A stretch of 64,000 nucleotides of DNA from assembly GCF_002608075.1 (NCBI RefSeq), contig NZ_LAHA01000001.1:383014-447013 (forward strand), read 5' to 3'. Made by a program: the position numbers and the translations under genes. This DNA comes from Nostoc linckia z4. GTDB taxonomy: Bacteria > Cyanobacteriota > Cyanobacteriia > Cyanobacteriales > Nostocaceae. The notes under the pieces were generated by a model. That model had not been told where the DNA came from. It searched no databases and saw only the letters and a program-made list of their open reading frames with translations. Below are positions 1-64,000 of this stretch, piece after piece (position 1 is the first letter of the stretch; each line of letters opens with the position of its first letter).

Positions 1-64
1 GTCGCTGCAACTTCACAACCATGACTCTCCGCGCTTTTTGGATGGCTATTTCTTCCAGAATAAA

Positions 65-548
65 TTAAAATCCTGCTTCTTTGAGTTCAACAGGCGATGG
101 AACACAACTTTCTTTACTTACAGATGCTTGCGAGATTAATTCCCAAGCCTCGCGATATTGTATGGAACGAGGCTTACGCTGTCGTTTTTCAGCCTCAACA
201 AGGTGTACTTCACTTCCATAACTTATGAACACATCTACAGGAAAAATATAGAATAGGTCAAGTTTTTCTATATACACCAGGGCAAAATCAAAGTCTGATA
301 GTTGATATTGTTCTCGAACCATCAGCCGCCGATTTGTTTTGGTGCGGCGATTATCTACAACGTAATTGCCAGAAGGCCCATCTAACCAAGCGTATTTGAC
401 TTGGATTTTTATTGAGAATTCCCTCTACATCAAATGCCAGATCGTAAGGCAATCTATCACCAAAAGGTTTTAAAACTCCCCAACCACGCTTTAGAGCATG
501 AAGAACAGCAGCTGATTCTGCTATGTCTCCTCTAAGCTTTGTGTCCAT
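65..548 (-). pseudogene. Frameshifted group I intron-type PD-(D/E)XK homing endonuclease
   Basis: The N-terminal part (548 down to about 405) and C-terminal part (about 410 down to 65) lie in two frames of one strand. The first frame starts MDTKLRGDIAESAAV and contains PYDLAFDVEG; the second reads IQVKYAWLDGPSGNYVV and on to KEAGF. Together they match cyanobacterial group I intron-associated endonucleases of about 160 residues, with D...QVK as the likely catalytic core. The break falls at a run of five T on the plus strand (406-410); removing one base joins LNK to IQVKYAW. The gene lies outside the tRNA intron, beyond a terminator. It is either a decayed homing endonuclease or a sequencing error in a homopolymer. 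Downstream of its stop, positions 1-64 are open on the minus strand but unassignable. Confidence 0.8.
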
Positions 549-584
549 TAGTCAGATGAAAACGAAGTAGCTGACAATCACCAT

Positions 585-628
585 AAAACAAAACCCTGTA
601 ATCTTTCTGGAAAACAGGGTTTTGTTTT
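585..628 (-). terminator. Intrinsic terminator after tRNA-fMet
   Basis: Two 14-base arms (585-598 and 615-628) are perfect inverted repeats around a 16-base loop. On the minus strand the 3' arm reads CAGGGTTTTGTTTT, so the hairpin ends in a T-rich tract. It begins about 10 bases after the tRNA CCA end, and separates the tRNA from the endonuclease gene. Confidence 0.75.
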
Positions 629-638
629 ATCTTCAATT

Positions 639-959
639 TGGTGGCGGGAAGTGGATTTGAACCACTGACCTTCGGGTTATGCTTACCAACTACAACTTTC
701 GTTGCCCAGATAAACTGGTTTGTGGTCTGGACTGTCCCTTCACCCTCGGCGTTATCGTTAGGGTGTCTGCCTTCCAGTCTCTACACCTTCTCCGTTTCCG
801 GAGCTTGGTTCGGGATTACCGCGCTATTGGCTTCCCCGACTTTGACAGATAAACACACATAAGTTTCTTTATGTGCCGCCCAAAGCAAACATAACTAATA
901 AGCGTCTAGTTAAGTTTGCCAGTTGAGCCCGACGAGCTACCAGGCTGCTCTATCCCGCG
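639..959 (-). tRNA. Initiator tRNA-fMet(CAU), interrupted by a group I intron
   Basis: Read on the minus strand, exon 1 (959-926) begins CGCGGGATAGAGCAGCC and ends in the anticodon stem GGGCT. Exon 2 (681-639) begins CATAACCCGAAGG and ends CCGCCACCA, so CCA is encoded. Removing 682-925 gives a cloverleaf with anticodon CAU, the GGG/CCC anticodon-stem pairs typical of initiators, and an unpaired C1-C72, the initiator hallmark position. The T loop (TTCAAATC) is intact. Interruption of fMet tRNA by group I introns is known in cyanobacteria. This is the translation initiator tRNA, so correct splicing should be essential unless another copy exists. Confidence 0.93.
682..925 (-). ncRNA. Group I self-splicing intron in tRNA-fMet
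   Basis: This 244-nt intron splits U33 from C34. The 5' exon ends in U and the intron ends in G, as the group I splice-site rule requires. Core elements are visible on the minus strand: AATCCCGAACCAAGC in the P3/P4 region, the P7 strands in GTGTAGAGACT and GACAGTCCAGACCAC, and peripheral hairpins such as CACATAA-GAAAC-TTATGTG. It has no ORF. The small size and position resemble the tRNA introns of subgroup IC3; the subgroup is inferred. Confidence 0.9.
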
Positions 960-1005
960 TCGCTCTTGACTTTTCTAGTCTAACTCAAAGTCAAGAGTTT
1001 GGCAA

Positions 1006-1959
1006 CTACAAAAACGATAATTCTCCAATTACTTCTAAACGCTTGTATTTTCCTAAGGTGACAAACTTTTCATTCAGGCTTTCGGCGGCGCTGGGACTAA
1101 TCCAACCCATTTGTTGGAGTAAGTGAATGGCAACGGCGTGTTTTGCGCGTTTTGCCCCATCCATAACTTTAATTGCTAATCCCATGCCTTCACCGAGTCT
1201 ACCAATGCACTGCACTCCTTCAGCACCAGATTTGCTCACCAGTTCCCCTGGAGTTAAACGCATCAGTTCCGTATCGAATTCTCCATCCCCTGCTACCATA
1301 GCTGGGTGATGAGTCATAGCCCGGACAATGCGCTCCATATCCAAGTTGCTACTAGAGGCTAATAGGGCGTATAAAGAGGCCATTTGACCGAGTTGCATCA
1401 AATAAGTAGGCGCACCACAGTCATCATGGGCGCTGATAAATTCCTCTGCGGGCATTCGTAGCAATTCTGCTACTTTACCCAAAATCAACTGCTGTATTGG
1501 GTGTTTGCGTTCCAAGTAGTTATTTAGAGGCCAATGGCGTTGCTGACAAACAGCTAGCATCCCCGCATGTTTCCCAGAGCAATTGTATTCCAGAGGACTG
1601 CGTTTACCTTCTGGAATAGGACACTGGAGTACAGTGGGGTCAAGATCGGCTCGCCAAAGGATGTTAAATACCTGTCTGACTTGTTCTATTGTTCCTTTAT
1701 GGGAACTGGTGATAATCGCTAAATCGCGATCGCTAAGGTCATAGCGTTCCAGCGTACCTGTAGTGGTGACTGCGAGTGCCTGAAATGGTTTGAGTGCTGA
1801 ACGAATAAATGCAGCAGTTTCAGAATTTCCGGCCACGGTTAAAACCCGTCCGCGTTCGTCGCATACAACGGCCTGGACTATATGCTTGGATTCAATGATA
1901 CCTTCACGCAGCAACCGGACTTCCAGTGCCGTGGCTTGAGTTCGTTTTCCCATTGTCAT
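1006..1959 (-). CDS. Asparaginase II family (PF06089-like)
   Basis: The 317-residue product resembles the Rhizobium-type asparaginase family, which is unrelated to E. coli AnsA/AnsB and hydrolyses L-asparagine to aspartate and ammonia. Family-like segments include the N-terminal VRLLREGIIESKHIVQAVV, SALKPFQALAVTTTG, the HKG of ITSSHKGTIEQV, EYNCSGKHAGMLAVC, and SAHDDCGAPTYLMQLGQMA, where the cysteines and Ser/Lys pairs characteristic of the family lie. Length is normal. ATG is at 1959, with an alternative ATG two codons later. The gene stands alone between the tRNA and CGLD27. No signal peptide is seen, so it is probably cytoplasmic. Confidence 0.85.
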   Translation of the reverse strand: MTMGKRTQATALEVRLLREGIIESKHIVQAVVCDERGRVLTVAGNSETAAFIRSALKPFQALAVTTTGTLERYDLSDRDLAIITSSHKGTIEQVRQVFNILWRADLDPTVLQCPIPEGKRSPLEYNCSGKHAGMLAVCQQRHWPLNNYLERKHPIQQLILGKVAELLRMPAEEFISAHDDCGAPTYLMQLGQMASLYALLASSSNLDMERIVRAMTHHPAMVAGDGEFDTELMRLTPGELVSKSGAEGVQCIGRLGEGMGLAIKVMDGAKRAKHAVAIHLLQQMGWISPSAAESLNEKFVTLGKYKRLEVIGELSFL

Positions 1960-1985
1960 GGGTTTATTTTTATCACTTTTTTATT

Positions 1986-2111
1986 ATTAGTCATTGGTCA
2001 TTAGTCATTCTTACAAAGTTCTGATGGTCGGAAACCTCCGCTCAGACTTTGCGCTTAGTCATTGGTCAATACCCTATGCCCCATGCCCAATGCCCAATGC
2101 CCAATCACGGT
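1986..2111. repeat. STRR heptamers flanking a small palindromic repeat
   Basis: ATTAGTC/ATTGGTC heptamers (1986-2010) lead into a short element at 2011-2051 whose ends are TTACAAAGTTCTGATG and CGCTCAGACTTTG, roughly inverted to each other. More heptamers follow, then CCCATGC/CCAATGC units (2078-2106). The same element ends recur at 25696-25766 with a different centre. Confidence 0.7.
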
Positions 2112-2612
2112 TTACAACAAATGCCAAACTATAGTACCAATAACGAACATTCCCGCCAAGCCAGCAAAGGTAAATTGCAACCGCCGTAGGATAGGTTTAA
2201 TTTCGTATGCCACGATTAAGCGATCGCGATCGAGGATTTCTTGTGGTTTTGTCCAGGTTTGACCGTCGTACCAGCCTGACTCTTCATAGAATACTGTGGC
2301 AGAGCAGAGGCGATCGCACACGTAAAACCAGCCCAAATACAACCTTACCACCGCCAGCAGTACCCCAATGCTTGCCCCTCCTGCACCACAGAGAATAAAA
2401 TGGGCTATGTATTTTTGTGGAGGAAAACTTGCTGCTGCTACAGGGCCAGCAACTAACCAAGATAAACCCCAAATCCAGATTATTTTCGTGATATAGTCCC
2501 GCCAATCTAAAGTGCTATCACGAAACAGCCAGGAAGTTTTTAACTGTTCGTATTCATTAAGCGGTTGTTGGTCTGCGGGAACTGGGCAGTTTGAAACTGA
2601 AGACCTAATCAT
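2112..2612 (-). CDS. CGLD27-like (DUF1230) membrane protein
   Basis: This 166-residue protein matches the 'conserved in green lineage and diatoms 27' family, seen in cyanobacteria and plastids. The family start [20 protein letters not shown] is followed by three or four hydrophobic stretches (about residues 45-65, 68-95 and 145-165) and a conserved middle [27 protein letters not shown]. The function is not established; in plants a role in iron or photosynthetic homeostasis has been proposed. The start overlaps the end of rsfS by 8 bp, so the two are probably co-transcribed. Thylakoid or plasma membrane location is inferred. Confidence 0.85.
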
Positions 2613-3066
2613 TTTGCCTTACCCCACCCTCATCAGATTTTGGAAGGGAAATACGTTCTGCATGACTCCAGAACGCTTCTAAATTATAAAATTCCCGTTC
2701 CTTGGGCATCATGATGTGAACGATCGCTTCACCGTAGTCTTGTAGTACCCAACTCCCCTCGGCTTTTCCTTCTGTCCTTAAGGGGCGTCGCTGCAACTGT
2801 GTTTCGACTTTTTCTTCAATTGCTTGAGCTATGGCCCTTACCTGTACCCTAGAATAACCAGTCATCATCACAAAGTAATCTGCTAGATAAGATACGTCTG
2901 CTACTCTGAGCAATAAAATATCACCAGCTTTGCGATCTGATGCGGCCTCAGCAATTATCGCAGCCAATTTTGCGCTTGCTTCTTCTATTTGGGTGGGGTT
3001 TTTCAGCACACTCTTTGTTAGTGGGACAGATTGTAATGGGAAATTTCCTTGGAAGTAATCAGTCAT
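2605..3066 (-). CDS. rsfS: Ribosome silencing factor RsfS (Iojap)
   Basis: RsfS binds L14 on the 50S subunit and blocks subunit joining in starvation. The 153-residue protein has the Iojap domain: [41 protein letters not shown], then [24 protein letters not shown] and [16 protein letters not shown]. The first 30 residues are a variable extension, and an inner start is possible. It is the upstream gene of an overlapping pair with CGLD27. Its target L14 (rplN) is encoded at 34.96-35.33 kb in this window. Confidence 0.93.
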
Positions 3067-3375
3067 TAAACCTCAGGTGCTTTTTCCTTTTGAAACAATT
3101 GTTTACATTTACTTAACAAGTAACAAACAATCGATCTGAAAATGTGTCAATGGGTTTTTTTGAATACTAACAAAAAAACAGGTGTCTATGGAGGCTGGCT
3201 GGAAAAAGCGATTAGGGACTGGTAAGAAATATTTTTATAATTTTTTGTATAATTTATTGCCTGTTAAGTTCGTTGACTGTTGACGGTTAACTGTCAACAG
3301 TCAACATCAAAAGATGTGCAAAGGCTGTTTTACTTCTGAATTCTGTTGTATACAACGTAACTCCACTGTCGTAGA
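3067..3375. other. Intergenic stretch with a near-perfect hairpin (3272-3305)
   Basis: No coding signal was seen. The right part holds TGACTGT-type heptamers arranged as a hairpin: 13-base perfect arms GTTGACTGTTGAC (3272-3284) and GTCAACAGTCAAC (3293-3305) around an 8-base centre. It lies about 70 bp beyond the stop of the glycosyltransferase gene and could act as its terminator, although no T-run follows directly. The left part is AT-rich and would hold the rsfS promoter. Confidence 0.5.
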
Positions 3376-4647
3376 TTACACTTCTTGTTTGGTGACTATT
3401 GTCGAGTGAATTGTTCTACGATTTGCAATTAATGAGTAACACAAAGACTCATACTGATTTAAAGCTTGCTCAAAAGCATACTGCTCCACGGCATATTGGC
3501 GACTTTTATAACCTAGAGTTTTCACTTTTTCGGGGTTTTGATACAAGTCAAAAATTGCCATAGCTAAAGCTTGGGGATCTTCTGGAGGAACGACGACTCC
3601 ACCACCACTTTGCCGAATAGCCCTAGCTGCGGTGCCATTATCAGGGACAGAGGCAACTAAAGCCCGTCCGCTAGCTAGTAGCACCTGAATTTTTGACGGC
3701 ATATTGAAGGATATAACATTTTTCTTTTGCACCACTAAACCAACATCCGCAGCTGCCAACATTTCTGGCAAATTTTTGCGCGGTTGAAATGGCAGTAGTA
3801 AAACATTGTCTGCACCACAGTCTAAACATTCCTGTTGCAGTCGCTGTAAACCTTTTGCTTCCCCAACAATGACAAAGGTAATATCTGGAATGTGGCGCAA
3901 TATGGAAGCAGCTTTGACAACGCTTTCTAGTCCTTGGGTGAGGGCAATATTACCTGAATAAAGTACTATGAATTTATCATTGAGGTTATGTGCTGTACGG
4001 AAAGCGTTATTTTCTTGAGGCAAGGGACGGATAAAATTCACATCAACCCAGTTAGGAATTTGCACAATTTTCTCAGCTTGTACGCCTTTAGATCGCAAAT
4101 TTTCCACAAATCCATCGGCGATGACGCTAATTTTAGTGGCACTGTGGTAGGCAAATTTTTCTAATAAAGTAAACAACTGGATGAGCAATTTATTTTTAAG
4201 CAAACCCACGTGAACAGCTGCCTCTGGTAATATATCTTGTAGATTTAAAACTACAGGGCAAGCACGTAACCATCCTAAAAGAGCAACTGGTACACAACTT
4301 GGTAGAGATGGTGAAGTTGAGACAATAATATCTGGACGCCAACCTATGAGGGCGGGTATAAAACTACTGACAGCAAAACTAGCATCTAGCAAGACTCGAT
4401 CTAGCAAATTCGGTTGTGGACGAATCCAAACATAACTACGTTGAATTTCAACACCATTTTTGAATTCTGTGAGATACCACTTGCCTCGATATTCCTCATA
4501 AATTTGCCGTTCAGGATAGTTAGGCATGGCGGTAACTACGCGTACTTGGTGTCCCCGCTTTACTAGTCCCTCTGCTAATTCAGTCATTAGTGGGGCAATA
4601 CCAATTGGTTCTGGATGATAGTTGTATGAGTAAATTAAAATTCGCAT
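3376..4647 (-). CDS. WcaI-like family 4 glycosyltransferase
   Basis: This 423-residue GT-B glycosyltransferase resembles WcaI-type enzymes of extracellular polysaccharide synthesis. The N-terminal domain starts MRILIYSYNYHPEPIGIAPLM and carries the loop MPNYPERQIYEEYRGKWY typical of that group. The C-terminal nucleotide-sugar domain starts at FIVLYSGNIALTQGLESVV and ends with NGTAARAIRQSGGGVVVPPED. The donor and acceptor sugars cannot be read from sequence. It stands alone with no other sugar genes beside it. Cytoplasmic or membrane-peripheral location is likely. Confidence 0.85.
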   Translation of the reverse strand: MRILIYSYNYHPEPIGIAPLMTELAEGLVKRGHQVRVVTAMPNYPERQIYEEYRGKWYLTEFKNGVEIQRSYVWIRPQPNLLDRVLLDASFAVSSFIPALIGWRPDIIVSTSPSLPSCVPVALLGWLRACPVVLNLQDILPEAAVHVGLLKNKLLIQLFTLLEKFAYHSATKISVIADGFVENLRSKGVQAEKIVQIPNWVDVNFIRPLPQENNAFRTAHNLNDKFIVLYSGNIALTQGLESVVKAASILRHIPDITFVIVGEAKGLQRLQQECLDCGADNVLLLPFQPRKNLPEMLAAADVGLVVQKKNVISFNMPSKIQVLLASGRALVASVPDNGTAARAIRQSGGGVVVPPEDPQALAMAIFDLYQNPEKVKTLGYKSRQYAVEQYAFEQALNQYESLCYSLIANRRTIHSTIVTKQEV

Positions 4648-4932
4648 AGAAATTTAGTCTGAAGTACCCCGGCTTTTTATTTAGTGACAAAACTTGTCTT
4701 AAATATTTTTGGAAGCTTGCAAACTTCCATATTTAATTGTGGCTTCAGAGTGTTTTGATGTGAGGGATTTTCCTTAAAGATTGGGTAAACTTTTATATTT
4801 CGTTCTGAGATGGTATTTGAATAATTTTTACTATTTAGTAGAAAATTTTAGTGTTTAATTTTAACTGGTACGTAAGTAAAAACCCTAAAATTTAAAATAT
4901 TAATATCAATATTTCATAATAATAGTGACTTA

Positions 4933-6111
4933 ATGAGCGATCGCCCTTGTATTTTTTCTTTTTTTGCTGGTTCAGGCTTCCTGGATTTAGGTTTTGAAAT
5001 CAGTGGTTTTAACATTGTTTATGTGAATGAAATTTTTTCACCATTCATGGCAGCGTATCGCTATTCACGGCAGGTTCTCAATCTAGGGTTGCCAGAATAC
5101 GGTTATCATCATGGCGAAGCAGGAGACGTAAGTAAATTTACGCAAGATTCACAAGGGGAAGGCATTTGCAAGTTAGTCAAAGACTGCCGCAAGTTTAACG
5201 ATATTGTTGGCTTTATTGGCGGCCCTCCCTGTCCTGATTTTTCCATTGGGGGAAAAAACAAAGGATACTTGGGAGATTGTGGCAAACTCTCAGCTTGTTA
5301 TATCGAATTAATTTGTCAAAATCTTCCAGATTTCTTTTTATTTGAAAATGTTAAAGGTTTATGGAAAACAAAAAAACATCGTTTATTTTTTGAATCTTTG
5401 AAGCAACGATTACAGCAAGCAGGATATATATTAACAGAGCGCTTAATTAATTCTCTTGAATATGGTGTACCCCAAAATAGGGAAAGAATTATTTTGATGG
5501 GATTCAAAAATAATTTTCTCCTGGATATGGGAAGGCAATTGAAGACACAAGAATTAGTAAATCAAGATTTTTTTCCTTGGAAAAGTTACATGTTAGACGA
5601 CCAAAAAAATATCTTTGCTTACCCTTGGCCTAAGTGCAACTTATTCCAAGAAAATTCTCTGATGCCTTGTCCTGATAATATTCCTCAGGAATTAACAGTG
5701 GAATACTGGTTTCAGAAAAATAATGTTGTCAAGCATCCTAATGCTGAACATTACTTTAAACCAAGAGCAGGTATCGCCAAATTTGCTGTTGTTGATGAAG
5801 GAGATGATTCTAAGAAATCTTTCAAGCGTCTTCACAGATGGCGCTATTCTCCAACAGCTTGCTACGGTAATAATGAAGTACACTTACATCCTTACAAAGT
5901 TAGAAGAATTTCTGTAGCAGAAGCTTTAGCCATCCAATCTTTGCCCGCAAATTTTGTGTTTCCAGAGAATATGTCACTGACAAATATGTTTAAAACTATT
6001 GGTAACGGTGTACCATATTTGGCATCGAAAGCATTAGCTCAAACTATAATTAATTTCTTAGTAAGTAATGTGACAAATACAGTTGATATTTCTCACCTTA
6101 CTGGCACTTAA
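4933..6111 (+). CDS. Orphan C5-cytosine DNA methyltransferase
   Basis: All main C5-MTase motifs are present in 392 residues: motif I FFAGSGFLDLGFE near residue 10, motif IV GGPPCPDFS with catalytic Cys100, motif VI ENVKG near 139, motif VIII QNRERIILMGF near 185, and motif X IGNGVPYLASKAL near 357. The target-recognition region (about 200-300) is short and unrecognised, so the site specificity is unknown. No restriction endonuclease flanks it. The start codon overlaps a HIP1-like ATGAGCGATCGC. The gene is AT-rich compared with the neighbouring deoC, consistent with acquisition. It is either a solitary regulator/anti-restriction enzyme or the remnant of an R-M system. Confidence 0.9.
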   Translation: MSDRPCIFSFFAGSGFLDLGFEISGFNIVYVNEIFSPFMAAYRYSRQVLNLGLPEYGYHHGEAGDVSKFTQDSQGEGICKLVKDCRKFNDIVGFIGGPPCPDFSIGGKNKGYLGDCGKLSACYIELICQNLPDFFLFENVKGLWKTKKHRLFFESLKQRLQQAGYILTERLINSLEYGVPQNRERIILMGFKNNFLLDMGRQLKTQELVNQDFFPWKSYMLDDQKNIFAYPWPKCNLFQENSLMPCPDNIPQELTVEYWFQKNNVVKHPNAEHYFKPRAGIAKFAVVDEGDDSKKSFKRLHRWRYSPTACYGNNEVHLHPYKVRRISVAEALAIQSLPANFVFPENMSLTNMFKTIGNGVPYLASKALAQTIINFLVSNVTNTVDISHLTGT

Positions 6112-6283
6112 TGTCAACTTAAATACTTACAGTAATTAGGAGACATCTGCACAACTGACATCACAGATTCAGTCAGCAGCTTATTTTCAGGATAAACTCG
6201 TAATAAATGTGGTTTAATATATATATAAAAAATGTTTTAATTTTTTATAAACTTTAATAATCAATCACTGGCAAGAAGACACG

Positions 6284-6964
6284 ATGGCAGCAGACTATCC
6301 GGACATTGATATTGCGCCATTTATTGAACACGCCCTGTTAACGCCAACGGCTACTCCAGAGCAAGTTGAGCAATGGTGTGAAGAAGCATACAGATTCAAT
6401 TTTGCCACCGTTTGCCTGTACCCTGCATATGTCAAGCAAGCAGTTGAACTCCTCCACGGTAAGAACCCGAAAGTCTGTACAGTGATTGGTTTTCCCACTG
6501 GCGCGACGACTTCAGCAGTCAAATTGTATGAGGCTCAAGAAGCGGTGGAAAGTGGGGCTACTGAGTTGGATGTAGTAATCAACTTGGGCTGGTTGAAAGC
6601 TGGCAAAACAGAACAAGTGCATCGAGAAATTGCCGAAATTTGCGAGGAGACTGGAAAAACTGTGAAGGTAATTTTGGAAACTAACCTTTTGACAGATGCG
6701 GAGAAAAAAATAGCTGCTGAAATTTCTATGGATGCGGGAGCAAGTTTCTTAAAAACCAATACTGGTTGGAATGGTGGTGCAACAGTCCAAGACGTGGGAT
6801 TTTTGAAGGAATTGGCAAAAGAAAGGGTAGGAATTAAAGCTTCAGGTGGTATCCGTACTATCAATCAAGCTCTAGACTTAATCGTAGCGGGTGCTACTCG
6901 ATTGGGGACATCTCGCGGTATCGATTTGATCCGCCAGCGCGATAATCTGGAAAAGGGTAAATAG
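6284..6964 (+). CDS. deoC: Deoxyribose-phosphate aldolase
   Basis: DeoC cleaves 2-deoxyribose 5-phosphate to acetaldehyde and glyceraldehyde 3-phosphate in deoxynucleoside catabolism. The 226-residue protein has a complete class I aldolase TIM barrel. Key residues are the acidic residue of [11 protein letters not shown] (Asp near 95), a lysine in KVILETN (near 128), and the Schiff-base lysine of [10 protein letters not shown] (near 186). The N-terminal [22 protein letters not shown] is typical. It precedes recO by 95 bp in the same direction, a pairing common in cyanobacteria, and STRR heptamers fill the spacer. Confidence 0.95.
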
Positions 6965-7059
6965 TCATTTGTCCTTTATCTTTTTCCTCTGTCATTTGTT
7001 TTTCGTCCTGATATTTATTTACTAATAACCAATGACTGATGACCAATGACTAATGATTA

Positions 7060-7971
7060 ATGAGTAGAACCTACAAAGCAACCGGAATTAATCTTAAAAC
7101 CCAGGCCCTTGGAGAATCGGATAAAATAGTGACAATTTTGACACCAGAATTCGGTCTAGTTCGAGCAGTAGCTCCAGGGGCACGCAAGCACAACTCTAGC
7201 TTGGGCGGTAGGAGCGGTATGTTCGTTGTTAATGAACTATTAATTGCCAAAGGGCGATCGCTTGATAAAATCACTCAAGCACAGACCTTAAAAACCTATC
7301 CAGGTCTAGCGAAAGATTTGGGAAAATTAGCTGCTAGTCAGTATTTAGCAGAAATAGTATTGTGTCAAGCTTTGAGCGAACAACCCCAAGAAGAGCTTTA
7401 TGAATTATTCAACGAACATCTCCATCGATTGGAGGTGTTGCCTAGTGGAAATACATCTGGTGTTTTGGCTCATTTAGCTCATGGGGTGTTTCACCTTTTA
7501 GCTTTAGCAGGACTAACGCCACAAGTCCAAATTTGTTGTTTGTCTGGGAGACCCTTAACTCCAGACTTTACAGACCCCAACTGGCAGGTGGGATTTAGCA
7601 CTCCTGCGGGTGGAACGGTTTGTTTAGAAACTTGGGAAAGTTTGCGAACAGAACGGGAAAGGGAAATGAGGGAAAATAATAAGCAATATCCAATGCCCCA
7701 TGCCCCATCCGCCATATCCAACGCCCAAACAGTTGTTGTCCATCGGCAAGAAATACCTATGATTTCTAGTCGTCCTGGTGCAATGGAACTAGCTCTGCTT
7801 CAACATCTATCACAACCGGAGATCTTGCACATTGATGGTGCTAGCCATAGAAACTGGTTATCTGTTGAGCAGATTTTACGCCAGTATACTCAGTATCAAT
7901 TAGGTCGCCCTATTCGCTCTGCTAACTTGATCGACTCTTATTTTGCTGCCAACCATGATGCAATCGTCTGA
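7060..7971 (+). CDS. recO: DNA repair protein RecO
   Basis: RecO loads RecA onto SSB-coated DNA in the RecFOR pathway. The N-terminal OB fold spans about residues 1-80 ([30 protein letters not shown]), and the helical C-terminal domain follows to residue 303. Residues about 198-226 are odd: the DNA at 7680-7730 contains CCAATGCCCCATGCCCCAT, the same unit as intergenic STRRs, translated as a Pro/Ala-rich linker after [12 protein letters not shown]. The insert keeps the frame. The gene overlaps the following MFS gene by 17 bp. The start is ATG 7060, directly after AATGACCAATGACTAATG heptamers, so its ribosome-binding region is repeat-derived. Confidence 0.93.
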
Positions 7972-9613
7972 TTTGGATACAAAAATCCTACCTTTATCAC
8001 CGAACCTGATTAAAACACATAATAGGGCATCAGACCATACCGTAACCGATCGCCTGAGTGCTGTTTCTAAGTCTAAACTTAATCAAATCAACGGGCAAGA
8101 AATGTCCCCAAAAGACTTTTCTCATAGCCATCAAAGTTGGACAGAGGAAACATCAAAAACTAATGTTCAAAGTCAATCATCAGCATCAAACCAAGACCAA
8201 TTAACTAATGGTCAGGCTGATAAAAATAATGATAGCGGTAATGGGTTAGATCTACACAATAGTAAAAATTTGCCGTTAACCACTATTCCAGAAACAGAAC
8301 CCCCAAAAGTAGATGGGTCTGCTTCAGAAAATGTAAAACAGCACGGATTTGTCCCAGTATTAAAAAACTTTAATTTTCTGGCACTTTGGGGCGGTCAAGT
8401 TTTCTGCCAACTAGCAGACAAAGTTTATTTGGTGCTGATGATTGCCTTGATTAATACTGAGTTTCAAGCTGGTAATCAGAGTATTAGTGGATGGGTGTCA
8501 GCCTTAATGATGGCTTTTACTATTCCAGCGGTATTGTTTGGTTCTGTGGCTGGTGTGTTTGTAGACCGCTGGTCGAAAAAGGCTGTGCTGGTGGCAACAA
8601 ATGTTTGGCGCGGTATTCTGGTTTTGTCGATTCCCTTTCTGTTGTGGTTGACTCATGATTGGAAACCCATAGGAGTGTTACCAGTGGGTTTTTTAATTAT
8701 TCTGGGTGTGACTTTTTTGGTTTCTACACTGACCCAGTTTTTTGCACCAGCAGAACAAGCAGCAATTCCTTTAGTGGTAGAAGAACAGCATTTACTGTCT
8801 GCGAATTCGCTTTATACAACAACGATGATGGCATCAGTAATTGTTGGGTTTGCAGTGGGGGAACCTTTGTTAGCGATCGCCGATGGACTTTGGTTGCAGT
8901 TTAGTGGTAGTAATGGTTTGGGAAAAGAAATTCTGGTAGGTGGCAGTTATGCGATCGCTGGAATCATTTTGTTCCTGCTGAAAACTAACGAAAAACCTCA
9001 CGCACCAGAAACTGAATTCCCTCATGTATTCTCTGACTTGCGAGATGGCCTATCCTACCTGCAAGCAAATCATCGCATCCGTAATGCTTTACTCCAGCTA
9101 ATTATCCTATTTTCTGTCTTCGCAGCTTTAACTGTTTTAGCTGTTCGGTTGGCAGAAATAATCCCCAACATGAAAGCCTCCCAATTCGGCTTTTTACTTG
9201 CAGCAGGTGGTGTTGGTATTGCCGCTGGAGCAACAATTCTCGGTCAGTTTGGTCAACGCTTTTCCTATACACAACTTAGCCTGTGCGGTTGTTTTGGTAT
9301 GGCAGCATCGTTGATTGGTATTTCTGTGTTTACAACACATCTATGGATAGTTTTGTTACTGATTACCTTGTTAGGTATCTTTGGTGCCCTAGTGGGTATT
9401 CCCATGCAAACTGCAATTCAGACAGAAACACCTCCAGAAATGCGTGGTAAAGTTTTTGGTTTACAAAACAATGTAATTAACATTGCTCTATCTTTACCTT
9501 TGGCATTAGCTGGTGTAGCAGAAACTTTTGTAGGTTTACAGGCAGTTTTTTTGGGATTAGCTGCCATTGTTTTTTCAGGAGTAATATTAACCTGGTATAA
9601 CTCACATCAGTAG
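7955..9613 (+). CDS. MFS transporter with long hydrophilic N-terminal tail
   Basis: About 552 residues. Residues 1-130 are polar and low-complexity (many Asn, Ser, Gln, Lys). Membrane segments begin near [25 protein letters not shown]. The pattern ([22 protein letters not shown] after TM3, about 12 hydrophobic segments, a central break near [15 protein letters not shown]) fits the MFS_3 efflux-type family; the substrate is unknown. A TTG start at 7943 is possible, but ATG 7955 (or 7958) is preferred. It overlaps recO by 17 bp, which suggests translational coupling; a functional link to repair is not implied. Confidence 0.85.
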
Positions 9614-9947
9614 TTATCAACAGCAGCTATTATTCATTACCTTGAAATAACTAGTTATTTACTTAAAAATTGTGTGTTCGTGTTAAACTAAGACCAGTAA
9701 AAATTTATCGCATACTTGCCAGATATCAATTTGATATTAAGCAAAATAAGTTGTTTAAATATATAAAATTGGCAACTTATTAGTAAAATCGATAAAGCCA
9801 TAAACTTACGAGTTTAATTAGCTAAAACTTAGCTTTTTGAACTAATTTTTGGCATTAAAAATGAGGCTAGCAAGTATACAACGATAAAGACCACCAAGGA
9901 CGCAAAATTAATACATTAAACCCGCTTTTCTTACAGCCAAATAAAGA
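9614..9947. other. AT-rich intergenic region
   Basis: No ORF or RNA gene was recognised. The sequence is AT-rich with scattered TATA-like stretches, and presumably carries the promoter of the downstream glycosyltransferase. No hairpin with a T-tract stands out after the MFS stop. Confidence 0.5.
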
Positions 9948-11096
9948 ATGCGTATAGCCTGGATTGGAAAAAAATCGCCCTTTTGCGGTAATGTTACCTA
10001 CAGTAGAGAAATTACAAATGCCTTGCTAGACAAGGGGCATCAAGTTAGTTTTCTCCACTTTGCTCAAGAAGAATCAGAGCCTGATAATTGGCCAAATCTC
10101 CAAGAGGTTCCCCTACCTTTTATTTATAAATCCCAGGTTTACACAATCCCCACTTTTAAAGCGACTAAAGTTTTAACCGACTCGCTGCGGAAAATTAAGC
10201 CAGATGTTGTACATGCTTCTTTAACCTTATCTCCTCTAGACTTTGTTCTACCAGAAATCTGTGAAGAACTGAGGTTACCTTTGGTTGCTACTTTTCACAC
10301 ACCATTTGCTGGAAAAGGAGCAAAACTGATATCAGGAACGCAACTTTTGGCTTATCAACTCTACGCACCTTTTTTGGTTAATTACGATCGCGTGATTGTA
10401 TTTTCCCAAATTCAGCGGGAATTATTGGCACGTATGGGTGTCAGGGAAGAAAATATTGCCATAATTCCTAACGGTGTCGATACCATCAAATATTCTCCAG
10501 GTTATTCTCAAATCAAAGCAGAATTTCAAGCAGAACGCTTGTTTGTTTATCAAGGTCGAATAGCACCAGAGAAAAACGTCGAAGCTCTACTGAGAGCTTG
10601 GAAGCAGTCATCAATGCAGGCTAACAGCAAGCTGTTAATTGTTGGTGATGGGCCTTTGAAGTCTTCTTTAGAGCCATTTTATGGTTGGGAATACGGAATT
10701 ATCTGGTTAGGATTTGTTGCAGATGAAAATCGGCGCATCGAAATTTTGCGCGGCGGGGATGTATTTATTTTGCCTTCATTAGTAGAAGGATTATCTTTAT
10801 CTTTGTTAGAAGCAATGTCATGTGGGATGGCTTGTTTGGCAACAGATGTTGGTGCAGATGGAGAAGTATTGGAAAAGGGAGCGGGTATAGTCGTTAATAC
10901 GAAAACTGTGCGATCGCAACTGCGAACTCTTTTACCTGTGTTACAAGACCATCCAGAGTTAACAACTTTACTGGGGCAAAAAGCTAGACAGCGCGTATTA
11001 GACCGGTATACCCTCAGTAAGAATATTACTATGTTAGAAAAACTTTATGAAGAAGTGTTAACACAGCGACCTTTACCGCTCAGTCGTAGAGCATAG
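9948..11096 (+). CDS. Family 4 glycosyltransferase (possibly DgdA-like)
   Basis: A 382-residue GT-B enzyme. The N-terminal domain starts MRIAWIGKKSPFCGNVTYSR with TFHTPF near 115. The C-terminal domain begins at RLFVYQGRIAPEKNVEALLRAW, and the donor-binding segment PSLVEGLSLSLLEAMSCGMA holds the EX7E motif of GT4 retaining transferases. The start resembles, from memory, the cyanobacterial digalactosyldiacylglycerol synthase DgdA (Synechocystis slr1508 type); that assignment is tentative, and a sugar transferase for another lipid or polysaccharide is possible. It is monocistronic, followed by a MITE-like element. Confidence 0.82.
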   Translation: MRIAWIGKKSPFCGNVTYSREITNALLDKGHQVSFLHFAQEESEPDNWPNLQEVPLPFIYKSQVYTIPTFKATKVLTDSLRKIKPDVVHASLTLSPLDFVLPEICEELRLPLVATFHTPFAGKGAKLISGTQLLAYQLYAPFLVNYDRVIVFSQIQRELLARMGVREENIAIIPNGVDTIKYSPGYSQIKAEFQAERLFVYQGRIAPEKNVEALLRAWKQSSMQANSKLLIVGDGPLKSSLEPFYGWEYGIIWLGFVADENRRIEILRGGDVFILPSLVEGLSLSLLEAMSCGMACLATDVGADGEVLEKGAGIVVNTKTVRSQLRTLLPVLQDHPELTTLLGQKARQRVLDRYTLSKNITMLEKLYEEVLTQRPLPLSRRA

Positions 11097-11159
11097 GGGT
11101 AAATAAAAGGTAATTAGAAAGAGTAATGAGTTAGATTGTTGCTTACTTGAATTTTAAAC

Positions 11160-11271
11160 AGGACTTACGCAGGCTCTAGGAATTCTCGGCGTTCTTCTCT
11201 TCTAGACGCTTTCGCAAAGCGTCTTGGCGGTTCAATAAAGAAAGGTTTTTCACAATTTTTGCGTAAGTTCT
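11160..11271. mobile_element. MITE-like element, 112 bp
   Basis: Terminal inverted repeats AGGACTTACGCA (11160-11171) and TGCGTAAGTTCT (11260-11271) match at 11 of 12 positions. The interior contains a palindrome, GACGCTTTCGCAAAGCGTC, at about 11204-11222. There is no coding capacity. The ends resemble terminal repeats common in Nostoc-type genomes. A target-site duplication is not obvious. Confidence 0.7.
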
Positions 11272-11352
11272 ATTAAACTATCTCCAATATAATAGAGGTT
11301 CGCAAACTATAATTTTGCTGCCTCTTCATATTTAAAAAATTCATACCCTAAC

Positions 11353-13116
11353 TTAGATAACATCCCAAACTTTTTTTGCCAATTGAGCTAGCATTTCTTG
11401 GCGAGACTTTATTGACTCAGAATTCCATTCATCAAATATACTCAAATCTCTTACTGCGCGGTCAATTGCTGTATTTATACCAATATTCACCCGCTCTACT
11501 ATCGACTTAGTAATTAAAAATTTAGATTTTTGGTAAGCGTTTTTCTTCAATTCAAATGGTTTATTTTTTATTGAAGTATTAATAGATTTCTCGATTAAGG
11601 CAAGATTTCCAAGATATTTGACATAGTGAGATATTAACTTTGGTTGATCAAAATAAGATTTGACAATTTCATAATTCTGAGGCAATATATGTTCAATTTC
11701 GACATTTTTATTTATGTAATTTCTTAAATAAGTATGAGCTTCTATTTCTCCATAGGCTAATTCATCAATATGTTGTGTAAGTTTAGCTAATATATATTGC
11801 ATTATTTTTTTTCGTACCGAATCTTCATTAAGTTGACGAAAAGCAAGTACAAATTTTTCAGACAATTTTTGCTTCTCGGTCTGAATTTCTTCAGTTATAA
11901 ATTTATTTAGTGATTCTTTATCATTAATTTGTCTGAGCTTAGATGCCCATTCGACAAATAAAATTTCAAGTTTGCTCGATCTAGCTTGTGTAATGATATA
12001 GATAAATAAGAAATTTTCAATCTGCTTACAAAGTTCTGTGAACATTTCTCTAGAAAAATGTTGAGCCGCTAAAAGTAGTACAAAGTGCTGACTGGTAGAA
12101 AGATAAGAAATATTTTCTAAAAAACGATTCTCTTTACCAAAAATATCATTCCCTTCTTTAAAATTTGCAAATGCTTTTGCCGATTTTAAAAGTGAATCAA
12201 TAAATTCAAATGGTCTCTGATCGTATCCACATTTTTCTTTATTTTTATCAAACCATTCATAAATCTTTTCTTCTCTTATACGCTCTGAATCATATTTTGA
12301 AATAATGAAGTAACGAAGAAAACGTATAGGATTTTCATTAGATTTATATAAGATTTTCAACATTTCCTTCCATTTAGTTTTAAGTTTTTCAAAGTCTTTA
12401 TCTTTGATTTGTATAAACATCAAGTTTTTGAGTAAGTCTACGGCATCAAGACCAACACCACGGTTATTGATAGTTGCAAAAACTTTAAGTGCGTGCGACA
12501 TACTCTTTGTCTCCACGCGAACTACTCTTACATTTTTAATAAAACGTGCATAGAATAATTTAACTTGCTGAATAGCTGCTTCATCCTCAGAAAATTCATC
12601 TTTTAAAAATTTTAAGGCAACTTGATAAGTATTTTTGATGCGTTGTACAGAACTATTATCAGAAATTTCTTCAAAATTTTGTTGCTTAGCAATTTTCTCT
12701 AAAACATTTCGGCTTTCTTCATCATACTGAAGTTCTATTCTTTCTTTAAATCTTTCATTACCGTTTTGTTCTATAAAATATGAAGTGAGAAATTCTTTAA
12801 GTTTTTCAACAGGCTCATGAGGATTTAATTCTTGTATAAAATCTCTTACTGCACATAGAATTAAATAAGCAGTTGTCATTCTTTGTTGCCCATCTATAAG
12901 TTCATATAATTCTTGAGATTTACAGACAATAATACTTCCTATAAAACACTCCCAGTCTGAACCAGACTTGTTGTGTAAAAATGGCTCATAAACATCTTTA
13001 AGAAGTTCTAAAACTTGTTTTTCTTCCCAAACATACTCACGTTGATAGGCTTTAACTACATAAAAATCCTGAAATAGTTCTTCTAATGTATAGTCACGAG
13101 ATTCAATTGCAGCCAT
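11353..13116 (-). CDS. DUF262/DUF1524 (GmrSD-type) nuclease
   Basis: A 587-residue single-chain protein. The N-terminal DUF262 domain shows YQREYVW (residues 24-30) and the nucleotide-binding/hydrolysis motif IDGQQRMTT (DGQQR at 75-79). A helical middle follows, and the C-terminal DUF1524 domain carries the HNH-type motif IEHILPQN near residue 475 with YLGNLALIEKSIN after it. This architecture is that of GmrSD type IV restriction enzymes, which cut glucosylated hydroxymethylcytosine phage DNA, and of related anti-phage proteins. The gene is AT-rich and isolated between a MITE and a protease gene. A C5-methyltransferase gene lies 5 kb away. A defence role is inferred from the family. Confidence 0.87.
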   Translation of the reverse strand: MAAIESRDYTLEELFQDFYVVKAYQREYVWEEKQVLELLKDVYEPFLHNKSGSDWECFIGSIIVCKSQELYELIDGQQRMTTAYLILCAVRDFIQELNPHEPVEKLKEFLTSYFIEQNGNERFKERIELQYDEESRNVLEKIAKQQNFEEISDNSSVQRIKNTYQVALKFLKDEFSEDEAAIQQVKLFYARFIKNVRVVRVETKSMSHALKVFATINNRGVGLDAVDLLKNLMFIQIKDKDFEKLKTKWKEMLKILYKSNENPIRFLRYFIISKYDSERIREEKIYEWFDKNKEKCGYDQRPFEFIDSLLKSAKAFANFKEGNDIFGKENRFLENISYLSTSQHFVLLLAAQHFSREMFTELCKQIENFLFIYIITQARSSKLEILFVEWASKLRQINDKESLNKFITEEIQTEKQKLSEKFVLAFRQLNEDSVRKKIMQYILAKLTQHIDELAYGEIEAHTYLRNYINKNVEIEHILPQNYEIVKSYFDQPKLISHYVKYLGNLALIEKSINTSIKNKPFELKKNAYQKSKFLITKSIVERVNIGINTAIDRAVRDLSIFDEWNSESIKSRQEMLAQLAKKVWDVI

Positions 13117-13363
13117 GAAATTATTTTCTCCTGAGTTTAATTTTTAAATTTCCTAATAATTGCAATTTTATAAATATTATTTACACAATAAAGTAATTTT
13201 CAGATAAATAAAGTTCATGATTAGGGTACAAGAGTTTTCATACCTACTATAATTTGTACTCCAGTAAGTAGCAAGATGTTATGTGTAGAATCTGAGCTTT
13301 TATCTCAATTAATTAAAAATAGATTTATTATGTTTTAAAACTTAGTTATTCAGGCTTAATTAT

Positions 13364-14290
13364 TTACCATCCCAAACTAGTTGCCTGTTGATAAACTAGC
13401 TTCAAAGTATTCACATCCCGAAGAGAAATAGACGCAGGATTGCGAACTTGGGAAAAGTATAAAGCATCAGTTTGTAGGGGACTATGACCCCAAATTCCCA
13501 AAGCGTGTCCGAGTTCGTGACGAGCTGCTGCTTGGATATAATCACCTGTTTGACTCGGACTGAGTAAGATATTGAAGCGGTGAAATAAAACTTTGTTATT
13601 GGTATATAACTCGTAAGTAGTTTGTGCCGATCGCGCACGGGGTATATTACTACCTGGAGAAATTTGTAGAGGCGGCGCTTTTCGGAAAATGCTAATATCA
13701 GCAACTTCTGGCTGTTGCACTACTGTCAAAGGCAAATAAGCACTCCATTCTTGCACAGCCTGTAAGACACTGCTGACCCATGCTTGAGCTTGTTTTTCGC
13801 TAACGGCCTTTGGTGTTTCTACGTAAACTTTAATAGGAAATTGCGACCAAACTAAATAACCAACTTGAGTTGTTGTCACTTGGGAAAAGTAGTCGCCACT
13901 GTTAGTGTTATCTTGCCACTGCGCGAGTGTGGATGGCAATGGATGAGGTTTTGGGGGAAGGGAGGGTGAGGGAGATGTAGCTTTAACTTCTCTTTGGGAG
14001 ACGCTAGCGGGAACCCACAGGGTGGGAGATGAGGGAGAAACAATAACTAATGCCCCATGACGCCACTTGCTCCACTTGGGGAGACCCCAAGACCGCAGTG
14101 GCTCCCCCATGCCCCATGACGCCACTTGCTCCACTTGGGGAGACCCCAAGACCGCAGTGGCTCCCCCATACCCCAAGTTACTAAAAATAATTAGCAGCCC
14201 AGTGCTAATACTTAAGCCAAGAGCTGCTAATAGTTGTCTAATTAATTTTTTGGGGGTTTTCGGTATTGGATATTGGCTTTTGTTCCTCAT
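13364..14290 (-). CDS. Matrixin-like secreted zinc metalloprotease with repeat insertion
   Basis: The zinc-binding motif HELGHALGIWGH (residues about 257-268) fits HExxHxxGxxH of metzincin/matrixin peptidases. Residues about 14-42 (LIRQLLAALGLSISTGLLIIFSNLG) form a signal peptide or membrane anchor, so export is likely. Residues about 42-125 are Pro/Ser-rich and repeat-derived: two 59-bp palindromic copies at 14050-14167 are translated in different frames as AVLGSPQVEQVASWG and PLRSWGLPKWSKWRHG. The catalytic domain starts near residue 140. Because 59 is not a multiple of three, loss of a copy would frameshift the protease. Confidence 0.83.
   Translation of the reverse strand: MRNKSQYPIPKTPKKLIRQLLAALGLSISTGLLIIFSNLGYGGATAVLGSPQVEQVASWGMGEPLRSWGLPKWSKWRHGALVIVSPSSPTLWVPASVSQREVKATSPSPSLPPKPHPLPSTLAQWQDNTNSGDYFSQVTTTQVGYLVWSQFPIKVYVETPKAVSEKQAQAWVSSVLQAVQEWSAYLPLTVVQQPEVADISIFRKAPPLQISPGSNIPRARSAQTTYELYTNNKVLFHRFNILLSPSQTGDYIQAAARHELGHALGIWGHSPLQTDALYFSQVRNPASISLRDVNTLKLVYQQATSLGW
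14050..14167. repeat. Two tandem 59-bp palindromic repeats inside a CDS
   Basis: Copies run 14050-14108 and 14109-14167 and are near-identical. Each holds nested inverted repeats: CTTGGGG-AGA-CCCCAAG inside CCACTTG...GCAGTGG. They read ...ACGCCACTTGCTCCACTTGG... on the plus strand. A further repeat-like stretch (TCTTTGGGAGACGCTAGCGG, about 13989-14010) sits just downstream in the same gene. Confidence 0.85.
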
Positions 14291-14357
14291 TTCCCCCTCA
14301 CTTCCTTACTCCCTCATCTTCCACCCTGCGGTAAGCTAAAGCTACATCTCCTGATCT

Positions 14358-14591
14358 TTATTTAGGCAGCCAACCAGCACTTAAAACTACTGTTAAACCA
14401 AGAAAAATGATTGTCAACGCCCAAGTGACTCGGTTCAAGGTGTTTTCTGCACTTTTGGTGCTGCTAAATAGCTGAGCTTGTCCACCAATGGCTCCAATAC
14501 CATCACCTTTGGGGCTGTGTAGCAAAACTAAAACAATTAGACCAACGGCGGAAAATGCCCAAATGCCTTGCACGATATTAGTAACTGTCAT
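14358..14591 (-). CDS. secG: Preprotein translocase subunit SecG
   Basis: A 77-residue protein with two hydrophobic helices (about 3-23 and 53-75) and the conserved link LLHSPKGDGIGAIGGQAQLFSSTKSAENTLNRVTW. SecG joins SecYEG in the plasma or thylakoid membrane and assists SecA-driven export. The gene lies downstream of gpmI on the same strand, with a spacer of about 240 bp full of STRRs. Placement beside gpmI is common in bacteria. Confidence 0.93.
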   Translation of the reverse strand: MTVTNIVQGIWAFSAVGLIVLVLLHSPKGDGIGAIGGQAQLFSSTKSAENTLNRVTWALTIIFLGLTVVLSAGWLPK

Positions 14592-14625
14592 GGTAGCAAT
14601 CTCGTTTATAACAAGTTTTAAAAAA

Positions 14626-14829
14626 GAGGAGTTAGGAGTTAGGAGTTAGGAGTTAGGAGTTAGGAGTTAGGGGTGAGAAGTTAGGAGTTATGAGTTAGAA
14701 GTTAGGAGTTAGGAAAGTTTTAATCGATCGCTCTTCACTATTAACTCTTAATTATTAACTCCTCACTGTTAACTCTCCACTCCTAACTCTGAATTATCAA
14801 CTCTTCACTCTCAACTCTCCACTCCTAAC
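14626..14829. repeat. STRR block, GTTAGGA heptamers and their inverted partners
   Basis: At 14626-14714, GAGTTAG/GTTAGGA units repeat about a dozen times. From 14736 to 14829 the complementary form (AACTCC, CTCCTAAC, ACTCTTCACT) appears. The two halves could fold back on each other in the gpmI-secG transcript. No ORF is present. Confidence 0.85.
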
Positions 14830-14833
14830 TATT

Positions 14834-16432
14834 TTACAAGCCTACTTGCACGGGGGTGCGAGTGCGTTGCAGCTCGTATTCTGCGGTTTTCAGCAGCGAT
14901 CGCCCTGTCATTTCTGGTGGTTGAGGCAGCTGTAAAATCTCTAGAATGGTGGGGGCAATGTCGGCTAGCTTGCCATCGCTTCGCAGTTCGACATTTGTAC
15001 CATAACCAGGGATTTTGACTTTTTCTCCTTCCACGAGGATAAAGGGAACTGGATTAGTTGTGTGAGCTGTCCAGGGATTACCTTCTTCATCTAGCATATA
15101 CTCAGCGTTGCCATGATCGGCAGTAATAATTGTCGTACCGCCAGCTTTGATAACGCTCTCTAATAATCGTCCCAAACAGCGATCGACTGTTTCAATGGCT
15201 GTAATGGTGGCTTCAATCTGACCAGTATGCCCTACCATATCTGGATTGGCATAATTAATCACAACCAAAGAATATAAACCCTTTTCAATGGCAGCGATCG
15301 CTACGTCTGTAACTGCTGTTGCTGACATTGCTGGGGCATGGTCGTAAGTTGCTACCATTGGGCTACTGACTAATTCCCGGTCTTCACCAGGAAAAGGTTC
15401 TTCCAAACCGCCATTAAAGAAATACGTGACGTGGGCGTATTTTTCGGTTTCGGCGGTGCGTAATTGCTTGAGATTGTGATTGGCTATTACTTGTCCCAGA
15501 ATATTATTGAGATTCTGCGGCTCAAAAGCCACAGCTACGGGTAAGTCTGGGTCGTATTGGGTAAAGGTCACAAATGAGAGCTGTGTGACTTGCTTTCTTT
15601 CAAAACCGTTAAATTCAGGACTGACAAAGGCTTGAGTCAGTTGTCTGGCGCGGTCGGGGCGGAAGTTGAAAAATATCACCCCATCCCCTGCTTCTACTGC
15701 ACCAGGAGCAATTCTAACGGGATTGACAAATTCATCTTTTACACCTTCACCGTAAGATGCTTGCAAGATTTCCACAGCCTTACGGTTGTCAGTCACTGCA
15801 TTCTGTGTCATGACATCGTAGGCGCGTTTGACTCGATCCCAGCGGCGATCGCGATCCATCGCGTAGTAGCGACCGCTGAGGGTGACTATGCGCCCAATGC
15901 CTATGCGGTCTATGTAATTTTGTAGCTGGCTGATGGCTTTTATACCGTCGGTTGGCGCGGTGTCACGACCATCAGTAATCGCGTGGATACAAACTTCTGA
16001 AATTCGCTGCTCTTTAGCTAAGTCAAGTAGTCCAAACAGATGGGTGATATGGGAATGTACCCCTCCCTCAGAACAAAGCCCTACTAGATGCAGCTTGCCA
16101 TTGCGAGAGCGAACTTCCTGGCAAATTTTGACAAGTGCTGGGTTTGAGGTAATGGAACCATCTTCCACCGCATCAGAGATACGTACCAGTTCTTGTGGCA
16201 CCACTCGCCCAGCACCAATGTTCAAATGGCCAACTTCTGAGTTGCCCATTTGACCATCTGGCAACCCTACGGCTTTTCCTGATGTGTGGATGAGGGTATG
16301 CGGGTAAGCTGCCCATAAACTGTCCACAATCGGAGTTTTAGCAGCAACAATAGCGTTTCCTCGCGTCTGCTCGCAGTAGCCCCATCCGTCTAAAATGACT
16401 AGCACCACAGGAGCAACAGGTGCTTTGGTCAT
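14834..16432 (-). CDS. gpmI: 2,3-bisphosphoglycerate-independent phosphoglycerate mutase
   Basis: GpmI interconverts 3- and 2-phosphoglycerate using manganese and a phosphoserine intermediate. The 532-residue protein has the metal-binding start VVLVILDGWGYCEQTRGNA, the nucleophile serine in DGQMGNSEVGHLNIGAGR (near residue 66), AITDGRDTAP and GRYYAMDRDRRWDR for substrate binding, and the C-terminal metal ligands in NYANPDMVGHTG and IITADHGNAEYM. The protein is full length. It is upstream of secG and probably shares its transcript. Confidence 0.96.
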   Translation of the reverse strand: MTKAPVAPVVLVILDGWGYCEQTRGNAIVAAKTPIVDSLWAAYPHTLIHTSGKAVGLPDGQMGNSEVGHLNIGAGRVVPQELVRISDAVEDGSITSNPALVKICQEVRSRNGKLHLVGLCSEGGVHSHITHLFGLLDLAKEQRISEVCIHAITDGRDTAPTDGIKAISQLQNYIDRIGIGRIVTLSGRYYAMDRDRRWDRVKRAYDVMTQNAVTDNRKAVEILQASYGEGVKDEFVNPVRIAPGAVEAGDGVIFFNFRPDRARQLTQAFVSPEFNGFERKQVTQLSFVTFTQYDPDLPVAVAFEPQNLNNILGQVIANHNLKQLRTAETEKYAHVTYFFNGGLEEPFPGEDRELVSSPMVATYDHAPAMSATAVTDVAIAAIEKGLYSLVVINYANPDMVGHTGQIEATITAIETVDRCLGRLLESVIKAGGTTIITADHGNAEYMLDEEGNPWTAHTTNPVPFILVEGEKVKIPGYGTNVELRSDGKLADIAPTILEILQLPQPPEMTGRSLLKTAEYELQRTRTPVQVGL

Positions 16433-16995
16433 AGTAAAATTGCCCTTTACTTTTTGTAATACCCGAATGATACCATTGCTAATCGCTGCCGCAAGTGAAT
16501 TTCTGCTTATTAACTTCTTTTATGAAGGACTTGCAGCTTTTTGAGACATTTTTTAAATATTAGTAATTTTTCTATGGTGTTTTTGATCTTGAATAATCAA
16601 TGATTATTTAGTACACTGTCACACATTTTAGTTGCATATCAACACGTGAATTTACCATTTTTTAGTGGTCAATTATGACTGAGTGTTATTGATGACCAAT
16701 GAAAGTTTTGATCGAGAATGCAATATTTAGCTGTGTTAGTTGAATGGCAATTTTAAGCCAGCAAGTCACCAGTTATTAACTGTATTTTGAAAATTTAAGG
16801 GACTTCCAAGTAAAAAAATATTCCATTGCTATTGGTGACTGTTGACCGTTGACTGTTTACTGTTGATTGTCAAGCATCAACAGTCAGCGCGTTAACCAGA
16901 ATAGTTTATTTTTTTCGTGGAACTCCCATTAACTAAAATAAAAAACTGACAAATGCTTAGCGTTGAGTTTTACTAGTAAGCGATTGTCCGGTTTA
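16433..16995. other. Intergenic region with TGACTGT-type STRRs
   Basis: No gene was recognised. At about 16836-16890, GACTGTTGACCGTTGACTG is followed by partial complements (GTCAAGCATCAACAGTCAG), the same heptamer family as at 3272 and 42119. The part next to 16433 must carry the gpmI promoter; it is AT-rich without a clear consensus. Confidence 0.5.
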
Positions 16996-18690
16996 TTATT
17001 TTCTTTTTGTGGCAGCTTTGGCTGCTTTTGCAGCTTTTTTTGCAGCTTTTTCGGCTTCTATTGCAGCTAACCTTGCTTGTTCTTTTTCTTCAGCAATTTT
17101 TTGCAGATAGTAATGATAATCTCCTAAATAAACGTGAAATTCCCCATCACGAATCTCGACAATTTTGTTGGCTACCTGAGAAATAAAGTAGCGGTCATGA
17201 GATACAACAATTGCCGTACCGTCATAATTTTGCAGGGATTCTTCCAGCATTTCTTTTGCTGGAATATCTAAGTGATTTGTCGGCTCATCCAAGATTAATA
17301 AGTTGGCAGGACGTAAAAGCATTTTTGCTAATGCTAAACGAGCTTTTTCTCCTCCACTTAATGCGCCGACTGCCTTAAATACTGTGTCACCAGTAAATAA
17401 AAATCGTCCTAAAAGCGTGCGGACTTCTTCATTTTTCCAATCGGGGACTTCATCATGGATTGTTTCCATGACAGTTTTCTTTAAGTCTAAAGCTTCGGCT
17501 TGATTTTGCTCAAAGTAACCGGGAATAACATTATGATCGCCCAATTGAACAGTACCTTCTGTGGGTGTTTCCATCCCCATAATGAGGCGCAAGAGCGTAG
17601 ATTTTCCAGCACCGTTGGGGCCAAGAAAAGCAATGCGATCGCCTCTTTCAATTAAGAGATTCGCTCCCAAAAACAAAATCTTATCATCATAGATATGAGT
17701 AAAATCTTTGATGTTTACCACTTCGCGTCCACTGCGTGGTGCGGGAGGAAAACGGAAGTGCAGAGTTCTCACCCCAGCTACTGGTGCTTCGATGCGTTCA
17801 ATTTTTTCCAGTTGCTTTTCCCGGCTTTTTGCCTGGGTACTGCGGGTAGCACTGGCACGAAATCGATCGACAAAAACTTGTTGTTTTTCTAATTCTTTCT
17901 GTTGGCGTTCGTAAGCACTCAGTTGTGCGGATTGATTTTCAGCTTTCTGTTGTAAATATGCAGAGTAATTGCCGAGGTAAGTAGTAGAAACACCGCGTTC
18001 AGTTTCCACAATTTGGGTGCAGAGTCGGTCAAGAAATTCCCGGTCATGGGAAACTATCACCATCGGCGTAATTAGTCCCTTGAGATAATTTTCTAACCAC
18101 TCAATGGTTTCTAAATCCAGATGGTTAGTTGGTTCGTCCAGGAGTAACAAGTCGGGTTTTTGCAGCAGGATTTTACCCAAACTCATCCGCATTTGCCAGC
18201 CGCCACTAAAAGCACTCACAAGGCGATCGCTATCTTCTACCCCAAATCCCATTTCTGGTAAGATTTTCCCAATGCGTGCGTCTAAGCCATAGCCATCTAA
18301 AGCTTCAAATTGGCGTTGTAAACGATCTAATTTGTTGATTAGCCGTTCCAGTTCCTCTGGACTAGCCGCTTCCATCTCACATTGTACCTGCGCCAGAGAT
18401 AACTGTACTTGGTTCGCTTCTTTAAAAACCGTCCAAAATTCTTCTCTAACAGTGCGCGTCGGGTCTACTTCAAACTCTTGGTTGAGGTATGCTATGTGTA
18501 AACTGGCAGGACGAATGATTTCCCCTGAACTCGGTTCAATTTCCCCAGTAATAATTTTGAGTTGGGTGGATTTTCCCGCACCGTTGACACCGACTAAGCC
18601 AATGCGATCGCCTGGTTTAACTTCCCAGTTGATATCTTTGAGAACTTCGCCTGTAGGATAAATTTTACTAATATGTTCGAGTCGCAGCAT
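16996..18690 (-). CDS. ABC-F family ATPase (EttA/Uup-like translation factor)
   Basis: Two ABC ATPase domains on one 564-residue chain and no membrane segments define an ABC-F protein. Walker A motifs are GVNGAGKST (near 34) and GPNGAGKST (near 350). ABC signatures LSGGW- and LSGGEKARLALAKML precede LLLLDEPTNHLD and LLILDEPTNHLD. The charged inter-domain linker (about 245-310, rich in Q, K, E and R) is the P-site tRNA-interacting motif. The C-terminus is a Lys/Ala-rich tail (KAAKKAAKAAKAATKRK). These factors act on stalled or specialised ribosomes; the exact subfamily is not decided here. Confidence 0.92.
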   Translation of the reverse strand: MLRLEHISKIYPTGEVLKDINWEVKPGDRIGLVGVNGAGKSTQLKIITGEIEPSSGEIIRPASLHIAYLNQEFEVDPTRTVREEFWTVFKEANQVQLSLAQVQCEMEAASPEELERLINKLDRLQRQFEALDGYGLDARIGKILPEMGFGVEDSDRLVSAFSGGWQMRMSLGKILLQKPDLLLLDEPTNHLDLETIEWLENYLKGLITPMVIVSHDREFLDRLCTQIVETERGVSTTYLGNYSAYLQQKAENQSAQLSAYERQQKELEKQQVFVDRFRASATRSTQAKSREKQLEKIERIEAPVAGVRTLHFRFPPAPRSGREVVNIKDFTHIYDDKILFLGANLLIERGDRIAFLGPNGAGKSTLLRLIMGMETPTEGTVQLGDHNVIPGYFEQNQAEALDLKKTVMETIHDEVPDWKNEEVRTLLGRFLFTGDTVFKAVGALSGGEKARLALAKMLLRPANLLILDEPTNHLDIPAKEMLEESLQNYDGTAIVVSHDRYFISQVANKIVEIRDGEFHVYLGDYHYYLQKIAEEKEQARLAAIEAEKAAKKAAKAAKAATKRK

Positions 18691-18845
18691 TAAGTTTCTC
18701 TCAGGTAGGGAGTGGGTGATTGAGGACGAAGTACTAATACCGCTTCCAATATTAACAAAAATTAACTATAAATTTGTTCCAAGGAACTTGCAAAACTGCA
18801 AATCAAATTTGCTCTCTGTGACGCATTAAAATTACCGCATCCCTC

Positions 18846-19676
18846 TTAAGACTGATTTTTTGCTATTTTTGTAACTTCTTCAACACTTAAATCCAAGGCT
18901 TGTGCTATGTATTCTACGCTCAAACCTGCCGCCAACATGGGTCGTACTGCTTGTAGTTTACCTTGTTCAATGCCTTGTTCAATGCCTTGTTCAATGCCTT
19001 GTTCAATGCCTTGTTGAATACCTTCTTGAAAGGCTTCCTGATAAAATCTGGTTTGTTTTAACTCGCTTAAGCCAAACATTTTCTCCATATCCTCCCTACT
19101 CATTGTCGGAAACTTGTAAGCCAAAATAGTTTCTATAAATTGTAATAATTGCTGCTGTTTTAATGGTGAATCTATCTCTGATTTGGTTCTGTCTATCAAC
19201 TGCCTTGCTTCTAGAATTGCTATATGTTCAGTTGCCATTACTAATTTAACAGTTCCAATACCAATTGGAAGCGATGCAGTTTCACCTAATTCATCTAAAT
19301 AAATTCGTCTAACTCGCTGACTTGTGAAGAACTCACGATAATGTTGAATATCACCTGTATCGATACTTCTGTTAGGGTATAAAATCACAGCACTCCAGTT
19401 ATTTTGCGGTTTGTTTTGGCGGAGGTACAAACATATTTCGGCAAATAGCCGTGAATAAATTTCTGTATCAGCCTGAAACTGTACTTCGATAAAATAAATC
19501 TGGTTTTCAGTGCCTTGTGTGGGTAAAAATACACCATCAATCCTGAAGGCTGTTTGTTTGATTTCAATTGATGAAAATTGATAAAGGCTAGCTTCTTCGG
19601 GCGAATTTCCGATAAGCTCGAAGAAAATACTAGGAAATTCTTGAAACAGGCGGTAAAAAATACTGTCTGTCTTCAT
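18846..19676 (-). CDS. Rpn-family PD-(D/E)XK nuclease (DUF2887-type)
   Basis: The 276-residue product starts MKTDSIFYRLFQEFPSIFFEL and carries FRIDGVFLP plus IYFIEVQFQAD, whose D...ExQ pattern is the nuclease core of the Rpn/recombination-promoting nuclease superfamily. The C-terminal region is a helix with (GIEQ)n repeats encoded by 12-bp DNA repeats, followed by LAAGLSVEYIAQALDLSVEEVTKIA, a small helical motif common in these proteins. Such genes are multicopy in cyanobacteria; proposed roles are recombination and mobile-element-like behaviour. It is 34 bp downstream of the 165-residue ORF, probably in one operon. Confidence 0.82.
   Translation of the reverse strand: MKTDSIFYRLFQEFPSIFFELIGNSPEEASLYQFSSIEIKQTAFRIDGVFLPTQGTENQIYFIEVQFQADTEIYSRLFAEICLYLRQNKPQNNWSAVILYPNRSIDTGDIQHYREFFTSQRVRRIYLDELGETASLPIGIGTVKLVMATEHIAILEARQLIDRTKSEIDSPLKQQQLLQFIETILAYKFPTMSREDMEKMFGLSELKQTRFYQEAFQEGIQQGIEQGIEQGIEQGIEQGKLQAVRPMLAAGLSVEYIAQALDLSVEEVTKIAKNQS
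18961..19020. repeat. 12-bp tandem repeats encoding GIEQ units
   Basis: CCTTGTTCAATG repeats four times exactly (18961-19008), with a degenerate fifth unit to 19020. Because the unit is 12 bp, copy changes keep the frame and only lengthen or shorten the C-terminal linker helix of the nuclease. Confidence 0.95.
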
Positions 19677-19710
19677 GATTTTTTACCACTTGCTAATTAT
19701 CATTTGCTTT

Positions 19711-20208
19711 TCATACATTACTTTCTTTTTCTAAACCGTCTCGCACTTCTAGCAATCGCTCCTTTGCAATTCCTAATATTCGCGAAAGTGGTGCCAACAG
19801 ACTATCATCAAATGGTTCTCCAGCATAAATATTATTCAGTTCAGTAGGAGATACTTTAAAAGTATCACAAAATTTAGCAAACTCTGGGTTACTCAAGTCT
19901 AGTTCTTTTTGCCGATCGCGAAGTAAAAGAGCGATCGCTCTAGTTCCATATTTGGGACGTTCGCTACTTTTTACATATTTGTGAATTAGATAATTTACTT
20001 TATTGGTGTCGCCACCCATTTTTTTTATTAAATCAGTACAAGCTAGTTTAAGTGCTTTTTTAAAAACTTCTTCATCATTCAAAAAACTAATTATTTCGCT
20101 TGCATATTCTTGTTTAAAAAATCCAACTAAATTGCCTTGATGGTATATTGGTATATAAGCATTGTTAGTTTCAACTTGCCAGTCTAAAGGTTCATTGCGT
20201 AGCGACAT
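19711..20208 (-). CDS. Conserved-looking hypothetical protein, possible HTH at C-terminus
   Basis: Not recognised with certainty. The 165-residue protein starts MSLRNEPLDWQVETNNAYIPIYHQGNLVGFF, has a charged helical middle, and ends with FAKFCDTFKVSPTELNNIYAG and SLLAPLSRILGIAKERLLEVRDG, which reads like a helix-turn-helix of the XRE type. It lies directly upstream of the Rpn nuclease on the same strand (34 bp), so it may be that gene's regulator or antitoxin-like partner. No signal peptide or membrane segment is present. Confidence 0.6.
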   Translation of the reverse strand: MSLRNEPLDWQVETNNAYIPIYHQGNLVGFFKQEYASEIISFLNDEEVFKKALKLACTDLIKKMGGDTNKVNYLIHKYVKSSERPKYGTRAIALLLRDRQKELDLSNPEFAKFCDTFKVSPTELNNIYAGEPFDDSLLAPLSRILGIAKERLLEVRDGLEKESNV

Positions 20209-20732
20209 AGATACACCCTTAAAATCATTTAAGATTTCACCATTTTAAAACCATTTTTTTTTACCTGCCAGTAGTTAGATTTTGCTCAGATATCTAAAAA
20301 CATAAATTGTTAAAGTAAGTGTAATTTCCGGCCAAAAGCATAGGTTAGTTGAAAGCATCTCATCTTTGCCGATTGCCCACACTGCTACTAGATCAAAAAC
20401 TAGAAATCACCAACTGATGAGGAAAGCCTTATGCACGGGAAATATATTTCAGTAAGTCTGTGCTAAGAAGAATAAGCTGACCGAGCATTGAGCGTTCGTG
20501 TAGCGTTTCTCCTTGGGAGAAGTCGAAATGCGTCTTCTAAATAATTGTGTTCACCTACTTAAATATATTGAATACTATCGTAACGTTGATCGGGTATGTA
20601 ACACTAAACACGCTATTCACATAAATTTTGGCTACTACGAACCAAGGAATTATTAGCAAATATAAGATGTTTCCAACTACTAAATTATCTGTTGCTATTC
20701 GTACCGACTCAGGAGTCGAAATATTGTAGGAA
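20209..20732. other. Intergenic region with a dispersed palindromic repeat
   Basis: No gene is supported. At about 20490-20529 a repeat-like segment contains the hairpin TCTCC-TTG-GGAGA (20508-20520) within GTAGCGTTTCTCCTTGGGAG. Its reverse complement resembles the stretch at 13986-14018 inside the matrixin gene, so both may belong to one repeat family. The rest is AT-rich and unremarkable. Confidence 0.45.
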
Positions 20733-21191
20733 TTATCCTTCCCAGTCTTGACGAGTATCGCACAGAAAATTGTCTGCGATCGCATCATCAAATAAATAGG
20801 GGCAATACTCTGGAAAAGTTCGTAATGGTAAGTTAGTTTTTCGTAGCGCTAAATCGACTCCTGCTTCAAAGCCATCTAACAAGGCTTCTTCTATTCGAGA
20901 CTTCAAGCTGGGGTTCTGTCGCAAATGCCTGTGGATGGCACGACGCTGTTCTCGAATTGTTAAAAACCAACTGCGAGAACGTTGTTCTGGTTGATATTCC
21001 CACTTCAAAAGATGACCGAGTAATACACTCAAAGAACTTACGAGTTCCCGATACTCCTGTCTTCCCAACGCTTGAATTTCCTCTTGCAGGTGTTCCCAGT
21101 CTAGTTCCATAACTAGCCTCTGCTCTAACGCTTTCGCCTGCTGCTGCGTCCAGCCATAAAAGTCTTCGTTATGTAAACAAGGTTTGTTCAT
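20733..21191 (-). CDS. DUF29 family protein
   Basis: The cyanobacterial DUF29 family has no established function. The 152-residue protein shows the usual order: DFYGWTQQQAKALEQ near the start, LDWEHLQEEIQALGRQEYRELVSSLSVLLGHLLKWEYQPE in the middle, SWFLTIREQRRAIHRHLRQNPSLK after it, and a C-terminal FPEYCPYLFDDAI. ATG at 21191 is chosen, since the longer reading to 21221 begins with TTG and adds residues not typical of the family. It lies 75 bp downstream of an XRE regulator gene on the same strand, a context reminiscent of toxin-antitoxin loci, though no such activity is known for DUF29. Confidence 0.82.
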   Translation of the reverse strand: MNKPCLHNEDFYGWTQQQAKALEQRLVMELDWEHLQEEIQALGRQEYRELVSSLSVLLGHLLKWEYQPEQRSRSWFLTIREQRRAIHRHLRQNPSLKSRIEEALLDGFEAGVDLALRKTNLPLRTFPEYCPYLFDDAIADNFLCDTRQDWEG

Positions 21192-21266
21192 ATCTATATA
21201 AATGAATCTTGACAGCAACAAACCACGAGCTAATTGAATGATTTAAATTCTATTGCGAACAATTAT

Positions 21267-21629
21267 TCAACTGGCTGAAGCTTCATCACCTGAGGCTTCA
21301 GCCACAGCAGCAAACCTATCAGCCGCAGCCTGAACAATTTGAGCCACTTGGCTAAGAGGCATGTGCTGTATTTGTCTGAGAATCAAACTTAAATCTGAGG
21401 TTTCTTGTATTGGCTTGCCATCCAAGCAACTAAGTAACTCCTGGAGTGTATAACCCGCTCTCGCTGCGATTTTTGCCAAATATTCTGTGTCTGGCACATT
21501 TACACCCTTTTCCCACAACTGAACAGCAGTAGCAGAAACTCCCAAAAGCTTGCCAAAAGCCCGCTGGCTCATGGAACCGCGAGCTAGTTTGATGATTTCA
21601 ATCAGTTTTTCTCTGCTTTCGATGTTCAC
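21267..21629 (-). CDS. XRE-family helix-turn-helix regulator
   Basis: Residues 5-60 form a Cro/CI-type HTH: REKLIEIIKLARGSMSQRAFGKLLGVSATAVQLWEKGVNVPDTEYLAKIAARAGYTLQELL. The remaining 60 residues are helical (LSQVAQIVQAAADRFAAVAE) and may mediate dimerisation. The start is GTG at 21629. A perfect 10-bp-arm inverted repeat lies about 70 bp upstream (21700-21722), so autoregulation is likely. It precedes DUF29 and diverges from the ORF at 21821. Confidence 0.88.
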   Translation of the reverse strand: MNIESREKLIEIIKLARGSMSQRAFGKLLGVSATAVQLWEKGVNVPDTEYLAKIAARAGYTLQELLSCLDGKPIQETSDLSLILRQIQHMPLSQVAQIVQAAADRFAAVAEASGDEASAS

Positions 21630-21699
21630 TGCTTGTGTAGCTAGTCAACTGCATTTATTAGTTTAGTGAGAAAGTTTAAAATTTTGATTTTATGTTGAC

Positions 21700-21722
21700 A
21701 AGTATCATTGTTAATGATACTT
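21700..21722. promoter_or_regulatory. Candidate operator for the XRE regulator
   Basis: Perfect arms AAGTATCATT and AATGATACTT flank a 3-bp centre (GTT). The site is in the divergent promoter region between the XRE gene (minus) and the ORF at 21821 (plus). Symmetry and length suit a dimeric HTH protein. There is no T-run, so a terminator reading is less likely. Confidence 0.6.
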
Positions 21723-21820
21723 TAAATAAACATTGTAATTAAGCAACGTTCATTTTAATTATAGACTATAGACGCTGCTACGTTATTTGGCATTGTTGCC
21801 AATCAGACAAAAGGTGCATC

Positions 21821-22270
21821 ATGTTTTCCAAGCCACGCCAAATAAAAAAATATCGCCGCAAAGGTCGAAATTTCATAGCCGCTAATAAAATTAAACCAGA
21901 GCTGTGGCAAATTTCAAACCGTGAAGCAAAACAAGCTCTCAAAACCAAAGGCTATCAGATTAAGCAAATCAAGAAAATCCACTGTCTGAAGCATCAAGTG
22001 TGTATCTCTTACTGGGATACGGCAGGTAACATCTGTAGTAGTTTTTTCAGCTACCGAATTTTTGGGCGTTGGCAACAAGAAGTAGAATATTTAATTTATA
22101 CTTGCCAAACACTGAAGGAATGGGCAAAGGTAAATTACGTTATGAAATACGAATTTGCTTATTACAACTATCCCAGTGAAATTGAGGATGCACTTTGCGC
22201 TGCATTAGAAAACCGCTTGTATGTGTTAAAAGTAACATTACAACAAGCGGTTTATCAGAATTTTTACTAA
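21821..22270 (+). CDS. Hypothetical protein, basic N-terminus
   Basis: Not recognised. The 149-residue protein has a strongly basic N-terminal 60 residues (KPRQIKKYRRKGRNFIAANK, then IKQIKKIHCLKHQ), aromatic residues in the middle (SFFSYRIFGRWQQEVEYLIY), and a helical C-terminus. It has neither a membrane segment nor a signal peptide. It begins about 100 bp from the candidate XRE operator and could be co-regulated with the divergent pair. It converges on prfA with only 6 bp between stop codons. The basic N-terminus suggests nucleic acid contact, which is inference. Confidence 0.6.
   Translation: MFSKPRQIKKYRRKGRNFIAANKIKPELWQISNREAKQALKTKGYQIKQIKKIHCLKHQVCISYWDTAGNICSSFFSYRIFGRWQQEVEYLIYTCQTLKEWAKVNYVMKYEFAYYNYPSEIEDALCAALENRLYVLKVTLQQAVYQNFY
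22211..22252. terminator. Possible bidirectional terminator at a convergent gene end
   Basis: Arms AACCGCTTGT (22211-22220) and ACAAGCGGTT (22243-22252) are perfect complements, with a further inner TGTTA/TAACA pair. The hairpin lies inside the last codons of the plus-strand ORF and 25 bp before the prfA stop, with AATTTTTAC following on the plus strand. Confidence 0.45.
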
Positions 22271-22276
22271 TAAAAA

Positions 22277-23374
22277 TTAATTAGCGCTAGCAGTTGCTAA
22301 TTCAGCTAGACGTTCCTGTTGGTCTTGGGAGATGCAAGATTGGATAATAGTTTCTAAATCGCCTTCCAAGACAGGATTAAGAGAATAGTTTTGGCCTAAT
22401 CGGTGGTCGGTAACGCGGTTATCTTTATAATTGTAGGTGCGAATTTTTTCCGATCGCGATCCCGTTCCAACTTGCGATCGCCGCATGGAAGTCACAGCTT
22501 CTTGTTGTTCGCGTAACTTCATTTCATACAACTTCGCGCGGAGAATTTGCATCGCCCGTTCTTTGTTTTGCAACTGGCTGCGTTCTTCAGTACAGAAAAT
22601 CCGAATTCCCGTTGGTTTGTGCATCAAGTCAACTGCTGTTTCCACCTTGTTGACGTTTTGTCCGCCAGCACCACCAGAACGAGCCGTGGTCATTTCAATA
22701 TCCTTCGGGTCGATGTGGATTTCTACATCATCCACCTCTGGCATAATCGCCACCGTTGCAGTGGAAGTGTGAACCCGTCCGCCTGCTTCTGTAAGCGGCA
22801 CCCGCTGTACGCGATGCACTCCAGCTTCAAACTTTAGCTGACTGTAAACGTCGTCACCTTTAATTTCCAGAATCACTTCTTTCCAACCGCCCATTTCTCC
22901 CAGAGATTCACTCACCAGAGAAACTTTCCAACCTTGAGTTTGGGCGTAGCGAGTGTACATCCGCATCAGATCCCCAGCCCAAATACTGGCCTCATCGCCA
23001 CCCGTACCAGCGCGAATTTCCAACATGATATTCTTTTCATCATTGGGGTCGCGAGGCAGCAATAAAACTTTCAAACGAGTCTCTAAATATTCTATTTTTT
23101 CCTCAAGTTCATCTACTTCCAGTGCTGCCATTTCTTGCAGTTCTGGGTCACTAGCAGATTCTTTAAGTACCTGACGCGCTCCGATCAAGTCTTCTTGGGC
23201 TGTTTTCCAAATTTCATAGGTATTAACTACCTCTTCCAAAGAAGAACGAGACTTAGCAATTTGTTGATACTCATCAGGGTTGCTAGCGGTATCGGGGTCG
23301 CCAAGACGACGGGTTAATTCATTAAAGGTTTGTTCAACGGATTTTAGTTTGTCCAGTAAGTATGATTCAGCCAT
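22277..23374 (-). CDS. prfA: Peptide chain release factor 1
   Basis: RF1 terminates translation at UAA and UAG. The 365-residue protein has the codon-recognition region (PXT-type motif near [22 protein letters not shown]) and the catalytic GGQ in [15 protein letters not shown] (near residue 235), where the glutamine is normally methylated by Prm[26 protein letters not shown] and the C-terminal domain are complete. It is the last gene of the ribosomal cluster, after rpmE. Confidence 0.97.
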
Positions 23375-23479
23375 GACGAGTGCGATCGCTCCTTAAAAAA
23401 ATAACAAATTGGCTCGAGCATATAAATGACAATCGACCCCGAAAAATGCAGGGTCGTCGTTAACAGCAGAGCCAACCCG

Positions 23480-23719
23480 CTACTTTTTCTTTTTGGTGCC
23501 GGTGCTTTGTTCGCTGGACATACCGTATTTGCGGAGGAACCGCTCAACTCTACCCTCGGTGTCGATAATCTTCTGAGTACCAGTGTAAAATGGGTGATTT
23601 CCAGACCAAACATCTACGTGTAATTCTGGCTTGGTAGAGCCAACGGTCATCACAACTTGACCGTTACAGTAGACTTTAGCATCTGGATACCACTTGGGAT
23701 GAATATCAGATTTAGCCAT
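23480..23719 (-). CDS. rpmE: Ribosomal protein L31, zinc-free (C-) form
   Basis: The 79-residue protein shows the L31 frame: DIHPKWYPDAKVYCNGQVVM, then VDVWSGNHPFYTGTQK and GRVERFLRKYG. Of the four zinc-binding cysteines in the C+ form only one remains (YCNG); the CxxC near HPFYTG is WSGN. The Lys-rich C-terminal tail ends in KKKK. It belongs to the large subunit near the central protuberance. It lies between rpsI and prfA. Confidence 0.95.
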   Translation of the reverse strand: MAKSDIHPKWYPDAKVYCNGQVVMTVGSTKPELHVDVWSGNHPFYTGTQKIIDTEGRVERFLRKYGMSSEQSTGTKKKK

Positions 23720-23756
23720 TGTTCCTTTTGTGGTGAATCTATAAAAATTATAACTT

Positions 23757-23909
23757 TTTGGTTGAAATTAGAGCTAGGGATTGGTGACTGGGGACTGGGG
23801 AGACTAGGGGACAAGGAAGACAAGGCAGATGAGGGAGAAAGATTGCTAACTTGTCCCCCCTTGTCCCCCTTGTCCCATGCCCCATGCCCAATGCCCAATG
23901 CCCCATATC
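23757..23909. repeat. STRR/low-complexity spacer between rpsI and rpmE
   Basis: Units such as GGGGACTGGGGAGACTAGGG (about 23790-23812) and, after TTGTCCCCCTTGTCCCATGC, CCCATGC/CCAATGC repeats (23872-23908). The same TGCCCAATGCCCAAT unit occurs at 2085, 36310, 62030 and inside recO. Confidence 0.8.
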
Positions 23910-24326
23910 CTAACGCTTAGAGTACTGAGGAGCTTTCCGGGCTTTGTGTAAACCATATTTTTTCCGTTCCTTTGCCCTGGGATCGCGAGTGAGATAACCT
24001 TCGGTTTTCAAAGGTGGACGGTTGTCTGGGTCTAGTTGGCACAAAGCACGAGCAACTCCCAAGCGAACAGAATCAGCCTGTCCAGTCAAGCCGCCGCCTT
24101 CTGCTTTTACCAAAATGTCGTATTCGTTTTCTAGTCCCAAAGTTTCCAACGGTGCTTTGATGACTCCCAGGTAATTGGCATTGAATTGGAAATACAAGTC
24201 TCCATCTTTACCATTTACAGTCAGCTTCCCAGTACCTGGAACGAGGCGTACTCTTGCTACTGCTGACTTCCGACGACCAGTACCCCAGTAAACGGCACGA
24301 CCGCTATTGGTATCTAATGCTACCAT
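23910..24326 (-). CDS. rpsI: Ribosomal protein S9
   Basis: The 138-residue small-subunit protein has the C-terminal tail [16 protein letters not shown] that reaches the P-site tRNA. The family signature is seen in [17 protein letters not shown] and [19 protein letters not shown]. The start ATG overlaps the rplM stop as TAATG, so the two are translationally coupled, as rplM-rpsI usually are. Confidence 0.97.
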
Positions 24327-24787
24327 TAACTTTGTTCTCCAGGAATTGTACTAATTTTTAGTTCTTTAGGCTTTTGAGCATCGTGAGGATGCGTAGGCCC
24401 GGCGTAAACTTTCAGCTTGGTGAATAACTGCTTACCCAGGCTATTTTTGGGTAGCATTCCTTTGACAGCGTGTTCTATAATCCGCTCTGGCAAGCGCTGT
24501 TGTAGCTTCGCAAAGGTTTCTGTTTTCATTCCACCAGGACGACCCGAATGGCGATGGTACACTTTTTGAGTCCGCTTTTTACCTGTGACTGCTACTTTCT
24601 CAGCATTGACAACGATTACAAAGTCACCTGTATCTAGGTGGGGTGTAAACTCAGGTTTGTTTTTGCCTCTGAGGACTTGAGCAATTTCGCTGGCAAGGCG
24701 TCCGAGGCGTTTATCGGTGGCATCTACTACGTACCACTCACGCTCAAGGGATGCTTGAGCAGGAAGGTATGTTTTAACTATTGTCAT
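24326..24787 (-). CDS. rplM: Ribosomal protein L13
   Basis: The 153-residue early-assembly protein of the large subunit. Conserved segments are [63 protein letters not shown] and the signature [24 protein letters not shown]. It overlaps rpsI by one base. The upstream spacer to truA (24788-24850) has TTTGTCC/TTGTCTT and AATGACC heptamers. Confidence 0.97.
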
Positions 24788-24850
24788 TTGTGATTTGTCC
24801 TTTGTCCTTTGTCTTTTATCCTTCGTTAGTCAATTGTCTTTTGTAATTCA

Positions 24851-25678
24851 CTAATGACCAATGACCAACTTTGGCAAGGTATCGTACCAAATCTCTTTGG
24901 GAAAGGGAAAATCTGGATAGCCGACTCGCAACAAGCACAAACCTTGAGCTGGTGCGGCGTGTTTGACTTCTTGGCGGCGTTGTTCTTTCCAGAGTTCGGT
25001 GAAATTGGCAAGTGTGCGTTCTCCAGAACCTACTTGTACCAACATTCCTACCAACAGCCGTACCATGCCATACAAAAATCCATCTGCCTGTATTTCAATA
25101 TGGATAAATGGCCCACTGCGACGACACTCTACTGCCTGTACCTCTACCCAGGAATGCGATCGCTTTGAACCAGCACGATGAAAAGCGGCTAAGTGATGCT
25201 TTCCCAACAGAGGTTTGAGGGCAGTTTGGATTAATGATTCATCCAGTGGTGCATAGTAATAATGCCAACTGAAGGGTTTCACGAACAAGTTAAGTCGATC
25301 TTCAGTGTATATCGTGTAGCGATACCGCCGATAGGCTGCGCTAAAGCGGGCGTGCCAACGGCAGTCTACACCAGCTGAAGCCCTGATTAATATATCTGAT
25401 GGCAGATAGCTGTTGAGAATTGTTGCCCACTTATGAGCTGGAATCAAACTGGTTGCTTCAAAATGGGCGACTTGAGCAGCAGCGTGGACTCCAGCATCGG
25501 TTCGTCCGGCACCGTGCAATGTCACATGATGTCCGAGAATAGTGGCGATCGCAATTTCTATCTCTTCTTGGACTGTACGCTGATTTTTTTGCCGTTGCCA
25601 GCCATGAAAATGAGTGCCCAGGTATTGAATTACCAAGGCTACTCGCTGAGTTTGTGTAGGCTGGTGGCTTTCTAACAT
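24851..25678 (-). CDS. truA: tRNA pseudouridine(38-40) synthase
   Basis: TruA converts uridines 38-40 of the tRNA anticodon arm to pseudouridine. The catalytic aspartate lies in GAGRTDAGVHAAAQVAHFE (near residue 60). Other family segments are LVIQYLGTHFHGWQRQ at the N-terminus, ARFSAAYRRYRYTI, and GFLYGMVRLLVGMLVQVGSGE at the C-terminal end of the fold. The length of 275 is normal. It lies between rplQ and rplM in the usual cyanobacterial order. Confidence 0.95.
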   Translation of the reverse strand: MLESHQPTQTQRVALVIQYLGTHFHGWQRQKNQRTVQEEIEIAIATILGHHVTLHGAGRTDAGVHAAAQVAHFEATSLIPAHKWATILNSYLPSDILIRASAGVDCRWHARFSAAYRRYRYTIYTEDRLNLFVKPFSWHYYYAPLDESLIQTALKPLLGKHHLAAFHRAGSKRSHSWVEVQAVECRRSGPFIHIEIQADGFLYGMVRLLVGMLVQVGSGERTLANFTELWKEQRRQEVKHAAPAQGLCLLRVGYPDFPFPKEIWYDTLPKLVIGH

Positions 25679-25695
25679 ACAAATTTTGTTCTCTG

Positions 25696-25766
25696 TTACA
25701 AAGTTCTGATGCCTGCGGCAAGCCGCCCTTGGGGCGTCTACGCCGGAAGCCAGCGCTCAGACTTTG
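25696..25766. repeat. Second copy of the TTACAAAGTTCTGATG...CGCTCAGACTTTG element
   Basis: Shares both 13-16 bp ends with the element at 2011-2051, but its centre is longer and GC-rich (GCCTGCGGCAAGCCGCCC, itself palindromic). TTTGTC/TCATTTG STRR heptamers follow to 25832. It sits between rplQ and truA inside the ribosomal cluster. Confidence 0.7.
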
Positions 25767-25832
25767 GGCTTTGTCTTTTGTCATTCGTCATTTGTGTCAT
25801 TTGCTAATGACCAATGACTAATGACCAATGAC

Positions 25833-26183
25833 TTAAACCAATTCAAGTATTGCCATCTCGGCATTATCGCCCCGACGAGGTACAGTATGGATGATACGGG
25901 TGTAACCACCTTGGCGATTACCATACCGAGTGGGGGCTTGTTCAAACAAAGCGTGAACCAGCGCTTTATCAAAGATGTAGCCAAGGGCTTCCCGACGTGC
26001 TGCCAAGGAGCCGTTTTTGGCTAGGGTAATCATTTTATCTACTTCACTCCGTACAACTTTAGCGCGGACTAAAGTGGTGGTGATTTTACCATGACGGATT
26101 AGTTCGGTGGTAAGCGATCGCAACAAAGCACGGCGCTGGTCTGCTGGTTTACTTAGTTGTTTGACGCGACAACGGTGACGCAT
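25833..26183 (-). CDS. rplQ: Ribosomal protein L17
   Basis: A 116-residue large-subunit protein near the exit tunnel. [32 protein letters not shown] is the standard N-terminus, so ATG 26183 is preferred over the reading to 26210. [24 protein letters not shown] is the C-terminal signature. It follows rpoA as in most bacteria. Confidence 0.97.
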
Positions 26184-26304
26184 AATTAAGCACTTATGAA
26201 CTACAAACAATTTTCATATCATGTCCACTCGATCGCTTATCAAAAAAATCTCCACGTGTTTAGTGTTTATCTAGATGATAAGTAATCGACCAGACTCGAT
26301 AAAC

Positions 26305-27252
26305 TTAAGGATGTTTAGAGCCTCTTTCTTGGGGCAAGGTGATGCCCAAGCGACGCTGCAAAGCTTCTACGACTTCTTCTGCTGACTTTTGACCAAAGTT
26401 TTTAATTTCTAGGAGGTCTTCTTGGGTATAATCCAGTAAGTCGGCTACAGAATTCACTTGTGCCCGTTTGAGACAGTTATATGCGCGCACAGAAAGTTGC
26501 AACTCTTCGATGGGAATCTGAGCAGTTGGGTCTTCTGAAATTTCCGAACCCGTATCTGTTGGTTCTAGGGAAATGTCTTTCAACGGGTTGAATAAATCTA
26601 CTAAGATTCCAGCAGCGGAGGATAGTGCTTCTTGGGGGGAGATACTGCCATTTGTCCAAACTTCCAACAAAAGTCGGTCTTTGGTAATTGACCCATCTCC
26701 ACGAGCTTCTTCGACACTATAGTTTACTTTTCGCACCGGCATAAACACCGAGTCGATTTGCAGAAAGTCCAACGATGTCGCTTCTTCACGTCCTCGCTCT
26801 ACAGTGCGATATCCTTTACCTCTCTCGATCCTAAATTCCATTTCCAGTTTTCCACCCTCGGCAATGGTGGCTACATACTGGGTCGGATCGATAACTTCTA
26901 CTTCACTAGGTAAATCAAAATGCGCCGCAGTAATGGTTGCTGGGCCGTTAACGAGTAACCTACCAATTTGGGGTTGCGAGGAATAGTTTTTTAGGATAAC
27001 TTCCTTCATTCTCATAAGGATTTCCAGCACATCTTCCCGCACGCCAGGGACTGTAGCAAACTCATGTGAAACGCCTGCAATCCGGACTGCTGTAACTGCT
27101 GTACCCTCTAAATTGGACAGTAAAACTCGCCGCAGCGCGTTACCAACCGTTGTTCCTTGACCGCGCTCTAGAGGTTCCAAAACAAATTTACTGTAATGGT
27201 TGCGGCTTTCTTCTGTATTAGACTCTACACATTCAATTTGAAACTGCGCCAC
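26305..27252 (-). CDS. rpoA: RNA polymerase alpha subunit
   Basis: The 315-residue alpha subunit assembles the polymerase core. The N-terminal dimerisation domain includes LEPLERGQGTTVGNALRRVLLSNLEGTAV. The C-terminal domain (from about 240) includes ELQLSVRAYNCLKRAQVNSVADLLDYTQEDLLEIKNFGQKSAEEVVEAL, the region binding UP elements and activators. The start is GTG at 27252, with an AGGGAGG-like ribosome binding site upstream. An unusually long spacer separates it from rpsK. Confidence 0.98.
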   Translation of the reverse strand: MAQFQIECVESNTEESRNHYSKFVLEPLERGQGTTVGNALRRVLLSNLEGTAVTAVRIAGVSHEFATVPGVREDVLEILMRMKEVILKNYSSQPQIGRLLVNGPATITAAHFDLPSEVEVIDPTQYVATIAEGGKLEMEFRIERGKGYRTVERGREEATSLDFLQIDSVFMPVRKVNYSVEEARGDGSITKDRLLLEVWTNGSISPQEALSSAAGILVDLFNPLKDISLEPTDTGSEISEDPTAQIPIEELQLSVRAYNCLKRAQVNSVADLLDYTQEDLLEIKNFGQKSAEEVVEALQRRLGITLPQERGSKHP

Positions 27253-27697
27253 GGATTAGCCTCCCTTTTTTAAGGTGCTGCTAGCAGACAAATCTATTGC
27301 CTCCCGAATTGAGTGTCAATTTTTGATTTTTAATTTTTGATTTTCGATTGTGCTTTTTCGGTTAATTTTCGCACTCTTCTAGGTGGAACAAATTTCAAAG
27401 CTCCTCGATGGGCTGAGCTACGCTATCGTCAACTTAAAATGCACAAAGTCCCCACTTTTGCTAGGGATTAATCTCAAATCGCAAATTTGAAATCCAAAAT
27501 CGATTAATTATATTTTGGGTTGACCGAAGTTCAACAGTTTTCCCACAGGGAAAATCTGACGTTCTTCTGGTCGCCCAAGCCGTCCCAAGCTTTAGCCTTG
27601 ATTGAATACAGTTTCGACACTAGACGCCCAAACGGTGATTGCAACTGACTTGACTTGACTTTGGCTTTAACTTACCTCACTGCCTAAGTTTTAACGA
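27253..27697. other. Long spacer between rpsK and rpoA
   Basis: At 445 bp this is the longest gap inside the ribosomal cluster. It contains a hairpin TTTTCCC-ACA-GGGAAAA (27538-27554) and TTTTTGATTTTTAATTTTTG-type heptamers (27318-27350) with partly complementary AAATCCAAAATCG at about 27490. No ORF is supported. It may hold a separate rpoA promoter. Confidence 0.55.
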
Positions 27698-28093
27698 TTA
27701 AACTCGACGGCGCTTGGGTGGACGGCAACCATTGTGAGGAATTGGGGTGATATCCCGAATTAATGTAATTTCCAGTCCTGCTCCTTGAAGTGCGCGAATA
27801 GCAGTTTCTCTGCCTGCTCCTGGGCCGCTGACCATTACCTCAATTTGGCGCATACCTTGATCGATGGCTCGACGAGCTGCACTTTCAGCAGCGGTTTGTG
27901 CTGCAAAGGGAGTTCCCTTTTTTGCTCCCTTAAAGCCGCTAGAACCAGCACTAGCCCAGGAGATAACATCTCCATTTTGATCGGTAATGGTGACAATGCT
28001 ATTGTTGAAAGTAGACTGGATGTAAGCCATCCCATTGGGGACGTTCCGTTTCTGCTTTTTGCTCCCGGTTTTTTTGGTTGGTTGTCTGGCCAT
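27698..28093 (-). CDS. rpsK: Ribosomal protein S11
   Basis: A 131-residue platform protein of the 30S subunit. Visible hallmarks are [44 protein letters not shown] and the C-terminal signature [21 protein letters not shown]. It follows rpsM by 58 bp. Confidence 0.97.
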
Positions 28094-28151
28094 ACTTGTT
28101 TTGTTGGTTTAAGGTAAAACTTGCTCTGTTTAGCAAGTGTTGTTAATTTAT

Positions 28152-28532
28152 TTATTTCCCTGGTGCCTTCTTCTTACCTGCCACTGTCTGCCTTCTGCCT
28201 CTACGGGTTCTAGCATTGGTACGAGTTCTCTGTCCTCTAACTGGTAAGCCCATACGATGACGACGGCCTCTATAGGTGCCAATGTCAACTAAGCGCTTAA
28301 TGTTCATCGACTCCCAGCGCCGTAAGTCTCCTTCAACTTCGTAGTTAGTTTCTATTTCTGCTCGTAGTTTGGCTACATCGCCGTCATTCAAATCTTTAAC
28401 GCGGGTGTCTGGGTTGACACCTGTAGTCATTAGAATTTCTTGCGATCGCGATAACCCTATTCCGTAAATGTAAGTCAGACCAATCTCAACGCGTTTGTCG
28501 CGTGGAAGGTCTACTCCGGCGATACGTGCCAC
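28152..28532 (-). CDS. rpsM: Ribosomal protein S13
   Basis: A 126-residue protein of the 30S head that contacts tRNA and the B1 inter-subunit bridge. [26 protein letters not shown] and the signature [25 protein letters not shown] with a Lys-rich tail are intact. The start is GTG at 28532. It lies between rpmJ and rpsK. Confidence 0.97.
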
Positions 28533-28650
28533 AATGAACTCTCCCTCTTGTTCTTGCGATTACTTGTAGTCAAAAAAAACGCTCATCTTGCGTTTCTTTG
28601 TTTTTATAAAGATTGTGCGTTTTGCAACACTACTCTGTTGATTCAGAGCC

Positions 28651-28764
28651 TTATCCTTGACGTTGCTTGTGTTTTGGATTGACGCAAATCACCATAACGC
28701 GACCACGACGTTTGATCACGTTACACTTTTCACAAATTTTCTTAACTGAGGCTCTAACTTTCAT
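28651..28764 (-). CDS. rpmJ: Ribosomal protein L36
   Basis: A 37-residue protein, [20 protein letters not shown] then [17 protein letters not shown]. It keeps the zinc ligands Cys11, Cys14, Cys27 and His32 (C+ form). The gene lies between infA and rpsM, the conserved position. Confidence 0.96.
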
Positions 28765-28878
28765 GCCTTTTTTACTTTGACTCCAAATATTAAATTATAA
28801 CATTTTTTAGGGAATTATTCAGGTAAGTTGACTGGTAAATAGTCATAAAGATGGTTTTATGGTAAAATTCTCTACATA

Positions 28879-29103
28879 TTACTTCTTTCTCAGTCGGTAG
28901 GTGATTCTGCCTTTAGTCAAGTCGTAAGGAGTTAACTCTACCTTGACGCGATCGCCAGGCAAAATCTTAATATAGTTGCGGCGAATCTTACCGGAAATGT
29001 GTGCCAGTACATTAAAGCCATTGTCCAAATCAACGCGAAACATTGCGTTGGGCAAAGACTCGGTGACTGTGCCTTCCATTTCAATTAAATCTTGCTTAGA
29101 CAA
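28879..29103 (-). CDS. infA: Translation initiation factor IF-1
   Basis: A 74-residue single OB fold that binds the ribosomal A site during initiation. [24 protein letters not shown] and [21 protein letters not shown] are near-invariant. The start codon is TTG at 29103, preceded by TTGAGGAAAA; a rare start on an initiation factor gene is notable, as these can tune expression. It lies between adk and rpmJ. Confidence 0.97.
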
Positions 29104-29303
29104 TTTGTTTTTTCCTCAACTCAACAATTTCCTGTTCGTTTGCAGCGCTTCATCTGCAAGAGAACATACTTTGGGAAATATATCAACAGCTTCTTAATAT
29201 ATTTTAGCTAAAATTGGGTATGGGGTATGGGGCATGGGGCAAACAGGGGATTAGTTATTAATTTTTATCCTTCACTCCCTCATCTTCCCCATTTCCTTCA
29301 TCC

Positions 29304-29855
29304 TTAAGCGATTATGTTTTGCAGTTCATCAGTGACTTCTTCTTGGGACTGATTGCCATTGACTGTTAGGAGCTTTTGGCGATCGCGGTAATAATCAATT
29401 AAAGGTGCAGTTTCAGCACGGTAAACTTCTAGACGACGACGAATCACTTCCTCATTATCATCTTTTCGTCCTCGTGCCAGTAAACGTCCTACCACTACCT
29501 CATCTGGGACTTCTAGGCTGACTACTTTTTCACCAGACTGGTCTAGCTGTTCGAGTAATTCTTCAAGAAATACTGCTTGCTTAACAGTCCGAGGAAAACC
29601 ATCGAGAATCCAACCATGCTTGGCATCTAACTGACTCAGGCGTTCTTGTACCATTTCTTGTACTAGAATGTCTGGAACTAGTTCCCCTTTATCCATATAA
29701 CTTTGAGCTTTCAAGCCCAAACGGGTTTGCTTGGACAATGCTTCGCGCAATATGTCACCCGTAGAAACATGGGGAACTTGCCGATGGTCAGCTAATGTCT
29801 TAGCTTGTGTTCCTTTACCAGCTCCAGGCGGCCCCAAGAAGATTAGTCGCGTCAC
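29304..29855 (-). CDS. adk: Adenylate kinase, short-LID form
   Basis: Adk balances ATP + AMP with 2 ADP. The 183-residue protein has the P-loop GPPGAGKGTQ (8-17), the NMP-binding HVSTGDILRE and the DGFPRT signature near 85. The LID region after RLLARGRKDDNEEVI is short with no zinc cysteines, as in the short bacterial/cyanobacterial type. The start is GTG, sharing one base with the secY stop (TAGTG), which implies coupled translation. Confidence 0.97.
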   Translation of the reverse strand: MTRLIFLGPPGAGKGTQAKTLADHRQVPHVSTGDILREALSKQTRLGLKAQSYMDKGELVPDILVQEMVQERLSQLDAKHGWILDGFPRTVKQAVFLEELLEQLDQSGEKVVSLEVPDEVVVGRLLARGRKDDNEEVIRRRLEVYRAETAPLIDYYRDRQKLLTVNGNQSQEEVTDELQNIIA

Positions 29856-31168
29856 TATTGTTTCACCATTCCTTCATAGCGCTGAGAGATAACATAAGTT
29901 TGGATTTGTCTTGCCGTATCGATGGCCACACCAACTAAAATCAACAAAGAAGTAGCACCCAATCCCTTAAATGTCGGGACTCCTAAAGCACTTTCCACGC
30001 CGGTTGGGATAATAGCAACTAAACCCAAAAAGATAGCACCTAAAAATGTGAGTCGGTTCGACACCCGTTCGATGTACTCGCTAGTTGCCTTGCCAGGACG
30101 GATACCAGGAATACTAGAACCCATTTTCTTCAAATTTTGAGCTACATCTACTGGGTTGAGAATTAACGAAGAATAGAAGTAGCTGAAGAAAATAATGGAA
30201 ATCATGTACACTAGGGCGTAAAGCCAAGAACCAGAACCGCTGGGACTCAGATAAGTGTTAACAATATTGGCCAATTCAGCATTTTTCGTGAAATTGGCGA
30301 TTAACAATGGCAAACTGAGAATTGCGGCAGCAAAAATAATTGGCATGACACCGCCTTGATTGAGGCGCAAGGGTAGAAAACTACGCTGTTCTGCCAAAAC
30401 TCGGCGGCCTACTTGGCGACGAGCAGAAATAATTGGAATACGGCGCATTCCTTCTTGCACAACCACAATACCAACAATTGTGGCCAAGAAAACTAAGATA
30501 AGTACGATCACGCGGCCTACTGTTTCCCTACCGCCCACTTGTACCAAATCGATGGTATCGCCCAAAGCTTTTGGTAGTGAAGCGACAATATTGACAAAAA
30601 TCAACAATGATGCACCATTTCCAATACCCCGTTCTGTAATCAGTTCTGATGCCCACATAACGAACATAGAACCAGCAGTGAGGGCGATGGCAGTTTCAGC
30701 TACAAATAACGGCCCTGGATTCAAAGCAAATTGCTGCAAGAATAATGCCGAAAAAGCCGTACTTTGAATAATTCCCCATCCCAAAGATACATATCGGGTA
30801 ATTTGGGATATTTTTCGCCTACCTGCTTCCCCTTCATTTTTCTGTAAATTTTCTAAAGATGGAATTGCAGCGGTGAGCAATTGGATGATAATGGACGCAT
30901 TGATAAAGGGCAAAATTCCCAAAGCAAAGACTCCCAAAGTTGAAAGTCCTCGCCCAGAAAAGATATCCAGCAAACCAAATATGGCGTTGTTTCCTGAGAT
31001 GGCTGTGGCAAAACGATCCCTATCAATTCCTGGCACAGGCAAGAAGATGCCTAAGCGAACCAAAATTAAAATACCGACGGTGACAAGCAGCCTACCTCTC
31101 AGCCCAGCTGCTTGTGCCATCTGCATAAAAGTTTCTTGAGCCGTTGGGGCTTTGTCTCGACTGATCAT
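29855..31168 (-). CDS. secY: Preprotein translocase subunit SecY
   Basis: The 437-residue channel subunit of SecYEG has ten predicted membrane helices. Conserved segments are the plug-region LPVPGIDRDRF, the signature FALGILPFINASIIIQLL (TM2), GIGNGASLLIFVNIVASLP, and the C-terminal loop QNLKKMGSSIPGIRPGKAT followed by YIERV. In cyanobacteria the same SecY serves plasma and thylakoid membranes. It follows rplO and couples to adk. Confidence 0.98.
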   Translation of the reverse strand: MISRDKAPTAQETFMQMAQAAGLRGRLLVTVGILILVRLGIFLPVPGIDRDRFATAISGNNAIFGLLDIFSGRGLSTLGVFALGILPFINASIIIQLLTAAIPSLENLQKNEGEAGRRKISQITRYVSLGWGIIQSTAFSALFLQQFALNPGPLFVAETAIALTAGSMFVMWASELITERGIGNGASLLIFVNIVASLPKALGDTIDLVQVGGRETVGRVIVLILVFLATIVGIVVVQEGMRRIPIISARRQVGRRVLAEQRSFLPLRLNQGGVMPIIFAAAILSLPLLIANFTKNAELANIVNTYLSPSGSGSWLYALVYMISIIFFSYFYSSLILNPVDVAQNLKKMGSSIPGIRPGKATSEYIERVSNRLTFLGAIFLGLVAIIPTGVESALGVPTFKGLGATSLLILVGVAIDTARQIQTYVISQRYEGMVKQ

Positions 31169-31242
31169 AGAGTGCTACCTTTAGTGTGAACCAGGCGCTG
31201 GTTGCGAGTTGGCTTGCATCTAAGTGCCCTATTCCGGCTCAC

Positions 31243-31686
31243 TCATAAGACTTCACAACTCCCACCAGCTGCCTCAATTTTGCTGCGAGCTGTACCTGTG
31301 AAAGCTGCCGCTTGTACCTTGAGCGGAACGCTCAATTCCCCGTTACCCAAAATTTTCAATGGGCCTTTAGCACCAGTGATAATACCTGCTGCTTCTAATG
31401 AGGTCAAAGTTACTTCGGTATTAGGGGGGAGGGAGGCTAGCTTCTCTACATTAATCGTAGTGTAAATCTTGCGATTCACAATTGGAAAGCCCTTGAGTTT
31501 TGGTAAGCGGCGGTAAAGTGGCTGTTGACCACCTTCAAAACCTGGTCTCGTACCACTACCAGAGCGAGATTTTTGACCCCGCATACCTAAACCAGCACTC
31601 GCACCTTGACCAGCAGAAATACCCCTACCTACACGGCGACGGCGTTTCTTCGAGCCTTTTTGGGGCTTAACATCGTTGAGTCTCAT
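31243..31686 (-). CDS. rplO: Ribosomal protein L15
   Basis: A 147-residue large-subunit assembly protein. The N-terminal extended tail is Gly/Arg-rich ([34 protein letters not shown]), followed by the globular domain with [18 protein letters not shown]. rpmD (L30), which precedes rplO in many bacteria, is absent, as usual in cyanobacteria. Confidence 0.97.
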
Positions 31687-31785
31687 AAGCTAAAAGTGTC
31701 CTTTGTCAATTGTCCTCGTCATTTGTCAATTGTCCTTTGTCATTTGCAAATGACCAATGACCAATGACTAATGACTGATGACTAA
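31687..31785. repeat. STRR spacer between rpsE and rplO
   Basis: TTTGTCA/TTGTCCT heptamers (31698-31748) are followed by the complementary series AATGACC/AATGACT (31749-31782). The two halves can pair (GTCATTTG-CAAATGAC meets at the centre), giving a long hairpin in the mRNA. Confidence 0.88.
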
Positions 31786-32313
31786 TTAGATGTAGAGATT
31801 TTCAATAGGAATACCGCGATCTTCAGCAACTTCAGAGAGAGTACGCAGTGTAGACAAAGCGTTAACTGCGGCTCTAGCATTATTGAGCGGATTGTTGGAG
31901 CCAAGTTGCTTGGCTAGGACGTTGCGAACTCCTGCCAATTCCAAGACTGTACGGACAGCGCCACCAGCAATTACACCAGTACCAGGTGCGGCTGGACGCA
32001 TAATTACTTTTGCACCGCCACCAATACCATCGATGGGATGGGGGATAGAGTTGGATTTGGTGATTGGGATATCAATGAGGTGTTTTTTGCCGTCGGCTAC
32101 ACCTTTTTTCACTGCTCCAATTACATCCGAGGCTTTACCTACTCCAACACCAACTTGCCCGCGTTCGTTACCAACGACGACTATTGCCCGGAAGCTAAGT
32201 TTTTTACCGCCTTTAACCACCTTACTCACGCGTCGGATCTGAATTACCCGCTCTTGCCAAGTGGTTTCTTCTTTTTTGGCACGCTTGGTTCTAGTTTTAC
32301 GCTCTGTTGCCAT
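31786..32313 (-). CDS. rpsE: Ribosomal protein S5
   Basis: A 175-residue 30S protein of the decoding and helicase region. Visible hallmarks are [45 protein letters not shown] and [24 protein letters not shown] 32313 is preferred; a TTG two codons upstream (32319) is also open. It follows rplR. Confidence 0.97.
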
Positions 32314-32425
32314 AATCAATGTTCTCTTAATGTCATTTGTCAGTTGTCATTTGTCCTTTGTCATTTGTCCTTTGTCATTTGTCCTTTGCAAATGAACAAT
32401 GACTAATGACTAATGACCAATGACT
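32314..32425. repeat. STRR spacer between rplR and rpsE
   Basis: TTTGTCA/TTTGTCC heptamers repeat from about 32333 to 32388, then AATGAAC/AATGACT units to 32424, the same inverted two-part layout as the rpsE-rplO spacer. Confidence 0.88.
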
Positions 32426-32788
32426 TTAGAAATCTAAACCGGCTTCGCGAGCTGCATCAGCTAGGGCTTTGACACGACCATGATATAGGTTGCCGCCGCG
32501 ATCGAAGACTACTTTGGCAATGCCTTTTTCTAGCGCTCGTACTGCGATCAACTTACCAACTTGCACGGATGCATCCTGGTTGGCACCTGAAGCTAAACTT
32601 GATTTCAACTCTGGTTCTACAGTTGATGCTGCCACTAGGGTGTGATGCTTTGTATCATCAATTACCTGGGCATAAATATGCTCGTTAGAACGAAATACTG
32701 CTAAACGCGGCCGTTCTGGGGAGCCAATAACTCTGCCACGAACGCGTCGATGGCGACGCTGTTTTGATTCTCTACGAGTAAGTTTCAT
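32426..32788 (-). CDS. rplR: Ribosomal protein L18
   Basis: A 120-residue 5S rRNA-binding protein. [20 protein letters not shown] is the basic N-terminus. [20 protein letters not shown] and [25 protein letters not shown] are conserved. It lies 2 bp after rplF. Confidence 0.97.
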
Positions 32789-32790
32789 TT

Positions 32791-33339
32791 TTACTTCTTA
32801 CCACTCTTACCAGTCTTACCAGCTTTACGTCTTACCACTTCCCCGGCATAGCGAATACCTTTGCCTTTGTAGGGTTCTGGTGCGCGAACAGCACGAATTT
32901 TAGCTGCTATGTTGCCGACAATTTCCTTGTCGTAGCCGCTGACAATAACGTTAGTGGTGCCTTCGACTGCAAACTGAACTCCTTCTGGTGGTTCGATTTG
33001 CACCTGATGGCTATAACCCATGTTTAATAGTAGGTTACGTCCTTGAATTTGTGCTCGGTAACCAACCCCTTGGATTTCCAAACGGCGTTGAAAACCTTGA
33101 GAAACTCCTTCCACCATATTGGCAACTAAAGTGCGGCTCAAGCCGTGTAATTGCCTGGAAGTACGAGTATCATCTCGACGAGTTACTTGTAATACTTCTC
33201 CCTCTTGGGAAACTATAACGTTGGCAGGTAAATTGCGAGAAAGTTCTCCTTTAGGCCCTTTCACCACAACTTTAGTGCCATCGATCGCCACTTGTACTTT
33301 GGCGGGAATGGAAATTGGACGTTTACCAATACGAGACAT
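32791..33339 (-). CDS. rplF: Ribosomal protein L6
   Basis: A 182-residue protein near the sarcin-ricin loop and factor-binding site, with two repeated domains. [21 protein letters not shown] opens domain 1 and [22 protein letters not shown] is the C-terminal signature. The tail GKTGKSGKK is basic. Confidence 0.97.
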
Positions 33340-33439
33340 GATTTTTTGTCCTTTATGCAGTTATGAGTTATGAGTTATGAGTTATGAGTTTTTATGACTA
33401 ACTTTTTACTCCTCACTTTTAACTCTTCACTTTTGTTTA
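33340..33439. repeat. STRR spacer between rpsH and rplF
   Basis: GTTATGA heptamers, about four units (33359-33390), are followed by partly complementary CTCCTCACTTTTAACTC (33410-33430). Confidence 0.85.
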
Positions 33440-33841
33440 CTACCAAACGTAGCAAAGCACTTCACCACCCAAGTTCTGACGCCGCGCTTCGCGGTCAGTC
33501 ATAATACCACTGGATGTAGAAATAATGGCTATACCAATGCCGCCTAATACTCTTGGTAATTCTTTTCTATTGGAGTAAACACGCAAACCAGGTTTACTAA
33601 CCCGCTTCAGGGCAGTGATTAAAGGCTGACGATTCTTACCCTTGTATTTCAGGGAGATCACCAAATTGCGTTTTACATCATCTCCTGATTCTTCATATTC
33701 ACCAATGAAACCTTCTTCCCGCAGCACCTTGGCAATACTACGGGTCATTTTTGTAGCTGGCACTTGTGTAGTTTGATGCCGCGCCAGGTTGGCATTGCGG
33801 ATGCGCGTCAGCATATCTGCAATTGTGTCGTTAGCCGCCAT
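33440..33841 (-). CDS. rpsH: Ribosomal protein S8
   Basis: A 133-residue primary 16S-binding protein that in E. coli also represses the spc operon. [18 protein letters not shown] at the N-terminus and the signature [33 protein letters not shown] at the C-terminus are complete. rpsN (S14), often just upstream, is absent here. Confidence 0.97.
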
Positions 33842-33861
33842 CGTTCCCTCTATAGATGAAC

Positions 33862-34410
33862 TTATTGATCGCGAAAGGGCATTCCTAATTCTTTAAGTAA
33901 GGCGCGGCCCTCTTCGTCGTTTTTCGCTGTGGTGATGATGGAAATATCCAAACCACGGATTTGATCGATGCTATCGTACTCGACCTCTGGAAAAATTAGC
34001 TGTTCTCTAACACCGAGAGTATAGTTCCCACGTCCGTCAAAACTTTTAGGGCTGACACCGCGAAAATCTCGGATTCTTGGTAGCGATAGGCTAATGAGTC
34101 GGTCGAGAAAGGCATACATTCTTTCGCCTCTGAGGGTGACCATAATACCCACAGGCATACCTTGACGAATTTTAAAGCCAGCGATCGCTTTTTTCGCCCT
34201 GGTCACTACTGGTTTTTGACCAGTAATTGTTGCAATTTCATTGATCGATGCTTCCAACGCCTTGGCATTTTGAGCCGCTTCGCCCAATCCTCGGTTAACA
34301 GTAACTTTCACCAACTTCGGTACTTGATGAACGTTGGTAAATTGAAACTGAGAAGTTAGTTTTGGGACGATTGTCTCGTGATATAAGGTTTTAAGTCTTG
34401 TTGTCGCCAT
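33862..34410 (-). CDS. rplE: Ribosomal protein L5
   Basis: A 182-residue 5S rRNA-binding protein of the central protuberance. Conserved segments are [47 protein letters not shown] and [21 protein letters not shown]. It is followed by rpsH with a 20-bp gap. Confidence 0.97.
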
Positions 34411-34605
34411 AGTTTTTGTCTCGATATCCCTGGGCTTGGTCAGGGAATAAAGTTATGAGTTGTAAGTTGTGAGTTATGAGTTGTGAGTTATGAGTCGTGA
34501 GTTATGAGTTATGAGTTGTGATTTTTCACTCCTAACTTTTAACTTTTCATTCCTAATTTTTAAGTTTTAATTCCTAACTCCTAACTTTTAATTCCTAACT
34601 CATAA
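34411..34605. repeat. STRR spacer between rplX and rplE
   Basis: GTTATGA/GTTGTGA heptamers run from about 34452 to 34520, then complementary TAACTTTTAACTTTTCATTC/CTAACTC units to 34605. It is one of the longest repeat-filled gaps in the cluster and lacks an ORF. Confidence 0.88.
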
Positions 34606-34959
34606 CTATTTATCAATAATTTCGCCAGTTTTCTTAAGTTTTCTCACTTTTTTACCTTCTGGCGTAAAGGTGTAGCAAACACGACTAGCAACGTTTTGCT
34701 TGGTGGAATAAAGCATGACGTTGGAGCTATGAATGGGGAATTCTTGGGTAACAATGCGCCCTGATTCTCCTTCTTGCTGCGGTTTGACGTGCTTAGTTTT
34801 AATATTGACACCTTTGACGATAACTTGACTCAGTTGGGGAAGTGCTTTGATAATTTCACCAACTTTTCCTTTGTCTTTACCAGCAATTACTTGTACGGTG
34901 TCGCCAGTTTTAACGTGCATTTTGTGGAATACTTTGGGCGTACCCTGTTTGGTTGCCAT
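34606..34959 (-). CDS. rplX: Ribosomal protein L24
   Basis: A 117-residue KOW-domain protein that initiates 50S assembly. [27 protein letters not shown] is the KOW motif region. Its start overlaps the rplN stop (TAATG). Confidence 0.97.
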
Positions 34960-35327
34960 TACAGCACCTCCGGAGCCAGAGAAACAATTTTGGTAAAGTT
35001 TTTATCGCGGAGTTCCCGCGCAACTGGGCCGAAAACCCGCGTGCCTCTGGGATTCCCGTCTTTGTTGATAATTACAGCGGCATTGTCGTCAAAGCGAATA
35101 CTCATACCGCTATCACGTTTTACAGCTTTGCGAGTACGAACAATTACTGCTTCCACTACATCAGATTTTTTGACAGCCATATTGGGTGTAGCGTCTTTGA
35201 CAACAGCAATAATCTTATCGCCAATAAAACCATAACGGCGGTTGCCTCCGCCTAAGACGCGGATACACATTAGCTTTCGGGCACCGCTATTATCTGCGAC
35301 ATTTAAGTAAGTCTGGGGTTGAATCAC
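34959..35327 (-). CDS. rplN: Ribosomal protein L14
   Basis: A 122-residue protein at the subunit interface; it is the docking site of RsfS, whose gene is also in this window. [27 protein letters not shown] and [29 protein letters not shown] are standard. The start is GTG at 35327. Confidence 0.97.
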
Positions 35328-35374
35328 GATTGTGCTCCCTTGTTATGTTGTTATAAAACTAACAACTATGAGGT

Positions 35375-35623
35375 TTAAGTAGGTTTGACGTTCAGGATTT
35401 CTGTGACTTTCCAGCGTTTGGTTTTACTCAAAGGTCTAGTTTCCTGAATGCGGACGCGATCGCCCACTTTACACTGATTTTCTTCGTCGTGAACCTTATA
35501 GCGCTGGGTTTGAACTACAATTTTGCCGTACTTGGGGTGAGGAGCGCGGTTTTCTACGGCCACTACCACCGTTTTTTGCATTTTGTCGCTCACTACCAAG
35601 CCAACTCGTTCTTTGACTGCCAT
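35375..35623 (-). CDS. rpsQ: Ribosomal protein S17
   Basis: An 82-residue OB-fold 16S-binding protein. [29 protein letters not shown] and [19 protein letters not shown] are the family signatures. It follows rpmC by 6 bp. Confidence 0.97.
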
Positions 35624-35629
35624 AATCTC

Positions 35630-35857
35630 CTACTTTTCTGCTTGCGGGGGTTGATTTTCTGCCCGTTTGCGTTCTCCCTCCACCGTCAGCAATTGAGCTA
35701 GGCGGTGTTTAGCATGTCGGAACTGGTGGGGCTTGTCTAGTTGTCTTGTGGCTTTTTGCAAGCGCAACTGAAATAGTTGTTTTTTGACAGCGAGAATTTC
35801 CTCAGAAAGTTTTTCGTCGCTTAATTCTCTTGCTTCTGAAATCTTGGGAAGAGGCAT
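35630..35857 (-). CDS. rpmC: Ribosomal protein L29
   Basis: A 75-residue helical hairpin protein at the exit tunnel. SDEKLSEEILAVKKQLFQLRLQKATRQLDKPHQFRHAKHRLAQLLTV is the family core. It is placed between rplP and rpsQ with gaps of 3 and 6 bp. Confidence 0.96.
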   Translation of the reverse strand: MPLPKISEARELSDEKLSEEILAVKKQLFQLRLQKATRQLDKPHQFRHAKHRLAQLLTVEGERKRAENQPPQAEK

Positions 35858-35860
35858 GAC

Positions 35861-36286
35861 CTACTCCTGTTCCTGTGGTTGAGAGCGCACAATAAATTTG
35901 GTTTTGATTGGCAGTTTATATGCAGCCAAGCGCATGGCTTCACGGGCGACTTCTTCAGAAACGCCGGCGATTTCAAACATAATCCGCCCTGGCTTGACTA
36001 CAGCTACCCAAAACTCTGGCGAACCCTTACCGGAACCCATCCGAGTTTCCGCAGGACGCATGGTTACAGGTTTATCAGGGAAAATCCGAATCCAGATTTG
36101 TCCACCCCGGCGAATATAACGAGTCATTGCCCGCCGAGAAGCTTCTATTTGTCGGGAGGTAATCCAAGCCGGTTCTTGAGCTTGGAGTGCGAAATCACCG
36201 AAGTTAAGGGTACTACCACGGCTGGCTAGTCCCTCCATCCGTCCGCGCTGTTGTTTGCGGAATTTAGTTCTTCTAGGACTTAACAT
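35861..36286 (-). CDS. rplP: Ribosomal protein L16
   Basis: A 141-residue protein that organises the A site of the large subunit. [63 protein letters not shown] and the C-terminal [13 protein letters not shown] are conserved. Confidence 0.97.
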
Positions 36287-36372
36287 GATTGGCTACTGAG
36301 TACTGGGCATTGAGCATTGGGCATTGGGCATTGGGCATTATCAATGCCCCATGCCCTATACGCCATTCCCAT
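36287..36372. repeat. STRR spacer between rpsC and rplP
   Basis: GGGCATT heptamers repeat five times (36304-36340), followed by complementary ATGCCCCATGCCC (36343-36357), making a potential hairpin in the mRNA. Confidence 0.9.
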
Positions 36373-37164
36373 TTATCCTTCATTTGAACGGTCTTCAAAT
36401 TGTTGGCGACGGCGTTGTTGTTGACGGCGGCGGGGTTCGCGTTCGCGATCGCCACGATCCGAGCGATCGCCACGATCCGAGCGAGCTGCGGGTGGTGGTG
36501 CAGTTTCTTCCTGTCCAGGGATAATTTCTCCCTTAAACACCCATACTTTGATACCCAAAATGCCGTAAATAGTTTTTGCTGTGCAATAAGAGTAATCAAT
36601 GTCAGCCCGTAAGGTATGTAGAGGTACTCTACCTTCACGAGTCCACTCTGTCCGGGCAATTTCAGCACCGTTCAAGCGACCACTGACTTGAATTTTAATA
36701 CCTTGGACGCCAGCCCGTTGGGCGCGTTGAATCGCTTGTCGCACTACTCGCCGGAAGGAAACACGGCGTTCTAATTGTTGAGCAATGTATTCAGCAATTA
36801 GGTATGCATCAGCATCAACTCGTTGCACTTCAACTACGTTAATGCGAATTTGGCGATTACTACCCAATAGCCCTTGGAGTCCGGTACGCAAGGATTCTAT
36901 ACCTTGTCCACCGCGACCCACTACTACCCCTGGTCTAGCTGTGCGTACTTCTAGGTCGATTTGGTCGGCTTTACGCTCAATTCTCACTTCGGAGATTCCG
37001 GCGTTGTTTTGAGCTAGTCTACCGAGCTTTTGTTCTATGTATGTACGGAGTTTGTGGTCTTCTTGTAAAAGTTCTGGATAACGTTCCGGAACTGCAAACC
37101 AACGGGATTGGTGTTCTTGTGTAATACCCAGGCGAAAACCGACTGGATGAATTTTCTGTCCCAC
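36373..37164 (-). CDS. rpsC: Ribosomal protein S3 with Arg/Asp-rich C-terminal extension
   Basis: A 263-residue mRNA-entry protein with KH domain ([26 protein letters not shown]) and C-terminal S3 domain ([26 protein letters not shown]). The last 40 residues are an extra tail [20 protein letters not shown] with more Arg/Gln. The DNA there holds an exact 18-bp tandem repeat (36445-36462 and 36463-36480), each starting with a HIP1 site GCGATCGC. The start is GTG at 37164. Confidence 0.97.
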
Positions 37165-37196
37165 GAATGCTTCCTCTAAAATTTCTGACTAAATCG

Positions 37197-37553
37197 TTAT
37201 TTTTCTGGGGCGGCTCCAACGGCGACAGTAATATGACACGTCGGCTTGCGAATTTGGTAAGCTCGACCTTGCGCCCTTGGTTGAAATCGTTTCAGGACAG
37301 GCCCTTGGTCGGCATAAGCCTGAGTAATTATTAGTTCAGACCGATCTAAGCCAGCATTGTGTTCGGCATTGGCAGCAGCGCTTCTGAGAACCTTCAATAT
37401 GGGTTCAGTGGCGCGATAGGGCATGAATTCCAGGATAATTAACGCTTCTCGATAGGATAGCCCGCGGATTTGATCGAGTACGCGACGCACTTTCAAGGGA
37501 GAAATGCGGATAAAACGGGCGATCGCTTTCACTTCAGTAGTATCAGTAGCCAT
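37197..37553 (-). CDS. rplV: Ribosomal protein L22
   Basis: A 118-residue tunnel-lining protein. [31 protein letters not shown] starts at ATG 37553, chosen over upstream repeat-encoded readings to 37595. The signature [23 protein letters not shown] is complete. Confidence 0.97.
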
Positions 37554-37654
37554 AATTTTCTCCATTTTGGTCATTTGTCTTCTGTCACTTGTCATTTGTC
37601 TTTTGTCCTTTTTTGAGAATTAATGACCAATGACTAATGACTAATGACTAATGA
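37554..37654. repeat. STRR spacer between rpsS and rplV
   Basis: TTTGTC/TTGTCAT-type heptamers (37570-37605) are followed by AATGACC/AATGACT units (37620-37652), an inverted two-part layout as in 31687-31785. Confidence 0.88.
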
Positions 37655-37933
37655 CTACCTACCCGATTTTTTGTCACTTTTGCCATGACCCCTGTAGGTG
37701 CGTGTTGGGGCGAATTCACCCAACTTGTGTCCTACCATTTGTTCGTTGACAAATACTGGAACGTGTTGACGCCCATTATGAACAGCTATGGTATGACCGA
37801 CCATCACAGGTAGAATTGTCGAAGCTCGTGACCAAGTTTTAATAACTTCTTTTCTGTTAGTGTCGTTGAGCTTTTCAATTTTTTTAAGAAGATGATCCGC
37901 AACAAAGGGACCTTTTTTTAGAGAACGACCCAT
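37655..37933 (-). CDS. rpsS: Ribosomal protein S19
   Basis: A 92-residue 30S head protein. [23 protein letters not shown] and the signature [25 protein letters not shown] are standard. Confidence 0.97.
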
Positions 37934-38062
37934 AGTTCAATTTTGGATTTTGGATTTCGGAATTAGAATTTAGGAGTGAGGAGTTAGGAATGATGAGTTA
38001 GAAGTTAGATTTTACTCTCAACTTATTTCAGTCATAACTCATAAGTCATAACTCCTAACTCT
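37934..38062. repeat. STRR spacer between rplB and rpsS
   Basis: Mixed heptamers TTTTGGA, GTTAGGA and AGTTAGA (37938-38008) are followed by complementary CATAACTCATAAGTC and CCTAACTC (38032-38060). Confidence 0.85.
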
Positions 38063-38926
38063 TTACGATTCACGACCGCCACGACCGCGTTTAGAAGATT
38101 TACGACGACGACGTACTATATATTTGCTGCTGAGTTTCTTGGGATTGCGTGTCTTGGCTCCCAAGGTGGGTTTGCCCCAAGGTGTTACAGGGCCAGATCT
38201 ACCGATGGGTGCCCTACCTTCACCACCACCATGTGGGTGATCCACTGGGTTCATGACGCTACCTCTGACCTTCGGACGGCGACCCTTCCAGCGATTTCGT
38301 CCTGCTTTACCTGCACTGAGGTTTCTGGCGTCAGTGTTACCTACTTGCCCAATGGTGGCGTAGCATTCACGTCGAATCAACCGGACTTCTCCTGAGGGCA
38401 ACTTAAGAGTTACATAGTTACCTTCTTTTGCCACTACTTGGGCGCTAGCACCAGCCGCACGTACAATTTGACCACCTTTACCGGGGGTCAGTTCTACGTT
38501 GTGAACGCTAGTACCTAAGGGAATATTTGATAGTGGTAGGGCATTCCCGTCTTCAAAGGGAGCTTCGGGGCCAGCAATAATTGTTGTCCCTACTTTCAGT
38601 CCGTTTGGTTGGATAATATAGCGTTTTTCGCCATCTTGGTATTCCAACAATGCAATGCGCGCATTGCGATTGGGATCGTATTCGATGGCTGTCACTTGGG
38701 CGGGAATATTGCGCTTATCTCTTTTAAAATCGATGATCCGGTAAAGTTTTTTATGTCCGCCACCCCGGCGACGACTGGTTATCCGCCCTTGATTATTCCG
38801 ACCTTTGGCGCGGTGTACGAATTTAGTTAGAGATTTCTCTGGCTCAGTTTTGGTGATTTCTGAGAAGTCAGAAATCGTTACTTGCCGAGTACTTGGGGTA
38901 TAAGGGCGATAGGAACGAGTACCCAT
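38063..38926 (-). CDS. rplB: Ribosomal protein L2
   Basis: A 287-residue protein important for peptidyl transfer and subunit association. [40 protein letters not shown] and the signature [23 protein letters not shown] with the conserved histidine are present. Confidence 0.98.
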
Positions 38927-39103
38927 AATCTATTTTGGATTTGATGAATTTTGGATTTTGGATTTTGGATTTTGGATTTAATGAATTTTGGATTTTGGAT
39001 TTTGGATTTAATGAGTGTTTAACTAATTACAACCATTGATGGCACTTTCTCAGTAAACTCCTCAATCTAAAATCTAAAATCTAAAATCTAAAATCTAAAA
39101 TTC
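38927..39103. repeat. STRR spacer between rplW and rplB
   Basis: GGATTTT heptamers fill 38934-39010 in two blocks, and AATCTAA/AAATCTA complements fill 39061-39103. A short unrelated segment lies between. The two blocks could pair. Confidence 0.9.
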
Positions 39104-39418
39104 CTAGACATCTGGGAATAGAATCTGTCTAATCTTCTCTACATCCCCTGGTGCAACGGTAACAATAGCTCGCTTATACAGGGGCTTAAAACCAACAAAT
39201 TTACCAACGCGACGTTTTTTACGTGGTGGTACTGCGGTATTGACTTTGACAACCTTGACTTGAAATAAATCTTCAATCGCAGCCTTGATTTCTGGTTTAG
39301 ATGCTTTTGGAGTTACTTCAAAGGTGTATTTATTCTGCTCCATTAAGATCGTCGCTTTCTCGGTAACAATTGGGCGACGCACTAAGTCAGCAAGATAGCG
39401 GGGGTCAAAGCTAGGCAC
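39104..39418 (-). CDS. rplW: Ribosomal protein L23
   Basis: A 104-residue tunnel-exit protein that docks trigger factor and [31 protein letters not shown] and [29 protein letters not shown] are family segments. The start is GTG, overlapping the rplD stop by 8 bp. Confidence 0.97.
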
Positions 39419-40043
39419 TGTAGACCTCCTGAATTTTTTCTAGAGCTGATGTTGTAAGCACAATCTTGTCAGCGTGCAATAAATCGTAAACATTTAACTG
39501 GTCAGCTGCAATTAACTTCAAATTTGCGATATTGCGGGCTGACAAATAAACGTTTTCTGGAAATTCAGACAATACTAATAGTGTCTTATTTTCTGGCGCT
39601 GCTCCCCAACGAGCTAATGCTGCTACCAAATCTTTGGTTTTTGGACGTGATAGCTGTTCGCTAAATTCTTCTACTACAATCAAATCGTCAATGCGACCGA
39701 CAAATGCTGTCCGTAGTGCTAAACGGCGCTCTTTGCGGTTCATTTTCAAGTTGAAGTCTCTGGGTTTTGGCCCAAAGATCACACCACCACCACGCCATAG
39801 GGGCGAACGAATCGAACCAGCACGGGCGCGACCAGTACCCTTTTGACGCCAGGGTTTGCGTCCGCCTCCTCTCACTTCCGAACGAGTCTTGGTACTGGCA
39901 GTTCCTTGACGAGCGTTGGTCATTTGCCGTACTAGAGCGCGGTGTACAATATGAGACGCTGTTTGCTCTTTGGCAACTCGCAACTCAAAGCTTGTCTGGC
40001 CGACTTGTTCTCCTTGCCAATTTTTAACTACACTTTCAACCAT
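39411..40043 (-). CDS. rplD: Ribosomal protein L4
   Basis: A 210-residue protein with a tunnel loop ([47 protein letters not shown]). In E. coli L4 also controls the S10 operon through its leader, which matters for the structured region upstream of rplC here. It overlaps rplW. Confidence 0.97.
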
Positions 40044-40156
40044 TTTTAGTCCTTAGTCATTAGTCCTTAGTAGAGACGCGATTAATCGCATCTGTACAAT
40101 AGTCCTTAGTCATTAGTCATTAGTCCAAATTTTGACTGTTGACTATTGGCTAGTGA
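40044..40156. repeat. STRR spacer between rplC and rplD
   Basis: TTAGTCC/TTAGTCA heptamers occur at 40049-40070 and 40102-40124. Between them AGAGACGCGATTAATCGCAT contains the palindrome GCGATTAATCGC (40077-40088), a common cyanobacterial repeat core. TGACTGT units end the spacer. Confidence 0.85.
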
Positions 40157-40792
40157 CTACTTACCGACTTGCTTTGCAGGTACAACACTTACGAGAGCGC
40201 CTGGTTTTCCAGGAATGGCTCCTTTGATTAGCAATAAGTTACGTTCTGCGTCTACTCGCACCACAGTCAGCTTGCGAATTGTGACGCGGCTACCGCCTAA
40301 ACGCCCCGCCATCCGCTTACCTGGATACACACGACCAGGTGTAGTACCAGCACCAATGGAACCAGGCGCTCTATGGTTTTTAGAACCATGTGACATCGGC
40401 CCCCGACCAAAGTTGTTACGCTTCTGGTTACCCGCAAAGCCACGGCCGATACTTGTACCGATTACATCTACTGTTTGACCTGCACTAAAAATATCTGCTT
40501 TAATCTGCTGACCTAAAGCATAATCACTAGAGCTGTCAGTGTGATACTCATTTAAATGACGCAATGCTGGGGCAGATGATTTAGCTAAGTGACCCAACAA
40601 TGGTTTGTTTAGTGCCTTTGGTTTGACTTCGCCATAACCAATTTGAATGGCGGCGTAACCGTCGGTTTGTTTTGTTTTAACTTGTGTAACAGTGCATGGC
40701 CCTGCTTGGATAACGGTAACAGGAATGGCTACTCCTGCTTCGTCAAATATTTGGGTCATGCCCAGCTTGGTGCCGAGAATACCTACAGACAC
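40157..40792 (-). CDS. rplC: Ribosomal protein L3
   Basis: A 211-residue protein that starts 50S assembly and is the first gene of the cluster. [28 protein letters not shown], the central loop [29 protein letters not shown] and [15 protein letters not shown] are standard. The start is GTG at 40792. rpsJ is not upstream, as usual for cyanobacteria. Confidence 0.97.
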
Positions 40793-41300
40793 AGTAACTG
40801 GTTCTCCTTTCTACTTGCTGACCTTGTAATCCGACTCTAGAGGACACGCTTTGTACGCGTCAGTTTAGGCTATAGCCTGGGAAATTTGGAATGGCCTCAA
40901 CCACTCCAAATACTTTGGGACACAACAAACCGTGTCCGTACTGCTTGGCGAATCTGTTTAGCTTCAGTGACGAGACCGCCATAACAGCCACAAGTCTCTT
41001 CCCATTGGGAAGAAGTAACTTCTGGAATCAATGCAAGGCGCTACAGCTTTCGGCTGTGTGCAGCAATGCCCTTGTCCAAGCAATTGCTGTGGCACTTTTT
41101 GCAGGCAGCGTTGCCGCTGGGTTTTTGATTTGTATCTGCCCAAAGGACGGCTTCCCCAAGGTTGGTGACTGCCTTGTTGCAGGTGGACTTAGGCGGCTTT
41201 ACCACCCAGTATCCGTTCACTGAGCTAGCACTGCTGCTCAGATGTCATGTTTTTAAAGACCTTAAACTGTTGTTTAAAGCTTTGCCTTTTTTGTCGTCGG
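40793..41300 (-). ncRNA. Highly structured leader or ncRNA upstream of rplC
   Basis: No recognised gene, but dense hairpins: AGGCTATAGCCT (40867-40878), TTTGGAATGG/CCACTCCAAA (40885-40910), GGACAC/GTGTCC (40918-40937), TCTTCCC/GGGAAGA (40997-41013), ACAGC/GCTGT (41043-41057), and CAGCG-GCAA-CGCTG on the minus strand, a GNRA tetraloop (41106-41119). It is richer in GC than the flanks. Lying directly upstream of rplC, it could be the operon's 5' leader with an autoregulatory structure, or an independent RNA. A 44-codon minus ORF without ATG (40897-41031) also occurs. No known family was recognised. Confidence 0.45.
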
Positions 41301-41624
41301 CTTACGAGTGAGTTTAGTCTGAAGCTGAGGATTGGCTTTGCTTCGTCCTTCACAAGCTCCAATGTTAACCTAAAAGCTTTCTTAGTTTACCAGCCAATGA
41401 ACAATCTAAGTTAAATTATCATCTTTAAATTCACCGTTCGGGCTTTGATGCTAACACTATTTCAGAATGACATTAGGGAGGCAAACTAATTTGGGCATTT
41501 GGTCACAATCTAATAATATAAATTATTTATTTATCATTGTCCAGTAATTTTTTAGAATTGGGTATGGGGGAGCAGGGGAGATGGGGAGATGGATATCTAA
41601 GTGGGATAAGACAACAATCAATCT
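41301..41624. promoter_or_regulatory. Divergent rplC/ndhN promoter region
   Basis: AT-rich stretch between the structured region and ndhN. Promoters for rplC (minus) and ndhN (plus) should lie here. AATAATATAAATTATTTATT near 41513-41533 is a plausible -10 area for ndhN. No clear consensus could be fixed. Confidence 0.4.
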
Positions 41625-42101
41625 ATGGCACTAATTACCACTGGCAACGCTTTAATCCGGGATCTGGAAAAATTTGGCGCTCTTGGAGTGTATGTACCTC
41701 TGGAAGGAGGTTATGAAGGTCGTTATCAGCGGCGGCTTCGTGCGGCTGGCTATACTACGCTGCACATTACTGCTAGGGGACTGGGAGACGTAGCTGCATA
41801 TCTCACAAGAGTTCATGGAATTAGACCTCCTCATTTGGGCAAAAAAAGTACTGGTAGCGGTGCGGCGGTAGGTTATGTATACTATGCACCACCTATTCTA
41901 AGTACTCATTTAGAACAGCTACCACCAAAATCCAAAGGGCTGGTGTTGTGGATTATTGAAGGAAATATTCTTTCCGACCAGGAAATTGAATATTTAGCGA
42001 ATTTGCCCAAGCTAGAACCACGAGTGAAAGTAGTCATCGAGAGGGGTGGCGATCGCACTTTCCGTTGGACTTCTCTAGAAAAGACTTTGTTGGCTAGTTA
42101 G
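41625..42101 (+). CDS. ndhN: NDH-1 complex subunit NdhN
   Basis: NdhN is a cyanobacterial/plastid-specific subunit of the NDH-1 hydrophilic arm, which passes ferredoxin electrons to plastoquinone in cyclic electron flow and respiration. The 158-residue protein matches the family: MALITTGNALIRDLEKFGALGVYVPLEGGYEGRYQRRLRAAGY, then GLGDVAAYLTRVHGIRPPHLGKK and LPKLEPRVKVVIERGGDRTFRW. It has no membrane segment and sits at the thylakoid surface. Divergence from rplC is a conserved cyanobacterial arrangement. Confidence 0.95.
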   Translation: MALITTGNALIRDLEKFGALGVYVPLEGGYEGRYQRRLRAAGYTTLHITARGLGDVAAYLTRVHGIRPPHLGKKSTGSGAAVGYVYYAPPILSTHLEQLPPKSKGLVLWIIEGNILSDQEIEYLANLPKLEPRVKVVIERGGDRTFRWTSLEKTLLAS

Positions 42102-42118
42102 TCTTTGGTCATTTATCC

Positions 42119-42157
42119 TTGACTGTTGACTGTTAACTGTTAACCGTCAACAGTCAA
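42119..42157 (+). terminator. STRR-built hairpin after ndhN
   Basis: Arms TTGACTGTTGAC (42119-42130) and GTCAACAGTCAA (42146-42157) are perfect complements around a 15-base loop, made of the TGACTGT heptamer family. ATATTTTTTCC follows about 15 bases later. It may terminate ndhN transcription. Confidence 0.5.
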
Positions 42158-42748
42158 CAATAGCATTGAAATATTTTTTCCTTGGAAGTCCCTTGGTATA
42201 AGGCTTTAAATACCCTTTGCTACACTTTGCGCTTTGCCCATCAACTAACTTCGGTAGAAATTAAGAATTATAATAATTAGTAATTACATAATCACTATAT
42301 TGGCTTACTTCATATATCCATATCATTTCCTTCGATAAAGAATTTAAAGATTCAACTGCATCAGAATATTGAAGATATCAAAAGCTATTGTCAATAGAAC
42401 CAATTAAATCGGCTTTTTGATGAAAAATAAATGCATTTTTTCAGATTTCAGCTAATTCTCAAATACAAGCATTATCTTTCTTTAAAGACAAATGCTTGAT
42501 GTTTCATTTATATTTTTTGAATTTATAGCATTTTATAAATGAATCGTGAAATTTATGGCTCAGGTAGATAAAAATAAAAAATAAAGAATGGTTAAAAATT
42601 TAATTTGATTTTTCACAAATGATTTAGGGCTGCTATTTGTATTATTAAAAGTGAATATAATTAAGTTAGTTGATACAATACTCTAGTGATACAACTAAAA
42701 ATTCAGGTTGTCTAATATAAAAAATATAGAATTCAAATTTTGAAATTT
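42158..42748. other. AT-rich intergenic region
   Basis: Nothing coding is supported. The sequence is strongly AT-rich from about 42240 onward, and carries the presumed promoter of the acetyltransferase gene. No RNA gene or long repeat was seen. Confidence 0.5.
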
Positions 42749-43378
42749 ATGTCTACTTTTGATGAAACTGAAGCAATTTATGTGCGTGAATTAGGAATTG
42801 ATGATATTGCTCCCGTTTATCATTTGGGAGAAGAGTTATTTACCAGCGATTTATATCCTTATTTATACCGCACTTGGGATGAATGGGAAGTAATTGGACT
42901 TTACAATACAGATCCAGAATATTGCCTGGTGGCTGAAAGAGACGGAGAATTAGCAGGCTTTGTTTTGGGAACCATAATTACCAAAGCATCTTGGACTTAC
43001 GGTTACATTTTATGGTTGGGGGTTAGTCCGAAATTTCAGCGTCGGGGAGTAGCAGACAAGTTAGTTGATAAAGTCGTCGCTCGGATGATTGAAGATGGGG
43101 CGCGGTTCATGCTGGTAGATACTGACCCCACCAATGTTTCTGCATTAAAGTTTTTTAATCGCAAAGGTTTTGGTAATATTCGTCAGCATATTTTCTTGTC
43201 GATGAATTTAAGCAAGCATGAATATTATGGTAGATTAATTGATTACGAACATCAAAAAGCTGAAAGAGCAGGTTATCGGCGATCGCGTCCAGCAATTCGC
43301 GCTCGCAAAGCCGATAGCGTTGCTAATGAAATACTAATTAATCCGCTAGTGAGTGAATCTCAAACTACTGAAGATTAA
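42749..43378 (+). CDS. GNAT-family N-acetyltransferase
   Basis: Residues about 1-160 of 209 form a GNAT fold: IYVRELGIDDIAPVYHLGEELF at the start, YCLVAERDGELAGFVLG in the central strands, and the acetyl-CoA pyrophosphate loop SPKFQRRGVADKLVDKVV. VDTDPTNVSALKFFNRKGFG is motif B. A charged C-terminal tail (about 165-209) follows. ATG 42749 is chosen over the TTG at 42740. It resembles RimI-like acetyltransferases; the substrate is unknown. It is monocistronic. Confidence 0.87.
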   Translation: MSTFDETEAIYVRELGIDDIAPVYHLGEELFTSDLYPYLYRTWDEWEVIGLYNTDPEYCLVAERDGELAGFVLGTIITKASWTYGYILWLGVSPKFQRRGVADKLVDKVVARMIEDGARFMLVDTDPTNVSALKFFNRKGFGNIRQHIFLSMNLSKHEYYGRLIDYEHQKAERAGYRRSRPAIRARKADSVANEILINPLVSESQTTED

Positions 43379-43389
43379 TCGCCAATTTA

Positions 43390-43431
43390 ATAGGAGTTAG
43401 GAGTTGGGAGTTGGGAGTTGGGAGTTGGGAG
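43390..43431. repeat. STRR, GAGTTGG heptamers
   Basis: Five to six units of AGGAGTT/GGGAGTT lie between the acetyltransferase stop and the P450 promoter region. Confidence 0.9.
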
Positions 43432-43552
43432 TTAAAAGTATCTTGAATCTTATTAATATTATTTTCAGAAAATAAAATCAGGCTGAACAAATTTGTAAAC
43501 AATAAGTTAGTATCTGGGTAATCTGAAGTTTTTGTTAGACAAAGGTGGATTC

Positions 43553-45115
43553 ATGTTCCAAGACATTACTGCTCAGATTGATTATTCTTCCTCATTTCCA
43601 TATTTAGCGACAGTCTTAGGCGTTTCTAGCGTAACGGGAACACTTGGTTGGCGCTGGTGGAAACAAAAGAACACATACAAATCCCTAGAATCACTTCCTT
43701 CTCCTCCCAAACACTGGCTGTTAGGAAATCTTCCACAAATATTAACAGCAGTGAAACAGAAGAAATTATTCCGGCAATTTTTTGATTGGAGTCAACAGCT
43801 AGGCCCGATGTATGTTATCTGGAATCGCGGCTATCCAGTTGTCATTTTAAGTAAACCGAAAATTATCGAAGATACCATTGTCAATGGCATGAGAGATGGT
43901 AGCTTAATTAGATCTGAGTCATTGCGTAAAGCTTGGAACGATATCAATGCTCCCATTATGATCGGAGAAACCGGAACTGAGTGGCAGTGGCGACGCAAGG
44001 CTTGGAACCCGGAATTCAGTTCTAGCAATCTCTCCAAATATCTTGAAATTATTAGCCAAGCCTGCGAACAAGTAATTGAGACAGTCAAAGAAGCTGCACC
44101 GCCAAAAGAAGTTGAGGTAGATCCTCTGTTTGTAGAACTAACAATGAGGGTGATTTGCTCTCTTGTACTAGGCATTCCTGTGGATAGAAAGAGTACTAGT
44201 CATGAAGGTCCCCCCCTGGAAGTTCTCAAGATGTACGAAGCAATGTCTATTTTAGGCTATCGGTTCCTACGACAAGCTGCTGGCGAGAAGACATGGATTA
44301 AATATTTGCCAACTAAGAATTCACGAGATTATTGGGCATCAAGGCGATATTTAGAGGAATTTCTGACTCCTCGTGTAGACTTAGCTTTACAGATGAGAGA
44401 ACAAAACCAGACTGATTTACCACAAGTAAGTTCTTTGTTCCGGGAATCAATGTTAGTCAAAATCGCTGCTAAAGAACCAAAATACAATCGCGAAACATTA
44501 ATAGCAGAATGTGTTGAACTCTTAATAGCTGGTACTGATACAACAGCCCATACTTTATCCTTTGCAGTAGGAGAGTTGAGCTTAAATCAAAGGGTTTTTC
44601 AGCAAGCACGGGACATCGTCGATCGAGTTTGGCAAAGCAAAGGCTGTATTAATACAGAAAGCTTCAAGGAATTGGCTTATATTAGTGCAATTCTCAAGGA
44701 AACATTGCGCCTTTATTCAGTCGCCTCAGGCTCAACTTCATTGCAGGCTCAACGCGACACTGTAATTGAAGGTAAAGCGATTCCTCGCGGTACAAGAATA
44801 TCCTGGTCAATGCTTGCTGCTGGAAGAGATCCAGAAGTCTATGCTAATCCGGAGGTATTTCTGCCAGAACGTTGGTTAGACAAAAGTAAGGAAACTAGTT
44901 CACTGCCAATGATAGACTTTGGCTCAGGGTCTCATCGTTGCTTGGGAGAGCATTTATCAATGCTCGAAGGAACTTTGATGCTAGGATTATTACTCCGCTA
45001 CTTCGACTGGGAGTTAGTCAACGGTCGTTCTTCTCTGGAACAATTACAGCAAAACCTGTTAATTTATCCGTCCGATAAAATGCCAGTGCGCTTTCGGTTG
45101 AGAAATTGGCAGTAA
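43553..45115 (+). CDS. Cytochrome P450
   Basis: A 520-residue monooxygenase. The first 30 residues include a hydrophobic stretch (YLATVLGVSSVTGTLGW) that may anchor it in the membrane. The proline-rich hinge LPSPPKHWLLGNLP, the I-helix AGTDTTAHTL (oxygen activation), the K-helix ETLRLY (ExxR), and the heme loop FGSGSHRCLGEHL with the thiolate Cys near 463 are all present. ATG 43553 has AGGTGG upstream and is preferred over TTG 43532. The substrate is unknown; no redox partner gene is adjacent. The membrane-anchor-like start is more typical of eukaryote-type P450s than of soluble bacterial ones. Confidence 0.92.
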   Translation: MFQDITAQIDYSSSFPYLATVLGVSSVTGTLGWRWWKQKNTYKSLESLPSPPKHWLLGNLPQILTAVKQKKLFRQFFDWSQQLGPMYVIWNRGYPVVILSKPKIIEDTIVNGMRDGSLIRSESLRKAWNDINAPIMIGETGTEWQWRRKAWNPEFSSSNLSKYLEIISQACEQVIETVKEAAPPKEVEVDPLFVELTMRVICSLVLGIPVDRKSTSHEGPPLEVLKMYEAMSILGYRFLRQAAGEKTWIKYLPTKNSRDYWASRRYLEEFLTPRVDLALQMREQNQTDLPQVSSLFRESMLVKIAAKEPKYNRETLIAECVELLIAGTDTTAHTLSFAVGELSLNQRVFQQARDIVDRVWQSKGCINTESFKELAYISAILKETLRLYSVASGSTSLQAQRDTVIEGKAIPRGTRISWSMLAAGRDPEVYANPEVFLPERWLDKSKETSSLPMIDFGSGSHRCLGEHLSMLEGTLMLGLLLRYFDWELVNGRSSLEQLQQNLLIYPSDKMPVRFRLRNWQ

Positions 45116-45384
45116 AACTTTCAGAATGGCGTACTAATTTTTTCTTTGGATTTTCTGTATTTCTATAGCAATTCGATTTGATTTATTAACTTATATATGT
45201 GGGTAGGCAAGAGGCAATAGGGCTATAGAAGATTAAAGGGTACGGAATTTTTTTTAAAATCAAATATGAGTCCTATAAATAGCAATCCTAAGTCATTTCT
45301 GAAAAATCTATTGCCTATTGCCTGCTTCCAAAACTAATTTAAAAACTCTAAGACTTAATTTCTTAATTTCCTGACTTTCTTTAT

Positions 45385-47781
45385 ATGCCAGAACAACAGT
45401 GGAACCTAGCAACAGCAGAACAACCGCCAGAGTGGTTCATTCAAGCGGTGAAACAGCATACACCTGCATCAAATGGAATGTATGCAGCACAATTGTTGTG
45501 GCAACGGGGAATTAAAGAAAAATCACAACTATTAGCTTTTATCAACCATAAAGCATACCAAGCAGCAAGTCCCTTTGAATTTGGACAAGAAATGCATTTG
45601 GCGATCGCCCGCTTAAAAAAAGCACGCGATGGTCGTGAAAAAGTTGCTATTTGGGGAGATTTTGACGCTGATGGTATTACCTCCACTGCCGTACTTTGGG
45701 ATGGATTAGGAGAGTTTTTTATTCAAAATATCCAGTTAAGTTATTACATTCCTAATCGTTTAAAAGAATCCCACGGATTAAATAATCAAGGAATTGAAAA
45801 TTTAGCAAAACAAGGTTGTAAATTAATAGTCACTTGTGACACGGGTAGCACAAATATTAATGAAATTATTTATGCTAAAGAATTAGGTATTGATGTCATA
45901 GTTACCGACCATCACACATTACCTGAAGAACGCCCGCCAGTTACAGCAATTATTAATCCGCGATATCTGCCAAAAGAACATCAGCTATTTAATCTTTCTG
46001 GAGTGGCGGTAGCTTATAAATTGGTGGAAGCACTGTATCAAAGTTTGCCTGATATTCCCCAACATCCATTACAGGATTTATTAGATTTAGTGGCAGTAGG
46101 ATTAATTGCTGACTTGGTGCAACTGAGTGGAGATTGTCGCTATTTGGCACAGTTGGGAATTCAACGACTGCAAGCAGATTTTCAACAGCCACCGACAGCG
46201 CGACGACGACCGGGGGTAGGGCGATTATTAGAATTGTGCCAGAAAAGTGGCGATCGCCCCACAGATATTTCCTTCGGTTTAGGGCCTAGAATCAACGCCG
46301 TCAGCCGCATCCAAGGCGATGCTAGTTTTTGCGTCGAATTATTAACTAGTCGCGATATCAAACGTTGTCACGAATTAGCCGAAGTTACAGAACTGGCAAA
46401 CACCAGGCGCAAATCCTTGCAGAAAGATGTACAAGCCCAAGTCGCACAAAAACTGACTCAATTAGATTTATCAACCACCAGCGTCATTGTCCTAGAAGAT
46501 CCCCAATGGCCTGCCGGTGTCTTGGGCTTAGTCGCCGGACAAGTAGCACAAGAAACAGGACGCCCGACAATTTTGTTAAGTACAGAAGGACTGGAGGGAG
46601 ACAAGGGAGAGGGGGAAGAAAATTCTACCTTGTCTCCCTTGTCTACCTTGTCCCCCTCATCCCCCCCACTTGCAAGGGGTTCCGCCCGTTCGGTGAATTC
46701 GGTCGATTTGTATCAATTGGTAAAAGAACAAGCACATCTGTTGCATCGCTTTGGCGGACATCCTTTTGCTGCGGGTTTGAGTTTGCCGGTTGAGAATATT
46801 CCTTTATTTACAGCAGCGATTAATCAGCAGTTACGGCAATCTTTGGGCGGTATAACTCTCACGCCAACGGTGCAAGCAGACATAGTGGTAAAAGTTGCAG
46901 ATTTGGGGAAAGAATTATTTTTAGAACTGAAATTACTAGAACCTTGTGGAATGGGTAACCCTGTTCCCAAACTGCTAATTCAAAACTGCTGGTTTGAAAA
47001 TAGTTGGCATCGCAATCAGCAAGATTGGCGAGGAAAAAAGGTACAGTACATTAAAACTGAGTTTGATATTCGGGATGATTCAACTAGAAGTCAGTTTCCT
47101 GGTATTTGGTGGGGACACTACAAAGATGAATTGCCCATAGGCAGGTGTGATTGTATAGCAGAACTCGACTATAACACCTTCAAAAAACGCTATGAAATTA
47201 GATTAATTGCCGTCCGCCCAAGTGAAAACTCAGCATTCAGTACTCAATACTCGCCATTCATTCTCGACTTACGGAATCAGGACAACTCAGCACAGACGCC
47301 ATTAATGGCGTCTCTACCCACTTCGGCACTGATTCTTGAACATTGTCCGACGAACTGGGATGATTTACGTGCATGGTTGCGGCGATGTTTAAATGCTACC
47401 GTTGATAATCAACAACTAGCGATCGCTTGGTCTAAACCCAACCACCAATCACCAAAACAAATTTGGCAGACCTTGGTTGGTGTTGCTAAATATCTTAGTC
47501 GTACCAATCAACTAGTTACCCGCGTCCAACTTTTAGATAAACTTGGGATTAGCGATCGCACCTTATTTTTAGGAATCAAAGCTTTAAAATATTACGGTTT
47601 TACAGTAACAAGAGAAGACCGCGATTTGCAAATTACCTGGAATCCCAACAATGTTTTTGAAACTAAGGGTGATGCAGCTGTTACACAATTTTTAGCCGCC
47701 ATCAAGGAAGAACAATTCCAGCAAAACTACTTTGCAGAGGTGCCACTATCTACCATTGTTGCCATGATTAATACTCAGTAA
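45385..47781 (+). CDS. recJ: Single-strand DNA 5'-3' exonuclease RecJ with internal repeat insertion
   Basis: RecJ resects 5' ends in recombination and mismatch repair. Motifs: DFDADGITST near 92, TCDTGSTN near 150, DHHTLP near 176, GLGPRINAVSRI near 300 and the DHHA1 motif GGHPFAAGLSL near 457. The 798 residues include a C-terminal extension usual in cyanobacteria. Residues about 404-438 (EGDKGEGEENSTLSPLSTLS and following) are encoded by GGGAGACAAGGGAGAGGGGG and CTTGTCTCCCTTGTCTACC, low-complexity repeat DNA like that in spacers, inserted in frame before DHHA1. A smaller repeat-like stretch (SENSAFSTQYSPF) lies near 613. Confidence 0.94.
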   Translation: MPEQQWNLATAEQPPEWFIQAVKQHTPASNGMYAAQLLWQRGIKEKSQLLAFINHKAYQAASPFEFGQEMHLAIARLKKARDGREKVAIWGDFDADGITSTAVLWDGLGEFFIQNIQLSYYIPNRLKESHGLNNQGIENLAKQGCKLIVTCDTGSTNINEIIYAKELGIDVIVTDHHTLPEERPPVTAIINPRYLPKEHQLFNLSGVAVAYKLVEALYQSLPDIPQHPLQDLLDLVAVGLIADLVQLSGDCRYLAQLGIQRLQADFQQPPTARRRPGVGRLLELCQKSGDRPTDISFGLGPRINAVSRIQGDASFCVELLTSRDIKRCHELAEVTELANTRRKSLQKDVQAQVAQKLTQLDLSTTSVIVLEDPQWPAGVLGLVAGQVAQETGRPTILLSTEGLEGDKGEGEENSTLSPLSTLSPSSPPLARGSARSVNSVDLYQLVKEQAHLLHRFGGHPFAAGLSLPVENIPLFTAAINQQLRQSLGGITLTPTVQADIVVKVADLGKELFLELKLLEPCGMGNPVPKLLIQNCWFENSWHRNQQDWRGKKVQYIKTEFDIRDDSTRSQFPGIWWGHYKDELPIGRCDCIAELDYNTFKKRYEIRLIAVRPSENSAFSTQYSPFILDLRNQDNSAQTPLMASLPTSALILEHCPTNWDDLRAWLRRCLNATVDNQQLAIAWSKPNHQSPKQIWQTLVGVAKYLSRTNQLVTRVQLLDKLGISDRTLFLGIKALKYYGFTVTREDRDLQITWNPNNVFETKGDAAVTQFLAAIKEEQFQQNYFAEVPLSTIVAMINTQ

Positions 47782-47821
47782 TGTGGCGATTCAAATTTGA
47801 TATAGCGGTTAAATCAATAAT

Positions 47822-48175
47822 TCACATCATTTTACGAATGCGAATACTTTTCAATGAAATAACAGTAAAAGCTCTTAATAATTCATCTGCGTGCTGATTA
47901 ATGGCATTGGCAATAATTTCTGCTCTCTCATTTGGAGATAAACCGAATAATCGAATTAACACCACACCTGTTGCAATTCGACGCAAACGGAAAACTAACT
48001 CACCAAAATCTTTATCTGATGTCAATAAAATTGCACCTTCATTATTAGCCAAGTCCAAGACTTCATCATCAAGAATTCCTGGTTGCATTTCCACAACATA
48101 CAAAACTTCATGACCATCAAGCCGCAGACGTTCAACGATTTGCCAATCTAAATTTTCGTCCCCTAAAAACTTCAA
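47822..48175 (-). CDS. DUF5615 PIN-like putative toxin
   Basis: A 117-residue PIN-like protein. MKFLGDENLDWQIVERLRLDGHEV has the N-terminal acidic residues, and GAILLTSDKDFGELVF carries the conserved D...D. DUF5615 proteins are predicted RNases paired with DUF433 antitoxins. The start is TTG, overlapping the DUF433 stop (TTGA), so translation is coupled. It is the second gene of the pair. Confidence 0.88.
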   Translation of the reverse strand: MKFLGDENLDWQIVERLRLDGHEVLYVVEMQPGILDDEVLDLANNEGAILLTSDKDFGELVFRLRRIATGVVLIRLFGLSPNERAEIIANAINQHADELLRAFTVISLKSIRIRKMM

Positions 48176-48402
48176 GAAACTTTCTCAATCGTTGGATAAA
48201 CCACATCATACCGCAAAGCTTGAGCTGCAAATGCCAAAGCTGCTTTAATTCCTTCATCAGTAAGTCGCGGATGCGCTTCGAGTATTTGCTGAGGTGTTTC
48301 ACCAGCAGCAAGTTTTTCAAGAATTAACTCAACTGTAATACGAGTTCCTGAAACGACAGGTTTACCCATCATTATTTTCGGATCGGATACGATTTTTTCC
48401 AT
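48172..48402 (-). CDS. DUF433 antitoxin-like protein
   Basis: A 76-residue protein with the typical core IMMGKPVVSGTRITVELILEKLAAGETPQQILEAHPRLTDEGIKAALAFA, a small HTH-like domain (DUF433). It precedes the DUF5615 gene with a 4-bp overlap, the standard antitoxin-first order. Autoregulation is likely but no operator was fixed. Confidence 0.9.
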   Translation of the reverse strand: MEKIVSDPKIMMGKPVVSGTRITVELILEKLAAGETPQQILEAHPRLTDEGIKAALAFAAQALRYDVVYPTIEKVS

Positions 48403-48851
48403 AAATTAGGATTATTCGGATAAATAATTAATGTATAAGGCGATATAGCTTTCTCCGATTTTATGCTTAGAAATTAAGCAGTAAATTCATATTATATATT
48501 TTAGCATTTAGCTATAGCAGCTTTTAGAGGCGATCGCTGAAGGCAACGTAACTATTTCTTAAGGTGCGATCGCGTGGGTAATTTGAGAGAAGCGATCGCG
48601 CCTCAAACGAGTAGTAGGCACTAAACCATGTTGCTATATCAAGATTAAGTAGAATCATAAAAAATATAAAGTTTTAATAGTCAAATACCGTATAACTACG
48701 TAAGCTATTCAGTTAATTTAAGATTATAAAGAAATAGCGAAAATACTCAAATCGAGCTACACATTAACTAAATAAAACTAAAATATCTTCCGTATATAGA
48801 GAAGGTAAAAGTTCTGCATCTAGTTAGAAAAATTTAGCAATGGGTTAGAAA
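48403..48851. other. Intergenic region with clustered HIP1 palindromes
   Basis: Three GCGATCGC sites lie within about 75 bp (48533, 48566 and 48593 regions). GAGGCGATCGCT and AGCGATCGCGCCTC form an imperfect inverted repeat. The right half is AT-rich and should contain the promoter of the GTPase gene. No ORF is supported. Confidence 0.5.
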
Positions 48852-50693
48852 ATGAGCAATAAATTATATAAAGTATTTGCAGATGTAGAACAAAATGCAC
48901 AACTTCTCTCTAAATATTGGCATAATTTTTCTACAGAAATTTCAGAGCATTTACCAGATACATATCACCCAGAGCTGCAAGAACTTTCTGATAAATTAGA
49001 AATAGCTATTGATAATTTAGTAAATGAACTTCAAAATCCTACTCTTACCCTTGCGACAACAGGAACTACCAGTAGCGGTAAAAGCACTTTAGTAAATTTA
49101 TTATGTGGAGCAGAAATTGTTCCTGTTGCTGTCAGCGAAATGAGCGCCGGAGCAGTAACCATAGAATATAGCGAAAAAAAGTCTTTAATAATCCATGAAA
49201 CTCCAGGAGCATTATGGGAGTGTGGAGAATGGACAGGTATTAGTGATGAGCGAATTTATCAACGCTTATATGATGTAATGATAAGTTACATCGATAACAG
49301 AGAGAAACAACCTAATTTAGCTTGCCCCCAATCGACCATATCTTACCCCTTTAGACTCATCAAAGAATCTAAACTGGAATTACCCAGAGGTGTAAGGGTA
49401 AAAATTATGGATTTGCCTGGTTTAGCGTATGTGGGTGATGAAGGCAATGCGAATGTGATTAAACAGTGTCGTGAGGCATTGTGTTTGGTAACATATAACA
49501 GTGCAGAAACCGACAAAGAAAAAGTTAGAAGCTTGCTGCAAGAAGTGGTTGAGCAGGTAAAAGATTTAGGTGGTTCTCCTGCAAGGATGCTGTTTATTCT
49601 CAATCGTATTGACGTTTTTCGAGCAGATAGAAACTGGCCAGAAACAGAGAATCGCTTTGTTGAGAGTGCAATACGTAGTATCAAGCTTGAACTAACCGAA
49701 CATTTGAAAGAATATACAGAAGACATTGAAAATTTACAGGTTATAAAACTGAGTACATGGGCTTCTTTACTGGCACTACAGATAAAACATAATGATGAAA
49801 TATATAGTGTAGAAGCATCTAAAAAAGCACGAAACCATTTTTTGGGATTAATTGATGAAAGTATATTAGAAGACCTTTCATTTAAAGCAGAAAGATGGTC
49901 TAGACATGACCGAAATAGAGTTGCTGATGCATTATGGCAAAAGTCTTATGCAGAAGAATTTCAGCAATCCTTAAGAGAACATATTAGTCAACATTTTCCA
50001 CGCTTAGTTATTCCCCAAGCAATAGAACGTTTTAATGTTGCTGCTGGAAACGCTATTACAGAGTGGGCTTTACAGACAACAACAGCTATCCTTAACAGTT
50101 CAGAAGAACGCTATCAGCAAGAATGTGAAAAAATATCTTGGATTAGATTAAGCCTTAACACCTTCCTTGAAATTAGTGATAGCAAGTTAAGAGAACCATT
50201 TCAGACAATTAAGCTAGCTATAGCAGAAGAGTCAGGAGAAAAAGTACTGCGGGAGCTAGAAACAACACTTTCTAAACTTAATGAGGTAGAACCTTACAAG
50301 GAATTAGGAAACAAGATAATTGCGCTTCAAGACTGGGAAAGTGAATTAGGTAAAGGGATAAGTCAAGTTCTAGAAGCGGTGGCAAAGTCTTTAGAAAATG
50401 GGCGAATAATTCTAGACATTCCGAATTTAAAAAAGGTAAATATTATACATTTAAATTTGTTAGAGAACTGTTTAAAAAGACTAGTAGACTTAGGTTATAC
50501 AGCTTCAGTTGCGAAAGCTGGTAAAACAATGGAAGCGAGAACTGAAGAGGATAAAAAGAAACTTAGACGACTTAACCAAGAGTTAAACGAACTAGCAATG
50601 CATTTGAACATTGTAATGGAAGATGTCTTAAAGCGAATTTCCAGCCAACAAATAAATAGAATGTACGATGCATCTGTCGAACTTTTCAATTAA
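48852..50693 (+). CDS. Dynamin-like GTPase
   Basis: A 613-residue large GTPase. G1 is GTTSSGKSTLVN (71-82), G3 is MDLPGLAYVGD (DLPG near 187), and G4 is NRIDVF near 252. Between G1 and G3 lies a threonine-rich GAVTIEYSEKK that may hold G2. Residues 340-613 are helical stalk-like sequence, including LRRLNQELNELAMHLNIVMEDVLKRI. Bacterial dynamin-like proteins remodel membranes, and some protect against phage. There is no obvious transmembrane helix. The next gene overlaps by 26 bp, indicating a two-component unit. Confidence 0.85.
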   Translation: MSNKLYKVFADVEQNAQLLSKYWHNFSTEISEHLPDTYHPELQELSDKLEIAIDNLVNELQNPTLTLATTGTTSSGKSTLVNLLCGAEIVPVAVSEMSAGAVTIEYSEKKSLIIHETPGALWECGEWTGISDERIYQRLYDVMISYIDNREKQPNLACPQSTISYPFRLIKESKLELPRGVRVKIMDLPGLAYVGDEGNANVIKQCREALCLVTYNSAETDKEKVRSLLQEVVEQVKDLGGSPARMLFILNRIDVFRADRNWPETENRFVESAIRSIKLELTEHLKEYTEDIENLQVIKLSTWASLLALQIKHNDEIYSVEASKKARNHFLGLIDESILEDLSFKAERWSRHDRNRVADALWQKSYAEEFQQSLREHISQHFPRLVIPQAIERFNVAAGNAITEWALQTTTAILNSSEERYQQECEKISWIRLSLNTFLEISDSKLREPFQTIKLAIAEESGEKVLRELETTLSKLNEVEPYKELGNKIIALQDWESELGKGISQVLEAVAKSLENGRIILDIPNLKKVNIIHLNLLENCLKRLVDLGYTASVAKAGKTMEARTEEDKKKLRRLNQELNELAMHLNIVMEDVLKRISSQQINRMYDASVELFN

Positions 50694-51225
50694 TAGCGAT
50701 GCCCGCGATAAAATTGCTAAGAGTCTTGGAGTTGATATTGAAATAGTTGATAACTATTACACTGGAGAAGAAGCTGCTTTTAGAGTTCTCAAAAGATATG
50801 CCAAATATGGTTATAAATTACTATATCATCCTGAAACAAGGCAACAAATTTTAGGAGTCACAGGAGTTGCAGCACCGATTATTAATGTCGCCACACAAAT
50901 TGCTATAGATATTTCCAGCGAATTTCAATCTCCGCAAGATGATGTCATATTTGAAGTTGAAAATGATATCAATGCTTTTGAAGAGTACTTGCGTGCCGCA
51001 ATTTTTGAAGCAGCAGGTTTTGAATCATACTGCATTCAAGAACTAAAGGGCTTGATTGATAGTTTTAGGGAAAAGCAAGGCACATGGACGGGGATTGCCC
51101 TTAATGAATGGTTGCAAGAAAACCCACTTTTGTTGGCAGAGATACCACCACAATTACGATCGCAAGAGTCTAATTTAGAAGTTAGCGATCGCTTGCGCCA
51201 ATTATCTACTGCATTAAAGAAGTAG
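50668..51225 (+). CDS. Partner protein of the dynamin-like GTPase
   Basis: Not recognised. 185 residues, soluble-looking. There is one moderately hydrophobic stretch (ILGVTGVAAPIINVATQIAIDIS, near 68-90). The remainder is acidic helix with NDINAFEEYLRAAIFEAAGFESYCIQELKGLIDSF. The start overlaps the GTPase end by 26 bp, so expression is coupled and a physical partnership is likely. It could regulate the GTPase or anchor it at the membrane; this is inference from context only. Confidence 0.65.
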   Translation: MHLSNFSINSDARDKIAKSLGVDIEIVDNYYTGEEAAFRVLKRYAKYGYKLLYHPETRQQILGVTGVAAPIINVATQIAIDISSEFQSPQDDVIFEVENDINAFEEYLRAAIFEAAGFESYCIQELKGLIDSFREKQGTWTGIALNEWLQENPLLLAEIPPQLRSQESNLEVSDRLRQLSTALKK

Positions 51226-51343
51226 CATATTGACTTTATAACACTCTTGAATGCATTTTAAATCGTATATTAAACACGATATGCCCCGCCGCAGTAATGA
51301 TGGTAAGCTTGATAATTAAAACATCACTACCATCTACCAATTC

Positions 51344-52294
51344 ATGGCCTCGGAACGCGAAAGGATCGATAATGATTCACCGTGGAAAGAAATCTTAGAA
51401 GCTTACTTTCCCCAAGCAATGGAATTCTTCTTTCCTCAGACTGCTGCATTAATTGATTGGCAACGTCCCCACGAATTCCTAGATAAAGAATTCCAACAAA
51501 TAGACCGCAATGCAGAAATTGGCAGAAGATACGCAGATAAATTGGTCAAAGTTTGGCAAATATCTGGAGAAGAAATTTGGTTATTAATTCATGTTGAAAT
51601 TCAAGCAAAATCAGAAGAAACATTTGCACAAAGAATGTTTTCCTACAATCTGCGAATTTTTGATAAATTTGGCAAACCTGCCATTAGTTTAGCGATTTTA
51701 TGCGATACAGATGTGACATGGCGACCAAATCAATACGGTTTTAATTATCCAGATACCAGCTTGAATTTCCAGTTTGGAACTGTTAAACTTCTCGATTACC
51801 AAAGCCGTTGGGGAGAATTAGAAAAGAGTAATAATCCTTTTGCAACGGTTGTAATGGCACATTTGAAAACACAAGAAACTACTAAAAAGCTAGGAGAACG
51901 CAAAGCATGGAAATTTAGCTTAATTCGTCGATTGTATGAATTAGGTTTGCCAGAAAAAGATATTCGTAACCTCTATCGCTTCGTGGATTGGGTTATGATT
52001 TTACCAAAAGCCTTGGAAACAGAGTTTTGGGAAGAATTTAAGCAATTTGAACAGGAGCGTACTATGAGTTACATTACCACAGGTGAGCGCATTGGCTACG
52101 AACGCGGACAGCAGGAACTCGTTTTACGGCTACTACAAAGACGGGTAGGAGAGTTACCCGAAGAGGTGAAAAAGCAAGTACAGTCTCTTTCACTCCAAAA
52201 TTTAGAAGCACTTGGGGAAGCTTTGTTAGATTTTACAACAATTGATGATTTGCTCAATTGGCTACAAGCACATCTCAATGAAACTGAAAATTAG
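51344..52294 (+). CDS. Rpn-family nuclease with DUF4351-like C-terminus
   Basis: A 316-residue protein. SPWKEILEAYFPQAMEFFFPQTAALIDW is the usual start of this cyanobacterial Rpn/transposase-like group. LLIHVEIQAKSEETFAQRMFSYNLRIFD holds the ExQxK nuclease core, and the C-terminus has LLQRRVGELPEEVKKQVQSLSLQNLEALGEALLDFTTIDDLLNWL, the DUF4351 motif. Multicopy in Nostocales; likely DNA endonuclease. It follows the GTPase pair in the same direction, with a 118-bp gap. Confidence 0.85.
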   Translation: MASERERIDNDSPWKEILEAYFPQAMEFFFPQTAALIDWQRPHEFLDKEFQQIDRNAEIGRRYADKLVKVWQISGEEIWLLIHVEIQAKSEETFAQRMFSYNLRIFDKFGKPAISLAILCDTDVTWRPNQYGFNYPDTSLNFQFGTVKLLDYQSRWGELEKSNNPFATVVMAHLKTQETTKKLGERKAWKFSLIRRLYELGLPEKDIRNLYRFVDWVMILPKALETEFWEEFKQFEQERTMSYITTGERIGYERGQQELVLRLLQRRVGELPEEVKKQVQSLSLQNLEALGEALLDFTTIDDLLNWLQAHLNETEN

Positions 52295-52430
52295 TTCTCG
52301 CATTTTTTAAAGTTAGCGTTTGAGTCGATGAAGTGCGATCGCTTAACTCAGGCATAATATTTTAGATATTAAACTTCGTCAGGATTTATTCGCATTTTTG
52401 CTGTTCTTGTTGTAATTGGGATGTTAATAA
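52295..52430. other. Convergent intergenic region
   Basis: Short gap between the converging Rpn gene and STAND gene. It carries one GCGATCGC site (about 52337) and no other structure that stands out. Confidence 0.4.
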
Positions 52431-55400
52431 TTACCTACCAGAACACAAATTGCGTTCGCTTTTCATTACTTTTTGGTTAGTCTGCAAATAATCATGCAGC
52501 AAGTCGCAACCCCGTGCCAGCAATTTATTGAGTTCGATATCTGCTAAATCCTGGAAAATCACTGTACCACTGGCACTTCCCACAGCTAAAGTCCTACCAT
52601 CAGGACTGAAACTGATGCTGGTTAACTCGTCTTTATAACCTTTTAAAGCAATCAACAATGTGCCATCACGCTTCCAAATTCTCACTTTGTCATCGCTGGA
52701 AGCTGCTAAAGTCTTTCCATCTGGACTAAAGCTAACACTGATAAAACTATCACCATCCCCACTGAGATTACTTAGCAACTCACCGTCTCGATTCCAAATT
52801 TTCACTGTGCTATCAATACTAACGGAGGCGAGAATTTGGCTATCAGGTGACCAAGCTACCCCATTTACCCGGCGGCTATGGCCAGTCAATGTTTGTATTA
52901 ATTCGCCCTCTTGACTCCATAGTTTCACTGTTTTATCATCACTGGCTGAAGCTAGGAATTTACCATCGGGACTAAAACTGACCCAGTTAACTGCATCTTG
53001 ATGTCCTTGCAAGGTGTTAAGCAGTATACCGTTACGGTTCCAAAGCTTTACTGTTTTATCTTTACTCGCTGAGGCAATTACTTGACCATCAGGCGACCAA
53101 GCTACAGCCAAGACTGTATTATTATGACCTTGTAAACTATGCAGCAATTGACCGCCCCGACTCCACAACTTTACTGTTTTATCTTTACTCGCTGAGGCGA
53201 TTATTTTCCCATCAGGACTAAAACTAACGCCCCAAACTTGACTTTGATGCCCAGTGAAAGTACGGAATAATTTACCTTCTCGATTGAACAATTTTACAGT
53301 TTTGTCTCGACTGGCTGCGGCTAAAGTGCGCCCTCCAGGGCTAAAACTGATACTAGTCACCCAATCATTGTTATCAGTTTTGGGTTTTCGCACTAGCACA
53401 TCGTCCCAACGCCAGAGTTTAATGGTTTTGTCGCGACTTGCAGAAGCCAGGGTGCCACCATCTGGGCTAAAACTAACGCTATTCACCCAATTATTATGTC
53501 CCCTGAGGGTACCGAGCAATACACCTTGAGAACTCCAAAGTTTCAGGGTTTCGTCGGTACTTGCGGAAGCGATGGTGTTACCATCGGGGCTGAAACTAAC
53601 GCTGGTAACTCCTGCACTGTGTCCTGATAAAGTCCTCAGGAGTTTACCTTCTAAGTTCCATAATTTGATGGTCTGGTCTAAACTAGCGGAAGCTATTGTT
53701 TGACCATTGGGCGACCAAGCAACACTCAAGACTGCATCGTTATGACCTGGAAGGGTTTTTAGTAATTCACCGTCTCGACTCCAAAGCTTGATAGTATTGT
53801 CAGCACTCCCGGAAGCAATGGTTTGTCCATCAGGCGACCAAGCGACGCTTAAAACTGCACTGCTGTGTCCGTTTAAGGTTTTGAGAAATTTACCATCCTG
53901 AGTCCAAAGTTTTATCGTTTTGTCTGTACTGGCGGAAGCGATAAGTTGACCATCAGGACTAAAATTTACACTATTCACCACAGCTTGATGTCCCAAGAGA
54001 GTGGTTAGTAGTTTACCGTCCTGGTTCCAGAGTTTTACTGTTTTATCTTGGCTGGCGGAAGCAATAATTTGAGCGTCGGGACTGAAACTGATGCTATTGA
54101 CTACATCTTCATGTCCTGACAAAGTTTTGACCAAGCTACCATCAAGACGCCAGAGTTTAATTGTAGTGTCTGCACTGGCTGAGGCAATTAAATTCCGTTG
54201 GCGGCTAAATATAACACTATTTACCCCAGATATATGCCCGTCGAAACGATTATATTCTCTTACCCCCGAAACCGCTTGATAAAGAGCCGTTAGTACTTGC
54301 TCTCTGGTATTGGAATCTACCCAAATTGTTTGTTGTAATTTTTTCCCGGCTTTTAAAGCTTCTTTTAAAGCATCAATACCTTTTTGGGAAGCAAATAAAG
54401 CTTCGCTAGATACACTCAAAGTTTTAATTTCGCTATCTATTGCTGTAACGATAGAAACACTCAAACCAAATATCGCCAACACAGAAGCAGTCAAGGCAAT
54501 TTTCAGAGAACGATTTAATTTCGCTTCGCTGAGTCTTCGTTTTTCTTGGCTTTCTGCGAGTTTAGCGGTTAATTCTTTTTCTTTGAGTTCAGCGCGCAAT
54601 CGTTCGATTTCTAGCTGACTTAATTCTTCGCGCTTTTGTAACTCCCGCAATTCTGTTAATAAACCCAATCCCTGTTGGGGATGAGTATCTATTAATTTGG
54701 TTGGCTGTCTTTTTTGGCTCAATTCGCTTTTGAGTCGCTCAATTTCCGCTTGACTTTGTTCTACTTTTTGGCGTAGTTGGTTTAGTTGGACTTGTAAGCT
54801 TGATTCTTGTTGTTGCAAGTAGCGAATTAAATCTACTAAATAATCATGAATTAGTTGATAGCGTTCTGGTACGTCAGGAAAGAGAACCACTAAGCCAGAA
54901 CGAACTAAAATATCTAAAATTAACTCTAATTTGCTAGCATCTTCTAACTCTGTGAGTTGTGCGGCTAATTCAGCGCGAGTTTTAAAAGGTCGATTATTGC
55001 TTTCATCGGTTAATAAGTATAAAATCAATAAAGCTGCTCGTTCATTTTCCGGGCCGCAGTCTTTAATTAATTCTTTAATATATCGTTCGATTAATTTGTT
55101 TGGTCTATGAGGCTGATATTGTTCCAAGGTGGTAATTCGTTCATCTTGAATTTGCGCCCCCACGACTTGCAATTCAATGGGGCGGACTTCTCCAAATTCT
55201 GTGGATAAATCTGCAATCAGGACATCAATTAAAGCTGGCTCTAGGTTTAACTGAGAACGCTCCGTTAATTTTTGGATAATTACTTTGGCATATTCTGGGG
55301 AGAAATTATTTAACTGATAGCGGATATGTTTATCTAGAATATTGTGATTAATTGCTTCCAAAGCAGCAAGATGCTTAAAGTCTAATAAACGATGTAAATA

Positions 55401-57665
55401 ATCTTCTCTTAAAGAAAGAATCACCTTGACAAAAGGTATCTGGAGACAATCGCTAATAAATTTATCAAATGCTTGCTTTTGATGGCGATCGCTATATCCA
55501 AAGAAAAATTCTTCAAACTGGTCAAAAATTAAAACTGTGATTAAATGATTCTCGGCATTTTTTTCTAATTGTTGTAAAATATTGACGATGCTAGGCGCAA
55601 TAAATTCCGGCAAAACTTTAGGTTCAATGACCGCTTCTACTTTAATCTGAGACATAGCCTCAGTTAAAGATTTGCCTAATTCCTTAACCCAATCTGTATA
55701 AACTTGCAGCACCACAGGTACAGCAATTTGATCGCCAATAGCTCGATTTTGCAATGCTGGAACTAAACCCGCCGTGACCGTAGAACTTTTACCTACTCCG
55801 GACTGACCGTGAATTACTGTTAACTTTTGGTCAGCACGGCCAATTCTACCAATTAAATTATTAATATCTCGTTCTCGACCAGAAGCTGCAATTTCTAAAG
55901 CAACACTGCTACTCCCCGCAGGTGACATTAATGCCGGGTTTGTTGCTTGTCTTTGGGGTTGCAAACGTCCCGCACCAATAAAAGCTCGAAAACCATACTG
56001 TTGTTCCACAGAACGGCGTTTTTGACGAATATAATAAGCTTCTAGATATCGGCCTTCTGCAAAATAAAGCGATCGCAATGTCCGCAACAAGCGAATATAA
56101 CGATGGGCATCATATTGATGAGCGCTGTATTCTAACGCTTCTGGTAGTTCTTTTGTAGCTTTTTCTAAATATGCACGGGCGACTTCTTCCTCGCCTAAAT
56201 TGCGCTGGGCTTTAGCCAATATTAAATAATAAATTTGCGCCAATAGTAAAGGAAATAAACAGTCATAAGGGTCATTTTGTTTTTGCGCCTCAGCTAATTT
56301 TAGCAGCGATACATGCGCTAAAATACTCGCCTGTACCCAACGTGATTGCTGTACAGCCACTTGTGCCAGAAAGCCATAATCACAAGCAAGTTGAATTTGA
56401 TTGCCATAAATTTGATGCAACTCCAAAGACCTTTGAGCCACAATTTGTAATTGTTCCCAGTCTTGGAGATTTTGCAAAACTTCAGCCAGTTGACCAATAA
56501 ATTCAGCAACTATATTTAGACACCCAACTATTTCTAAAATATTCAAACATTGCTGAAAATAAGATTTTGCCGCTAACCAATGACGGCGGCTTTCCACTTG
56601 ATTTTGCTCAGCTAAACGACAACTACATAACCCCAGATAAAACAGCAAAACTCCCTGTCTGATAACTAGGGGAGAGGGGGGAGATGGGGGGGATGGGGAA
56701 GAAAATACTCTTTCTTCTCGTGAAGAAAACACAGGGGAAGAGGACACGGGGACACGGGGACGCGGGGACACGGGGACATTCTCATTCACCGCGTCCCCGC
56801 GTCTTTCCGTCACCGCGTCCTCTTCATCTCCTCTCACCGCGTCCCCGCGTCTTTCCGTCACCGCGTCCTCTTCATCCCTCCTCTCTCCCAATCTTTGCCA
56901 AATTTGTAAACTTTTCTGAAAATGATTTAACGCCGGATTGATGCGATCGCTAACATAATTATCTAAGCCAAAAACAAATTCTAAACTGGCGTACAATTCC
57001 GATTCTAAGGTGACGCCACGATTTTGTAATTCTTGGATGGCAAAATGTAATTCATAATTATGTTTCCAAATTTGCCCCAGAGTAGAATAATTTTCTGCAA
57101 ATTTAGATGTTTGCAGTTGTACGCTATTCTTCGGTAAAACTCTGGCAAATAAAGAATCAGTTTCTTGTTGCAGAAATTCCCGCAACGAATTAGTTGTCAT
57201 TTCAAATCTAATCGGTGTCGCCGCCCAACTGGCAAAATCTGGCGCTAAACGTACTACTTTTTGTAAAACTTCATCATTCATCCAAACAATTATCGGAAAT
57301 GGATGACGCTTGCGAAATTCATCACGAATATGATTAATAGACCTTAAGAAATCATCCAATCCCTCTATTAACTCTAAACCCAAAATCATCAAGGCTGAGG
57401 GCGGTTGCTTGTCGGTAACTAATTGTAAATGAATAGTTGTGTAAAGACTTCTGGCGTTGTGTGGTAAAACTACTTTTTGAATGTGGTATAATCCTGAAGA
57501 TAATTCTTCGAGTCGTTGCAACATCTCTTCTTGCAAAACCCGATAATTGCAGCATACTAAAACTAGGGAAAATTGACCGTGAGAAAGTGCGATCGCTCTC
57601 CCTAAACTCCTCAATGCCCGCTCGTTATTTGCTCTGATATCTACTTGTGGGTGTCGTTCAACCAT
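52431..57665 (-). CDS. STAND NTPase with TPR-like region, TM helix and 14 WD40 repeats
   Basis: 1744 residues. N-terminal domain (1-200) starts MVERHPQVDIRANNERALRSLG. Residues 200-580 are TPR-like helices interrupted by a repeat-derived insert (about 262-340). A STAND NTPase follows: Walker A GQSGVGKSS near 618, Walker B VLIFDQFEEFF near 711, then a helical/winged region to 950. After a coiled coil (QLRQKVEQSQAEIERLKSEL) comes one transmembrane helix (near 1058-1078). Fourteen WD40 repeats (about 1130-1710) could form two seven-blade propellers; repeats 7-8 are degenerate, marking the join. The architecture fits signal-sensing STAND proteins that oligomerise on ligand binding. No effector domain was recognised. 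The start overlaps the end of the upstream ATPase gene by 25 bp. Confidence 0.9.
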   Translation of the reverse strand: MVERHPQVDIRANNERALRSLGRAIALSHGQFSLVLVCCNYRVLQEEMLQRLEELSSGLYHIQKVVLPHNARSLYTTIHLQLVTDKQPPSALMILGLELIEGLDDFLRSINHIRDEFRKRHPFPIIVWMNDEVLQKVVRLAPDFASWAATPIRFEMTTNSLREFLQQETDSLFARVLPKNSVQLQTSKFAENYSTLGQIWKHNYELHFAIQELQNRGVTLESELYASLEFVFGLDNYVSDRINPALNHFQKSLQIWQRLGERRDEEDAVTERRGDAVRGDEEDAVTERRGDAVNENVPVSPRPRVPVSSSPVFSSREERVFSSPSPPSPPSPLVIRQGVLLFYLGLCSCRLAEQNQVESRRHWLAAKSYFQQCLNILEIVGCLNIVAEFIGQLAEVLQNLQDWEQLQIVAQRSLELHQIYGNQIQLACDYGFLAQVAVQQSRWVQASILAHVSLLKLAEAQKQNDPYDCLFPLLLAQIYYLILAKAQRNLGEEEVARAYLEKATKELPEALEYSAHQYDAHRYIRLLRTLRSLYFAEGRYLEAYYIRQKRRSVEQQYGFRAFIGAGRLQPQRQATNPALMSPAGSSSVALEIAASGRERDINNLIGRIGRADQKLTVIHGQSGVGKSSTVTAGLVPALQNRAIGDQIAVPVVLQVYTDWVKELGKSLTEAMSQIKVEAVIEPKVLPEFIAPSIVNILQQLEKNAENHLITVLIFDQFEEFFFGYSDRHQKQAFDKFISDCLQIPFVKVILSLREDYLHRLLDFKHLAALEAINHNILDKHIRYQLNNFSPEYAKVIIQKLTERSQLNLEPALIDVLIADLSTEFGEVRPIELQVVGAQIQDERITTLEQYQPHRPNKLIERYIKELIKDCGPENERAALLILYLLTDESNNRPFKTRAELAAQLTELEDASKLELILDILVRSGLVVLFPDVPERYQLIHDYLVDLIRYLQQQESSLQVQLNQLRQKVEQSQAEIERLKSELSQKRQPTKLIDTHPQQGLGLLTELRELQKREELSQLEIERLRAELKEKELTAKLAESQEKRRLSEAKLNRSLKIALTASVLAIFGLSVSIVTAIDSEIKTLSVSSEALFASQKGIDALKEALKAGKKLQQTIWVDSNTREQVLTALYQAVSGVREYNRFDGHISGVNSVIFSRQRNLIASASADTTIKLWRLDGSLVKTLSGHEDVVNSISFSPDAQIIASASQDKTVKLWNQDGKLLTTLLGHQAVVNSVNFSPDGQLIASASTDKTIKLWTQDGKFLKTLNGHSSAVLSVAWSPDGQTIASGSADNTIKLWSRDGELLKTLPGHNDAVLSVAWSPNGQTIASASLDQTIKLWNLEGKLLRTLSGHSAGVTSVSFSPDGNTIASASTDETLKLWSSQGVLLGTLRGHNNWVNSVSFSPDGGTLASASRDKTIKLWRWDDVLVRKPKTDNNDWVTSISFSPGGRTLAAASRDKTVKLFNREGKLFRTFTGHQSQVWGVSFSPDGKIIASASKDKTVKLWSRGGQLLHSLQGHNNTVLAVAWSPDGQVIASASKDKTVKLWNRNGILLNTLQGHQDAVNWVSFSPDGKFLASASDDKTVKLWSQEGELIQTLTGHSRRVNGVAWSPDSQILASVSIDSTVKIWNRDGELLSNLSGDGDSFISVSFSPDGKTLAASSDDKVRIWKRDGTLLIALKGYKDELTSISFSPDGRTLAVGSASGTVIFQDLADIELNKLLARGCDLLHDYLQTNQKVMKSERNLCSGR
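56660..56885. repeat. Repeat-derived low-complexity insert inside the STAND gene
   Basis: GGGGACACGGGGACGCGGGG units (about 56745-56775) are followed by an exact 48-bp tandem duplication (copies begin at 56787 and 56835) built from CACCGCGTCCCCGCGTCTTT and related bits. Because 48 is divisible by three, the protein gains a 16-residue repeat (DEEDAVTERRGDAV twice) without frame loss. Confidence 0.9.
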
Positions 57666-58972
57666 GATTTAAATTTTTGCGTTTCTGCTAAAACCGGGTT
57701 GACTGCAAACCAAGCCCCTTCGCGATCGCGGTATTCAAATACAAATAAACTCCGCAATAAAGTGTGATATTCAATATCGCCTCTAACCCTCTGTTGTTGC
57801 ACCACCTGAAAGATGAGTTCCCATTCATGGGGGTCAATGGCATTGGCTCGGTAATCTCGCTGTCTTTGAATTACCAATTCGACACATTCTTGCTCGAATG
57901 GTGGATCTTGTTCCCGCAAACAATCAAACAACAACCCCAACAAGTCGCGTACATGACCGCCACTAATCAAACACAACCGATCTAAGGTTTCTAAATTATC
58001 AAACACTTCTGTAATTAAGCCTAACCGATCGCTGGGTAAAATGTCTGGGAAAGCCCTTGCTAGCACCATTTGTCGCATCAATGCTAGTCCTTGGGGAAAA
58101 ATTTCTCCAGAGCGCAAACGCACAGGTATCATCGGTAAAACTTTTGGCGCGACTCCTCCGCCTAAACGATGTTGAAGTTCGGCGCTATCGTTGGAGAAAG
58201 TCAAAGCTAGGGGAATAGTATAGACTACATGACAATTTAGTTTGCGTAACTGTTCGCCCCGTTGAATAAACAAGTATTCTGGTAGCGATCGCCCCGATGG
58301 TAAAGGTCGAATTGCTACTCTATCCAAATTATCAACAATTACTACTAGTCCTCTTTTACCCTGAGTTTTAAGTTCTTTATTGGCACGTTCTAATAGTTCT
58401 TGATTAATTGACTGTAAAATATTAGCCGTTCGCGGTTCCAAATAATCCCTTAACCGCCGCCGCAATTGCGGACTTTCTTTGGTTTTAGCAGTAATTTTGC
58501 CAATCCCCACAGATAACTCGGCTTCAACTCCCAGTTCAATTGGTGTTTGCAAAAAATCGACAATTTCGCCAAACAATTTGCTAAAGTATCTAGGCTTGAG
58601 TTTAATTTTCATCGCCTCCAGACTTTCACTCACCTGACCGGCGATGGCCAATAAAACATCAGTCACATCCACATCCGCCATTTCTAAGACGTGGGTAGAC
58701 TCAAAATAAACCACATGAAACTGCTGTACTTCTAACTCGGCTTTTAGGCGCAACAATTCCGTTGATTTTCCACAGCCGAGATGTCCCGTAAATAGCTGAC
58801 AAGTTGGTGAATCTGGGGATATGCGAGTGATGGTACGCTGCAAAGCTTCAATGATTTTGCCACCCCGCACTGCTGCAAAATCGATATAATATCGGCGATC
58901 GCTTGCATCTCCTATCATTAGAGGTCTACTTGGATTGCAAGCCTGATAAAATCTTTCTAAATCTAGGAGCAT
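57641..58972 (-). CDS. P-loop ATPase, partner of the STAND protein
   Basis: A 443-residue AAA-type ATPase. Walker A is GHLGCGKST (63-71) and Walker B is LVVIVDNLDR near 210. VAPKVLPMIPVRLRSGEIFPQGLALMRQMV and LISGGHVRDLLGLLFDCLRE resemble the sensor/lid region of Orc/Cdc6- or KAP-like ATPases. It has no membrane segment. The C-terminal SLFVFEYRDREGAWFAVNPVL ends the fold. It is the first gene of a pair with the STAND gene, overlapping by 25 bp, so the two proteins are made together. The function is unknown; a conflict or signalling role is inferred. Confidence 0.82.
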   Translation of the reverse strand: MLLDLERFYQACNPSRPLMIGDASDRRYYIDFAAVRGGKIIEALQRTITRISPDSPTCQLFTGHLGCGKSTELLRLKAELEVQQFHVVYFESTHVLEMADVDVTDVLLAIAGQVSESLEAMKIKLKPRYFSKLFGEIVDFLQTPIELGVEAELSVGIGKITAKTKESPQLRRRLRDYLEPRTANILQSINQELLERANKELKTQGKRGLVVIVDNLDRVAIRPLPSGRSLPEYLFIQRGEQLRKLNCHVVYTIPLALTFSNDSAELQHRLGGGVAPKVLPMIPVRLRSGEIFPQGLALMRQMVLARAFPDILPSDRLGLITEVFDNLETLDRLCLISGGHVRDLLGLLFDCLREQDPPFEQECVELVIQRQRDYRANAIDPHEWELIFQVVQQQRVRGDIEYHTLLRSLFVFEYRDREGAWFAVNPVLAETQKFKSWLNDTHK

Positions 58973-59403
58973 AACTAATAGAGTTAATTCAAAAATGGGG
59001 ATGACAAAATTTCCGATCCGGAATTGCTCTGTTAATTTCAGTAAATCTCACTTAAATTACTAACTAAGTTAGCAATATTCCAGTTGATTTTTCATATATA
59101 CGTTTTGTATAGCACATCGCAATGCTAAAGTTGAATTTTAATTAAGTACAAATACTATAAGTATAAATTGGGCAAACCAAAAATATAAAATAAGGTACTC
59201 TTATGAATATTAAAAATATCCGACACAAAAAAAGGTACTGTTAAGTACAATTTTGTAGTGTTATTGAATATATATATCAATTCCAAATAATTTGTGAAAT
59301 ATTATGTGTTAGTGTTGTTGACTGTTAACCGTTGACAATTAACACCGAATATTATTCACCACTGAAATAGGATCGCTATAGTAATATGATATTTTTGTAT
59401 AAG
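58973..59403. other. AT-rich divergent intergenic region
   Basis: Between the ATPase gene (minus) and brnT (plus). No ORF. It contains a TGACTGTTAACCGTTGACAA heptamer stretch (59319-59338). The promoters of both operons must lie here. Confidence 0.5.
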
Positions 59404-59421
59404 CATTTGTATATACAAATG
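59404..59421. promoter_or_regulatory. Candidate BrnA operator upstream of brnT
   Basis: CATTTGTATATACAAATG is a perfect 18-bp palindrome, ending 14 bp before the brnT start. BrnA-type antitoxins repress their own operon, so this is the likely binding site. A partial direct repeat (TTTTTGTATAAG) precedes it. Confidence 0.6.
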
Positions 59422-59435
59422 TAATTTTTTAAGAT

Positions 59436-59741
59436 ATGCTTGAAGAAGTAAATGGCTTTGATTGGGATGAAGGGAACTCTGCCAAATGCTGGAATCGTGT
59501 TTCTAAAGAAGAAATTGAGTATCTGTTTCAACAGCCGGATATTCTCATTGCTCCAGATATACAACACTCTGAAAATGAGGACAGATATCTTGCTATAGGG
59601 ATTTCAAGCCGAGAAAAGTATATTTTTGTAGCTTTTACATTCCGCAATAAACAAGATCAAATACTCATTAGACCAATCAGTGCCAGATATATGCGAGATA
59701 AAGAGGTACAGAGATATGGACAAAGATTTCCCAAGACTTAA
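59436..59741 (+). CDS. BrnT-family toxin
   Basis: A 101-residue RelE-like ribonuclease toxin family member. FDWDEGNSAKCWNRVSKEEIEYLFQQPDIL is the BrnT signature start, followed by EDRYLAIGISSREKYIFVAFTFRN and ILIRPISARYMRDKEVQRYGQ, with the conserved Arg/Lys residues of the active surface. It is the first gene of the pair, as typical for brnTA. No strong Shine-Dalgarno was seen. Confidence 0.88.
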   Translation: MLEEVNGFDWDEGNSAKCWNRVSKEEIEYLFQQPDILIAPDIQHSENEDRYLAIGISSREKYIFVAFTFRNKQDQILIRPISARYMRDKEVQRYGQRFPKT

Positions 59742-59970
59742 AACTGATGAAGAGATAGAGTTTCTATTAGAAGAAGATTTGTCAGATTATCTTCATCCTG
59801 AAAATTTTAAGCCAGTAACCTTTGAATTCAAGCCTAAAGATAAATCTGTCAATGTAAGAATGTCTGAGCAAATGTTAGAGGCAGTAAAAACTGTTTCCAA
59901 GAAAGAAGGGATACCTTATCAACGTTACATTAGACGAGCAATAGAACGGTCTTTAGGTGCTGAATACTAG
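59716..59970 (+). CDS. BrnA/CopG-like antitoxin
   Basis: 84 residues from ATG 59716 (MDKDFPRLKTDEEIEFLLEE); the longer reading to 59680 starts inside brnT and is less likely. The acidic N-terminus is the toxin-binding part. FKPKDKSVNVRMSEQMLEAVKTVSKKEGIPYQRYIRRAIERSL is a ribbon-helix-helix DNA-binding domain. It overlaps brnT by 26 bp. Confidence 0.87.
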   Translation: MDKDFPRLKTDEEIEFLLEEDLSDYLHPENFKPVTFEFKPKDKSVNVRMSEQMLEAVKTVSKKEGIPYQRYIRRAIERSLGAEY

Positions 59971-60230
59971 AGATTAACAAGGTGGATTTATAGGAATCCT
60001 ATTTGATTTTTGAACAAAATTTCGTACACTTTACTCTTTTATAACCCTTTTGCCTATTGCCTATTGCGTCTTGCCTATACATATCAGTTCATTAATAAAA
60101 TCGGACAACTATATAAACCTATCGTGTTTTGTAATGGCATAAAAATGAGGAGCGAACATTGTAAAGCTATCGCTCCTCTCTCAAAGACAACAAATAATGT
60201 AACAAATTCATTAGACCCAATCAGATCGAA

Positions 60231-61091
60231 CTACAAACCCATTGAATATAAGATTAGGCGATCGTAGAGGCGATCGGGCAAAATATGTTTCAAAACAGCT
60301 TGGATTTTGGCATCTTGTCCAATGAGATATCGCGTCTTTGGTTGTTTTGCAGTTAGCGCGTGGACAACAGCTTGAGCAACAATATCCGCAGAAATTCCTC
60401 TAGATGCAATCATCTGCATTTTGTGGCGTACAATATTCATCGCTCGACCGTAAAGATTGAGTGCCGATTCTGGTAAACTGTTTTGTCCGATGTCAGCTTG
60501 AGTTAGGGATTTATTCCAAATAGGCGTAGCGATGGAACCAGGTTCAATAATTGAAACTGAAATTCCCCACGGTTTTAATTCCATACGCATGACATCTGTG
60601 AGTGCTTCCAAAGCAAACTTGGAAGCATTATAAGCACCCAAAAATGGAGTAGGACTTCTCCCAGCAATGGAACCCATATTCACAATTCGACCGCTACCTT
60701 GGCGTAATAAACCAAGAAATGCTTGTGTCACTGCTAATTGTCCAGTGACATTTACATTCATCTGATGTTGAAATTCTGCGATGGGTAATAATTCTAAGGG
60801 GCCGGGGACAGCAATTCCGGCATTATTTACTAAACCTAAAATTCCAGCATCACCCACTGTATTTGTTACCTTCTGTGCTACAGAAGCAATGGAATCAGCA
60901 TCAGTAACATCTAAAAAAACTGGAATTAGTCTTGGTGAAGCTTTTTCTTGTAGCGCTTGAGCATCAATATCTTGACGCACACCAGCAAAAACAGTGAATC
61001 CTAATTTGTCTAAAAGCAAAGCACAGGCCTGACCAATTCCTGTTGAGGCTCCTGTAATCAGGACTGTACCTTGATAACTTTCTGCAACCAT
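60231..61091 (-). CDS. Short-chain dehydrogenase/reductase
   Basis: A 286-residue classical SDR. The NAD(P)-binding TGASTGIGQ is at 14-22, NNAG near 88, the catalytic serine in NMGSIAGRSP near 139, and YNASK (Tyr/Lys pair) near 153-157. GISVSIIEPGSIATPIW follows. It resembles SDRs acting on lipids or retinoid-like substrates, but the substrate is not readable. The gene is alone; the 260-bp gap to brnA is unremarkable. Confidence 0.92.
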   Translation of the reverse strand: MVAESYQGTVLITGASTGIGQACALLLDKLGFTVFAGVRQDIDAQALQEKASPRLIPVFLDVTDADSIASVAQKVTNTVGDAGILGLVNNAGIAVPGPLELLPIAEFQHQMNVNVTGQLAVTQAFLGLLRQGSGRIVNMGSIAGRSPTPFLGAYNASKFALEALTDVMRMELKPWGISVSIIEPGSIATPIWNKSLTQADIGQNSLPESALNLYGRAMNIVRHKMQMIASRGISADIVAQAVVHALTAKQPKTRYLIGQDAKIQAVLKHILPDRLYDRLILYSMGL

Positions 61092-61280
61092 TAGTTTTTT
61101 AATTATGAAACTGCTGTAACTTTTATTTTTTCGAGTTCCCTGAATCTATAACTCAAATGCATAACACTTTAGTAAGTAAGTCAACATTGAAATACGTAAA
61201 ATAGAGTCTTGGCGATTGCTACGCTTCACTGCATTCACCTCGTCAATGACATTTTACGTTTAATTAAGTTGAGCGACTTC

Positions 61281-61508
61281 TCAATCTTTGCATATACCAG
61301 AGCGAAGACAATCTTCAGTTTGATCGTCTCTAGCTGATATTTGCCAAGGCAACATATCAAAAGGGGTATTCATGCTGTAAACCATCACAGCAGCTATGGT
61401 AGGAAGCTGGTTTTTGACAATTGACACATTACTATAAACATTGCTTAGCTCAGCATTGGATAAATAAATAGGCAATGCCATAAGACCAATGCAAATTGTC
61501 CGGTTCAT
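61281..61508 (-). CDS. Small possibly exported protein
   Basis: A 75-residue ORF, MNRTICIGLMALPIYLSNAE at the start, a hydrophobic N-terminus that could be a signal peptide, then PFDMLPWQISARDDQTEDCLRSGICKD with two cysteines at the end. A GAGG ribosome-binding sequence lies about 5 bases before the ATG. It is not recognised, and it may be spurious. Confidence 0.45.
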   Translation of the reverse strand: MNRTICIGLMALPIYLSNAELSNVYSNVSIVKNQLPTIAAVMVYSMNTPFDMLPWQISARDDQTEDCLRSGICKD

Positions 61509-61675
61509 ACAACCTCAGCTAAAAATTTCTGATGATTACGCTAAACTTAGATGCCACCTTGATGAACCGGAGTTGAAAAACTGAGCATTGTATATTGATG
61601 TTGTGTTGAGTTACTCAGTCCTACTAGCCGCAGAGACGTGATTTACAAATTATCGGTTCCACCCTATTTTAGGTT
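61509..61675. other. Intergenic region before the MITE-like element
   Basis: No recognised gene or RNA. The promoter of the small ORF should lie near 61510-61560. Confidence 0.4.
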
Positions 61676-61814
61676 AGGCATTGCCCAATACGGTTTGGAT
61701 AAGCAGTATGAACTTCCCTTGTAGTCTGGGAAAACAGTAAGGGGTAAAGGATGTATTTGAAACCTTTCCCCTTTCCCCTTTCCCCTTTAACCGAACCGTA
61801 TTGAGGTATTGCCT
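61676..61814. mobile_element. MITE-like element, 139 bp
   Basis: Imperfect terminal inverted repeats: AGGCATTGCCCAATACGGTT on the left, and on the right the reverse complement of AGGCAATACCTCAATACGGT. CCTTTCCCCTTTCCCCTTTC (61763-61788) is a tandem heptamer inside. No coding capacity. Confidence 0.6.
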
Positions 61815-62093
61815 ACAAGATGGCTTCCTACTAACTTATGCACATGGAACCCCAAAAAACAGGACAAAAAACTCGCAGCCCTGAAAAACAGATCTTGGTG
61901 GCTGCGATCGCCGGATAAAATAGTTAACAATGCTGAGTAGGGAGTTGACTGTTGAGTGTTGACTGGTGACTGATGACTGATGACTGGTGAGTTATTATTC
62001 TACCCTGCTCCCCTCATCTTCCTCATGCCCCATGCCCAATGCCCAATGCCCAATGCCCAATAAAATTATCAATGTTGCCCACTAACTGAACTC
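61815..62093. other. STRR-rich region upstream of tatC
   Basis: GACTGTTGAGTGTTGACTGG and TGATGACTGATGACTGGTGA heptamers (61945-61990) are followed by CCCATGC/CCAATGC units (62022-62062). One GCGATCGC-like site (61905) is also present. The tatC promoter and leader are therefore largely repeat-derived. Confidence 0.6.
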
Positions 62094-62888
62094 ATGACGC
62101 CCTCACAAGACGTAGATACTGTAACCGCTACTGATATCAACTCAGAAACAGATGGCAACTCCCAAACAGATCCTTTAGATGAGTTGCCGGGTGAAGTCGA
62201 AATGTCACTTTTCGACCACCTAGAAGAGTTGCGACAGCGAATTTTTTATTCGTTAATTGCTGTAGCTATAGCAATTGTCGGTTGTTTCTTTGCTGTTAAG
62301 CCCATTGTCCAACTACTTGAAGTTCCAGCACAAGGAGTCAAATTTCTGCAACTTGCACCTGGAGAATATTTCTTTGTCTCCCTGAAAGTCGCAGCTTACA
62401 CTGGCTTGGTGCTTTCTAGTCCTTTCATTCTTTACCAAATTATCCAGTTTGTGCTTCCGGGACTGACTCGCCGGGAACGCCGCTTATTGGGGCCTGTGGT
62501 TTTAGGGTCGAGTGTTTTATTTGCAGCAGGTTTAGTATTTGCTTATTTACTTTTAATTCCCGCAGCTTTGAAATTTTTCATCAGCTACGGGGCAGATGTC
62601 GTTGAACAACTTTGGTCTATTGACAAATATTTTGAATTTGTGCTGCTACTTTTATTCAGCACTGGTTTAGCTTTTCAGATTCCCATCATTCAACTATTAC
62701 TCGGTAACTTGAATATTGTCTCGTCTCAAAAGATGGTTTCTGGTTGGCGTTACGTGATTATGGGAGCAGTGGTTTTAGGAGCAGTTCTCACACCTTCCAC
62801 CGACCCCCTCACCCAAAGTCTTTTAGCTGGTGCAGTTCTGGGACTTTATTTTGGTGGTATTGGCTTAGTGAAGCTCACAGGAAAATAG
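62094..62888 (+). CDS. tatC: Sec-independent translocase subunit TatC
   Basis: TatC binds twin-arginine signal peptides and starts folded-protein export across plasma and thylakoid membranes. The 264-residue protein has a polar N-terminal 35 residues, the conserved [15 protein letters not shown] before TM1, and six hydrophobic helices. [28 protein letters not shown] holds the first periplasmic loop and TM2. It lies near petC, whose Rieske product depends on Tat. Confidence 0.96.
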
Positions 62889-63017
62889 CGATATTTAAAT
62901 TTAAATTCATAGAATTTTAGATTTTAAATTTTGGATTTTGGATGAAAATTCAAGATTTCAAAACGTCTAAAATTTAGTTAATCTATATCTACTCGCCGTA
63001 CAAAAATCTAAAATTAA

Positions 63018-63353
63018 ATGGCACAAATTAACTTTGAAGATTTTGAAAAAATCGAAATTCATGTAGGCAAAATCATCAAAGTTGAAGAGTTTCCTCAAGC
63101 TAAAAAACCAGCTTATAAATTGTGGATAGATTTTGGCGACTTGGGCATGAAAAAATCTAGTGCCCAAATTACAAAACTTTACAAAGCAAGTGAATTAATT
63201 GACAAATTAATATTAGCTATAACTAACTTTCCACCGCGTCAAATTGCAAATTTCATCTCAGAAGTTTTAGTGTTAGGAGTGGTTCTAGATGATGGTGAGG
63301 TTGTGTTAATTCAGCCAGATAGAGATGTAACTCTGGGCAAAAGAATTCTTTAG
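63018..63353 (+). CDS. CsaA-like tRNA-binding/chaperone protein
   Basis: The 111-residue OB fold matches the tRNA-binding domain family of CsaA: INFEDFEKIEIHVGKIIKVEEFPQAKKPAYKLWIDFG, NFPPRQIANFISEVLVLGVV, and the end VVLIQPDRDVTLGKRI. CsaA has been proposed as an export chaperone; the placement after tatC is suggestive but not proof. It is 130 bp downstream of tatC. Confidence 0.88.
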   Translation: MAQINFEDFEKIEIHVGKIIKVEEFPQAKKPAYKLWIDFGDLGMKKSSAQITKLYKASELIDKLILAITNFPPRQIANFISEVLVLGVVLDDGEVVLIQPDRDVTLGKRIL

Positions 63354-63429
63354 CATAGTTGAAATTCTGCTCGATCTGGAAAATTATCTGGAAGTTGGTC
63401 GGCTTTATATTTTTTAATTAAGTAATAAC

Positions 63430-63738
63430 TCATAATATCCATTCAGAAGCTCGTTCGCCTAAATCAAGGGGAATACTAACAGCTTTACCGAGTCGGGGGC
63501 GATCGCGTGTTTGGGTGATAAATGTTTGCACTTGTGCTACTCCGCCAAGAGCATGAAGATAACTAGCAATACTATCAAGATGCTCTTGGTATTCAGTCTC
63601 AGTTAAGGGAAAAGAAGCTTGCTCCAAATATTTCCACATCACTTGCAAAAATATCTTCCCCTGTGCCCGCCGAAATTGCACGTCGTAAGAGTATCCCCAC
63701 TTCTCAATCAACAGTTGACGTAATTCCTGTCCTGTCAT
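63430..63738 (-). CDS. DUF3067 family protein
   Basis: A 102-residue protein conserved in cyanobacteria and plants. MTGQELRQLLIEKWGYSYDVQFRRAQGKIFLQVMWKYLEQASFPL fits the family; ATG 63738 is preferred over TTG 63750. Its function is not established here. It is divergent from petC, consistent with an association with photosynthesis genes. Confidence 0.88.
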   Translation of the reverse strand: MTGQELRQLLIEKWGYSYDVQFRRAQGKIFLQVMWKYLEQASFPLTETEYQEHLDSIASYLHALGGVAQVQTFITQTRDRPRLGKAVSIPLDLGERASEWIL

Positions 63739-63969
63739 AGCTTTTCTCAATCAGATTTTACATTTAGTTATGATGTTAAGTTCCGTAACTCCAGTATGAT
63801 AAGGATATAAAGAAATGTAATGCTAACAGAAAAGATGCTAAACATAATCTTGGAACAGAGAAGTATGGCATCGTCGTAAGCGTTAGCATTTCGACTTCAG
63901 ACAAGAGTTACTCAAGTACAAGTACTCCTGTCAAAATGCTTAACAAAATACACAAAGAGCGCGTAGATT
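63739..63969. promoter_or_regulatory. Divergent DUF3067/petC upstream region
   Basis: About 230 bp with no ORF. ATGATAAGGATATAAAGAAA near 63796-63816 contains a -10-like TATAAA. The stretch CAAGTACAAGTACTCCTGTC (63914-63933) includes a short palindrome, AAGTAC/GTACTC. These are weak signals. Confidence 0.4.
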
Positions 63970-64000
63970 ATGGCTCAATTTTCGGAATCAGCAGACGTGC
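63970..64000 (+). CDS. petC: Cytochrome b6f Rieske iron-sulfur protein (partial, start only)
   Basis: Only the first ten residues are in the window: MAQFSESADV. Cyanobacterial PetC proteins commonly begin MAQFS.S.DVPDMGRRQFMN. The tatC/DUF3067 neighbourhood supports the call. The rest lies beyond the window. Confidence 0.75.
   Translation, partial: MAQFSESADV

Follow-up and report, generated by a model that had tools for sequence, protein, structure and literature searches.

Two overlapping genes in a 64,000-nt stretch of the Nostoc linckia z4 genome (the window) form a unit that is inherited together. They encode a small ATPase and a giant multidomain protein that starts with an AAA+ core lacking its Walker A motif (Table 1). 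We tentatively read the pair, with a confidence somewhat short of even, as a two-protein, membrane-anchored STAND receptor in which the ATPase would dock on the dead AAA+ domain and act as the output, with a likely role in conflict, cell death or stress, mainly in filamentous cyanobacteria. An earlier note on this DNA had listed both reading frames with their sizes and the 25-bp overlap, all of which were recovered as given, and had called the smaller product a P-loop ATPase, in keeping with the Walker A and Walker B motifs found in it.

Table 1. Coordinates of the gene pair, its parts and tatC in the window.
Feature	Position	Strand	Basis or remark
tatC	62094..62888	(+)	frequent chromosomal neighbour of orthologous pair
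Small AAA+/STAND-class ATPase, 443 aa	57641..58972	(-)	Walker A/B; Pfam, model, fold matches
Walker A of ATPase, residues 63-71	58760..58786	(-)	conserved columns; 31/31 rows
Gene overlap	57641..57665	(-)	25 bp, ATPase/giant protein
Giant protein, 1744 aa (dead AAA+, TPR, nSTAND1, coil, TM, 14 WD40)	52431..57665	(-)	
N-terminal dead AAA+ domain, residues 1-180	57126..57665	(-)	no Walker A; AAA+ fold
TPR-like helical region, about residues 200-560	55986..57068	(-)	TPR_12, TPR_8 below curated cut-offs
Low-complexity in-frame insert, residues 262-335	56661..56882	(-)	24/48-nt tandem repeat
nSTAND1 NTPase, residues 596-970	54756..55880	(-)	Pfam; Walker A intact
Coiled-coil-like linker, residues 971-1052	54510..54755	(-)	by eye from sequence
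Single hydrophobic (TM) segment, residues 1053-1080	54426..54509	(-)	N side positive
14 WD40 repeats	52521..54290	(-)	Pfam; sufficient for two seven-bladed propellers

Sequence and model place the small protein among the AAA+ ATPases of the ORC/TnsC/CED-4 class, and its ATP-binding motifs are intact. Its predicted structure, of moderate quality only (pLDDT 74.1, pTM 0.63), gave fold matches within the ORC/TnsC/STAND-class AAA+ proteins, from which a C-terminal lid and winged-helix part is predicted. Pfam matches were weak (KAP_NTPase, E 3.4e-7; ATPase_2, E 5.3e-6). Against the KAP family PF07693, the window ATPase scored 30.3 bits, above the curated cut-off of 20, and the ATPase-TIR protein of locus L151 scored 19.9 bits, slightly under it. 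Many KAP proteins have TM segments inserted into the P-loop domain; hydropathy lent no support to such an insert, the maximum over 19 residues being 1.19 in the window ATPase and 0.87-1.68 in four paralogues. PADLOC matches of the ATPase were weak, and the phage records searched with it gave no match.

The giant protein, again by sequence or model, starts with an AAA+ core that has lost Walker A, the motif being found in 0 of 34 alignment rows of the N-terminal domain versus 31 of 31 rows of the ATPase. The earlier note had been right that an N-terminal domain is present; its fold, which the note did not name, is recognisable. Pfam returned nothing for residues 1-190 at E ≤ 10, including PF20702 (nSTAND2) and PF19995 (iSTAND). 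With shallow alignments, hhalign found no sequence similarity between the dead domain and the ATPase, or between either of them and two iSTAND proteins, and neither profile had a significant match among the sequences of solved structures. The same genome also has a stand-alone copy of the dead domain (L013, C72:6766-7227) that contains a TAG in frame, and relatives hold open stand-alone copies, two of them (L161, L162) without an ATPase in the fetched stretch.

The remaining parts named in the earlier note, a TPR-like region, a STAND NTPase, one TM helix and 14 WD40 repeats, were all seen, the TPR part weakly. The nSTAND1 domain scored 109.5 bits against PF20703 (curated cut-off 27.1; E 3.9e-31). 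The low-complexity insert is gapped in the paralogues C1b, C121 and C35 and partly filled in C57; C121 has a different long insert of low complexity, which lies within its STAND domain. A search for a dispersed genomic repeat as the source of the linker insert gave one imperfect match, but was a weak test, since the query pattern only approximates the window repeat. Of 66 long proteins, the window's included, 61 have 14 WD40 repeats and five have 13; the giant protein's one strong PADLOC match (HEAT-ARM_XIII, E 1.4e-43) arose from these repeats. The N side of the TM segment is the more basic in 64 of 69 proteins and equal in three, and the segment is only mildly hydrophobic in some paralogues (minimum 1.33). 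An N-in/C-out topology is thus predicted, and because of this charge pattern the C-terminus is perhaps outside the cytoplasm. A second argument for an outside WD40 domain, from cysteines, was dropped, so that topology depends on the TM segment and its flanking charges: cysteines are almost absent from the WD40 region and 66 of 69 proteins have a terminal Cys pair, but the control was small and mixed, as four of six other WD40 ORFs were Cys-free, two of these being broken pieces of family members, which left two of four, one NB-ARC. Neither window protein carries a known effector, just as the earlier note had stated.

The same 9.0-Mb genome holds four more relatives of the ATPase, each followed by a gene beginning with the same N-terminal domain; three of these partners are long STAND-type proteins by alignment, and C35 consists of the N-terminal domain and TPR-like part only. 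A scan of named genomes gave at least 550 relatives, of which 80 were kept, all from records named as cyanobacteria. Three of these loci are cut by a contig end; among the 77 others, a same-strand partner gene lies within 2 kb downstream in 74 (the exceptions being L077, L079 and L083), which supports the view that the two genes are a unit. Of 292 genomes sampled from the phylum, 65 have the ATPase, 64 the N-terminal domain and 61 both. Tree distances of the two were correlated (r 0.88, n=109 pairs; permutation maximum 0.22 of 999), shared species history contributing, and the nearest-paralogue class agreed in 95 of the 109 pairs and disagreed in 14. Counted from the first start codon of each ORF, the frames overlap in 54/54 orthologous pairs and in 59/74 pairs overall. 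The overlap had been taken to imply fixed stoichiometry; it is absent in 15/74 pairs, and therefore the implication does not carry over to the family. Carriers include Nostoc and Anabaena species and, going by genus names of the named genomes, are mainly filamentous; Acaryochloris, which is unicellular, carries the pair on plasmids. A distant pair outside Cyanobacteria, 3' of a gene annotated CHAT on the Acidisarcina plasmid pACPOL1 (L175), comprises an ATPase-like gene and a TPR gene with a weakly partner-domain-like start (E 0.0036).

The dead domain is the constant partner 3' of the ATPase across architectures. It occurs as a stand-alone domain of 158-160 aa that no giant gene follows (L144, L160), joined to TPR (L126, L128, L149), as domain-TPR-nSTAND1 with no WD40 match at E ≤ 0.01 (L142, L148, L154 and L156, the last without a TPR match) and, at other loci, in full-length partners with WD40 repeats. 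All four tandem-ATPase loci whose ORFs were scanned have two dead domains, which lie in a single protein at L151 and L172 and in separate ORFs at L088 and L230. The strict 1:1 ratio of ATPase to dead domain that holds in these 4/4 loci was rejected as a rule, as it is broken in the distant-clade loci L228 and L229, which have one ATPase and two dead domains (1:2). In two ternary loci the ATPase is present and no partner domain was detected. Other variants are an ATPase fused to an N-terminal AAA part, with TPR (L083), an N-terminal AAA part by sequence in L233, and an ATPase with a long C-terminal extension beside a gene named by eye as Hsp70-like (L232).

Relatives connect the ATPase with conflict biology. 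L151, L172 and L230 each have a second ATPase that carries a fused TIR domain (E 1.2e-31, 1.5e-33 and 1.3e-30, respectively), which fits the output role that the earlier note had considered for the small ATPase; among the matches listed, hits to the TIR part of the fusion query came from 3 of 192 genomes, one hit being identical to the query and perhaps from the same organism. In genomes G167 and G427 a run of iSTAND (E 1.4e-20 and 5e-36), AAA_5-type and VWA_CoxE genes, joined in G427 by a CHAT gene, ends with the ATPase; from context, the AAA_5-type gene is MoxR-like. AAA and VWA_CoxE neighbours were found only for the paralogues in L165/L176 and L231. A 243-244-residue extension precedes the ATPase in both runs and has counterparts in 91 of 192 family genomes, where the length of the open frames varies widely. 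Kaur et al. (2021; PMC8195603) describe a variable vWA-L effector carrier in ternary systems, and the extension, identified by context rather than by profile, would match this expected carrier by analogy. The L176/L231 extension family is thus a possible catalogue of exchangeable effectors. Eight plasmid records hold relatives, including a conjugative Acaryochloris plasmid on which two recombinase genes flank the pair and HicAB and NACHT genes are close by, and another on which the pair adjoins a CHAT-TIR gene and genes annotated NB-ARC.

The window copy itself has the look of core genome. Its neighbours are DUF4351, dynamin-like, BrnT/antitoxin, SDR and TatC genes; the gene previously called Rpn is the DUF4351 gene by Pfam. 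The toxin-antitoxin, Rpn and dynamin genes on which a defence-island argument had been built are thus present in the window, but BrnT, the antitoxin, DUF4351, the dynamin-like gene and its follower each occur in only 0-2 of 80 related loci, some of these loci being too short to include such neighbours. Among 55 orthologous loci (≥79% identity), the flank clusters were instead tatC (30), petC (21) and cytochrome f (20), one member of each having been checked in Pfam. The defence-island reading of the window copy was therefore rejected: its neighbours are strain-specific and many orthologues lie at a core tatC/petC/petA region. With 4.5 kb upstream available, tatC was present in 29/46 orthologous loci, so that in 17/46 the pair sits elsewhere or tatC was lost; in the examples seen, the pair is encoded on the other strand from tatC, petC and cytochrome f, and therefore shares no operon with them. 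The paralogue C57 adjoins psbO-type and FtsQ-type genes. Of the neighbours, the BrnT toxin and CopG/BrnA-type antitoxin have overlapping frames (59436-59970) and recur in one of 80 related loci (L017), and are therefore probably a recent insertion. The dynamin-like gene (48852-51225), whose product has weak PADLOC LeoBC/LeoA similarity, is overlapped by a 185-aa ORF without a Pfam match that has a relative only in L022 among related loci.

For nine chosen orthologues (NG86), dN/dS was 0.037-0.058 for the ATPase, 0.114-0.235 for the dead domain, 0.063-0.095 for the STAND domain and 0.091-0.124 for WD40, ratios that are rough because many dS values are near or above 1. Together with the repeat numbers, these figures suggest a conserved ligand and not a fast arms race.

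The pair resembles published STAND conflict systems. According to Kaur et al. (2021), nSTAND2 conflict operons (PMC8195603) likewise have two genes, an intact STAND-class NTPase and an eroded-motif NTPase fused to variable modules, and the window pair, with its Walker A loss on an AAA+ fold, shares this theme. In contrast, their defining domain PF20702 has no match in either window protein (at E ≤ 0.01 in the ATPase and E ≤ 10 in residues 1-190), and the fused modules are TPR-nSTAND1-WD40 rather than the GT4 or HEPN of those operons. MoxR-vWA ternary (iSTAND) systems, as described in a 2020 paper (PMC7159879), also combine a dead STAND-type component with an active AAA+ protein, and paralogues of the window ATPase occupy the apparent effector position of two such operons; the window pair, however, has no MoxR or vWA gene adjacent, and its dead domain has no PF19995 match. 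Receptors with a central nSTAND1 and a C-terminal sensor, either with EADs or DGR-diversified, are reported to be enriched in multicellular bacteria (PMC8195603, PMC10907252). These differ from the window pair, which has a dead AAA+ N-terminus and a separate ATPase in place of an EAD or enzyme, and its WD40 repeats behind a TM segment. The open-access literature searched gave no description of the pair; Kaur et al. (2021) name an 'Npun2340/2341 family' of STAND proteins, with which the pair may or may not coincide.

A comparison may also be drawn with Apaf-1/CED-4 and NLR resistosomes. These are assemblies of a STAND-class ATPase, with a WD40 sensor in Apaf-1, and the window pair has such an ATPase by fold match and such a sensor. 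Unlike in Apaf-1 or NLRs, ATPase and sensor are separate here, presumably joined through the dead AAA+ domain, and the sensor has a second NTPase of its own. In the receptor we favour, the WD40 repeats would bind a ligand, perhaps outside the cytoplasm, upon which the nSTAND1 domain would switch and oligomerise. The clustered dead AAA+ domains, as docking sites for the small ATPase, could then nucleate or activate its assembly, with output through its own C-terminus or, in some paralogues, a fused TIR domain, most likely in conflict, cell-death or stress signalling.

Several observations count against the receptor. A dN/dS of 0.04-0.24, a repeat number that hardly varies and a core locus do not resemble what is typical of fast-evolving immune sensors, and to these are added the 1:2 loci, the ternary ATPases without a partner domain, the lack of a known effector, the weak PADLOC matches and moderate model of the ATPase, the mildly hydrophobic TM segment of some paralogues and, at the level of shallow profiles, the missing similarity of the dead domain to ATPase or iSTAND. 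The main rival is a constitutive, non-immune signalling or assembly module of filamentous cyanobacteria, serving envelope, thylakoid or differentiation homeostasis, whose ATPase/dead-AAA+ part would have been borrowed by conflict systems. Near-universality in the family (the ATPase is in 31/32 f1 genomes and, in a wider family search, in 165/192 at E ≤ 1e-80), several paralogues per genome, core loci by tatC, petC and cytochrome f genes and, for C57, by psbO-type and FtsQ-type genes, strong purifying selection, the nearly fixed repeat number and strain-specific defence neighbours all favour it. We regard it as a real possibility towards which we do not lean, given the TIR-fusion, ternary-operon and plasmid contexts of paralogues and the opposite strand of tatC, petC and cytochrome f; multi-copy STAND-WD40 receptors, moreover, resemble alarm systems.

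AAA+ proteins often remodel their partners, and adjacent, overlapping genes would suit an ATPase whose sole task, as chaperone or assembly factor, is to fold or remodel the giant protein, without any signalling role. This is improbable, as the ATPase also accompanies the stand-alone partner domain where there is no giant gene, carries TIR domains and ends ternary operons. Less probable still is a defence-island gene of the canonical Avs/NLR antiphage type, for all that a STAND-type NTPase, a repeat sensor and toxin-antitoxin neighbours recall one. Avs and other antiphage STAND proteins have an N-terminal effector domain (nuclease, protease or TIR), whereas the window pair has neither such a domain by Pfam nor a PADLOC Avs model at E ≤ 0.01; its neighbours are not conserved, its locus is core and its ATPase is unmatched in phage records. 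The signalling or defence proposal of the earlier note stands in so far as the pair is a unit whose relatives touch conflict biology, but not as a defence island around the window copy.

To return to the two-protein receptor, its recurrence as a unit and the cell-suicide domains of some relatives mean that it may be a danger-signalling machine of unusual build. A bolder version, which we consider doubtful, is that the pair represents an undescribed receptor class: a TM STAND-WD40 sensor with its propellers outside would recruit a separate ATPase by way of a dead AAA+ adaptor. The ATPase would serve as an effector carrier that can be exchanged (bare, TIR-fused or in ternary systems), and several such pairs per cell would make up a core alarm or altruistic-death network of multicellular cyanobacteria. 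If the receptor reading is true, it would constitute a new STAND wiring, which keeps switch protein and output ATPase apart and links them by a dead AAA+ adaptor, and whose sensor may face outwards. As the ATPase is nearly universal among the genomes of its family that were searched, including Nostoc and Anabaena, for which laboratory strains exist, a core role of STAND proteins in the immunity or cell death of multicellular cyanobacteria would become directly testable.
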